Of a stretch of 37,706 bases of DNA, positions 1 through 37,706 are shown one piece after another (positions within the stretch are counted from its first letter, which is position 1; every line of letters begins with the position of its first letter). A model generated the notes under the pieces. It did not search any database, was not told where the DNA came from, and saw nothing but the letters and a program-made list of their open reading frames with translations. The DNA is from Bacteroidaceae bacterium (GTDB lineage: Bacteria; Bacteroidota; Bacteroidia; Bacteroidales; Bacteroidaceae), in assembly GCA_024398665.1 (NCBI GenBank), contig JAKSIS010000021.1:1-37706 (forward strand), given 5' to 3'. Both the position numbers and the translations under genes were made by a program.

Positions 1-2
1 TT

Positions 3-2171
3 CTCTCCATCATATCGCCCGGAACACCCCTTGCCATAACATCCATAGACCTTTATCAGGCCGTGATTATCGCCAAGGCAACGCAGAGCGCCACGCAGAA
101 GACCTTCATGAGCTACTATCCCTGCTCGTCAGGTGAGACCGGTACCGCCGCACGTCTCTATGAGACCCGCTATGCCCTCAATGCCGTCTCCACCAAGGCA
201 GGTCAGGCCGTCTCAGGTGTGACAGCATCCGCAACCCTGGGCCCGACAGTCATCTACGGCATATCCATCCATGACCTGAAGACCGTGACAGGCAGCGGCT
301 ACCGTAACGTGATGGCCATCATGGCCGATGACGGAGGCATAGACTCCCAGCTCGGCTGGACCTCTGATACCGCCGATGGGCCATACCGCACAGAAGGCAG
401 GACCAACCCCTTCGCCTTCTCACTCTATGGTGTACGCATCATCGATGCCGTCGGCACCGTAGGCGGTGCTGCAGGAGAGCTCATGCTCGGACGCAAGCCC
501 CGCTGGTCCATCTGGAACGACTCCATACCGAACCGCGGCCTTTGGGTAAGAGAGTACGGAACCGTCAACACCGAGATGCGCTTCAACCTCTTTGCCCCCT
601 TCATGTACTACAGCAGCGTCCTTGGCACTCTGACACCCGTCCTGCACCTGCATCAGTACATAGGCTTCAGCACCCAGGCCTCCCGCATAGCCGTGCCCCG
701 CTTCGTCACCGACCCGCCTTCCTCCCTTTCCTTTGACATATGCAACGGTACGATGGTACGTTGCATCAACCGTGTGGAAGACAAGGCCCCATGGCCATCA
801 GACAACACATACACGCGCTTTGACCCTGTGGCCGTCACTAACGGAAGGGTCTCACGCTCACGTCTCTGGCCACGTTTCTACACCGGTGAGGACATGAGAG
901 GATCATATGACGACCGCAACTCAACACTGCGCACTGATTCCAAGGAGGTCATCTACGTCAATGACGGCCATGAGCATGACCTTGACCCCATAACCGTTGC
1001 CATGGGCAATATCATTGACTGGGAGGACACAGGCACCCAGACAGCCACACGTGCCCGCTTCTATGGTGTAGGTCTTGTCATGTATGACGCCTCACGCACT
1101 CCCGGCTTTGAGATAACCCGTACCTATGAATACATGCGCGGTGTCGTCACTGAAAGCTCATACCTTGGTGCCGCCACCGATGCCGAAGTGAAGAAGGCCT
1201 ACAAGAGTGACGGCAAGCCCGTCACCATGTCCTTCCTTCCCGGCAAGGCCGATGAGCTTGCCCTGTACCTGACATCCAACGAGAGCAAGGACTGCCTTAT
1301 AGAGATGGCTCTTGCCCTGAGACCAACAGTGGCAGATTCCGATGAGCTGACACACTGCAACCGTCTTCTTGCCGCCCGTCCCATAACCCTAAACCGCTCC
1401 TCCCTTGCATCAGAGTACCGCTGCGTGCTGATGACACCCACCGTTGAGATAAGCGACGGCACCAACACCCGCACCTGCAATGTCGTCTTCGGACAGGTGG
1501 ACCACTCCAATATGTCCATGCACACGCGTCTTAGCAACGGCAATCACTTCCTCTTTCCCTTCTTCCTTCATTACACGGATGCCAATCAATCTGACCGTCT
1601 GGTCTCTGCAGGATCTGTCAGCGGCTTTACAGCCGGCGGTGACGGCCTCTTCCAGAACGGCTTTGGCACGAACCGTAAGGTAGTGATGTGCATACAGGTG
1701 TCATACATATCAAACGGTACCATAAAGCGTCTGCGCTACAAGGCCAAATGCGGCTGTGCAGCCACCAAGAGCGGCAACACCCTCACCAATGACTTCTATG
1801 GCAACTACACTAAGTACGGCGCTCACGATGAGATAGACCTTAGCAACGGCCATCATGCCGAATACAGCAGCAACCAAGGCGTCAGCTATAACCGTGGCAC
1901 CTTCATCGGTGATCTGACGCTCTACCAGGAGTTCATGCAGTACTATTCGAGTAATGACTGGTCATACCGTGACGTATCACTTACTGACATAGAAGGCATA
2001 GCCGCAGCCTCCACCAACTGGCAGCCCATATATCTTTACTACTTCATCGGCCACATGTACATGGACGGCGCCACCAATGCCGTGATACCCGAGAACTCCA
2101 CCGTACAGGTATGGCTCTATCAGGACAACAAGGTGCCTTCCGAGTGGTCATCGGTCACCGAACTCTCTTAA
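3..2171 (+). CDS. Large element-borne protein of unknown function, 5'-truncated by window edge
   Basis: I do not recognise this protein. A GTG occurs at 63, but the frame stays open to the first bases of the window, so the gene almost certainly begins outside it and 722 codons plus a stop are visible. No membrane segment, signal peptide, nucleotide-binding motif or metal site stands out. The protein is rich in Tyr, Thr, Ser, Asn and Gly in short alternating stretches, as in beta-rich structural or adhesin-like proteins. It lies 45 bp upstream of a small gene in the same direction, and both converge on a tyrosine recombinase beside a tRNA gene, so it is probably cargo or a structural gene of the integrated element. 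A phage or virion-surface role is only a guess. The reading frame is secure; the function is unknown. Confidence 0.75.
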   Translation, partial: LSIISPGTPLAITSIDLYQAVIIAKATQSATQKTFMSYYPCSSGETGTAARLYETRYALNAVSTKAGQAVSGVTASATLGPTVIYGISIHDLKTVTGSGYRNVMAIMADDGGIDSQLGWTSDTADGPYRTEGRTNPFAFSLYGVRIIDAVGTVGGAAGELMLGRKPRWSIWNDSIPNRGLWVREYGTVNTEMRFNLFAPFMYYSSVLGTLTPVLHLHQYIGFSTQASRIAVPRFVTDPPSSLSFDICNGTMVRCINRVEDKAPWPSDNTYTRFDPVAVTNGRVSRSRLWPRFYTGEDMRGSYDDRNSTLRTDSKEVIYVNDGHEHDLDPITVAMGNIIDWEDTGTQTATRARFYGVGLVMYDASRTPGFEITRTYEYMRGVVTESSYLGAATDAEVKKAYKSDGKPVTMSFLPGKADELALYLTSNESKDCLIEMALALRPTVADSDELTHCNRLLAARPITLNRSSLASEYRCVLMTPTVEISDGTNTRTCNVVFGQVDHSNMSMHTRLSNGNHFLFPFFLHYTDANQSDRLVSAGSVSGFTAGGDGLFQNGFGTNRKVVMCIQVSYISNGTIKRLRYKAKCGCAATKSGNTLTNDFYGNYTKYGAHDEIDLSNGHHAEYSSNQGVSYNRGTFIGDLTLYQEFMQYYSSNDWSYRDVSLTDIEGIAAASTNWQPIYLYYFIGHMYMDGATNAVIPENSTVQVWLYQDNKVPSEWSSVTELS

Positions 2172-2216
2172 ACTTAACAGCATACACTCATTCATTAACC
2201 AATAAACAAAAGCATT

Positions 2217-2489
2217 ATGGAAAACAAAGAGAAGAGAATGATCGACCTTTCAGAGATCGATGTGATGGAAGTTGACGGACAGCACTCCAAGGTGGACATG
2301 TCCAAGGACATCAGCCGCAACCTCTATCCGCAGGCACAGAGCCTTGAGGTGGTGACCGGCTGTCTTGACCTCTTCAAGAACGGCAAGTGCGAGTACTCCG
2401 ATGAGATGAGGGATGCCATCATCACCCTGCTTGAGTCCTCTGGTACCGGCTACGTCCTCAAGACCGCCATCCAGGCAGCCATCGGCTAA
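2217..2489 (+). CDS. Small hypothetical protein of integrated element (90 aa)
   Basis: This small acidic protein has no recognised domain, signal peptide or membrane segment. The N-terminal third is rich in Asp, Glu, Lys and Met. The remainder looks alpha-helical and ends in a hydrophobic stretch, 'GYVLKTAIQAAIG', at about residues 77-89. The ATG at 2217 follows an A-rich leader, the usual Bacteroidota context, and the gap from the large upstream gene is 45 bp, so the two are probably co-transcribed. Its position between the large cargo gene and the integrase suggests it belongs to the mobile element. A small accessory or chaperone-like role for the neighbouring large protein would be compatible but is not shown. 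Confidence 0.7.
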   Translation: MENKEKRMIDLSEIDVMEVDGQHSKVDMSKDISRNLYPQAQSLEVVTGCLDLFKNGKCEYSDEMRDAIITLLESSGTGYVLKTAIQAAIG

Positions 2490-2521
2490 CCTCCATTTCC
2501 ATGAAAACACAATAAAGACGG

Positions 2522-2551
2522 AGCAGGGTTGATTTCACAATCAGCTCTGCT
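2522..2551. terminator. 13-bp hairpin between convergent genes
   Basis: Arms 2522-2534 and 2539-2551 pair over 13 bp, including two G-U pairs when read on the plus strand, around a TCAC loop. It sits between the stop of the small gene (2489) and the stop of the leftward integrase (2561), where a bidirectional terminator is expected. Neither side carries a good U-tract, so intrinsic termination is uncertain. Confidence 0.45.
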
Positions 2552-2560
2552 ACTTGTCTA

Positions 2561-3745
2561 TTAAAACTCTGACACCCTATGCCGGATTACATCATTTGCT
2601 TCCGCAATGTCATGCGGCGTATAAATGTCAGTCATCAGCAGGCTGTGGTGCCGTGCCTGGTTCCTGACCGAAAGCAGGTCAGTGTTGTCTTTGATCAGAT
2701 CTGTAATGCCGGTATCCTTGAGAGAATAGAACTTCCATTCCTCCGGAAAGTTCAGTTGTCGCCGGATCCGGGTGTCCCAATAGTCAGAAAACTGCTTCGG
2801 GCTGACATGTGTCTTTCCCGGCTTCATATCCTTGCTGAACAGGAAATGATCCGCCGGGGCAGACATCACATCAAGTTCACGCAACAGGCGGGTGACCTTG
2901 TCCGGCAAAGTCACAGTCCCGTTCTTGCCGTTCTTGCTGTTCACTCCAGGAATAAAAAGGGTCCCCTTATATATATTAAGGTGGTGAATCTGAATAAAGG
3001 ACATTTCCTTTGGTCTGACAAAACAATAGTACAGAATATAACAAGCCAGTTGGAAATGCCGGTTGTTGTCAGCGCACCACCGGCTAAGACGCTGCATCTG
3101 CTCCTTGGGAATTACAGTGCGGTTCTTGCTGCCCTTGACCTTCTTGCCCATAAGCTTCAGACATTCCGCCGCGTTGTCAAGACAGAAAGCCTTCTCCTTC
3201 ATGAATGCCCCAACCAGTTTGAGCCATGTAACATAGTTGTCCCTGGTCGTTACAGACAACTTCCTCTCAATCCACAGCCAGTCCGTGAACCGAACCAGAG
3301 TCCGATAATCAAACTGGTATGCGTAATAAATAGGGGCTGCCTGCTGTGAGTTCCAGGAATTGAACATGTCCAGCATCCTCAGATATCCGTATTTCGTCTT
3401 CTCCCGGAGCATCTTTTCCTCCTCCTGCCGGTCCAGATATCGTGTATAAGCACTGCAGGCATCCTGCCAGGTTGCATAATTCTGGTTTGATGTAACAGTA
3501 ATCCATGGATTCCATCCCTGCTGCAGCTGTTGCGTAATCCGGTCCATTAGACCGTTGGCATATGCCCGGCGGTCCCTCACTCTCTCGAACTTTGGCGGCA
3601 CTCTTATGCGCTTTCTGCGTAGCTTGCCCTGAACGGGGTCAAATGCGTAAAATGAAATAATCCAGTCGCCCGATGTACACAATTGTGGCTGTGTGTAGGC
3701 TTTGATTCTTTGAAAAGAACTTTTTTGGAGGTCGTCTATAGACAT
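2561..3745 (-). CDS. Tyrosine recombinase/integrase of a tRNA-integrated element
   Basis: This is a 394-residue site-specific tyrosine recombinase that would catalyse integration and excision of the element at the adjacent tRNA. The N-terminal half looks like the arm-binding and SAM-like core-binding regions. The C-terminal half holds the catalytic domain: Arg in 'FVRPKEM', Lys in 'NSKNGKNGT', His in 'RHHSLLMTD' and the nucleophile Tyr in 'DIYTPH'. The box that is usually H-x-x-R reads Y-S-L-K here ('FYSLKDTG'). I chose the ATG at 3745, preceded by an A-rich run. A GTG in frame at 3802 would add 19 residues but would start inside a set of TGACAC repeats. The start codon lies about 118 bp from the tRNA 3' end, with the gene reading away from the tRNA, which is typical of integrases next to their attachment site. 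Confidence 0.9.
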   Translation of the reverse strand: MSIDDLQKSSFQRIKAYTQPQLCTSGDWIISFYAFDPVQGKLRRKRIRVPPKFERVRDRRAYANGLMDRITQQLQQGWNPWITVTSNQNYATWQDACSAYTRYLDRQEEEKMLREKTKYGYLRMLDMFNSWNSQQAAPIYYAYQFDYRTLVRFTDWLWIERKLSVTTRDNYVTWLKLVGAFMKEKAFCLDNAAECLKLMGKKVKGSKNRTVIPKEQMQRLSRWCADNNRHFQLACYILYYCFVRPKEMSFIQIHHLNIYKGTLFIPGVNSKNGKNGTVTLPDKVTRLLRELDVMSAPADHFLFSKDMKPGKTHVSPKQFSDYWDTRIRRQLNFPEEWKFYSLKDTGITDLIKDNTDLLSVRNQARHHSLLMTDIYTPHDIAEANDVIRHRVSEF

Positions 3746-3785
3746 TTTTTTTTCTTCCGGACACGGCGGTGCCTGGAAGAAAGTG

Positions 3786-3813
3786 TGACACGTATCTGAC
3801 ACGGCTGAGACAC
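3786..3813. repeat. Three direct TGACAC-type repeats upstream of the integrase
   Basis: TGACAC occurs at 3786-3791 and 3797-3802, and TGAGACAC at 3806-3813. The first two are 11 bp apart, about one helical turn. They lie between the integrase start and the tRNA 3' end, where integrase arm sites, excisionase sites or an operator for int would be expected. The function is inferred from position only. Confidence 0.4.
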
Positions 3814-3814
3814 T

Positions 3815-3840
3815 AAAACCAGCCTTAATAGACTGGTTTT
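3815..3840 (-). terminator. Hairpin downstream of the tRNA-Met gene
   Basis: Perfect 8-bp arms AAAACCAG (3815-3822) and CTGGTTTT (3833-3840) flank a 10-nt loop. On the minus strand the hairpin lies 22 nt past the tRNA 3' end and its descending arm ends in TTTT, so it can end tRNA transcription. It could equally be part of the element's attachment region. Confidence 0.5.
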
Positions 3841-3862
3841 CAATGTGTTTATTCCGCTTTTG

Positions 3863-3934
3863 TTGCGGAGGGAGGATTCGAACCTCCGACCTTTAGGTTA
3901 TGAGCCTAACGAGCTACCTCTGCTCCACTCCGCG
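3863..3934 (-). tRNA. Initiator tRNA-Met (CAT anticodon)
   Basis: Read on the minus strand this folds as a complete 72-nt cloverleaf: acceptor arms CGCGGAG and CTCCGCA, D stem GAGC/GCTC, anticodon loop CTCATAA and the T-loop sequence GTTCGAATC. The first acceptor pair is a C1-A72 mismatch, the hallmark of bacterial initiator tRNA, so this is probably tRNA-fMet rather than elongator Met or Ile2. The anticodon stem is TTAGG/CCTAA, so only two of the three G:C pairs usual in E. coli-type initiators are present; position 29:41 is A:U. The CCA end is not encoded (CAA follows the discriminator A). The 3' half is the probable attachment site of the element to its left. Confidence 0.95.
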
Positions 3935-3955
3935 ATATTTCCTTTTTTGATGGTG

Positions 3956-3986
3956 CAAAGGTAGTCTTTTGCTTTTTAACGGGCAA
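3956..3986 (-). promoter_or_regulatory. Promoter of the tRNA-Met gene
   Basis: On the minus strand TACCTTTG (3963-3956) matches the Bacteroidota -7 box TANNTTTG. A TTG at 3986-3984, about 20 bp upstream, fits the -33 element. The box ends 21 nt before the mature tRNA 5' end. Confidence 0.65.
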
Positions 3987-4026
3987 GTCTTTTGGCGGCA
4001 AATGTCCGGCATTTACACATTTTTAG

Positions 4027-4034
4027 TACTTTTG
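4027..4034 (+). promoter_or_regulatory. -7 box for the tetR-fabG-pseudouridine synthase operon
   Basis: TACTTTTG matches TANNTTTG and ends 18 nt before the tetR start codon. No convincing -33 TTTG is seen at the usual distance. Confidence 0.5.
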
Positions 4035-4052
4035 TAAACTTTCTCAGCTCAA

Positions 4053-4652
4053 ATGGAGAACCAGAAGACCCGACAGCAGATAGTGGCAGCCGCCAAGACC
4101 GTTTTCATAAGGAAAGGTTTTGATGACACGACAATGATGGATATTGCCGATGAGGCTGATTTGAGCAGACGTACCCTGTATGCCTACTTTGAAAGCAAAT
4201 ATGACATCTACAAGGCTGTCATTGATTCCGTTATGGAACAGGTGCTGGTCAAGCTGGGCGGGATTGCCGCCTTGAACCTGCCACCGGAACAGAAAATTCT
4301 GGAATTCACATTCGGCCGTTTCCGTGTTCTCAAGGAAATGGTTGACAGCAACGGAACGCTCAGGTCAGGCTTTTTCCGCAATATCTGGGGACTGGAGCAT
4401 TACAGGAAGGATTTTGACCAGAAGGAGAAACTGCTGCTGCAGCAGATTATTCAGGAGGGGAAGGAATGCGGCCGTTTCAATGTGAACAATGTAAGACGTA
4501 CGGCAGAATTCTTCCAGAACTGCATGCGCGGCTTTGAGGTCCCCTACATCAGGGGCAGAATATGGAAGGGCAATACACGTGAGGAGGTGCTGTATGAATC
4601 AAAAAGACTAATTCACGGCGCATTGGGAATAACTGAAGAAAAAAGACAATAG
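4053..4652 (+). CDS. TetR/AcrR-family transcriptional regulator
   Basis: This is a 199-residue DNA-binding regulator. The N-terminal residues 5-55 form a TetR helix-turn-helix; 'FDDTTMMDIADEADLSRRTLYAYFESKYDIY' positions are diagnostic, in particular the 'LYAYFESK' end of the recognition region. The C-terminal helical part is the ligand-binding and dimer domain, whose ligand cannot be read from sequence. The gene ends 3 bp before fabG and all three genes of the set lie close together, so it probably controls its own operon and may respond to a fatty-acyl or lipid signal; that is inference from the neighbour. Its leader is short, about 14-18 nt. Confidence 0.9.
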   Translation: MENQKTRQQIVAAAKTVFIRKGFDDTTMMDIADEADLSRRTLYAYFESKYDIYKAVIDSVMEQVLVKLGGIAALNLPPEQKILEFTFGRFRVLKEMVDSNGTLRSGFFRNIWGLEHYRKDFDQKEKLLLQQIIQEGKECGRFNVNNVRRTAEFFQNCMRGFEVPYIRGRIWKGNTREEVLYESKRLIHGALGITEEKRQ

Positions 4653-4655
4653 CAT

Positions 4656-5402
4656 ATGGGACAATTGGAAGGCAAGACTGCGCTGATAACCGGCGCAACG
4701 CGTGGCATAGGACATGCAATGGCAAAACTGTTTGCTTCAGAGGGAGCTGATGTGGCATTCGTATACAGGAACAGCGATGACCTGGCCGCCAGCGTCGAGG
4801 ATGAACTGAAGGCTTGTGGAGTCAGGGCAAAGGCTTTCAAGTCCGATGTACAGGATTTCCAACAGGTTCAGACCACGGTCGGTGAAGTGGTGAAGGAATT
4901 CGGCCGCATAGACATACTGGTCAACAATGCCGGCATTACATGTGACGGGCTGCTGCTCAGAATGGGCGAACAGCAATGGGATGAAGTCATAGACACCAAT
5001 CTGAAATCGGCCTTCAACTTTGTAAAGGCATGCGCTCCGGTAATGATGAGGCAGCGCAGCGGAAACATTCTGTCTGTGGCATCGGTCGTGGGAATCCACG
5101 GAAATGCCGGGCAGGCCAATTATGCGGCATCGAAAGCGGGGCTTGTGGGATTCACGAAAAGCGTGGCCAAGGAACTTGCTTCACGCGGAATACGTGCAAA
5201 TGTCATAGCTCCAGGATTTGTCGTTACTGAAATGACCGCAAAGGTCGACCCGTCAGTCGTTGAAGGCTGGTGTGCAGGCATTCCGATGAAACGCGGTGCG
5301 GATGTTGATGAAATTGCCAGGGCCGCTCTGTTCCTTGTATCGGACCAGTCATCATATATTACGGGACACGTGCTTGATGTTGACGGCGGAATGGGAATGT
5401 GA
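4656..5402 (+). CDS. fabG: 3-oxoacyl-[acyl-carrier-protein] reductase (FabG)
   Basis: This 248-residue cytoplasmic short-chain dehydrogenase would reduce 3-ketoacyl-ACP with NADPH in fatty-acid elongation. The Rossmann motif 'TGATRGIGH' is at residues 12-20 and NNAG at 90-93. The catalytic set is Asn115, Ser143, Tyr156 and Lys160, in 'SVVGIHGNAGQANYAASKAG' context, which matches true FabG closely and favours this over a generic SDR. The C-terminus 'DVDGGMGM' is also FabG-like. It starts 3 bp after tetR, and its TGA overlaps the ATG of the downstream pseudouridine synthase by one base, indicating translational coupling. Linkage to a dedicated TetR regulator and an RNA-modifying enzyme, rather than to other fab genes, is notable. 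Confidence 0.93.
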   Translation: MGQLEGKTALITGATRGIGHAMAKLFASEGADVAFVYRNSDDLAASVEDELKACGVRAKAFKSDVQDFQQVQTTVGEVVKEFGRIDILVNNAGITCDGLLLRMGEQQWDEVIDTNLKSAFNFVKACAPVMMRQRSGNILSVASVVGIHGNAGQANYAASKAGLVGFTKSVAKELASRGIRANVIAPGFVVTEMTAKVDPSVVEGWCAGIPMKRGADVDEIARAALFLVSDQSSYITGHVLDVDGGMGM

Positions 5403-6076
5403 TGATACCCCTTTACGAAGACAACCATATTATCATAGTCTCCAAACAGTCAGGCGAGATTGTTCAGGGAGACAAGACAGGCGATTCCACTCTGGCCGAT
5501 TCCGTGGCCGCGTATCTGAAGGTGAAATACAACAAGCCCGGCAATGTTTTCGTTGGCGTGACACACCGTCTGGACAGACCTGTCAGCGGGGTGGTGGTGC
5601 TGGCCAGGACAAGCAAGGCACTGGGGCGGATGAATGAGATGTTCCATGTTGGAAGCGTGGACAAACGTTATCTGGCTATTGTGAAGAACTGCCCTGACAA
5701 GCCAGAAGGCGAACTGGTGAACTGGCTGGTCAGGAACGAGAAACAGAACCGTTCATATGCGTATGACCATGAAGTGCCCGGCAGCAAAAAGGCAGTACTT
5801 CACTACAGGCTTGTTGCCAGTTCTGTAAACTACCATCTGCTTGAAGTGAAACTTGAGACCGGGCGCCACCATCAGATCCGATGCCAGCTTGCAAAGATGG
5901 GCTGTCCTATAAAAGGTGACCTCAAGTACGGTGCGGAACGTTCAAACCCTGACGGCAGCATTTCGCTGCATGCCTTCAGAATAGAATTCGAGCATCCTGT
6001 GTCACATGAAATGATATGTGTGACCGCTCCCCTGCCTGATGATCCGCTGTGGCAGAGTTTTGCTGAAAGAATTTGA
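5402..6076 (+). CDS. RluA-family RNA pseudouridine synthase
   Basis: This 224-residue enzyme would isomerise specific uridines in rRNA or tRNA to pseudouridine. The catalytic motif HRLD is at residues 55-58 with Asp58 as nucleophile, inside 'VTHRLDRPVSGVVVLART'. The family's later motif appears as 'ETGRHHQIRCQLA'. There is no N-terminal S4 domain, so this is the short RluA/TruC-like architecture rather than RluC/RluD; the target base cannot be assigned. I chose the ATG at 5402 because it overlaps the fabG stop as TGATG; a GTG one codon earlier is less likely. It ends 7 bp from the stop of the convergent cyclophilin gene with no terminator visible between. Confidence 0.92.
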   Translation: MIPLYEDNHIIIVSKQSGEIVQGDKTGDSTLADSVAAYLKVKYNKPGNVFVGVTHRLDRPVSGVVVLARTSKALGRMNEMFHVGSVDKRYLAIVKNCPDKPEGELVNWLVRNEKQNRSYAYDHEVPGSKKAVLHYRLVASSVNYHLLEVKLETGRHHQIRCQLAKMGCPIKGDLKYGAERSNPDGSISLHAFRIEFEHPVSHEMICVTAPLPDDPLWQSFAERI

Positions 6077-6083
6077 ACAGTTG

Positions 6084-6974
6084 TTACTGTGCCGGTGCTG
6101 CAGGTGCATCGGTTTCCGGCTCCCAGACATAGGCCTTGATTATCTTCACATCCTTGTCGGGACGGTAGTTGCGGTCCACATGTACCTGTGATATGGCTTC
6201 AACAACTTCCATGCCGTCATATACTTCACCGAAAACCGTGTAGAAACCGTCCAGTTTGGGTGCTCCGCCTACTTTCGTGTACTGTTCGGTCTGCTCCCTG
6301 CTGTATTTGAATGCAGTACGCTGGGCCATGATGGCGTCAGTCTGACGGTTCAGCTGGTTGTTCAGGGCGGTTATCTTCTTCTCGTTCTTGTCAGCTCGCC
6401 AGCCGCGTATTTCCTTTGCATGGGGCTGTGTGAGTGAGTCCTTGACGGCCTTGCGGTAACGCTTGTTGATGTCATTTTCCTGTGCGTCAAGTGTCTTCTG
6501 GGCACTGACTGAACCCAGAATGATGTAGAACTGCTGGCTGGTGGAGTAGTCGAACTGGTGGTAGCTGGCCTGGCCTACAGCTCCACGCTTGTGGTAGAAC
6601 TTTGCGGGCTGGATTTCAGACTGGATTGTGTCCGGTTCGTCATCATTGCCCAGTATGTCACCTGGTCTGGCGTTTTTGGTATTGATGTCACCGCTCTGTA
6701 TCTTGTAGTTTTTCTGGACACCGAAGAAAAGCTGGCCGTCATAGAAGCCCTTGCGTGCCTGACGGACCATATTGTGGCGGTGAAGCGGAGTCTCACGATA
6801 CAGTTTTAGTGTGAATGTTCCCATTGTGGTTTCAAAACGCACGAACTGGTCGGCGTCAAGAATGATGGTGTCACCGTCAATTTCTTCAACTGCGGCGCTG
6901 CTGCGGCCACCTTTGCAGCCGGTTATGTACAAAAGTGAAAGAATAACGGAAATACCAATGAGATACCTTTTCAT
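6084..6974 (-). CDS. Cyclophilin-type peptidyl-prolyl isomerase lipoprotein
   Basis: This 296-residue protein would catalyse cis-trans isomerisation of prolyl bonds in periplasmic or outer-membrane clients. The N-terminus has a lipoprotein signal with lipobox 'YITGC' near residues 16-20, followed by a short linker. The cyclophilin fold begins at 'VRFETTMGTFTLKLY' and ends with 'GFYTVFGEVYDGMEVVEAI'. Between these, a charged insertion of roughly 65-75 residues, including 'DINKRYRKAVKDSL' and 'KNEKKITALNNQL', interrupts the domain. It is probably a helical extension, seen in some Bacteroidales homologues. I chose the ATG at 6974; an ATG at 6983 is possible, while one at 6998 falls inside the -7 box and cannot be used. 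A proline/alanine-rich tail ends the protein. Confidence 0.88.
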   Translation of the reverse strand: MKRYLIGISVILSLLYITGCKGGRSSAAVEEIDGDTIILDADQFVRFETTMGTFTLKLYRETPLHRHNMVRQARKGFYDGQLFFGVQKNYKIQSGDINTKNARPGDILGNDDEPDTIQSEIQPAKFYHKRGAVGQASYHQFDYSTSQQFYIILGSVSAQKTLDAQENDINKRYRKAVKDSLTQPHAKEIRGWRADKNEKKITALNNQLNRQTDAIMAQRTAFKYSREQTEQYTKVGGAPKLDGFYTVFGEVYDGMEVVEAISQVHVDRNYRPDKDVKIIKAYVWEPETDAPAAPAQ

Positions 6975-6989
6975 ATTATGCATTTTTAG

Positions 6990-7020
6990 TTGAAACAAAG
7001 GTACGAAAAATGTAACTTTG
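6990..7020 (+). promoter_or_regulatory. Promoter of the nucleotidyltransferase-to-U32 operon
   Basis: TAACTTTG (7013-7020) matches the -7 box and TTG (6990-6992) lies 20 bp upstream. The leader to the ATG at 7056 is about 30 nt. No terminator is visible before 15735, so this promoter may drive five genes. Confidence 0.65.
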
Positions 7021-7026
7021 CAGCAA
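6996..7026 (-). promoter_or_regulatory. Promoter of the cyclophilin gene
   Basis: The minus-strand TACCTTTG (7003-6996) matches the -7 box. TTG at 7026-7024 lies 20 bp upstream, as expected for the -33 element. The promoter occupies the same DNA as the opposing promoter at 6990-7020. Confidence 0.65.
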
Positions 7027-7055
7027 AATTATGCACTAACATTAAAATCAAAAAT

Positions 7056-7958
7056 ATGAAACCTACACTTGTAGTACTTGCAGCAGGAATGGGAAGCCGT
7101 TACGGTGGTCTGAAACAGCTTGATACACTGGGCCCCAGCGGTGAAACGATCATGGACTATTCCGTATTTGACGCCATACGCGGCGGATTCGGAAAGGTTG
7201 TTTTCATTATCCGCAAGGATTTTGAAGCCGATTTCCGCAAGCTGGTCCTCAGCAAATATGAAGGACATGTTCCTACCGAGGTCGTCTTTCAGAGCATAAA
7301 TGATCTTCCTGAAGGTTTCACATGTCCTGAAGGCCGCACAAAGCCCTGGGGTACGAACCACGCTGTTCTTATGGCAAAGGATGTGGTCAGGGAACCGTTC
7401 TGCGTGATCAATGCCGATGATTTCTATGGGCGTGACTGTTTTGCGGTGATGGGCAAGTTCCTGAGCGGACTTCCTGAAGGCACTGAAAATACATATGCAA
7501 TGGTAGGCTTCCGTGTGGCCAACACTCTCAGTGAGAACGGAAAGGTGTCACGCGGTGTCTGCTCTGTCAATGAAAAGAAGCACCTTACGACAGTCGTTGA
7601 GCGTACTGAAATAATCCGCCGCGAAAACGGAGTATGTTACAGGGACGGTGAAGACTGGGTGCAGATTGCAGACAACACACCTGTTTCAATGAATGTCTGG
7701 GGCTTCACACCCGAATATTTCCAGTATTCAGAGGATTATTTCAAGTCATGGCTCAAGGCCAACATTGACACCCCGAAGTCGGAATATTACATTCCGCTCA
7801 TGGTCAATGAACTTATCAACAGCGGCAAGGCCACATGCGAGGTTCTTGACACCACGTCAAAGTGGTTCGGTGTGACATATGCCGAGGACCGTCAGGGGAC
7901 TGTTGACCGCATTGCCCAGCTGGTTGAGGAGGGCGTTTATCCGTCACCCCTGTTCTGA
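7056..7958 (+). CDS. Sugar-1-phosphate nucleotidyltransferase-like protein
   Basis: This 300-residue protein belongs to the NTP-transferase family, which activates sugar-1-phosphates or similar phosphorylated alcohols with NTP. The nucleotide-binding signature 'LAAGMGSRYGGLKQ' is at residues 8-21, and the metal-binding acidic pair lies in 'VINADDFYG' at about 118-125. The sugar specificity cannot be told; it lacks the clear RmlA, GalU or GlmU signatures. The frame is open upstream to 6990, but translation from there would begin inside the promoter, so I use the ATG at 7056 beginning 'MKPTLVVL'. Its TGA overlaps the ATG of the ABC-F gene by one base, indicating coupling. Confidence 0.88.
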   Translation: MKPTLVVLAAGMGSRYGGLKQLDTLGPSGETIMDYSVFDAIRGGFGKVVFIIRKDFEADFRKLVLSKYEGHVPTEVVFQSINDLPEGFTCPEGRTKPWGTNHAVLMAKDVVREPFCVINADDFYGRDCFAVMGKFLSGLPEGTENTYAMVGFRVANTLSENGKVSRGVCSVNEKKHLTTVVERTEIIRRENGVCYRDGEDWVQIADNTPVSMNVWGFTPEYFQYSEDYFKSWLKANIDTPKSEYYIPLMVNELINSGKATCEVLDTTSKWFGVTYAEDRQGTVDRIAQLVEEGVYPSPLF

Positions 7959-9877
7959 TGGTTTCAGTTGACAGTCTGGCTGTAGAGTTTGGTGCCAAAC
8001 CCCTGTTTTCAGGGGTAAGCTACGTTATCGGTGACAAGGACCGTATTGCTCTGGTGGGCAAAAACGGTGCCGGGAAATCCACCATGCTCAAAATCCTGGC
8101 CGGATTGCAGAAACCCACATCGGGTTCAGTCTCCATATCGAAGGAAAGCAGCGTAGGATATCTGCCGCAGGTAATGAAACTGGCTGATTCCCGCACTGTG
8201 CGTCAGGAGGCTGAACTGGCTTTTTCAGGCATCAGGGAGATGGAGGCTGAAATAGCCCGGCTCAATGACCAGCTTTCTGAACGTACTGATTTCGAGTCAG
8301 AAGAATACCATGCACTGATTGAACGGTTCTCGCATCAGAGTGAACGCTATCAGATGATGGGCGGCAGCAACTATCAGGCAGAACTTGAGCAGACGCTGAC
8401 CGGACTTGGATTCCGCCGTGAGGATTTTGACCGTCCGACCAGCGAATTCAGCGGCGGCTGGCGCATGCGTATAGAACTTGCAAAACTGCTGCTCATGCAT
8501 CCCGATGTGCTGCTGCTGGACGAGCCTACAAACCATCTGGACATTGAGAGCATACAGTGGCTTGAGGATTTTCTGGCCCACCGCTGCAGCGCTGTGATGC
8601 TGGTCAGTCATGACCGTGCGTTCCTGAACAACGTGACGACCCGCACCATTGAGATAACCTGCGGTACCATACATGACTATAAGGTCAAGTATGACCAGTA
8701 TGTGAAGCTGCGTGCGGAACGCAGGCAGCAGCAGATCAGGGCTTATGAGAACCAGCAGAAGGAGATTGCTGACATTAAGGATTTCATAGAGCGCTTCCGG
8801 TACAAACCCACCAAATCAAACCAGGTGCAGAGCCGTATCAAGGCCTTGGAGAAGATTGTACCCATTGAGATTGATGAGGTAGACAACCGTCACCTGAGGC
8901 TGAAGTTCCCGCCTGCCCAGCGTAGCGGAGATTATCCGGTGATATGTGAAGGCGTGGCCAAGGCGTATGGTACCCACACGGTTTTCAGCGGCGTTGATAT
9001 GACAATCAAGCGCGGTGAGAAAGTAGCTTTTGTAGGTCGTAACGGCGAGGGCAAATCGACCTTGGTCAAGTGCATAATGGGTGAAATCCCGTTTGACGGC
9101 AATCTGAAGATTGGTCACAATATCAGCATCGGATATTATGCGCAGAATCAGGCCCAGCTGCTTGATGACGAACTGACGGTATATGATACCATTGATTCTG
9201 TTGCTGTAGGGGATGTGCGTACCCGTATAAACGACATTCTGGGCGCGTTCATGTTTGGAGGTGAGGAGAACCAGAAGAAGGTCAAGGTGCTTTCCGGCGG
9301 CGAACGAAGCCGTCTGGCCATGATACGCCTGCTGCTCACTCCCAACAATCTGCTTATTCTGGATGAACCGACCAACCATCTTGACATGGTGACAAAGGAT
9401 GTGCTCAAGGAGGCGGTCCAGGCCTTTGACGGTACTGTTATCCTGGTCAGTCATGACCGCGAATTCCTTGACGGACTGGTCAGCAAGGTGTATGAATTCG
9501 GTGACGGCAAGGTAAGGGAACATCTGGGCGGCATATACGATTTCCTGCAGCGCAGGAATATGGACAATTTGGCCGATATTGGCCGCATGAAGGGTGAACA
9601 GGTCCCGGTCAGGCAGGAGAAACCTTCAGGCAAAGTTGACTATGAGGCTCAGAAGGAGCTTGAGCGCAAGCGTAAGAAGGCCGAGCGCAAGGTTGCCGAC
9701 TGCGAGAAGGAAGTCACCCGCATAGAAAACGAGATCAAGGACCTTGAAGGCTGGCTGGCCACCCCTGAAGGAGCCGCCAACCCCGCCATGTTTGAAGCGT
9801 ACGGCAAGCTGAAGACCGATCTTGCCGCCGCCGAAGCCCGCTGGGAGGAGGCCATGATGGCGGCAGATGAAGTGTAA
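7958..9877 (+). CDS. ABC-F family ATPase (Uup/YdiF type)
   Basis: This 639-residue soluble protein has two ABC domains and no membrane segments, as in ribosome-associated ABC-F translation factors. Walker A motifs are 'GKNGAGKS' (residues 34-41) and 'GRNGEGKS' (about 357-364). Signature motifs are 'FSGGW' (about 164) and 'LSGGE' (about 444), each followed by 'DEPTNHLD'. The linker between domains is basic and helical (around 250-300). The C-terminal 80-90 residues form a charged coiled coil ('KRKKAERKVADCEKEV'), as in Uup and YdiF. It probably resolves stalled ribosomes or assists rRNA-related steps. Because antibiotic-resistance ABC-Fs have characteristic linkers that I cannot judge here, a resistance role is not claimed. 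Starts by TGATG overlap with the upstream gene. Confidence 0.93.
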   Translation: MVSVDSLAVEFGAKPLFSGVSYVIGDKDRIALVGKNGAGKSTMLKILAGLQKPTSGSVSISKESSVGYLPQVMKLADSRTVRQEAELAFSGIREMEAEIARLNDQLSERTDFESEEYHALIERFSHQSERYQMMGGSNYQAELEQTLTGLGFRREDFDRPTSEFSGGWRMRIELAKLLLMHPDVLLLDEPTNHLDIESIQWLEDFLAHRCSAVMLVSHDRAFLNNVTTRTIEITCGTIHDYKVKYDQYVKLRAERRQQQIRAYENQQKEIADIKDFIERFRYKPTKSNQVQSRIKALEKIVPIEIDEVDNRHLRLKFPPAQRSGDYPVICEGVAKAYGTHTVFSGVDMTIKRGEKVAFVGRNGEGKSTLVKCIMGEIPFDGNLKIGHNISIGYYAQNQAQLLDDELTVYDTIDSVAVGDVRTRINDILGAFMFGGEENQKKVKVLSGGERSRLAMIRLLLTPNNLLILDEPTNHLDMVTKDVLKEAVQAFDGTVILVSHDREFLDGLVSKVYEFGDGKVREHLGGIYDFLQRRNMDNLADIGRMKGEQVPVRQEKPSGKVDYEAQKELERKRKKAERKVADCEKEVTRIENEIKDLEGWLATPEGAANPAMFEAYGKLKTDLAAAEARWEEAMMAADEV

Positions 9878-9902
9878 TGCAAGTTATGATAACAGAATTG
9901 AT

Positions 9903-11936
9903 ATGAAAAGTAGAAACGTTTTTTTGACAGTATTATTGACAGGAATGGCAATGACATCATGTGGTAACAAGCAGGGAATTGGCGTCAAGCTGGAGAATAT
10001 GGATCCCAGCGCAAAGCCGGGAACGGATTTCTTCCAGTATGCGGACGGAGGTTGGAATGCGGCTCATCCGCTGACTGACGAGTATGCCCGTTACGGCAGT
10101 TTTGACAAGCTGGCCGAGGACAATCGCGAGCAGTTGAAGAACCTTATTGATGAGATTGTTTCAACAGAACATGAATTTGGAACCAACGCCCAGAAGATTG
10201 CTGACCTGTACAACCTGGTTATGGATACCGTAAGCCGCAATGCCGCCGGAATAGAGCCGCTGCGTCCGTATCTGGAGAAGGTTGCAGCCATAAAGGACCG
10301 CAGCGAGATTCTGCCCATGATGACTGACTTTGATCTGGACGGCATATCATCAGGATATTTCGGATACGGATTAGGTGCTGACATGATGGACAGCAAGAGC
10401 AACATACTGAGCATAGGACAGGGTGGACTGACACTTGGTGAAAAGGAATATTACCTTGATACCGATGAGGCCACAACCGCCATACGTGAGGCTTACAAGA
10501 AGCACATTGTACGTATGTTCAAGCTGTTCGGATTCAGTGAGGACGTGGCACAGCAGAAGATGCAGGACGTTCTGACAATTGAAACACGCATTGCAGAAAA
10601 GACCTACAGCGGCGTGCAGCAGCGTGACGTGGCAGCCAACTACCACAAGATGTCAGTTGAGCAGCTCAAGAAGGACTATTCCGGAATTGACTGGCAGATG
10701 ATATTTGACAAGGTCGGGATATCGGACGTTGATGTTGTGGATGTAGGACAGCCCGAACCCATTCATGAGGTTGAGGCCATTCTGGCAACTGTCCCGGTCG
10801 AGATGCAGAAGTCATATATGGAGTGGAATCTGATTGATGCCAACACTTCACGCCTGACGACTGAGATTGATGAGGCCAACTTTGATTTCTACGGCCGCAT
10901 CATGAGCGGCAAGCAGGAGCAGCAGCCCCTTTGGAAGCGTGCCACCAGCACCGTGAGCGGTGTCCTGGGTGAAGCCATCGGACAACTTTATGTGGAGAAG
11001 CATTTCCCGCCGCAGGCAAAGGCCCGCATGGACGAACTTGTAAAGAACCTGCAGATTGCACTTGGACAGCGTATAGACGAGCAGGACTGGATGAGTCCCG
11101 AAACGAAACAGCGCGCACATGAAAAGCTTGATGCATTCTATGTGAAGATAGGCTATCCCGACAAGTGGAAGGATTACTCAAAACTGACCATTGATCCGGC
11201 CAAGTCTCTGTTTGAGAACAATATAGCCATTTCACACTACTTTGTTCAGGACATGATTGAACGCAAGTACAAGAAGCCTGTTGACAATACCGAATGGTTC
11301 ATGACACCACAGACCGTGAACGCATACTACAACCCGACAACCAACGAGATATGTTTCCCGGCCGGTATCCTGCAGTATCCGTTCTTTGACATGAATGCCG
11401 ATGATGCCTTCAACTACGGTGCCATAGGCGTTGTCATCGGACATGAGATGACTCACGGATTTGATGACCAGGGCCGTCAGTTCGACAAGGAAGGAAACTT
11501 CAATGACTGGTGGGCCGAGGGTGATGCAGACTGTTTCAACGAACATGCAAAGGTCATTGTTGACCATTTCAACGGTATTGAAGTCCTGCCTGGCCTGAAT
11601 GCCAACGGTGAGCTGTGCCTGGGTGAGAACATTGCAGACCACGGCGGTCTGATGGTCGCTTATCAGGCTTATAAGAATGCCACCAAGGATGCTCCTCTGA
11701 AGGACGAAAAGGGCCTTACTCCTGACCAGCGCTTCTTCCTGGCATATGCCGGAGTATGGGCTGGAAACGTCCGTGACGAGGAAATACGCAACCGTACCAA
11801 GAGCGATGTACATTCACTGAGCCGCTGGCGCGTGAACGGCACCCTGCCGCACATTGACGCATGGTATGATGCGTTCGGAATTACCGAAAGCGATCCCCTT
11901 TACCTGCCCAAGGAAAAGCGCGCTGTCATCTGGTAA
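9903..11936 (+). CDS. pepO: M13-family zinc metallopeptidase, lipoprotein (PepO/neprilysin-like)
   Basis: This 677-residue endopeptidase would cleave small peptides in the periplasm or at the outer membrane. A lipoprotein signal ends with 'MTSCGNK' (Cys about 20). The zinc site HEMTH lies at about residues 514-518, and the third ligand Glu lies in 'GENIADHGG' at about 573-581. Other M13 features are 'NAYYNPTTNEI', 'PAGILQYPF' and the C-terminal 'RVNGTLPHIDAWYDAF'. The length matches the family. The frame is open to an ATG at 9867 overlapping the ABC-F stop, but the ATG at 9903 gives the proper signal peptide. It is followed after 3 bp by a paralogue lacking a signal peptide. Confidence 0.93.
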   Translation: MKSRNVFLTVLLTGMAMTSCGNKQGIGVKLENMDPSAKPGTDFFQYADGGWNAAHPLTDEYARYGSFDKLAEDNREQLKNLIDEIVSTEHEFGTNAQKIADLYNLVMDTVSRNAAGIEPLRPYLEKVAAIKDRSEILPMMTDFDLDGISSGYFGYGLGADMMDSKSNILSIGQGGLTLGEKEYYLDTDEATTAIREAYKKHIVRMFKLFGFSEDVAQQKMQDVLTIETRIAEKTYSGVQQRDVAANYHKMSVEQLKKDYSGIDWQMIFDKVGISDVDVVDVGQPEPIHEVEAILATVPVEMQKSYMEWNLIDANTSRLTTEIDEANFDFYGRIMSGKQEQQPLWKRATSTVSGVLGEAIGQLYVEKHFPPQAKARMDELVKNLQIALGQRIDEQDWMSPETKQRAHEKLDAFYVKIGYPDKWKDYSKLTIDPAKSLFENNIAISHYFVQDMIERKYKKPVDNTEWFMTPQTVNAYYNPTTNEICFPAGILQYPFFDMNADDAFNYGAIGVVIGHEMTHGFDDQGRQFDKEGNFNDWWAEGDADCFNEHAKVIVDHFNGIEVLPGLNANGELCLGENIADHGGLMVAYQAYKNATKDAPLKDEKGLTPDQRFFLAYAGVWAGNVRDEEIRNRTKSDVHSLSRWRVNGTLPHIDAWYDAFGITESDPLYLPKEKRAVIW

Positions 11937-11939
11937 GAC

Positions 11940-13898
11940 ATGAATGCCGGAACAGGCATATTGGAAAGCAATCTGGACCGGACTGTAAAGCCCGGTTCTG
12001 ATTTTTACCGCTACAGCTGCGGCGGCTGGCTTGATGCAAATCCGCTGACAGCCCAGTATTCCAGCTACGGTACATATGATGAACTGGCGGAGAAGAACCG
12101 CTGTCAGATAAAGGAACTGATTGACGGCATTATTGCCGGTGAACATGCTCCCGGAACTGATGCCGCCCGTATATGTGACCTGTACGGGCTGGTGATGGAT
12201 ACCGCACGCAGGGACCGCGAAGGTGTGGCCCCGCTCTCCCTGGCCCGTGAAAGGATTGCATCAATCTCTTCCTTGCAGGAACTGCTTGATGCCATGATAG
12301 ACCTTGACCCTCACGGCGTTACCGGTTATTTCGATGTGGGCATCGGACCTGACATGAAGAACAGCCGCATGAATATTGTGGGCCTGTGTCAGGGCGGTCT
12401 TACACTGGGCGACAAGGAATATTACGTTGACCGTGATTCCCGGACGCGTGAAATCAGGGCCGCTTTCAAGAAGCATGTGGTCAGGATGCTCATGCTGGCC
12501 GGTTATGATGAACATGAGGCGCGCCGCCGTATGCGTATCATATGGCGGATTGAGATGCGTCTGGCCAGGGCGTCCAAGAGCAACGTGGGGCTGCGTGATC
12601 CGGAATCGAACTACCACAAGATGAGTGCAGCCCGTCTGAAAAGGAAGTATCCCGGGCTGGACTGGGACCGTTTCTTTGAAAGGCTGGGACTTGCCGGAGC
12701 TGATTATGTCGATGTGGGCCAGCCGGAAGCTGTTGCCGAGGCCGTCCGGGTCTTTAATGAAGAGAGCCTGGAAGACCAGAAGGTGCTTATGGAATGGCAG
12801 CTCATCGATTCGAACGGAGCGCGCCTGGGCCGTGAAATGGATGAGGCCGATTTTGATTTCTACGGCCGCACGATGAGCGGTCAGCAGGAACAGAAACCCA
12901 TGTGGAAAAGGGCTACTGCCACTGTCAACGGTACGCTGGGCGATGCCATCGGACGTCTTTATGTGGAGAAATATTTCCCCGCTGAAGCCAAACGGCGCAT
13001 GGAGGATCTTGTAGGCAGGTTGCAGAAGGCTCTGTCACGACGCATTGACTCCCGTGACTGGATGTCCGGTAAAACCAAGTCCTATGCCCAGCGCAAGCTC
13101 AGGGCCTTCAAGTTCAAGATAGGCTATCCTGACAAGTGGAAGGATTACAGCGGCATGGACATCGATCCGCGCAGAAGCCTTTATGAGAACAATGTGGAGA
13201 TTAGCCGTTTCTTCTGGGATGACATGGTCCGCCGTAAGTTCAAGAAGCCGGTGGACCGTACGGAATGGTATATGAACCCGCAGGAAATAAATGCATACTA
13301 CGACACGTCAGTCAATGAGGTATGTTTCCCGGCAGGAATCCTTCAGTATCCGTTTTTCGATCTTGAGGCCGATGATGCGTTCAACTATGGCGCAATAGGG
13401 TCAATCATAGGACATGAAATGACCCACGGATTCGATGATGAGGGACGGCAGTTCGATTTGAACGGCAATTTGAGGAACTGGTGGAGCAAACGTGACGCCA
13501 GCCGTTTCAACAGACGTGCGCGCAAGCTGGTCGGATTCTTCGATTCCATAGAGATTGCGGACGGACTTCATGCAAACGGAAAGTTGACTCTGGGCGAGAA
13601 CATTGCTGACCTAGGCGGGCTGAAGGTCGCATTTGAAGCGTTCCGTGAAGTGATGGGCGCTGATGTCCGCCTGGGACTGACGCCGGCACAGCGTTTCTTC
13701 ATTGCATACGCCTGTACATGGGCTGAGAACATAAGTGACGAACTGCTTCTGACTCAGACCAAGAGCGATGAACATTCGCTGTCACGCCTGCGTGTGAATG
13801 CCATCCTGCCGCATATGGACGAATGGTATGAAGCTTTCGCGGTATCGGATTCCGATGCCATGTACCTTGCAAAGGAAGACAGGGCTGAGATATGGTGA
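11940..13898 (+). CDS. Second M13-family metallopeptidase, no signal peptide
   Basis: This 652-residue protein is a close paralogue of the preceding one along its whole length: shared 'GGLTLG(D/E)KEYY', 'DFDFYGR(I/T)MSG', 'KIGYPDKWKDYS' and 'AGILQYPFFD'. The zinc motif HEMTH at about 492-496 and the ligand segment 'GENIADLGG' at about 550 are intact, so it should be active. It begins 'MNAGTGILESNL' right at the domain start, with no hydrophobic segment, so it appears cytoplasmic or exported by another route. Compared with its neighbour it is richer in Arg ('EARRRMRIIWRIEMRLAR'). The start lies 3 bp after the upstream stop and its own stop is 1 bp before the U32 gene, indicating coupled translation in one operon. 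Confidence 0.92.
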   Translation: MNAGTGILESNLDRTVKPGSDFYRYSCGGWLDANPLTAQYSSYGTYDELAEKNRCQIKELIDGIIAGEHAPGTDAARICDLYGLVMDTARRDREGVAPLSLARERIASISSLQELLDAMIDLDPHGVTGYFDVGIGPDMKNSRMNIVGLCQGGLTLGDKEYYVDRDSRTREIRAAFKKHVVRMLMLAGYDEHEARRRMRIIWRIEMRLARASKSNVGLRDPESNYHKMSAARLKRKYPGLDWDRFFERLGLAGADYVDVGQPEAVAEAVRVFNEESLEDQKVLMEWQLIDSNGARLGREMDEADFDFYGRTMSGQQEQKPMWKRATATVNGTLGDAIGRLYVEKYFPAEAKRRMEDLVGRLQKALSRRIDSRDWMSGKTKSYAQRKLRAFKFKIGYPDKWKDYSGMDIDPRRSLYENNVEISRFFWDDMVRRKFKKPVDRTEWYMNPQEINAYYDTSVNEVCFPAGILQYPFFDLEADDAFNYGAIGSIIGHEMTHGFDDEGRQFDLNGNLRNWWSKRDASRFNRRARKLVGFFDSIEIADGLHANGKLTLGENIADLGGLKVAFEAFREVMGADVRLGLTPAQRFFIAYACTWAENISDELLLTQTKSDEHSLSRLRVNAILPHMDEWYEAFAVSDSDAMYLAKEDRAEIW

Positions 13899-13899
13899 T

Positions 13900-15735
13900 A
13901 TGAAAGAAGGAAGAAAAATTGAACTCTTGTCTCCGGCGCGGAATCTGGAGTGTGGCATTGAGGCTGTAAAGCACGGGGCCGATGCCGTTTACATTGGAGC
14001 CGGAAGGTTCGGCGCGCGTCAGGCGGCCGGCAACAGCGTCGATGACATAGCCGCGCTTTGCGAATTCGCGCACAAGTACTGGGCGAAGGTCTATGTCACG
14101 GTCAACACCATACTGAAGGACAATGAACTGGCCGATGCGGAGAAACTGATATGGCAGCTCTATGATGCCGGGGCCGATGCTCTGCTGGTGCAGGATATGG
14201 CGGTGCTTAAGATGAACCTGCCTCCGATTGCGCTTCATGCCAGCACACAGTGTGACGTGCGCAGCGTGGAGAAGGTTCGGTTCCTTGCTTCATGCGGATT
14301 CACCCGTGTGGTCCTGGCCCGTGAGCTTTCGCTGAAGGAGATTGCGGATATTCATGAGGCCTGTCCGGATGTGGAACTGGAATGCTTCGTTCACGGTGCC
14401 CTATGTGTCAGTTACAGCGGTCAGTGCTATGCGTCCCAGCACTGTTTCTCACGCAGCGCCAACCGGGGCGAGTGCGCACAGTTCTGCCGCCTCAAGTTCA
14501 ATCTTGAGGATGCTGACGGCAATAAGCTGCTTGTCGGCAAACACCTGCTGTCACTCAAGGATATGAACCGTCTGGAGTATCTTGAGCAGCTGCTTGATGC
14601 CGGAGTGTGCTCATTCAAGATTGAGGGCAGACTGAAGGAGACATCGTATGTGAAGAATATTGTTGCCGCATACAGCGAAAGGCTGGACGGCATACTGGAG
14701 CGCAGGCATGAGTACCTGCGCGCATCATCGGGGCATACCACACACATGTTCAAACCGGCTCCCGAGAAGAGTTTCAACCGCGGTTTCACAGACTATTTCC
14801 TGTTTTCGCGCTCCGGTGACATTTTCTCATTCGATACGCCCAAATCAATAGGCGAACCTATGGGAAAGGTCAAGGAAGTTGGGCGCGGATGGCTTGTCGT
14901 GGCCGGATTCAAGGCATTCCACAACGGTGACGGCCTGTGCTTTTCCGGACATGACGGACAACTGCAGGGCTATCGCGTGAACCGGGTCGAGGGTGGTCGT
15001 ATATTCCTTTATCTTGAAAATGGAGAGATGCCCGCGATACGTGTGGGGACTGATGTGTTCAGGAACTTTGACCAGGAATTTGAGAAGACGCTGGCTAGGG
15101 AGAGTGCCGTACGCAGGATAGCAGTTGACATAAGCCTGACTGAAACGCCTGACGGTTTCAAGGCTGTCTTTTCCGATGATGACGGCGTTGTCGCATCGGC
15201 TTCAATTGAATGGAAAAAGGAGGCTGCAAAGAGCAGTCAGGAGACGAACATACGCACGCAGCTTTCCAAACTTGGCAATACGCAGTTCGAGGCCGGTGAA
15301 ATAAGCATCAGCATGTCAGGTGACTGGTTCATCCCTTCATCACTGCTTTCGGAACTGAGACGAAATGCTGTTGATGCGCTGGAGAAGGAAAGGGCGGCGC
15401 AGTATACAAGACCGGTGGCTGGAACGCCTTGCAAACAGGATTACCCGCAACGGCAGCTTACATATCTGGGCAATGTGATGAACGCCCAGGCACTTTCATT
15501 CTACAGGGACCATGGCGTACAGGATGTCGCTGACGCTTTTGAGAAACATGAGCCTGAAGGAGCGGCCATAATGTTCTGCAGGCATTGCCTGCGTTACGCT
15601 CTTGGTGCATGTCCCAAACGTGGGGGGACTGTCATGCTGCACGAACCGCTCACACTTTGTGGTACGGACGGACGCCGTTTCCCGCTGAAATTTGACTGTG
15701 CACACTGTCAGATGCAGGTTCTTGCCGGATTATGA
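13900..15735 (+). CDS. U32-family protein, RlhA/TrhP-type RNA hydroxylation enzyme
   Basis: This 611-residue protein belongs to peptidase family U32. Characterised E. coli members RlhA (23S rRNA C2501) and TrhP (tRNA U34) act in RNA hydroxylation rather than proteolysis. The U32 signature is visible at about residues 158-180: 'CFVHGALCVSYSGQCYAS', followed by 'CFSRSANRGECAQFCR' with the clustered Cys. The length and extended C-terminal part resemble RlhA (about 650 aa) more than short U32 proteins. A second Cys/His cluster ends the protein: 'MFCRHCLRYALGACPKRG' and 'FDCAHCQMQ'. The frame continues upstream to 13798 inside the M13 gene; the ATG at 13900, one base after that stop, is the natural start. 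The exact RNA target is inferred. Confidence 0.88.
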   Translation: MKEGRKIELLSPARNLECGIEAVKHGADAVYIGAGRFGARQAAGNSVDDIAALCEFAHKYWAKVYVTVNTILKDNELADAEKLIWQLYDAGADALLVQDMAVLKMNLPPIALHASTQCDVRSVEKVRFLASCGFTRVVLARELSLKEIADIHEACPDVELECFVHGALCVSYSGQCYASQHCFSRSANRGECAQFCRLKFNLEDADGNKLLVGKHLLSLKDMNRLEYLEQLLDAGVCSFKIEGRLKETSYVKNIVAAYSERLDGILERRHEYLRASSGHTTHMFKPAPEKSFNRGFTDYFLFSRSGDIFSFDTPKSIGEPMGKVKEVGRGWLVVAGFKAFHNGDGLCFSGHDGQLQGYRVNRVEGGRIFLYLENGEMPAIRVGTDVFRNFDQEFEKTLARESAVRRIAVDISLTETPDGFKAVFSDDDGVVASASIEWKKEAAKSSQETNIRTQLSKLGNTQFEAGEISISMSGDWFIPSSLLSELRRNAVDALEKERAAQYTRPVAGTPCKQDYPQRQLTYLGNVMNAQALSFYRDHGVQDVADAFEKHEPEGAAIMFCRHCLRYALGACPKRGGTVMLHEPLTLCGTDGRRFPLKFDCAHCQMQVLAGL

Positions 15736-15802
15736 TGCGTTTTTTTAAAATTATATGCATATTTGCATGAGAATACTTGAACACCAAAATACACTTGCTA
15801 TT

Positions 15803-16324
15803 ATGAAAAGAATTGGAAAAATCCTGGCGGTTGCCGCTATTGCAATGGTTTCTTACAGTGCAAATGCCGAACTTGCGCCACAGTGGTCAAAAGGTACGAT
15901 GGTAGGAAACATCCATTTTGACTTTGATCCCTTCTTTGTTGACGATCTGGTCGGTACTGATATTTCTCTGGACTATGTCCTTGTTGACGAATGGTGGATG
16001 GGCCATTTCACCGTAGGCGGTGAGATTGATTTCTCAGGCCATGACAATGTGAAGAATATAGGTCTTACACCGCGTGCTACCTATGGCCTGAACATTTCTG
16101 ACAATTTTGAGGTTCATGCCGTAGCAGGTCTGGGTTCAGTCCATCACAGCGTGAAATGGGATGACGTTGACGGTCACAGGCATCATGACAAGGACTGGCG
16201 CCTGTATGAGACATTCCTGCTTGGCTGCCGCTATTTCTTTGCAGACAATCTTGCCGCTACAGCGGAATACGGATGGACTGCCTATATGCCTGAACTGCGT
16301 ATAGGTCTTTCACTCAAGTTCTGA
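15803..16324 (+). CDS. Small outer-membrane beta-barrel protein
   Basis: This 173-residue protein has a clear signal peptide (basic 'MKRIGK', hydrophobic core, cleavage after 'YSANA' at about 22). The mature part alternates polar and hydrophobic residues in barrel-like strands: 'GHFTVGGEIDF', 'RATYGLNISDNFEVHAVAGLG', 'CRYFFADNLAATAEYGW'. It ends in 'LRIGLSLKF', with the terminal Phe recognised by the Bam complex. About eight strands fit the length, as in OmpW/OmpX-like barrels. A short His/Asp-rich loop ('DDVDGHRHHDKD') might be a surface or metal-contacting loop. I chose the ATG at 15803; an in-frame ATG at 15755 would add residues before the signal peptide. It is followed by an intrinsic terminator. 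Confidence 0.82.
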   Translation: MKRIGKILAVAAIAMVSYSANAELAPQWSKGTMVGNIHFDFDPFFVDDLVGTDISLDYVLVDEWWMGHFTVGGEIDFSGHDNVKNIGLTPRATYGLNISDNFEVHAVAGLGSVHHSVKWDDVDGHRHHDKDWRLYETFLLGCRYFFADNLAATAEYGWTAYMPELRIGLSLKF

Positions 16325-16347
16325 CATTTTATTCAATTATTGGAAAA

Positions 16348-16371
16348 GGGGCGGTGAAACGTCCCTTTTTT
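16348..16371 (+). terminator. Intrinsic terminator of the barrel protein gene
   Basis: Arms GGGGCG (16348-16353) and CGTCCC (16360-16365) form a 6-bp stem with one G-U pair and a 6-nt loop, followed by six T. It lies 24 bp after the barrel-protein stop. Confidence 0.75.
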
Positions 16372-16373
16372 GT

Positions 16374-16381
16374 TATCTTTG
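16374..16381 (+). promoter_or_regulatory. -7 box for the GH30 gene
   Basis: TATCTTTG matches TANNTTTG. It begins 3 bp after the terminator T-tract and ends only 7 nt before the GH30 ATG at 16389, predicting an mRNA with almost no leader. The terminator hairpin occupies the -33 area. Confidence 0.6.
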
Positions 16382-16388
16382 CATCATT

Positions 16389-17888
16389 ATGAAGAAAGTC
16401 ATACTGCTACTGCTGCTTGCCGTCACAGTGACGGGGCATGCCCAGAGTGTTCAGGTTAAGGTGTCTATGGAGAACGCCATCATGACCAATGGCGGCAAAT
16501 GGGAAGGCTGGGGGACCAGCCTGTGCTGGTGGGCCAACCGCATAGGCTATCATGAAGTACTCACGCAGAAGGCCGCGGACCTGTTTTTTGACAAGGACAA
16601 GGGATTGGGCCTGAACATAATGCGCTACAATGTAGGCGGCGGCGACGATCCCACCCACCATCATATTACACGTACGGACAGCGATGTTCCCGGCTGGATG
16701 GTGCTTGATGAAAACGGTGACAGGGTATGGGACTATGATGCCGATGCGCGCCAGCTGAATGTGACCAGGGCGGCTATGAAGGCAGCCGGTCAGGACGCCT
16801 ATCTGGAGATATTCTCAAATTCACCGCCATATTTCATGACCGTGAGCGGCTGTTCCACCGGCAACTTCAAGTCCGATGAGAACAATCTGAGGCCGGACGA
16901 ATACGCAAATTTCGGCGAATACATGGGGCATGTAGCCAACTACATGACAAAGAACCTGGGCCTGAAGGTGCGCAGCGTTTCACCGATGAACGAACCCAAC
17001 ACGAATTTCTGGCCCGCTATGAACTACAAGCAGGAGGGCTGTCACATTGATGCCGGCCAGGCTCAGTCATCAGTTCTGGTGGAAACATCAAAGTCATTGA
17101 AGAAATACGGCCTGGATAGTGTCATTCTTACATCCAGCGATGAAACCAACCCGGGTTTGCAGATTGATGAGATAAGGAAGATGTCACCTGAGGCCCGTGC
17201 CGCAATAAGCCGTATCAGTGTCCATACCTATGGCACGAACAGCATACGTGAGATGGGGCAGCTGGCCAAGGACGAGAAGATAAACCTGTGGATGAGCGAG
17301 GTTGACGGCAACGGTACATCGGGCCGTAACGCAGGTGAAATGGGTGCCGGACTGTGGCTGGCTGACAAGATAATATCCGATATCCAGGCACTGGAACCGT
17401 CAGCATGGGTGCTGTGGCAGGTCATTGACACCCACGTTTCCAAGGATGGCTACGGCGGCCGCCAGGACAAGGGCCCCCTGAACAGGGCCGGCGGATACTG
17501 GGGCACTGCGTGGGCTGACCATGACCGCGGTGAGATTGAACTGACGCAGAAATACTATGCCTTTGGACAGTTCTCACGCTATATACGTCCGGGTGCAACG
17601 GTAATCAACTGCGTGACAGACCGCCGCAGCGCCTGTAAGGTCCTGGCTGCAAAGGACAGGAAAAAACTGACTGTGGTATGCACGAATACATCGGACACGG
17701 AAAAGGAAATGGACATTGATCTGAGCGAATTCAAGATACGCGGAAAGGTCCGTCAGATACGTACCAGCGGCAGCATGGCTGACGGTGAACACTGGACGGA
17801 AACGAAAGGACCGGAACCGGCCGGATCACAGCTGACTGTGACACTGAAACCGAATTCGGTCACGACATTCGTAATAGGGACCCGTTAG
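16389..17888 (+). CDS. Secreted GH30 glycoside hydrolase (endo-beta-1,6-galactanase-like)
   Basis: This 499-residue enzyme has a signal peptide ending 'TGHAQ' (about 19) and would act in the periplasm or outside the cell. It shows the GH30 (beta/alpha)8 fold markers: 'EGWGTSLCWWANRIG' (39-53), 'LNIMRYNVGGGDDP', the acid/base Glu202 in 'SPMNEPNTNFW' and the nucleophile Glu304 in 'LWMSEVDG'. A C-terminal beta-sandwich from about 390 completes the family architecture. The 'GWGTSLCWWA' start resembles the subfamily of endo-beta-1,6-galactanases, suggesting arabinogalactan side chains as substrate; a fucosidase or xylosidase activity is not excluded. No SusC/SusD, sulfatase or other glycosidase is nearby, so it is an orphan CAZyme here. 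Its last codons form part of a terminator hairpin. Confidence 0.9.
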   Translation: MKKVILLLLLAVTVTGHAQSVQVKVSMENAIMTNGGKWEGWGTSLCWWANRIGYHEVLTQKAADLFFDKDKGLGLNIMRYNVGGGDDPTHHHITRTDSDVPGWMVLDENGDRVWDYDADARQLNVTRAAMKAAGQDAYLEIFSNSPPYFMTVSGCSTGNFKSDENNLRPDEYANFGEYMGHVANYMTKNLGLKVRSVSPMNEPNTNFWPAMNYKQEGCHIDAGQAQSSVLVETSKSLKKYGLDSVILTSSDETNPGLQIDEIRKMSPEARAAISRISVHTYGTNSIREMGQLAKDEKINLWMSEVDGNGTSGRNAGEMGAGLWLADKIISDIQALEPSAWVLWQVIDTHVSKDGYGGRQDKGPLNRAGGYWGTAWADHDRGEIELTQKYYAFGQFSRYIRPGATVINCVTDRRSACKVLAAKDRKKLTVVCTNTSDTEKEMDIDLSEFKIRGKVRQIRTSGSMADGEHWTETKGPEPAGSQLTVTLKPNSVTTFVIGTR

Positions 17889-17899
17889 AGTCCCTTTTT
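17876..17899 (+). terminator. Terminator built into the overlapping ends of GH30 and mazG
   Basis: Arms AGGGAC (17876-17881) and GTCCCT (17890-17895) with an 8-nt loop are followed by a T run to 17899. The stem includes the last codons of the GH30 gene and the last codons of the opposing mazG gene. Confidence 0.65.
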
Positions 17900-18670
17900 C
17901 TTTGCCTCGTCCCAGAGAGAGTCCAGTTCTTCAAGGCTCATGTCCTTCATGGCGTGGCCCTGTCCCAGAACTGATTCCTCAACGTAATTGAAACGGCCTA
18001 TGAATTTCTGATTGGTCTTTTCAAGCGCATTGTCCGGCTGTATGTCATACTTGCGGGCAACGTTGATGATTGAGAACAGGAGGTCACCCAGTTCAAGTTC
18101 TGCAGCATTCTGATTGCCGGCTTCAAGTTCGGCCTTCAGTTCTTCATATTCTTCCTTGACCTTGTCCAGCGCACCCTGCGGAGTATCCCAGTCAAAACCC
18201 ACATGTGCGGCCTTTTCCTGAATGCGGAATGCCTTGATCGTTGACGGCAGGGAGTCGGGAACTCCGGCCAGCACACGCCTGTTGCCGCCTTTCTCCTTCA
18301 GTTTAAGCTGTTCCCAGTTCTGCAGCACCTGACCGGCTCCATCGACCTGAACCGTGCCGTATATGTGCGGATGGCGGTATATGAGCTTGTCGCATAGCTT
18401 GTCACATACGTCCTTGATGTCGAAGTCTCCGGTCTCGCTGCCAATCTTGGCATAGAACACCACATGGAGCAGGACATCACCCAGTTCCTTGCAGATGTTG
18501 GTACGGTCATCCTTCATGATGGCGTCACAAAGTTCAAAGACTTCCTCAATGGTGTTCTGCCGCAATGACTGGTTGGTCTGCACGCTGTCCCAGGGGCATT
18601 TTTCGCGCAGGTCGTCCATTATGTCAAGCAGGCGTCCGAAGGCCTGCATTTTCTCTTCCTTGCTGTGCAT
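17885..18670 (-). CDS. mazG: Nucleoside triphosphate pyrophosphohydrolase MazG
   Basis: This 261-residue house-cleaning enzyme would hydrolyse NTPs and dNTPs to monophosphates plus pyrophosphate. It has the two tandem MazG domains of the E. coli type: 'EKCPWDSVQT' and 'TIEEVFELCDAI' with 'CKELGDVLLHVVF' in the first, and 'EEYEELKAEL' with 'ELELGDLLFSIINVAR' in the second. These Glu/Asp clusters bind magnesium. The C-terminal end also matches the family ('NQKFIGRFNYVEE'). The frame is open upstream to 19000, but that extension is antisense to valS and hydrophobic nonsense; the ATG at 18670 gives the expected length (263 in E. coli). Its stop overlaps that of GH30 in the sequence TTAG. Confidence 0.93.
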   Translation of the reverse strand: MHSKEEKMQAFGRLLDIMDDLREKCPWDSVQTNQSLRQNTIEEVFELCDAIMKDDRTNICKELGDVLLHVVFYAKIGSETGDFDIKDVCDKLCDKLIYRHPHIYGTVQVDGAGQVLQNWEQLKLKEKGGNRRVLAGVPDSLPSTIKAFRIQEKAAHVGFDWDTPQGALDKVKEEYEELKAELEAGNQNAAELELGDLLFSIINVARKYDIQPDNALEKTNQKFIGRFNYVEESVLGQGHAMKDMSLEELDSLWDEAKKKGL

Positions 18671-18685
18671 TTTGTTGTGGCTTGT

Positions 18686-18720
18686 TTTGTGCAAAAATAC
18701 GCATAAAATAAGTACCTTTG
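18686..18720 (+). promoter_or_regulatory. Promoter of the valS operon
   Basis: TACCTTTG (18713-18720) matches the -7 box; TTTG at 18686-18689 is a possible -33 element with a slightly long spacer of 23 bp. The leader to the ATG at 18755 is about 30 nt. No T-box or attenuator is visible. Confidence 0.6.
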
Positions 18721-18723
18721 CAA
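18692..18723 (-). promoter_or_regulatory. Promoter of mazG
   Basis: The minus-strand TATTTTTG (18699-18692) matches the -7 box, and TTG at 18723-18721 is 21 bp upstream. The leader to the ATG at 18670 is about 17-21 nt. It overlaps the valS promoter on the other strand. Confidence 0.6.
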
Positions 18724-18754
18724 CTAATTTGAAAAATAGGAAAAACAGAATTCT

Positions 18755-21439
18755 ATGGAATTGGCAAGCAAATACAATCCCGCCGACGTTGAGGGAAAGT
18801 GGTACAAGTACTGGGAGGACGGAAAGTTCTTCCATTCCGAACCGGATGAACGTGAACCGTATACTATAGTCATTCCGCCACCCAATGTGACCGGTGTGCT
18901 GCATATGGGCCATATGCTGAACAACACCATTCAGGACATTCTGGTGCGCCGTGCCCGCATGATGGGCAAGAATGCGCTGTGGGTGCCCGGAACGGACCAC
19001 GCATCAATTGCAACTGAGGCCAAGGTCGTGGCAAAGCTTGCCGCCCAGGGCATTAAGAAGACCGATCTTACACGTGATGAATTCCTCAAGCATGCATGGG
19101 AATGGAAGGAGGAGCACGGCGGCATCATACTGAAGCAGCTGCGCCGTCTGGGTTGCAGCTGTGACTGGGACCGCACCGCATTCACCATGGATGAACTCCG
19201 TTCCGAGAGTGTCATCAAGGTGTTCGTGGACCTTTACAACAAAGGCCTGATATACCGTGGCGTACGCATGGTCAACTGGGATCCCAAGGCCCAGACCGCT
19301 CTGAGTGATGAAGAGGTCGTCTACAAGGAGGAACACAGCAAACTGTATTATCTGAAATATTATATCGCTGATCAGGAGACTGTCAAGCCGACCGGTGCTG
19401 AAGGCGAGATTGTCCATAAGGATGCCAAAGGATACTATGCAGTGGTTGCCACCACGCGTCCTGAAACAATTATGGGTGATACCGCTATGTGCATTAACCC
19501 GCAGGATCCGAAGAACGGCTGGCTCAAGGGACACAAGGTAATTGTACCTCTGGTAGGCCGCGTCATTCCTGTCATTGAGGACGAATATGTTGACATTGAG
19601 TTCGGAACAGGCTGTCTGAAGGTCACTCCGGCACATGACGTGAACGACTATATGCTGGGTGAGAAGTATAATCTGGAAACCATTGACATATTCAACGACA
19701 ACGGAACTCTCAGCGACAAGGCAGGTCTGTACATCGGAATGGACCGTTTTGCCGTAAAGAAGCAGATTGCCGTTGACCTGGATGCTGCAGGACTTCTTGA
19801 AAAGATGGAGGACTACACCAACAAGGTAGGCTACAGCGAGCGCAATCCTGACACGGTCATCGAACCCAAGCTTTCAATGCAGTGGTTCCTGAAGATGCAG
19901 CACTTTGCCGATATGGCACTGCCTCCGGTAATGAACGATGAACTGAAGTTCTATCCAGCAAAATACAAGAACACTTACCGCAACTGGCTTGAGAACATCA
20001 AGGACTGGTGCATAAGCCGCCAGTTGTGGTGGGGACACAGAATTCCGGCATACTTCCTGCCCAAGGGAGGCTTTGTAGTGGCCGAGAACATTGAGAAGGC
20101 TGTGCAGCTTGCCCGTGAGAAGAGCGGTGACAGCAGTCTTGCAGCAGCTGACCTGCGGCAGGATGAAGATGTCCTGGACACATGGTTCAGTTCATGGCTA
20201 TGGCCTATCAGCCTGTTTGACGGCATAAACAATCCCGGCAACAGGGAGATAAGCTACTACTATCCGACCAATGATCTTGTGACAGGTCCGGACATAATCT
20301 TCTTCTGGGTTGCACGAATGATCATGTCCGGTTACGAATACCGCGGTGACATGCCGTTCCGCAACGTCTATTTCACCGGTATCGTACGCGACAAGCTGGG
20401 CCGCAAGATGTCAAAGTCACTTGGCAATTCGCCGGATCCCATAGGACTTATCGAGAAGTACGGCGCTGACGGCGTGCGCATGGGACTGATGCTTTCAGCT
20501 CCTGCCGGCAATGACATTCCTTTCGATGAGGCCATATGTGAGCAGGGCCGCAATTTCAACAACAAGATATGGAACGCATTCCGTCTGACACAGGGCTGGA
20601 CCGTCGCTGACATTGACCAGCCTGAGAGTTCGCGTCTGGCAGTCGAGTGGTTCCGCAGCCAGCTGCACAAGACAGCGGCCGATATGGATGACCTGATGTC
20701 GAAGTACCGCATCAGTGAGGCTCTGATGGCAGTCTACAAACTGTTCTGGGACGAATTTGCAAGCTGGTATCTGGAAATCATCAAGCCTGCATACCAGCAG
20801 CCTATAGACCGTATGACATACAACGCTACGCTTGAACTGTTCGAACAGTTGCTACTGCTGCTGCATCCGTTCATGCCTTTCATCACGGAAGAACTGTGGC
20901 AGGCTGTACGTGAGCGCAAGGCCGGTGACAGCATCATGAACCAGACAATTCTGGATATCATAGGCGGCAGGGCCGATGAGAAACTTCTCTCTGACTTTGA
21001 GGCCGCCAAGCAGATGGTAACTGAAATACGTTCAATACGCAAGTCCAAGAATATCGGACCCCGTGAGCCGCTGACAGTCGAATCAGTCGGGGACAATCCC
21101 ATCCGGAATCTTGATTCCATAGTACTGAAAATGGCAGGTCTGGAAGAAATTGTGACTGTTGGCGCAAAGAGTGAGGGTGTGACCGCTTTCATGGTGGGAA
21201 CATCGGAATACGCCGTACGTCTGGGCAACCTCATTGACGTAGAGGCTGAAATCAGGAAGATGCAGGCTGAACTTGACCATCTGGAGGGTTTCCTGAAGGG
21301 TGTCAACGCCAAGCTGGCTAATGAAAACTTTGTGGCGCACGCTCCTCAGGCCGTCATTGCCAATGAACGCAAGAAACAGGCCGATGCCACACAGAAGATT
21401 GCAACCATAAGGGAGAGCATGGCAGCTCTTAAGAAGTAA
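18755..21439 (+). CDS. valS: Valyl-tRNA synthetase
   Basis: This 894-residue class I aminoacyl-tRNA synthetase charges tRNA-Val. The HIGH motif reads HMGH at residues 50-53 in '[16 protein letters not shown]'. The KMSKS loop is '[10 protein letters not shown]' at about 550. The editing (CP1) domain lies between, with '[13 protein letters not shown]' for clearing mischarged threonine. A C-terminal anticodon-binding domain is followed by the ValS-specific coiled-coil arm (about 820-890, '[28 protein letters not shown]'). The length is normal. The stop codon directly abuts the ATG of the next gene, so the two are translationally linked. Confidence 0.97.
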
Positions 21440-22333
21440 ATGGAAGAGAAGAAAAAAGGAAAAACCGGAACCGTCATTGCGGTGATTGCCATTGCCGCAC
21501 TGGCATGTGCTGTCGCATATCTGCTGTTTTCACTCAGGAAAAGCAATCAGGACATTGAGGAGATGACCCAGCTTTTTGAGATTGAAAAGGAAGAGATGGA
21601 GAGCGAATATTCAAGTTTCGCCGTCCAGTATGACGAAATGCAGGTACGCCTGTCCAATGACAGTCTGGCCCGCCAGTTGGAAAAGGAGAAACTGCGTACC
21701 CAGCAGCTGCTTGAAGAACTGCGTCAGACCAAGGCTACCAATACGGCAGAAATCACCCGTCTCAAGAAGGAACTGGCTACGGTGCGTGAGGTCATGCGTT
21801 CATACGTGATGCAGATTGATTCGCTGGACCAGATCAACAAGAAGCTGGTGCAGGAGAATACCAAGGTCCGCCAGCAGTTCCAGGAAGTCACCAGACAGGT
21901 GGACAAGCTTACGGTAGAAAAGGAGAAGGCTGAAGAGAAGGTGGCGCTTGCATCACAGCTTGACGCTGCTGCCATCAGCATCATTCCGCGTAACAAGCGT
22001 GGCAAGGAAGAGTCAAAGGTCAAGAATGTGACACAGTTTGTCATCAATTTCACCATTGTCAGGAACATTACTGTCCAGACCGGTGAGAAGACTGTCTATC
22101 TGCGTCTTACCAAGCCCGACGGCGAACCTCTGGTAAAGGATGAGAGCAACCGTTTCCGCTATGAGAACGTAGATCTGGAGTATTCCGCAAAGAAGTACAT
22201 CGAATATACCGGCGAACAGCAGGAAGTGACCATGTACTGGGATGTTGAGGAATATCTCAGCGCAGGTACATACAACGCATACCTGTTTGTGGACGGGGTG
22301 ATGATTGGCGAGCAGAGTGTAACCCTGAACTGA
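21440..22333 (+). CDS. Inner-membrane coiled-coil protein of unknown function
   Basis: I do not recognise a named function for this 297-residue protein. It has a short basic N-terminus (residues 1-9), one transmembrane helix (about 10-31, 'VIAVIAIAALACAVAYLLF'), and a long coiled coil (about 35-180) rich in Glu, Lys, Gln and Leu. The C-terminal beta-rich domain (about 195-297) ends in 'YNAYLFVDGVMIGEQSVTLN'. The topology predicts the coiled coil and beta domain in the periplasm. It starts immediately after the valS stop and 4 bp before the helicase gene, so it is in an operon with translation and RNA functions. An envelope scaffold or divisome-type role would be compatible with the architecture but is inference. 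Confidence 0.85.
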   Translation: MEEKKKGKTGTVIAVIAIAALACAVAYLLFSLRKSNQDIEEMTQLFEIEKEEMESEYSSFAVQYDEMQVRLSNDSLARQLEKEKLRTQQLLEELRQTKATNTAEITRLKKELATVREVMRSYVMQIDSLDQINKKLVQENTKVRQQFQEVTRQVDKLTVEKEKAEEKVALASQLDAAAISIIPRNKRGKEESKVKNVTQFVINFTIVRNITVQTGEKTVYLRLTKPDGEPLVKDESNRFRYENVDLEYSAKKYIEYTGEQQEVTMYWDVEEYLSAGTYNAYLFVDGVMIGEQSVTLN

Positions 22334-22337
22334 TTCC

Positions 22338-24269
22338 ATGCCCACATTCAAGGAACTTGGAGTACAGGACCGCATACTCAAGGCCATAGACGAACTGGGG
22401 TTTGAAAGCCCCATGCCGGTCCAGGAGAAAGTAATCCCGTATCTGCTTGAGGGTGACGGCGATGTAGTGGCTCTGGCACAGACAGGTACAGGCAAAACTG
22501 CAGCATACGGCATACCGGTAATCCAGCGCACTGACGTTGACAGTTCCGATGCACAGTTCCTTATACTGAGTCCCACACGTGAACTCTGCGTGCAGATTGC
22601 CAGCGATCTTGCCGATTTCTCGCATTACATTGAAGGACTGCATGTCATTCCGATGTACGGCGGTTCGTCAATAGAGAACCAGATACGCAATTTCCGTCGT
22701 GGCGCACATATCATTGTAGCCACCCCCGGACGTCTGATAGACCTTATGGAGCGCGGTGTGGTAAAGCTTGATACAATCCGTACGGTCATTCTGGATGAAG
22801 CCGATGAAATGCTGAACATGGGCTTTTCCGAAGACCTGGAAAAGATACTCTCATCGGTCCCCGAACAACGCCAGATGCTGATGTTCTCAGCCACGATGAG
22901 CAGGGAGATATCGGAGATATCCAAAAAGTATCTGCATCAGGCGCAGGAGATTGTGATAGGGACACGCAACGAGGGGGCGCAGAACGTGAACCACGTGTAC
23001 TACATGGTGCATGCAAAGGACAAATACCTGGCCCTGAAGCGCATAGTGGACTATTATCCGTCAATCTACGCCATCATATTCTGCCGCACACGTCTGGAAA
23101 CCCAGGAAATAGCTGACAAACTGATGCAGGACGGCTACAATGCCGATTCTCTGCACGGTGACCTGTCACAGGCACAGCGTGACCTGACAATGAACAAGTT
23201 CCGCAAGCGCCAGCTGCAGATACTGGTTGCAACCGATGTGGCAGCCCGCGGACTTGATGTCGATGATCTGACGCACGTAATCAATTTCGGCCTGCCCGAT
23301 GACATAGAGAACTATACTCACCGCAGCGGTCGTACCGGCCGTGCAGGAAAAACCGGAACCTCCATTTCAATAGTCAATCTGCGCGAAAAGGGCAAGATAC
23401 GCTTTATAGAAAAGGCAATAGGCAAGCAGTTCGTTCAGGGTGTAATGCCAAGCGGCCGGCAGATCTGCGAAAAGCAGCTGTTCAAGGTCATTGATGACAT
23501 AGAGCGGATTCAGGTCGATGAGGATCAGATTGCCGCTTTCCTGCCGGACATTTTCCGCCGTCTGGACTGGATGGACAAGGACGACATAGTCAAGCGTATC
23601 GTGACGCGTGAATTCGGCCGTTTTGTCCGTTATTATCAGGACGCTCCCGAACTGGAGGAGGTCACGCGTGAGAATGCACGTGACGAAGAGAAGAAAAAGA
23701 AGGACAGGCACCGCGCCCAGAAGGGCTATTCCAGGTTCTTCATCAACATAGGCCGCCTGGACCATGTACAGCCGGTCCATATCATTGAAATGCTGAACCG
23801 CAATATCCCTGACCGTGTTGATGTGGGCCGCATTGACATAATGCAGAGCTTTTCATTCTTCGAATGCCCTGAAGAATTTACGGAGGAGATACTGACTGCG
23901 CTTGACGGTGTACAGTACAAGGGTCGGGAGGTGCACTGCGAGAAGGCAGAGTCATCCGGAAAGGAGGAAAAGGACAAATCTGTCAGGTCGGAAAGCAAAT
24001 CCGGGCGCGACCGTCAGGAAAGAGCTGTCCGTTCAGAAAAGCCAGCAAAGCCGGTCCGTTCTGAAAAGCCAGCAAAGAAAAGCAGGGATGACAGACGCAG
24101 GCATGAACCTCAGCGCGCTCCCAAAGTTCAAGGTGGCAACTATTGGACTGATGATTTTGATGACGGTGACTGGCGCAGTTTCTTCCGCAGCGACGGACAG
24201 CCCAAGACCCGTCGGGGAGCCGGCAGGAATGCCGGTCAGGGCAAGCCGAAAAAGAAAGGTCGCAAATAA
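22338..24269 (+). CDS. deaD: DEAD-box ATP-dependent RNA helicase (DeaD/CsdA-like)
   Basis: This 643-residue helicase unwinds RNA duplexes and probably helps ribosome assembly or mRNA turnover. Motifs in order: Q motif 'GFESPMPVQEKVIP' (21-34), motif I 'AQTGTGKT' (47-54), 'PTREL', 'TPGR', 'DEAD' (152-155), 'SAT', 'ATDVAARGLDVDD' and 'HRSGRTGRAGK' (about 328-338). A DbpA/CsdA-type RNA-binding fold follows at about 470-560 ('GYSRFFINIGRLDHVQPVHIIEM' region). The tail from about 565 is basic and low-complexity, with repeated 'RSEKPAK' units, and likely binds RNA. The size matches E. coli DeaD (629 aa). It is the last gene of the valS operon and ends at a strong hairpin. Confidence 0.94.
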   Translation: MPTFKELGVQDRILKAIDELGFESPMPVQEKVIPYLLEGDGDVVALAQTGTGKTAAYGIPVIQRTDVDSSDAQFLILSPTRELCVQIASDLADFSHYIEGLHVIPMYGGSSIENQIRNFRRGAHIIVATPGRLIDLMERGVVKLDTIRTVILDEADEMLNMGFSEDLEKILSSVPEQRQMLMFSATMSREISEISKKYLHQAQEIVIGTRNEGAQNVNHVYYMVHAKDKYLALKRIVDYYPSIYAIIFCRTRLETQEIADKLMQDGYNADSLHGDLSQAQRDLTMNKFRKRQLQILVATDVAARGLDVDDLTHVINFGLPDDIENYTHRSGRTGRAGKTGTSISIVNLREKGKIRFIEKAIGKQFVQGVMPSGRQICEKQLFKVIDDIERIQVDEDQIAAFLPDIFRRLDWMDKDDIVKRIVTREFGRFVRYYQDAPELEEVTRENARDEEKKKKDRHRAQKGYSRFFINIGRLDHVQPVHIIEMLNRNIPDRVDVGRIDIMQSFSFFECPEEFTEEILTALDGVQYKGREVHCEKAESSGKEEKDKSVRSESKSGRDRQERAVRSEKPAKPVRSEKPAKKSRDDRRRHEPQRAPKVQGGNYWTDDFDDGDWRSFFRSDGQPKTRRGAGRNAGQGKPKKKGRK

Positions 24270-24274
24270 AAAAA

Positions 24275-24300
24275 ATGAACGGGAAACCGTTCATTTTTTT
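24275..24300. terminator. Bidirectional terminator between helicase and Spy-like gene
   Basis: Arms ATGAACGG (24275-24282) and CCGTTCAT (24287-24294) enclose a GAAA tetraloop, with A-run before and T-run after, so it works on both strands. The stop codon of the leftward Spy-like gene (24299-24301) lies in the T-run. Confidence 0.85.
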
Positions 24301-24931
24301 ATTTGACTCCTTGTGGAACTGACTGCCCCGGCCCTGGAACAGGGCGGAACTGCTGTTGGCGCTGGCCTTGTTGGAATTGCTGGAGGTGAGGCTGGTTCAT
24401 CTGGAACTGATGCCCGCGTGACTGCTGAATGTCTTTAAGCATCTTGCTGTTGAACTGTTCTTCGGCATTCTGGATCTTCAGAATCTTTGAAGCGGGTAGG
24501 ATATCCTTGAACTTTTCCAGATATTCCTTTTCAAGCTGTGCTATCTTGATTTTGCTTTCAGCCATGGCTTCAATTGCCTTCGCGGCCTGTTCTTCGGTCA
24601 TTCCGGGGCCGTTCTGGCGGGTCTGCTGGCGGACACTGCGGTTCAGCTCACGCTTCTTCTGCTGCAGTTCGTTGTAAAGAGGGAAGAACTTCTCTGCTTC
24701 GCTGGCAGTGAGCCCGGCTTCTTTGGAGAAGAATTCCTGCTGCTGCTTCCAGTATTCCGCAGGTGAAAACGTTCCGCTGCGGTTGGGCTGTGTCTGGACC
24801 GGCTGGCGCTGACCGAAAAACGGGCGCTGCTGGGCCTGGCGCTGTCCGCCGAACTGCTGTGCAGGACTGTCCTGAGCGTACACGGCAGCAAATGCCAAAA
24901 GGCATAAAAGAAGTGATATGTATCTTTTCAT
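24299..24931 (-). CDS. Periplasmic Spy/CpxP-like protein
   Basis: This 210-residue exported protein has a signal peptide ending 'AAVYAQ' (about 20). A Gln/Pro-rich linker is followed by a helical domain with 'AGLTASEAEKFFPLYNELQQKKRELN' (about 72-97) and 'KIKIAQLEKEYLEKFKDILPASKILKIQNAEEQF' parts, the layout of LTxxQ-type proteins (Spy, CpxP, CnrX, ZraP). The C-terminal 40 residues are a Gln-rich tail ('QQFQQGQRQQQFR'). Members act as periplasmic chaperones or as stress and metal sensors. It starts 2 bp after the putative anti-sigma gene and belongs to the operon with the ECF sigma factor, so it may be the periplasmic sensor or an effector of that system. Family membership is inferred from pattern. 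Confidence 0.75.
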   Translation of the reverse strand: MKRYISLLLCLLAFAAVYAQDSPAQQFGGQRQAQQRPFFGQRQPVQTQPNRSGTFSPAEYWKQQQEFFSKEAGLTASEAEKFFPLYNELQQKKRELNRSVRQQTRQNGPGMTEEQAAKAIEAMAESKIKIAQLEKEYLEKFKDILPASKILKIQNAEEQFNSKMLKDIQQSRGHQFQMNQPHLQQFQQGQRQQQFRPVPGPGQSVPQGVK

Positions 24932-24933
24932 AA

Positions 24934-25302
24934 TCAGTTTCCGGCGTTGACCAGCGAATAGTACAGGGTGCAGTCATCAATCATTGCCGTTTCAAGGAAT
25001 GAATCGATGTATTCGTCTGTGTAGATAGTGGTTTCTTCTGCCTGTGCGGTCTGTACGCTTTCATTACGGCCAAGACCTGCGGCAAATCTGAGACAGAAGA
25101 ACATGCCTGCGAACGTGGCCGCCATATAGATATAGGGCTTGATCCGCATCCAAGGGGTTACGGCCACAGGAATCTGCTTCACAGAATCTTCCTGTGGAAG
25201 TGCAGCCATGATTCCGTCCGTGAGGTTATCAAAATATCCCTCAGGAACTGAGAACGGCCTGCGTCCACCAACCTTGTCAAGTATTTTATCTTCCTTTTCC
25301 AT
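24934..25302 (-). CDS. Putative anti-sigma factor, single-pass membrane protein
   Basis: This 122-residue protein has a soluble N-terminal part (1-52) with the 'VPEGYFDNL' motif often seen in Bacteroidales proteins encoded after ECF sigma genes. One transmembrane helix follows (about 55-75, 'YIYMAATFAGMFFCLRF') and a short acidic periplasmic tail ('EETTIYTDEYIDSFLETAMIDD'). There is no classical zinc-binding anti-sigma (ZAS) motif. The gene follows the sigma gene by 32 bp and precedes the Spy-like gene by 2 bp, the usual order sigma, anti-sigma, periplasmic partner. Its role as a sigma-sequestering protein rests on position and topology. Confidence 0.7.
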   Translation of the reverse strand: MEKEDKILDKVGGRRPFSVPEGYFDNLTDGIMAALPQEDSVKQIPVAVTPWMRIKPYIYMAATFAGMFFCLRFAAGLGRNESVQTAQAEETTIYTDEYIDSFLETAMIDDCTLYYSLVNAGN

Positions 25303-25334
25303 TCGTTGTTTTGACGGTGAATACTAAAAAAGGT

Positions 25335-25898
25335 TTAATCGGCATTGTTGAAAAATTCTTCAATTTTTTTTACGGCGATATGGAAAGACGCCTTCAGGGC
25401 ACCGGTGCTTGTGCCAAGTATTTCAGAAATCTCTTCATATTTCATTTCATTGAAATACTTCATGTTGAATACCAGACGCTGTTTTTCGGGCAGCGTGGCA
25501 ATGGCTTCCTGCAACTGCCGTTCAGTTGCGTCGCCGTCAAAGTACGGGTCACTTTCAAGCCTGTCGGACACGCTGCCGGTTTCATCGGATTCATCATCGA
25601 GTGAGAGTACATTCTTCTGCCTGCCCAGGAATGTCAGGGTTTCGTTTACGGCAATCCTGTACAGCCAGGTCGATATGCGTGAGTAGCCCATGAATGAATC
25701 AATGTTCGTCCATGCTTTTATGAAAGTGTTCTGGAGTATGTCATTGGCGTCATCATGGTCAAGTACCATGTGTCTGATCTGCCAGTACAGCTGCTCGCTG
25801 AAATTGCGGACAATGGCTTCAAAGGCGCGTCTTCTGGACACTTCGTCTTCACGGAGCATTTCCAGAATTCTGCGCTCGTCATATGCCATCAGTCCCAT
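25335..25898 (-). CDS. ECF-type RNA polymerase sigma factor
   Basis: This protein of about 187 residues has sigma region 2 ('DDANDILQNTFIKAWTNI' and 'SRISTWLYRIAVNETLTFL') and region 4 ('LPEKQRLVFNMKYFNEMKYEEISEILG' area), joined by an acidic linker. Regions 1 and 3 are absent, as in group 4 (ECF) sigma factors. I prefer the ATG at 25898 ('MGLMAYDERR'), 5 bp after the rnz stop; 25889 is also possible, and a TTG at 25907 overlapping rnz is unlikely. It is co-oriented and nearly contiguous with rnz upstream and with the putative anti-sigma downstream, and probably controls an envelope-stress regulon. Confidence 0.92.
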   Translation of the reverse strand: MGLMAYDERRILEMLREDEVSRRRAFEAIVRNFSEQLYWQIRHMVLDHDDANDILQNTFIKAWTNIDSFMGYSRISTWLYRIAVNETLTFLGRQKNVLSLDDESDETGSVSDRLESDPYFDGDATERQLQEAIATLPEKQRLVFNMKYFNEMKYEEISEILGTSTGALKASFHIAVKKIEEFFNNAD

Positions 25899-25903
25899 AG
25901 GTG

Positions 25904-26818
25904 TCAAAGTGCGATGCTGAGATTCTCTGTAGCCAGAATCGAGTTGGGGAATACTTTCTGTGCCTCATCAAGAAGCGCGTTCTCATTTGTGTATCGGGCT
26001 GAAAAATGTCCAAGTATGAGTTTGCCGGCACCGGCTTCAAGAGCTGTGCGTGCGGCATCTGAGGCGGTGCTGTGGAAATGCTTTTCAGCACGGTCGGAAT
26101 CTTCCGAACTGTAGGTGCAGTCATGATACATGGCTGTACATCCATGGATGAAAGGTATCATTCCTGGGTTGTAGGCTGTGTCGCAGCAGTAGGCGTAGCT
26201 GCGTTGTGGAGCAGAGGGCCTGGTGAGACGTGAGTGTGGTATGACTTCACCGCTGGATGTAATGAAGTCACCGCCTTCCTTTATTCGTGCATAATCCCAC
26301 ATGGGCACTCCGTAGAAGTCGGCGGCAGCACGGTCCAGGTGGTCCTGTGTGTTTTTTTCCTGAAACAGGAAACCGGCACACGGAACACGGTGTTTCAGCG
26401 GGAATGCCGTAACGCATACCGAACGGTCGTCATACACCACACTGGTCACGTCCGGGTCAAATCCCTGAAATTCAACGTTGAATTCCATGTCACGGCAGAA
26501 AAAATCAAGTTCCTTCCCAAGGACCTGCCAAAGATCCTGCGGGGCATGAATGAAAAGAGGTGCCGTCCGTCCCAACAGACCGAATGATGATATCATGCCA
26601 AGAAGTCCGAAACAATGGTCACCGTGAAGATGTGATATGAATATGTGGTTAATTCTGGCAAATGCCACATGTGATCTTCTCAGCTGGATCTGTGTACCCT
26701 CACCGCAGTCCACCATGAACAGTTTCTCACGGATGTTCACCACCTGTGATGATGTATAGTGTTTGGGACTGGGAGTGGCCGAACCGCAGCCCAGTATGGT
26801 GATTTCGAACTTTTCCAT
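25904..26818 (-). CDS. rnz: Ribonuclease Z (tRNA 3'-processing endonuclease)
   Basis: This 304-residue metallo-beta-lactamase-fold nuclease removes 3' trailers from tRNA precursors. This is expected to be needed here, since the tRNA gene in the window does not encode CCA. The zinc motif 'SHLHGDHCFGL' is at about 62-72; further ligands lie in 'CDTAYN' (about 215) and 'ILGHFSARY' (about 271-279). The N-terminal 'LGCGSATPSPKHYTSS' matches bacterial RNase Z, and the length is typical (about 305). The start at 26818 is supported by a -7 box ending 8 bp upstream. It is the first gene of the operon with the ECF sigma cassette, an unusual partnership. Confidence 0.94.
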   Translation of the reverse strand: MEKFEITILGCGSATPSPKHYTSSQVVNIREKLFMVDCGEGTQIQLRRSHVAFARINHIFISHLHGDHCFGLLGMISSFGLLGRTAPLFIHAPQDLWQVLGKELDFFCRDMEFNVEFQGFDPDVTSVVYDDRSVCVTAFPLKHRVPCAGFLFQEKNTQDHLDRAAADFYGVPMWDYARIKEGGDFITSSGEVIPHSRLTRPSAPQRSYAYCCDTAYNPGMIPFIHGCTAMYHDCTYSSEDSDRAEKHFHSTASDAARTALEAGAGKLILGHFSARYTNENALLDEAQKVFPNSILATENLSIAL

Positions 26819-26826
26819 AGAATGTC

Positions 26827-26834
26827 CAAAAGTA
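26827..26834 (-). promoter_or_regulatory. -7 box for the rnz-sigma operon
   Basis: The minus-strand TACTTTTG (26834-26827) matches TANNTTTG. Only 8 nt separate it from the rnz ATG, predicting a leader of a few bases. The rpsA terminator T-tract and hairpin occupy the upstream region, with a TTTG in the hairpin loop area 16 bp away as a possible, short-spaced -33 element. Confidence 0.55.
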
Positions 26835-26836
26835 GG

Positions 26837-26865
26837 AAAAAAAAGGACCGCAAAGTGCGGTCCTT
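26837..26865 (-). terminator. Intrinsic terminator of rpsA
   Basis: On the minus strand, 10-bp arms (26865-26856 and 26852-26843) with a 3-nt loop are followed by eight U. It lies 25 bp after the rpsA stop and is the strongest hairpin in the window. Confidence 0.9.
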
Positions 26866-26889
26866 ATATTAAATAATGTGATACGCTGA

Positions 26890-28683
26890 TCACTTGCCAC
26901 CTTCAAGCTGCTCCTTGAGAGCTGCCAGAGCGTCAATGTCACCAAGAGTGGTAGCAGCAGCCTGATTCTTGATTTCGGGCTCCTTCTCTTCCTTCTTGGC
27001 ACCGGCAGCCTTGCGGGCAGCCTTCTTTTCTGCTCTTGCTTCAGCCTTTGCGATATCTTCAAATATGCGGCTGTGTGAAAGGATTATGCGCTTTGAATCC
27101 TTGTTGAATTCAATAACCTTGAACTGCAGAGTTTCACCCTGCTGGGCCTGTGAGCCGTCTTCCTTGACAAGATGCTTGGGAGTGGCAAAGCCTTCAACGC
27201 CTTCGGCCAGTGATATGACGGCACCCTTGTCCATCATTTCTGTGATCTTGCCTTCGTGGATTGAATCAACGGTGTAGACTGCTTCATAATTGTCCCAGGG
27301 ATTCTCCTCGAGCTGCTTGTGACCAAGGCTCAGACGGCGGTTCTCCTTGTCCATTTCAAGAACGACGACGTCAATGCTGGCACCGATTGAAGTGAATTCT
27401 GACGGGTGCTTTACCTTCTTTGTCCAGCTCAGGTCGCTGATGTGGATCAGACCGTCAACGCCTTCTTCAATTTCAACGAAAATACCGAAACTGGTGAAGT
27501 TGCGTACGGTGGCGGTGTGCTTTGAACCTACGGGGTACTTCTCGTCAATTCCGTCCCACGGATCCTGCTTGAGCTGCTTGATACCGAGTGACATCTTTCT
27601 TTCGTTGCGGTCAAGTGTCAGGATGACAGCCTCAACTTCATCGTCCTTCTTGAGGAAGTCCTGAGCTGAACGCAGATGCTGGCTCCATGACATTTCCGAT
27701 ACGTGGATAAGACCTTCAACGCCCGGGGCGATTTCAATGAATGCACCGTAGTCAGCGATGACGACAACCTTGCCCTTGACAACGTCACCGACCTTGAGGT
27801 CAGCGTCAAGTGAATCCCAAGGATGCGGAGTGAGCTGCTTCAGACCAAGGGCGATACGCTTCTTCTCGTCATCGAAATCAAGGATTACAACGTTGATCTT
27901 CTGGTCAAGTTCAACGATTTCCTTAGGATCGCTTACGCGGCCCCAGCTGAGGTCTGTGATATGGATAAGACCGTCAACACCGCCCAGGTCAATGAATACG
28001 CCGTAAGATGTGATGTTCTTGACGGTTCCTTCAAGTACCTGACCCTTTTCAAGCTTGCCGATGATTTCCTTCTTCTGCTGTTCAAGTTCCTCTTCAATGA
28101 GAGCCTTGTGTGAAACGACCACGTTGCGGTATTCCTGGTTGATCTTGATGACCTTGAATTCCATGGTCTTGCCTACGAATACGTCATAGTCACGGATGGG
28201 CTTGACATCAATCTGTGAACCGGGCAGGAAGGCTTCGATGCCGAATACGTCGACAATCATACCGCCCTTTGTGCGGCACTTGATGAAACCCTTTACGATT
28301 TCCTGTGATTCCAGAGCTTCGTTTACGCGGTCCCATGAACGTGATGAGCGTGCTCTCTTATGTGAAAGAAGCAGCTGTCCCTTCTTGTTTTCAGTGTTTT
28401 CAATGTAAACTTCAACTTCATCACCGACTTTGAGATCGGGATTGTAGCGGAATTCGCTGATGGGAATGATACCGTCGGACTTGTAGCCGATGTTGACAAT
28501 TACTTCACGCTTGTTGATGGAAATGACAGTACCCATTACAACTTCGTTGTCGGCAACCTTGTTGAGTGTGTTGTCATAAGCCTGTTCAAGCTGTTCCTTG
28601 GTCATGCCTGTTCCGGCAGAACCGTTTTCAAAAGCATCCCAATCAAATTCCTGCAGGGGAGCTACGTTCTTAAAATCTTCCAT
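26890..28683 (-). CDS. rpsA: 30S ribosomal protein S1
   Basis: This 597-residue protein binds mRNA on the small ribosomal subunit. Six S1 (OB-fold) domains are visible, each with the pattern of 'G.V..I...G.FV.(I/L).G.(D/E)GLIH.S(E/D).SW': examples are 'GVFIDLGGVDGLIHITDLSWG', 'GAFIEIAPGVEGLIHVSEMSW' and 'GIFVEIEEGVDGLIHISDLSW'. An acidic N-terminus of about 35 residues and a Lys/Ala/Glu-rich C-terminal tail (about 555-597) flank them. The length is as expected for Bacteroidota. It is a single-gene unit with its own promoter (28765-28795) and terminator. The leader is about 75-80 nt and includes a small GCGC hairpin, where autogenous control could act. Confidence 0.96.
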   Translation of the reverse strand: MEDFKNVAPLQEFDWDAFENGSAGTGMTKEQLEQAYDNTLNKVADNEVVMGTVISINKREVIVNIGYKSDGIIPISEFRYNPDLKVGDEVEVYIENTENKKGQLLLSHKRARSSRSWDRVNEALESQEIVKGFIKCRTKGGMIVDVFGIEAFLPGSQIDVKPIRDYDVFVGKTMEFKVIKINQEYRNVVVSHKALIEEELEQQKKEIIGKLEKGQVLEGTVKNITSYGVFIDLGGVDGLIHITDLSWGRVSDPKEIVELDQKINVVILDFDDEKKRIALGLKQLTPHPWDSLDADLKVGDVVKGKVVVIADYGAFIEIAPGVEGLIHVSEMSWSQHLRSAQDFLKKDDEVEAVILTLDRNERKMSLGIKQLKQDPWDGIDEKYPVGSKHTATVRNFTSFGIFVEIEEGVDGLIHISDLSWTKKVKHPSEFTSIGASIDVVVLEMDKENRRLSLGHKQLEENPWDNYEAVYTVDSIHEGKITEMMDKGAVISLAEGVEGFATPKHLVKEDGSQAQQGETLQFKVIEFNKDSKRIILSHSRIFEDIAKAEARAEKKAARKAAGAKKEEKEPEIKNQAAATTLGDIDALAALKEQLEGGK

Positions 28684-28764
28684 TTTAGTTAAATTTTGAA
28701 ACTAAGATAAAGTTAGACAATATGTTGAATACTCTGCTACGGCGCTTTGTGCGCATAGCGGGCG

Positions 28765-28795
28765 CAAAGATACTACATTATTTTAATAAAGCAAA
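28765..28795 (-). promoter_or_regulatory. Promoter of rpsA
   Basis: On the minus strand TTTG (28795-28792), a 19-bp spacer and TATCTTTG (28772-28765) give a full match to the Bacteroidota -33/-7 consensus. It is the best promoter in the window, fitting a highly expressed ribosomal gene. Confidence 0.8.
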
Positions 28796-28815
28796 GCTTT
28801 TTCTTTAGAGAACGG

Positions 28816-31401
28816 TCAGTAGTTCTCGTCAAGCACATAAGGTTCTCCGCCTGATGTGATGCCGGCGGCTGATACGTTGAAATTCTGGGTTATGGAACTG
28901 TTGTAGAATTCAACACTGGCTTCCCCGCTGTTGTCTGTCACTACATTGGGGGCCCAATACAGGGTGCGGCGGTAGTCAACGTCACCTATTATGGGGCCTG
29001 TGGGGTATTCGGGAGCATAGAACTCATAGGGGCGTGAAAAACCCGTCATGGTGGTTGTGCGCTTTGAGAGTTCCATCAGTTCGGCACGCTTTGAGAGTTC
29101 ATGCTCTTCCTTGAGCTGGATGTCCACCATTATGACCCTGTCAAATTCATCGGGAGAACCGACCAGGTTCATTAGAGTGTTGTCCGCATATTCCATGTAC
29201 AGGGGGGCCAGTGACCATGCGTCATGCTTGTAGAGCGGGCGTTCATAGACCATAAGTCCCCTGATATCGGCCAGATCAATCTTTGAAGGATCTTCAAAAA
29301 TGCCGGTATTCCTGAATTTCTTGTTGTCATGAACGTAGAAGAATGGCGTGAAACCGTTGATTGCCTTGATTGTATCCATTTCAAGTTCAAGGTCAAAACC
29401 TTTGTCAATGAGGTATCCTACCACGTCATTGGTGTATTCGCCGCGGTCCAGGGCAAGTTCAACGTCCTTGGTCACATCAAATGCATTGAAACGGAAATAG
29501 TCAATGTACTTGCGCTGTTCGTCAATTTCGACATCGGGCAGCAGGTAGCCGTCATCAATGTTGACTATGGCGGACCAGTCGTCGCCGTCGTCACGGCTGT
29601 TGACCGGAGTGTATACCTTGCCGACTTTGGTGCTCAGCTTGAAGAATTCGGTCTCACCGGGGCGGTAGGCCCTGATGGAGGGCATATAGGAGCGCTCGAA
29701 TATGATTCTGGCGTCAGTCCCTATGAAACGTTCCGGAGCGTGGGCCCTGATTGTCAGTGTGGCCAGGTCATAGAAGTCCGATCCTATGTCGAAACCGAAA
29801 TAACCGGTGGAGTCAGTCACGTAGGAGAATGTCTCTGTAAGGGTCTTGTCAGCGGGAACGACTGAAGCTGACACTTCCACGTTTTCAAGCGGTTTCCTGC
29901 CGGACGGATTCCTGAGCCAGCCGTTCATGGTAAGATTCCTTTCCATGCGGTGCTTTTCCCTGAAACTGTCAAATCCTGCCATCATGCGCCAGTCGTACCG
30001 TTCCCATCCCTGGACCTGACAAAGCAGGTCAAGAGCTATGGCGTGTTCGTCATCGTCCTTTTCAAAATAGTATCCCGGCTTTTCAATGAGTCCCTTCAAG
30101 TCCGATGAAAGCAGCATCGAGGTGCGCAGGTCATCTGCGAACGGGCTGCCCATGCCACGCGAGTCGCGCACGGAAACGCAGAACCGGTCACGCAGAGGGG
30201 CACCGGTGCCGTCAGTCAGATTGAACTTGAGGCTGATCTTTTCAAAACGGCCGTAGTGGTCCTTGTCAGGAGTCACGGTGAGCACAGGGGCCTTTGCCGT
30301 GCGGCTGCGGTGATAGAGCGAACGGCTGGCAATGATATTGCCGGCCAGATTGAACAGTGTCACGCGGCAGACTCCGTCCGGAATGCCTTCCATAGGTATG
30401 TCTTCAGTTGTCAGCTTCTTGCCCAGCTTGACGCTGCGGAATTCATAAACTTCACCGCGGCAGGTAAGCGACAGACCTATTTCCGTGCCGGCAAGGTCTG
30501 CTGACGGACACATGGCAACTGAGATCCTGTCACGGCTGCTTTCACTTACGTGAATGGCACAGCCGCTTTCCTCTGCATCGGGCAGACTGAACTTGCGCGT
30601 GCTTCCACCCACGCTTATTTCAACGCTGTTGCTCCGGCCTGTCGGCGTGAACTGGAATGACCCCATGCCGTCATGGACGGTGCTGAAGGTCTGTCCGTCA
30701 GCGTCCAGCGTGCCGGTTGCGTCAACTCCGAAACCGGTCCCGTCAGTCACTTTGAAGGCAATCTGGCTGGGCTGTCCTATGATGATATGTCCTCCTTCCG
30801 GAAAGAATGAGACGTTTATGCTGTTCAGCTTTTCCGTCTTGGGGCGCTTTTCGTCAAGTCCTGTGACCCTTCTGGTCATGACTGGCGCGGTTTCATAGTA
30901 GTTGCCTTCCTCCTTGGGCTTGTCATAAACCGCAAAAACCCTTGAGAATATAGCTTCCTCGCCGAAATTCTGCATGTATGCCGTGTAGGCCCTGATCTCA
31001 TAGAAACCGCCGGGGTAGGGCAGGACGCCGCGCAGGTCACGTGCCTGTGACGTGGATCCGTCCATGAGCGCAATGGATCCGTCAGCCTGACCGGCAACAA
31101 TTTTCAGTTTCTGCTGTTTCAGAAGCACGCCGTCAGGTGAAATCAGATCAACGTAAAGCACACCGCTCTGAGGCCTGTCCAGCATCGAGGCGTTGACCAC
31201 AAAAGCCTTGAACCATATGGTCTCACCCTGATAATAAGACGTGTTGTCAAACTGGAGATATACTTTTTCCTGAGGGAATTCCGCGTTGAACTTGTGAATG
31301 GTTCCGGTAAGCGACATCAGGCTGTCCCTTACAGATTTGTCTGCCATAACTGTTGCTGTGGGCAGAAATATGGCCAGTATTATGGCAAGAATTTTTTTCA
31401 T
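28816..31401 (-). CDS. Large secreted MG2-type (macroglobulin-like) protein
   Basis: This 861-residue protein has a signal peptide (cleavage after about residue 20, 'ATVMA'). The mature start carries an MG2-like motif, 'EKVYLQFDNTSYYQGETIWFKAF' (about 44-66), as in macroglobulin-type envelope proteins. A carboxypeptidase-regulatory-like beta-sandwich is suggested around 510-560 ('LENVEVSASVVPADKTL'). The segments 'SMLLSSDLKGLIEKPGYYF' and, near the end, 'RRTLYWAPNVVTDNSG' are hallmarks of a common Bacteroidota family of long exported proteins often misnamed TonB-plug or receptor proteins. There is no barrel, thioester motif or protease site. A role at the outer membrane is likely; the function is unknown. 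It is a single-gene unit, 133 bp from rpsA, with its own promoter. Confidence 0.8.
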   Translation of the reverse strand: MKKILAIILAIFLPTATVMADKSVRDSLMSLTGTIHKFNAEFPQEKVYLQFDNTSYYQGETIWFKAFVVNASMLDRPQSGVLYVDLISPDGVLLKQQKLKIVAGQADGSIALMDGSTSQARDLRGVLPYPGGFYEIRAYTAYMQNFGEEAIFSRVFAVYDKPKEEGNYYETAPVMTRRVTGLDEKRPKTEKLNSINVSFFPEGGHIIIGQPSQIAFKVTDGTGFGVDATGTLDADGQTFSTVHDGMGSFQFTPTGRSNSVEISVGGSTRKFSLPDAEESGCAIHVSESSRDRISVAMCPSADLAGTEIGLSLTCRGEVYEFRSVKLGKKLTTEDIPMEGIPDGVCRVTLFNLAGNIIASRSLYHRSRTAKAPVLTVTPDKDHYGRFEKISLKFNLTDGTGAPLRDRFCVSVRDSRGMGSPFADDLRTSMLLSSDLKGLIEKPGYYFEKDDDEHAIALDLLCQVQGWERYDWRMMAGFDSFREKHRMERNLTMNGWLRNPSGRKPLENVEVSASVVPADKTLTETFSYVTDSTGYFGFDIGSDFYDLATLTIRAHAPERFIGTDARIIFERSYMPSIRAYRPGETEFFKLSTKVGKVYTPVNSRDDGDDWSAIVNIDDGYLLPDVEIDEQRKYIDYFRFNAFDVTKDVELALDRGEYTNDVVGYLIDKGFDLELEMDTIKAINGFTPFFYVHDNKKFRNTGIFEDPSKIDLADIRGLMVYERPLYKHDAWSLAPLYMEYADNTLMNLVGSPDEFDRVIMVDIQLKEEHELSKRAELMELSKRTTTMTGFSRPYEFYAPEYPTGPIIGDVDYRRTLYWAPNVVTDNSGEASVEFYNSSITQNFNVSAAGITSGGEPYVLDENY

Positions 31402-31417
31402 TGTGTATTTTGATGCG

Positions 31418-31425
31418 CAAAGGTA
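31418..31425 (-). promoter_or_regulatory. -7 box for the MG2-type protein gene
   Basis: The minus-strand TACCTTTG (31425-31418) matches TANNTTTG and ends 16 nt before the ATG at 31401. No clear -33 TTTG is seen upstream. Confidence 0.55.
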
Positions 31426-31666
31426 AACAAATTAGTGCTTTAACAGGCTTGAATTTTACACTAAATAGCGAAAAACAAGCACCATTTAGTTCTTTTTAAT
31501 CATGGCCTTTCATCTTCTGTCGCGGTTCAGAGCTGAATTCAGCAATATTATTCAGCGAACCCTAAGTAGGGACTGTCGTTTAATGTTTCCATTTTGAGCG
31601 AGGCAGCGACTGGTTCCATCCGTTTTCTGCATCCGGCTCATCAAAATTACGTTTTTATATCTCATT

Positions 31667-31689
31667 CCGGCCGTTTCGGTCGGTTTTTT
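31667..31689 (+). terminator. Orphan intrinsic terminator
   Basis: Arms CCGGCCG (31667-31673) and CGGTCGG (31677-31683) pair over 7 bp with one G-U and a TTT loop, followed by six T. No plus-strand gene lies upstream, so it may end an untranslated transcript. Confidence 0.65.
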
Positions 31690-31786
31690 CTTCTGTTTCC
31701 GATGGTGGAGGCGTAGTTCCCCTGCAAAAGCACCTTTTGTGCGTTTTTCGTTTCTCAGGCAGCAAGGAACAACTCGCGTTCCCGTA

Positions 31787-31818
31787 ATAGAGGAGCGCTC
31801 ATATGCGCCTCTATTTTT
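31787..31818 (+). terminator. Second orphan terminator-like hairpin
   Basis: Arms 31787-31798 and 31805-31814 pair over about 10 bp with one bulged A, a 6-nt loop and a T run to 31818. It would end a short plus-strand RNA starting after the first orphan terminator. Confidence 0.55.
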
Positions 31819-31977
31819 CTCTTGATTTTGAATAGTGTTTCTATCATATATTGCTTTGGCTCATTTGAGAACCTATAACAATATACGATACATTATGTTG
31901 TGGATAAGACAGCCAACAAACTAAAGTACAATACAATATACTATGATGCCAACATAATTGCATTGCCAACATAAGGC

Positions 31978-32178
31978 AGGAAGAACTACCTGTTCTGCGG
32001 CAATGACGCTTCCGCATACCGTGCCGCAATCGTCTACTCGCTGATAGGTACCTGCAAGGCAGCCGGTGTAGAACCGCGGCAGTGGATGGAAGACGTACTC
32101 CGCCAGATGCCGTATTATGAGCGTGACGGGAAGGATCTGGCCGAACTGCTTCCACAAGCCTGGGCTCTCAAACACTAA
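31978..32178 (+). pseudogene. C-terminal remnant of IS66-family transposase (TnpC)
   Basis: Translation gives 66 residues beginning 'RKNYLFCGNDASAYRAAIVY' and continuing with 'SLIGTCKAAGVEPRQWMEDV' and 'DLAELLPQAWALKH'. This is the characteristic end of IS66-family TnpC transposases ('NYLFCG', 'AAIIYSL.G.CK', 'LLP..W'). An in-frame stop lies just upstream (31972-31974), and none of the catalytic domain (DDE), zinc finger, TnpA or TnpB is present. It is therefore a dead fragment marking past insertion at the boundary of the AT-rich island. The surrounding bases do not show clear IS66 ends. Confidence 0.85.
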
Positions 32179-32188
32179 TTCACTACAA

Positions 32189-32258
32189 CTTGGTACAACT
32201 TGTAGCCAACTTGGTACAACTTGTAGCCAACTTGGTGCAACTTGCTACAACTTGGTAC
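32189..32258. repeat. 21-bp tandem repeat, about 3.4 copies
   Basis: The unit CTTGGTACAACTTGTAGCCAA occurs perfectly at 32189-32209 (one base longer than quoted motifs elsewhere) and 32210-32230, with a diverged 20-bp copy at 32231-32250 and a partial copy at 32251-32258. It starts 11 bp after the IS66 remnant stop. Each unit contains CAACTTG-type half-sites; protein binding or replication slippage debris are both possible. Confidence 0.8.
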
Positions 32259-32314
32259 TATGTTTGCAACACGTGGTTCACCGGATGCTTACTTCTTAAG
32301 GCTGTTGGACTTTG

Positions 32315-32367
32315 AATAAAAAACCTCCGACGAGATAAAATATATCATCCATCAGAGGTTTTTTATT
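32315..32367. terminator. Long bidirectional terminator
   Basis: Perfect 13-bp arms AATAAAAAACCTC (32315-32327) and GAGGTTTTTTATT (32355-32367) enclose 27 bp with further partial pairing. On the minus strand it lies 65 bp after the end of the AT-rich operon (32432) and would end it; it also works rightward. Confidence 0.8.
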
Positions 32368-32431
32368 TTAGAACACTAATAAAGTGTTTTAACTTAACAT
32401 AATATGAATTATGGGATACATCTATTTAAAA

Positions 32432-33370
32432 TCATTTCGAACTATACACTATAGTCCTTTCAGTGATTGTGTTTGGTATTTCCTTTCCATCAACTATTAT
32501 ATTTTTTACCCTTTTTATCCAGTTACCATGTTTATCATACTCGTAATCAGAATACTTGATGATAGAAACACTGTTTTTTTCATCATATTCAGGAGTCTCT
32601 TCATAAATCTCAAATCCATGATCATTATAAATAGTAACACATTTTACTCCATCATCCAGTTTTACGGAACGAGTTATAACTCCTTCTTTGTTAAATTCCT
32701 TAGATAGTTCGATTGTTCCATCATTCCTAATAACATTATAACTGCCATTTGTATCAACAGCTACATAACATTGTTTTGTTGTAAGTGTACGCTGACCAAA
32801 ATTAGATATTGTTATAGCGCTATCAACTTTTTCATCTGACCAATAATATGTTGTAGTTGTGGCGGAATTGTTGAATGGCATTGTGCTCTTTGAAACACTT
32901 TCTGTAAGTTGCCCTATGGAATTGTACTTATAACTTATTAATAATGAAATATCATCGATAGAACTAGGTAATAAAAAATGACTCATAGATATTATATGAC
33001 CAAAATTATCATATTCTATTTTCAAACGATAGCTAAGGGCTGATACCTGTTGTCCCCCATGTTGGCTATATCGAGAAATATCAGATATATATCCATTATC
33101 ATCAGCTTTATAAAGCGTAGTACTTCCAAAAGACTTGTTAACAATGGTGTCCTCAATATAAATACCAGATTCGTAATGCCCAGAAAGAGCTAACAAATAT
33201 TCGTTCTCTTCGCAACTATAAATTTTGTCTTTAAACTCCGCAACGGATGGTAGGATGTTTCTACCTTCGATTTGAGCATATGAACATATGTTAATCGTAA
33301 TTGCTATAAATAGACATAAAAAATAGTTCGGAAAAAGAATAATGTTCTTGAAAGAATACTGCTTCATCAT
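32432..33370 (-). CDS. Secreted YD-repeat (RHS-like) protein
   Basis: This 312-residue protein has a signal peptide (hydrophobic core about 10-30, ending 'NICSYAQ'). The mature protein contains spaced YD/RHS-type repeats: 'IEYDNFGHIISMSHF', 'ISYKYNSIGQLTESVSKS', 'VIRNDGTIELSKEFNKEGVITRSV' and 'YEYDKHGNWIKRVKN'. It is far too short for an RHS toxin cage and has no C-terminal toxin domain, so it resembles small Bacteroidota YD proteins of unknown role. I chose the ATG at 33370 because it yields a clean signal peptide; the frame is open to 33433, overlapping the upstream lipoprotein gene. It is the last gene of an AT-rich operon and is noticeably lower in GC than the core genes. Confidence 0.78.
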   Translation of the reverse strand: MMKQYSFKNIILFPNYFLCLFIAITINICSYAQIEGRNILPSVAEFKDKIYSCEENEYLLALSGHYESGIYIEDTIVNKSFGSTTLYKADDNGYISDISRYSQHGGQQVSALSYRLKIEYDNFGHIISMSHFLLPSSIDDISLLISYKYNSIGQLTESVSKSTMPFNNSATTTTYYWSDEKVDSAITISNFGQRTLTTKQCYVAVDTNGSYNVIRNDGTIELSKEFNKEGVITRSVKLDDGVKCVTIYNDHGFEIYEETPEYDEKNSVSIIKYSDYEYDKHGNWIKRVKNIIVDGKEIPNTITERTIVYSSK

Positions 33371-33395
33371 ATCTAAATTTGTTTTGGGAGCATAA

Positions 33396-34394
33396 TTAAT
33401 GGCTAATAGGATATGGTATTGCGATGTGTACATCGTAAATACAATAAGTTAAATTTCCATTTGAAGGACTGCTTGTGAATGACGATATGTTACTGAATGA
33501 CATGTTATTATAGCTCGAAGTGGACGGACCTGCCCATATAAGTACTCTGAAATTGATGTGACTTGAATAGGGAGCGCAGTTATTTTCCACATCAGCATGT
33601 GTTTTATAGTTATAATTAAAAGTATAATTATCTACCGTTTTATTAATATTGGCATGATCATACTGGAATTGATCTGTATATCTTGTTGGAACGCCATTTT
33701 CTAGATAATAACTTCTTACCCAACTACCTTTCAGTACAACACTTATTTTTCTGCGCGCTAAGACCAATCCATTTCCATCGGTAAATTCTACCTGATCAGG
33801 AAAATATGGATAAATTGTTTCGTCATCAAAATAAAAATCAATTCTTTCTCCTCTTGTCAGCATTGATTTTTTTGCAAATGTATCGTAGTTAGAAATGTTA
33901 GTCAGAAGATTGTCATAAACTAGTTCGCCCGTACTTTTATCAAATGCAGCAATAGTATAAAAAAACAGGATGTTATCACATGACCATTCAAGTTTGATAA
34001 AATCATATTTATACTTTTCTTTTATTACATTATCAACTGCTGTACATATTATATTAGCAGGTACATGGTAATTTGTTGTATCATTTTTCAAAAAATCAAA
34101 CGAAACAGGATTGAATCTGGAATTATGAAGGTGATGATATACTGGGAAGCAATTCTGTCTACTATCAAGGAAAGTGCAACCATCAATATCCATACCATCT
34201 ATTTTTGTTGACTTTACAAATTTTACTCCACTATTTGAAAGAGATAGTGCATTTTTCGCAAGCTCCATAGATAAAGATTGGCTCCAATCATAATAATTAT
34301 CTTCAATGAAAAAATCATCATTTGTGCAACTTGTAAACATAATGGCAGATAATAAGCTAGCCATTGCAATAATTTTTTTTGTCTTTTTGTTCAT
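33396..34394 (-). CDS. Lipoprotein of unknown function
   Basis: This 332-residue protein begins with a lipoprotein signal and lipobox 'MFTSC' (Cys about 23). The next residues, Thr-Asn-Asp-Asp, are acidic at +3/+4, reminiscent of Bacteroidota lipoprotein surface-export signals, so it may face outward. The body is rich in Asn, Tyr, Asp and Ser, with a beta-rich look and no recognised domain or catalytic motif. It lies 25 bp downstream of an O-antigen-ligase-type gene and 25 bp upstream of the YD-repeat gene, in one operon. It may be a substrate or partner of the ligase-like proteins; that is inference. Base composition is markedly AT-rich compared with the core. Confidence 0.78.
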   Translation of the reverse strand: MNKKTKKIIAMASLLSAIMFTSCTNDDFFIEDNYYDWSQSLSMELAKNALSLSNSGVKFVKSTKIDGMDIDGCTFLDSRQNCFPVYHHLHNSRFNPVSFDFLKNDTTNYHVPANIICTAVDNVIKEKYKYDFIKLEWSCDNILFFYTIAAFDKSTGELVYDNLLTNISNYDTFAKKSMLTRGERIDFYFDDETIYPYFPDQVEFTDGNGLVLARRKISVVLKGSWVRSYYLENGVPTRYTDQFQYDHANINKTVDNYTFNYNYKTHADVENNCAPYSSHINFRVLIWAGPSTSSYNNMSFSNISSFTSSPSNGNLTYCIYDVHIAIPYPISH

Positions 34395-34419
34395 AATAAG
34401 ATGTTTATAAAATTAATGG

Positions 34420-36018
34420 TTACATTTTTATTAATGTCTGTTTTACATTACTCCTAATAGTCCGGATCTCATTAGAGTTGATTTTAACTGGTTTTGATAG
34501 GATTGTCTGGCCTATCTCAAGCATATCATCTGTGCGATCCAATTCTTTGTACAAGCAGAATAAACCGTATAATGGCATGAATCTTACAGGACACATCTTT
34601 GAAGCAACCCAGTAAAATTCCTCTGCCATATCCACATCACCACATTCTTTTGCATTATCGGCAATCAACAATGCAGTGTCGTAGTTCGCCATCAAGCCAA
34701 AGCTGTCTATTGCCATATCTCCAGCTTTTTTACAGTCTCCATTTTCTGATAGAACGTATGCATAGTTGTATAGGAAATAGGGGTCATTCTTTAGCTTCGG
34801 ATATAAAATGTCGTAACCTTCAAGAACAGCCTTTGTTTCATTGCCATTATCTGAAACAACTGATAATTTTTTCCATTGAATCTGATAGTGTGCCCAGATA
34901 ATTATAAGACATAAAAATAAAGATGATATAGTCGCTGTTGTGCTTCTTATTATTATCATAGTTGTCCGGCTTAAATTCAAAAGCACATCCTTATACACCA
35001 ATAGCAATGCGCATAATAACCCCAACAGTGTTAAAGGATAGCGAAATGGATATGAAAACATAGACAAAACGCCTATTCCTGCTATTGTCATAATACCAAC
35101 AAATGACTCATTGCTTTGATTCTTGAAGTAATGCATGATAGTCATTATGATTCCAATCAGTAACGTAGCAATGCCTATCACTCCAAAATTCACGGCCAGT
35201 AGAGCATATTCGTTTAGAGGGTGTGTGGTGTTGTCAGCAAGCATCGGCAACACACTGCTCCCGCAATGCTCCAGATAATCCGCCTGATAAAGCATATACT
35301 GGCTACGGAATCCGTGTAGTCCATGCCCAAACAACGGAGCGTCCTTAAACATATCCCAACACACGCCCAATATTAATGCTCTACCACTGTTGGAGCCTCT
35401 CTTAGAGAAAGACATATATACAACAACTGCTAACAAGATTAGAGACAATAAAGCTGCCATTATCTTCCTTGTCTTTACATCCTTCAGTGTATGTAGAACA
35501 TATAACAGCAAGACAATGCCTGATGCCAGTATTCCCACGCGTGAGCGGGCAATGACCAATATTGTCAAGACAACGCCACATGTTCCTGATAAAGCCACAT
35601 TCTTTATAACACGATCTTTTACTTTATCTATAAGAGCCAGAGTGAAAGGGAGTGATACTGTAAGTGATGCAGCCACACCAGCCGGGTTGTCGAATCCGGC
35701 TAAAACGCGATAGCCATTAACGGTATTGACGTGTATGACGCCTGTTATTTGTAACAATGAGTGTATTGATACAATAATGCTGGCTATTAGAAAAGGGATT
35801 GCAATTATATCAAAACCACATTCCTCATAAGTACTTGTCATTGCTATAAATAGGGTTGTAATACAAAGTGATACACCCAACCCAATCCATTTTCCAATGA
35901 TCTGGCCATCACAAAAAAGGTTATTGTAAGAAATAACTCCTACTGTTGCTGTTATTACCAGCAGCAACAGTACGACATGATAGAGTTGTTTATTTCGTTT
36001 TAACAGATTAGATTTCAT
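34420..36018 (-). CDS. O-antigen ligase-like membrane protein with TPR-like tail (copy 2)
   Basis: This 532-residue multi-pass membrane protein has about 10-12 hydrophobic segments up to about residue 365. The Wzy_C/WaaL-type core shows 'DNPAGVAASL' (about 110), 'RSRVGILASG' (about 158-167), 'FGHGLHGF' (about 230) and a large periplasmic loop ending 'MLADNTTHPLNEY' (His about 266). This family transfers or polymerises lipid-linked glycans in the periplasm (O-antigen ligase, polymerase, or protein O-oligosaccharyltransferase). The soluble C-terminal 150 residues look like TPR helices ('DPYFLYNYAYVLSENGDCKKAGD'). I chose the ATG at 36018, overlapping the upstream stop by 11 bp; 36039 is possible. 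It is a tandem paralogue of the next gene. Confidence 0.85.
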   Translation of the reverse strand: MKSNLLKRNKQLYHVVLLLLVITATVGVISYNNLFCDGQIIGKWIGLGVSLCITTLFIAMTSTYEECGFDIIAIPFLIASIIVSIHSLLQITGVIHVNTVNGYRVLAGFDNPAGVAASLTVSLPFTLALIDKVKDRVIKNVALSGTCGVVLTILVIARSRVGILASGIVLLLYVLHTLKDVKTRKIMAALLSLILLAVVVYMSFSKRGSNSGRALILGVCWDMFKDAPLFGHGLHGFRSQYMLYQADYLEHCGSSVLPMLADNTTHPLNEYALLAVNFGVIGIATLLIGIIMTIMHYFKNQSNESFVGIMTIAGIGVLSMFSYPFRYPLTLLGLLCALLLVYKDVLLNLSRTTMIIIRSTTATISSLFLCLIIIWAHYQIQWKKLSVVSDNGNETKAVLEGYDILYPKLKNDPYFLYNYAYVLSENGDCKKAGDMAIDSFGLMANYDTALLIADNAKECGDVDMAEEFYWVASKMCPVRFMPLYGLFCLYKELDRTDDMLEIGQTILSKPVKINSNEIRTIRSNVKQTLIKM

Positions 36019-37639
36019 ATTCTTTTTCAGTTTTGTCATTCGTTTGATATGACATTGCTGTATCTATAACTATACGAGCGGCTTTAATTATTTCTTGAAC
36101 CCTAATAGAATTTACTTTTATTGGTTTTGAAATAATGGTCTGAGCTAATCTCATGGCAGATAGTGTATCTCTGTTGTTCAAGGACAGCGTCATCATACTC
36201 TCCAACGGCTCAAACCTGCAAGGTATCATATCCAACGCATGTTGATATGAAACAATGGCCTGATTTATCTGCCCTGTATTCTCCAGGTTGTCCGCCAATA
36301 ACATCTGCACATCATAATCATTCCATCCCTCACGGCATTCCTCTGTTACGGCCAGGCTCTCTTCATACCTACCTATATAGTTGAGTTCCGCTGCATAATT
36401 GTAAAGAAACAGTGGGTTATGCTGCATCTTTGGTTTCATCTTCTCATAGTATGGCAACATACGGTCTGTGTACCCGGCAAGCGAACGCTTGGACATTTCA
36501 GCCCATTTGAGATCCAGATACATCATACGTAGCACTATTACAAGCAAAAGAGATAACATTATTGGCAATGAGACACGCAGATAATTTGGGGTAATCCACT
36601 CCTTGTTATCATCACTCTCCCTAAAGAAAGCTGGGATGATGGCTATTGCAGATATAAACCATACTGCCGCATAGTGGAATGGATAAGAGAACTGGCACAT
36701 AACAAACACTGACGCTGTTACAGCCAGTCCTATCACTTTGATATTCTCTCTGGACTTAAACAGGCGCTTTACCGTTAAGGCAAGTACAATGAATGCCATT
36801 GCAAGCCCAACCAGCCCATAGTTAACAGTAAGCTTTATGTATTCGTTGAACGGGTGTGTCACGTTATCAGCCAGCATAACATACAGAGAATCCGGATGCA
36901 CACTGAAATATGCAGCCTGAGCATCCATATAGTGTTTTTCTATTCCTCCTATACCATATCCAAACAAAGGACGTTCCTTTATCATATCCCAGCATATAGA
37001 CCAGACAAACAGACGACCATTAGCAGAACTTGCTTTAATGCGGTAAAGCAAAATGGATGATATTACTGCAACAAAAATCAGAATTATCCATAACCATTTA
37101 TGTGTCTTTAATATTGACAGAACTTTTGTCTTGAAAGCAAGCACAACTGCTGCCGCAGCACATATCGCCAATAGCCCTGCTCTTGAGCCAGAAAGTGTGA
37201 TTGTCAGTGCGCAAGCAACTGCTGTCAATCCGGCAAACCAGCGGATCAGACGGTTTCGTTCCTTATCCAAGCATAGTACTAATGCAAATGGAAATAAAGC
37301 CGCCTGAACTGCGGAAAATCCCGCCGGATTCTCGTAAGTTCCGGTTATTGGGAAAGCATAGTGTCTGGAAGGGATAGCACCAAAATACTGCAAAAGACCG
37401 TAAACGGATAGCATTAGGCATACGGAAGTAAAACCGGCACTTATACAAGATGAACAAAGTGACTCTTTCAACCTATACAAACCTTTGCGTGGCACAGAAC
37501 AGGCTAACATCAAAAGGATTACAGCAATTCCTATGAAATAAGCCATCGCATCATTTTCTACATTCATGAAGTGTTCGGAGGTGATGAATACTCCACCGAA
37601 TAGTATTATGGTATACAATGATGTAAATAACATATTCAT
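36008..37639 (-). CDS. O-antigen ligase-like membrane protein with TPR-like tail (copy 1)
   Basis: This 543-residue paralogue of the preceding entry has the same architecture: about 10-12 membrane helices, 'ENPAGFSAVQ' (103-112), 'SGSRAGLLAI' (150-159), 'FGYGIGGIEKHY' (226-237), and the loop 'VMLADNVTHPFNEYIKL' with His262. The Wzy_C region is followed by a C-terminal TPR-like part (about 400-543; 'NPLFLYNYAAELNYIGRYEESLAV'). Both copies end similarly ('ISKP(I/V)K(V/I)NS'), so they arose by duplication, though the sequences have diverged widely. No glycosyltransferase, flippase (Wzx) or sugar-nucleotide genes are near, which argues against a normal O-antigen locus. Only 67 bp lie between its start and the window edge, so the operon may begin with further genes outside. 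Confidence 0.85.
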   Translation of the reverse strand: MNMLFTSLYTIILFGGVFITSEHFMNVENDAMAYFIGIAVILLMLACSVPRKGLYRLKESLCSSCISAGFTSVCLMLSVYGLLQYFGAIPSRHYAFPITGTYENPAGFSAVQAALFPFALVLCLDKERNRLIRWFAGLTAVACALTITLSGSRAGLLAICAAAAVVLAFKTKVLSILKTHKWLWIILIFVAVISSILLYRIKASSANGRLFVWSICWDMIKERPLFGYGIGGIEKHYMDAQAAYFSVHPDSLYVMLADNVTHPFNEYIKLTVNYGLVGLAMAFIVLALTVKRLFKSRENIKVIGLAVTASVFVMCQFSYPFHYAAVWFISAIAIIPAFFRESDDNKEWITPNYLRVSLPIMLSLLLVIVLRMMYLDLKWAEMSKRSLAGYTDRMLPYYEKMKPKMQHNPLFLYNYAAELNYIGRYEESLAVTEECREGWNDYDVQMLLADNLENTGQINQAIVSYQHALDMIPCRFEPLESMMTLSLNNRDTLSAMRLAQTIISKPIKVNSIRVQEIIKAARIVIDTAMSYQTNDKTEKEYEI

Positions 37640-37706
37640 AATAAAAAAGTGTCACTAGTGTCTCTTAACAAATGTTAATTGAATTTGAAATCCAGTTGAA
37701 GTTGCC
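37640..37706. promoter_or_regulatory. Upstream region of the AT-rich operon with dyads
   Basis: The palindrome CACTAGTG (37653-37660) and the inverted repeat TTAACA-AA-TGTTAA (37665-37678) lie just upstream of the first ligase-like gene. No exact TANNTTTG box is seen on the minus strand; the closest, TAACATTTG, has one extra base in the spacer. They may be an operator or part of an intergenic region that continues outside. Confidence 0.35.

Follow-up and report, generated by a model that had tools for sequence, protein, structure and literature searches.

The operon and its boundaries

The window analysed here, 37,706 nucleotides long, corresponds to contig C14 in the 2.24 Mb draft genome (84% complete, 90 contigs) of a gut bacterium from an uncultured Bacteroidales genus. 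Four leftward genes had been reported near its right end by a first-pass annotation, and open reading frames are present for all four. These genes and the adjoining features are listed below.

36008..37639, minus strand: ligA, a 543-aa Wzy_C membrane protein with a TPR tail (ORF list, Pfam)
34420..36039 (likely start 36018), minus strand: ligB, a 539-aa Wzy_C membrane protein with a TPR tail (ORF list, Pfam)
33396..34394, minus strand: LIPO, a 332-aa lipoprotein with C-TNDDF after the lipobox (ORF list, LIPO profile)
32432..33433 (likely start near 33370), minus strand: secreted YD-motif protein (operon member by position)
32315..32367, minus strand: intrinsic-terminator hairpin that closes the operon (-28.4 kcal/mol, z -6.6)
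31975..32178, plus strand: IS66 transposase remnant, C-terminal element, outside the operon (PF13817, 5.7e-12)

The 25-bp gap between ligB and LIPO is found in the open reading frames as listed. Internal Met starts (36018 for ligB, 33370 for the YD gene) reproduce the reported 11-bp overlap of the ligases and 25-bp gap upstream of the YD gene; the longest-ORF starts give overlaps of 32 and 38 bp at these places. The operon is indeed AT-rich, with 31.5–41.1% GC versus 51.4% for bases 1–31400. Such low GC is usual for the ligase family, as five of the six other ligases of the genome lie at 33–44% GC.

IS66 debris had been taken as the boundary of the operon. This is so on the left (31975–32178), whereas on the right the contig stops 67 bp beyond ligA. 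The 3′ end is marked by the hairpin at 32315–32367, the stability of which was reached by none of 200 shuffles. A consensus terminator scan missed this hairpin because its loop exceeds the limit of the scan. A promoter scan returned 25 candidates where 25.0 were expected, and a search for defence genes with PADLOC gave no match for the eight proteins examined. We considered the MG2 gene at 28816–31401 as an operon member and rejected it, since the MG2 family is abundant, with 13 members matched here and at least one in each of the 37 genus genomes, and since it is separated from the operon by the terminator and the IS66 remnant. The presence of MG2 genes beside other ligases may likewise reflect mere abundance.

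A multi-copy Wzy_C/TPR family

Both membrane proteins fall within the Wzy_C superfamily, as had been claimed: PF04932, with a curated cut-off of 31.7 bits, is passed by ligA (69.4 bits, 3.9e-19) and ligB (56.3 bits, 4.2e-15). At 30% identity the two are a paralogous pair, again in agreement with the first-pass annotation. Their TPR-like tails are supported in part, in that TPR matches are present in both tails, with scores below the cut-off. Against NCBIfam TIGR04370 (oligosaccharide repeat unit polymerase), ligA scores 39.2 bits, the cut-off being 40. Neither protein matches PglL_A (PF15864) or Wzy_C_2 (PF11846) at E up to 1; we take a Wzy_C_2 match to be one criterion of a PglL.

The genome has eight PF04932 genes, two on C14, two on C28 and one each on C10, C4, C1 and C49. 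Their products are 518–620 aa long and alike over most of their length. The profile matches 39 of 61 genomes, including 36 of 37 of the genus, and 26 of 295 genomes of the order at 1e-20 (own genome counted, at most four candidates per genome scored). The first set comprised 84 matches, 69 of them with at least 480 aa and 67 of these distinct; with the order-level loci added, there are 88 ligases of at least 470 aa, 86 of them distinct. Nine loci were joined to the main locus set. In that set, L034 and L038 duplicate L049 and L058, and the near-identical L056 and L057 were retained.

The first-pass annotation saw no glycosyltransferase nearby. Genome-wide, none of the 24 matches to PF00535 or PF00534 (GT2/GT4) lies on the six ligase contigs. 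Taken alone this absence is weak, because these contigs make up 12.6% of the genome and only about three of the 24 matches would be expected on them by length. The flippase domain PF14667 had no match in the genome, the control search having detected it in just 6 of 14; the search for sugar-assembly genes covered these three models. Nor did homologues turn up mainly in O-antigen or capsule loci devoid of a lipoprotein link, the outcome named beforehand as speaking against a dedicated-client role; the lipoprotein link recurs. Overall, the operon seems unlike an O-antigen locus.

The lipoprotein partner

LIPO carries the features of an LES-type signal, with polar and then acidic residues after the lipobox Cys (C-TNDDF). 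The acidic pair is not at +3/+4 as previously noted, rather at +4/+5 counting Cys as +1 (C-T-N-D-D). The lipobox Cys is present in 20 of 20 LIPO relatives. In the part of the source available (PMC5080379), the consensus for surface export is given as SDDDD/SDDFE. The start of LIPO is thus export-signal-like, and a surface location is predicted. When LIPO was searched against PDB sequences, no credible match emerged (best E 0.25).

Six LIPO genes are detected by profile in this genome (one on C14, three on C1, two on C4), and each has a ligase no more than 6 kb away. Among congeners, 11 of 16 LIPO genes have a ligase within 6 kb, against a chance expectation of about 1.1%; the binomial p for this proximity, 1.7e-18, takes no account of shared descent and includes the near-identical loci of genomes G021 and G022 twice. 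The pairing thus recurs in the genome and its congeners, as the proposal of a conserved lipoprotein link had anticipated. The five congener LIPO genes without a ligase sit among genes of the same cassette type. Four of these loci (L106, L108, L109 and L110) are cut by a nearby contig end; the fifth, L107, has no contig end close by and no ligase.

LIPO is found in 13 of 37 genus genomes, versus 36 of 37 for the ligases. It is nearly confined to the genus, with weak matches in 2 of 294 other genomes of the order. One of these two, G244, has in addition a protein directly before a ligase (locus L113) that is 31% identical to LIPO by BLAST (1.8e-06) and is not reached by the LIPO profile at 1e-3. 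The family is thus nearly limited to the genus and to cassettes of the kind found in the window.

We also looked at the D-S/T-x sequon of Bacteroidota O-glycosylation. At one LIPO column it is present in 9 of 20 members, including D105-T-T of the window protein, which has one sequon in all versus 1.4 expected. The LIPO family as a whole holds 54 sequons versus 23.8 expected; because homologues are not independent, these totals are no proof of a client role. With one representative per cluster, six cassette lipoproteins have 11 sequons versus 6.9 expected (reverse motif, 10), and 29 other lipoproteins have 48 versus 35.3 (reverse motif, 41). The FIS (Fn3/Lcl_C-like lipoprotein) and peptide families are poor in the sequon, at 0.3 of expected. 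Overall this evidence is weak, and sequon enrichment as proof of a client role was set aside.

The YD-motif protein fares differently. Its YD motifs are visible by eye only, and the earlier YD-repeat label finds no RHS/YD model in Pfam or NCBIfam at E up to 1. One close relative exists among the 37 genomes (48% identity, in G023), and no ligase is found within the 9 kb examined of its 19-kb contig. This does not sustain the idea of a conserved client. The earlier interpretation as a whole is supported in part: the lipoprotein link recurs, an O-antigen setting seems unlikely, and the YD half fails.

Two kinds of cassette

We compared gene order across six stretches of this genome, 62 others with a ligase match (one of which, L078, is from another family), five with LIPO only and, among the matches listed, 19 from other genera. 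Cassettes like that of the window contain varying sets of a DUF3244-like small protein, a transglutaminase-like lipoprotein, LIPO, FIS, a ligase and sometimes an MG2-like protein. Of these labels, DUF3244 narrowly passes its cut-off, and transglutaminase, F5/8 C, Lcl_C and MG2 stay below theirs. Among the ligase entries around the genus, 37 of 73 have a transglutaminase-like gene no more than 5 kb away, as do 11 of 19 from other genera. Locus L046 has, in a row, a ligB-type ligase, LIPO (directly after it, with a 26-bp gap), another gene, a ligA-type ligase and a C21-family lipoprotein gene. For the window ligA, a C21 gene would lie beyond the contig end if present, or would have been lost. 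Two ligases, on C28 and C10, adjoin clostripain-family lipoproteins (72% identity; PF03415 for the one tested).

In the second kind of cassette, a small peptide, a 6-bladed propeller (PF17170), a CxxC-like lipoprotein of about 190 aa, a ligase and signal peptidase I (PF10502, 5.4e-23) occur together, often with DUF1573. The CxxC-like motif was seen by eye, and the one such lipoprotein tested has no Pfam match. In the genus-centred set, all 26 signal peptidase I genes lie directly after a ligase, in loci chosen for holding a ligase, and 20 of the 26 overlap it by longest-ORF starts. NVEALA-like motifs are found in 22 small ORFs of peptide-type loci, by a loose pattern used without a background control, and PF14055 (NVEALA) is matched by two of three peptides tested. 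The earlier remark that similar ligase-TPR genes stand beside small secreted peptides holds for other members of the family, those at NVEALA-type loci. For the laboratory strain of Bacteroides thetaiotaomicron, a transcriptome table in the available part of PMC10434189 annotates BT0662 as O-antigen ligase family and BT0664 as a 6-bladed beta-propeller. Titles and abstracts of the limited collection searched contained nothing on NVEALA or on a module of this kind.

Conserved residues and topology

R209 is present in 86 of 86 ligases and R153 in 85 of 86, while S205, G227 and Y319 are invariant. A profile of the membrane part finds a single PDB chain at E up to 1, namely 9rmk, 'Oligosaccharyltransferase' (8e-08). 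A second profile, from the His-bearing group of ligases, finds 9rmk at 0.01 (18.2 bits) and 7tpg, which we take to be WaaL of Cupriavidus, at 0.081. By residue count, the PglL residues of Schulz 2013 occur at the same numbers in 9rmk; the numbering is that given in the available part of the paper (PMC3643930). On this basis ligase R153 aligns with PglL R224 and R209 with PglL R298, so that both characteristic arginines are accounted for. PglL G316, G318 and P406 are matched by G227, G229 and P320. PglL H400 and E404 are unmatched, ligA having M314 and S318 there, and PglL Q178/N180 are placed at N104 or no more than two residues from it, where the alignment lacks significance.

The catalytic His, which immediately precedes an Asn (PglL H349, E. 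coli WaaL H338), corresponds to column 264, where 85 of 86 ligases, including those of the window, have Phe, Leu or Tyr. These ligases are therefore not filed as WaaL or PglL, though they may work like them. We tried H262 as the canonical catalytic His and rejected it, as residue-by-residue alignment puts it two columns off. Against 9rmk and 7tpg alike, H262 of ligA instead lines up with the first His of H-x-H-N (PglL H347), the stretches aligned to 7tpg not being significant alone. In 27 ligases H262 is kept, each time followed by P263. To judge from this pattern, the neighbouring His could serve in the His-bearing group; it is absent elsewhere.

The Lys/Arg count alternates from loop to loop (1.2, 3.9, 1.1, 3.0, then 4.1, 7.6, 2.7, 0.4, 3.4), and the value of 7.6 belongs to the long R209/H262 loop, over 79 residues. 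Under the positive-inside rule, we infer that the long R209/H262 loop, the F-S-Y-P loop and, one helix later, the TPR tail would be periplasmic.

Partner type and ligase phylogeny

A tree of the 86 distinct ligases was built by quick search, with SH-aLRT support only and a midpoint root. H262 is present in 27 ligases, all in one group of 31 (support 90) that also holds two Asn and two Gln rows; a side of 49 rows is without His. A ligase with H262 (L030) is also present in a cultured relative, Rikenella microfusus DSM 15922. We scored a neighbour as peptide-type if it was a signal peptidase, propeller, CxxC lipoprotein or peptide. Such neighbours are lacking for 26 of the 27 His-bearing ligases, the exception being L054. 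Among the 59 ligases without His262, 40 have peptide-type neighbours and 19 do not. The window ligB belongs to a clade of 14 (support 100) whose rows all have LIPO, FIS or MG2 as a neighbour, and ligA groups with L046 and L047 (support 99), both of which are beside a C21-family lipoprotein. Judged by this tree, the partner type of a ligase follows its clade.

H262 changes four times on the tree, the deepest fork of which is weak (74). Repeated co-evolution of H262 and neighbour type was tried as an explanation and set aside, the independent-pairs test having no power with four changes. A near-single split of this kind points to divergence rather than to repeated co-evolution.

Discussion

Our favoured interpretation, which we advance tentatively, is that ligA and ligB are inner-membrane Wzy_C glycan transferases with a periplasmic TPR domain, dedicated to cognate exported partners. 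A lipid-linked glycan would be made in the cytoplasm, flipped by shared machinery and bound at the periplasmic face by R153 and R209. With the partner protein docked on the TPR domain, the glycan would be passed to it before its move to the outer membrane. The partner may be LIPO for ligB and, where present, a C21-type lipoprotein for ligA. The superfamily, the conserved arginines, the recurrent pairing and the tree are read directly from the sequences; the topology (from the positive-inside pattern), the client role, glycan transfer and a part for H262 in place of the WaaL/PglL His are our inference. We counted in favour of a transferase the Wzy_C scores above cut-off, the kept arginines, the 9rmk match, the LIPO pairing, the match of clade and partner and the lack of GT2/GT4, as well as, by precedent, PglL genes next to pilin targets. 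We counted against it the lost His column, L107 without a ligase, LIPO in 13 versus ligases in 36 of 37 genomes, the lack of PglL_A or Wzy_C_2 matches, 1 versus 1.4 sequons in the window LIPO and the neighbours of L054.

Nearly as likely as a transferase is a non-catalytic scaffold or export chaperone on the Wzy_C fold, whose TPR part would collect the cassette products and hand them on for processing or surface delivery. Such a protein would suit a family in which 85 of 86 members have no His in the canonical column and 59 of 86 lack H262, while the pairing with cargo persists. The position of all 26 signal peptidase I genes directly after a ligase fits too, the loci having been chosen for the ligase. 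However, the invariance of R209, S205, G227 and Y319, with R153 in 85 of 86, suggests a kept site, and 27 ligases retain H262 together with P263. An ordinary O-antigen or polysaccharide ligase or polymerase, apart from its sugar genes and with the lipoprotein a chance neighbour, would account for the Wzy_C score and for the TIGR04370 score just under cut-off; with eight copies in one genome, recurrent lipoprotein neighbours, none of 24 GT2/GT4 matches on ligase contigs and the canonical His column lost, we consider this unlikely.

We think it more improbable still that the ligases add the species-specific outer glycan in general Bacteroidota O-glycosylation, with LIPO as one of many substrates. 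A role of this kind is vacant, the core flippase, OTase and ligase being called undiscovered in the available part of a review (PMC12871550), and the sequon stands at one LIPO column in 9 of 20 members. Yet a family in just 26 of 295 order genomes is too patchy for a phylum-wide role, and as many as eight copies occur in a genome, every one with neighbours of its own. We give similarly little credence to a decaying or newly arrived AT-rich island, in which the operon would be a reduced cassette copy without present function. The low GC, the IS66 remnant, the YD gene that is not conserved and the absence of transglutaminase-like, FIS and DUF3244 genes from the sequenced part of the operon would all agree with decay. 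On the other hand, all four frames are open, the order of ligB-type ligase and LIPO recurs in L046, AT-richness is usual for the family, and the missing genes may sit past the contig end.

How a dedicated transferase would relate to known systems can be seen by comparison. Like the PglL-type OTases of Neisseria and kin, the window ligases have a Wzy_C core and two arginines and lie outside LPS loci; PglL genes, too, often adjoin a target gene (pilin targets in 21 of 31 cases, in the available part of PMC3643930). Unlike PglL, the window ligases have Phe, Leu or Tyr at the His column, differ at the H400 and E404 columns, lack a PglL_A/Wzy_C_2 match, and have a TPR tail and lipoproteins rather than pilins as partners. 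With WaaL they share the Wzy_C core and arginines, and the match to 7tpg is weak (0.081). The window family differs from WaaL in having lost the second His of H-x-H-N, in its multiple copies and TPR tail, and in having no GT2/GT4 on ligase contigs. General O-glycosylation at D-S/T-x likewise has exported and lipoprotein clients, in the same phylum, and an unidentified periplasmic transferase; that system is general, whereas the ligase family is multi-copy, patchy and cassette-linked. At the NVEALA loci (PF14055) of Bacteroidales the same ligase family adjoins peptides, but those ligases lack H262 and are accompanied by signal peptidase I, propeller and CxxC lipoproteins, all three of which are missing from the window operon.

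The cassette matters because the 2025 review cited above (PMC12871550) calls the OTase and outer-glycan ligase of Bacteroidota O-glycosylation undiscovered. Earlier papers, in the parts available, also describe the Bacteroidota OTase as unknown (PMC8729774, PMC6120980). In a P. gingivalis waaL mutant, the glycoprotein Mfa2 was unchanged (available part of PMC8729774), so that a classical WaaL is not the answer in that organism. Ligase/lipoprotein cassettes are therefore a place to search for enzymes that attach sugars to Bacteroidota proteins. Since an operon of a Wzy_C/TPR protein and an exported partner recurs, the transferase question is testable pair by pair.

Finally, other ligases of the family tie NVEALA peptides to a private signal peptidase, and the shifted histidine and the peptide-linked members are both worth a bench test. 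A broader and more doubtful proposal is that this is a split Bacteroidales Wzy_C/TPR family, each member tied to its own exported cargo. One group would glycosylate surface lipoproteins by means of the shifted His. The others, having lost the His, would form the core of peptide maturation with a dedicated signal peptidase I (possibly cutting at NVEALA) and with CxxC and transglutaminase-like lipoproteins. If true, such a split family would make up a novel type of cargo-specific modification system in the periplasm.

Genes adjoining the operon and other ligase loci

The YD protein, the secreted YD-motif member of the operon, has only one close relative in 37 genomes (48%; genome G023, L131:339-1301). 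MazG-like, helicase-like and valS-like genes lie near it, and no ligase gene was found within the 9 kb fetched around it. Left of the operon, the window carries:

28816-31401, MG2-like protein, 861 aa
32183-32258, short array of 3.5 tandem copies of CAACTTGGTACAACTTGTAGC, with the IS66 remnant to its left and the terminator to its right

The MG2-like family is present in 37/37 genus genomes and has 13 matches in the genome under study, the window protein being one of these; a paralogue (L012:6848-9610, contig C1) directly precedes a ligase gene.

Several lipoproteins or exported proteins adjoin ligases:

L009:4073-5278, clostripain-family (C11) lipoprotein, directly upstream of ligase
L010:1707-2894, clostripain-family (C11) lipoprotein, directly upstream of ligase
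L009:5885-6535, L060:1794-2501 and L046:8099-8902, other lipoproteins or exported proteins

The two clostripain-family proteins share 72% identity, and the ligases downstream of them carry Asn at the alignment column of H262. The other three, which had no Pfam match at 0.1, resemble JAMM-type and cysteine-peptidase-type folds when their motifs are judged by eye.

Upstream of ten peptide-type ligase loci (L080, L085-L087, L090, L094, L095, L097, L098, L103), on the opposite strand, lies a gene for a flippase-like membrane protein (~500-540 aa; named by eye), in several cases adjoined by greA-like and HIT-like genes. Its position possibly reflects a mere stable insertion site.

In 26 loci among L062-L111, the ligase gene is followed directly by a signal peptidase I gene (for example, L079:6498-7331), in many cases with NVEALA-type peptides close to the pair. 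The end of the NVEALA motif, we infer, resembles a signal-peptidase site.
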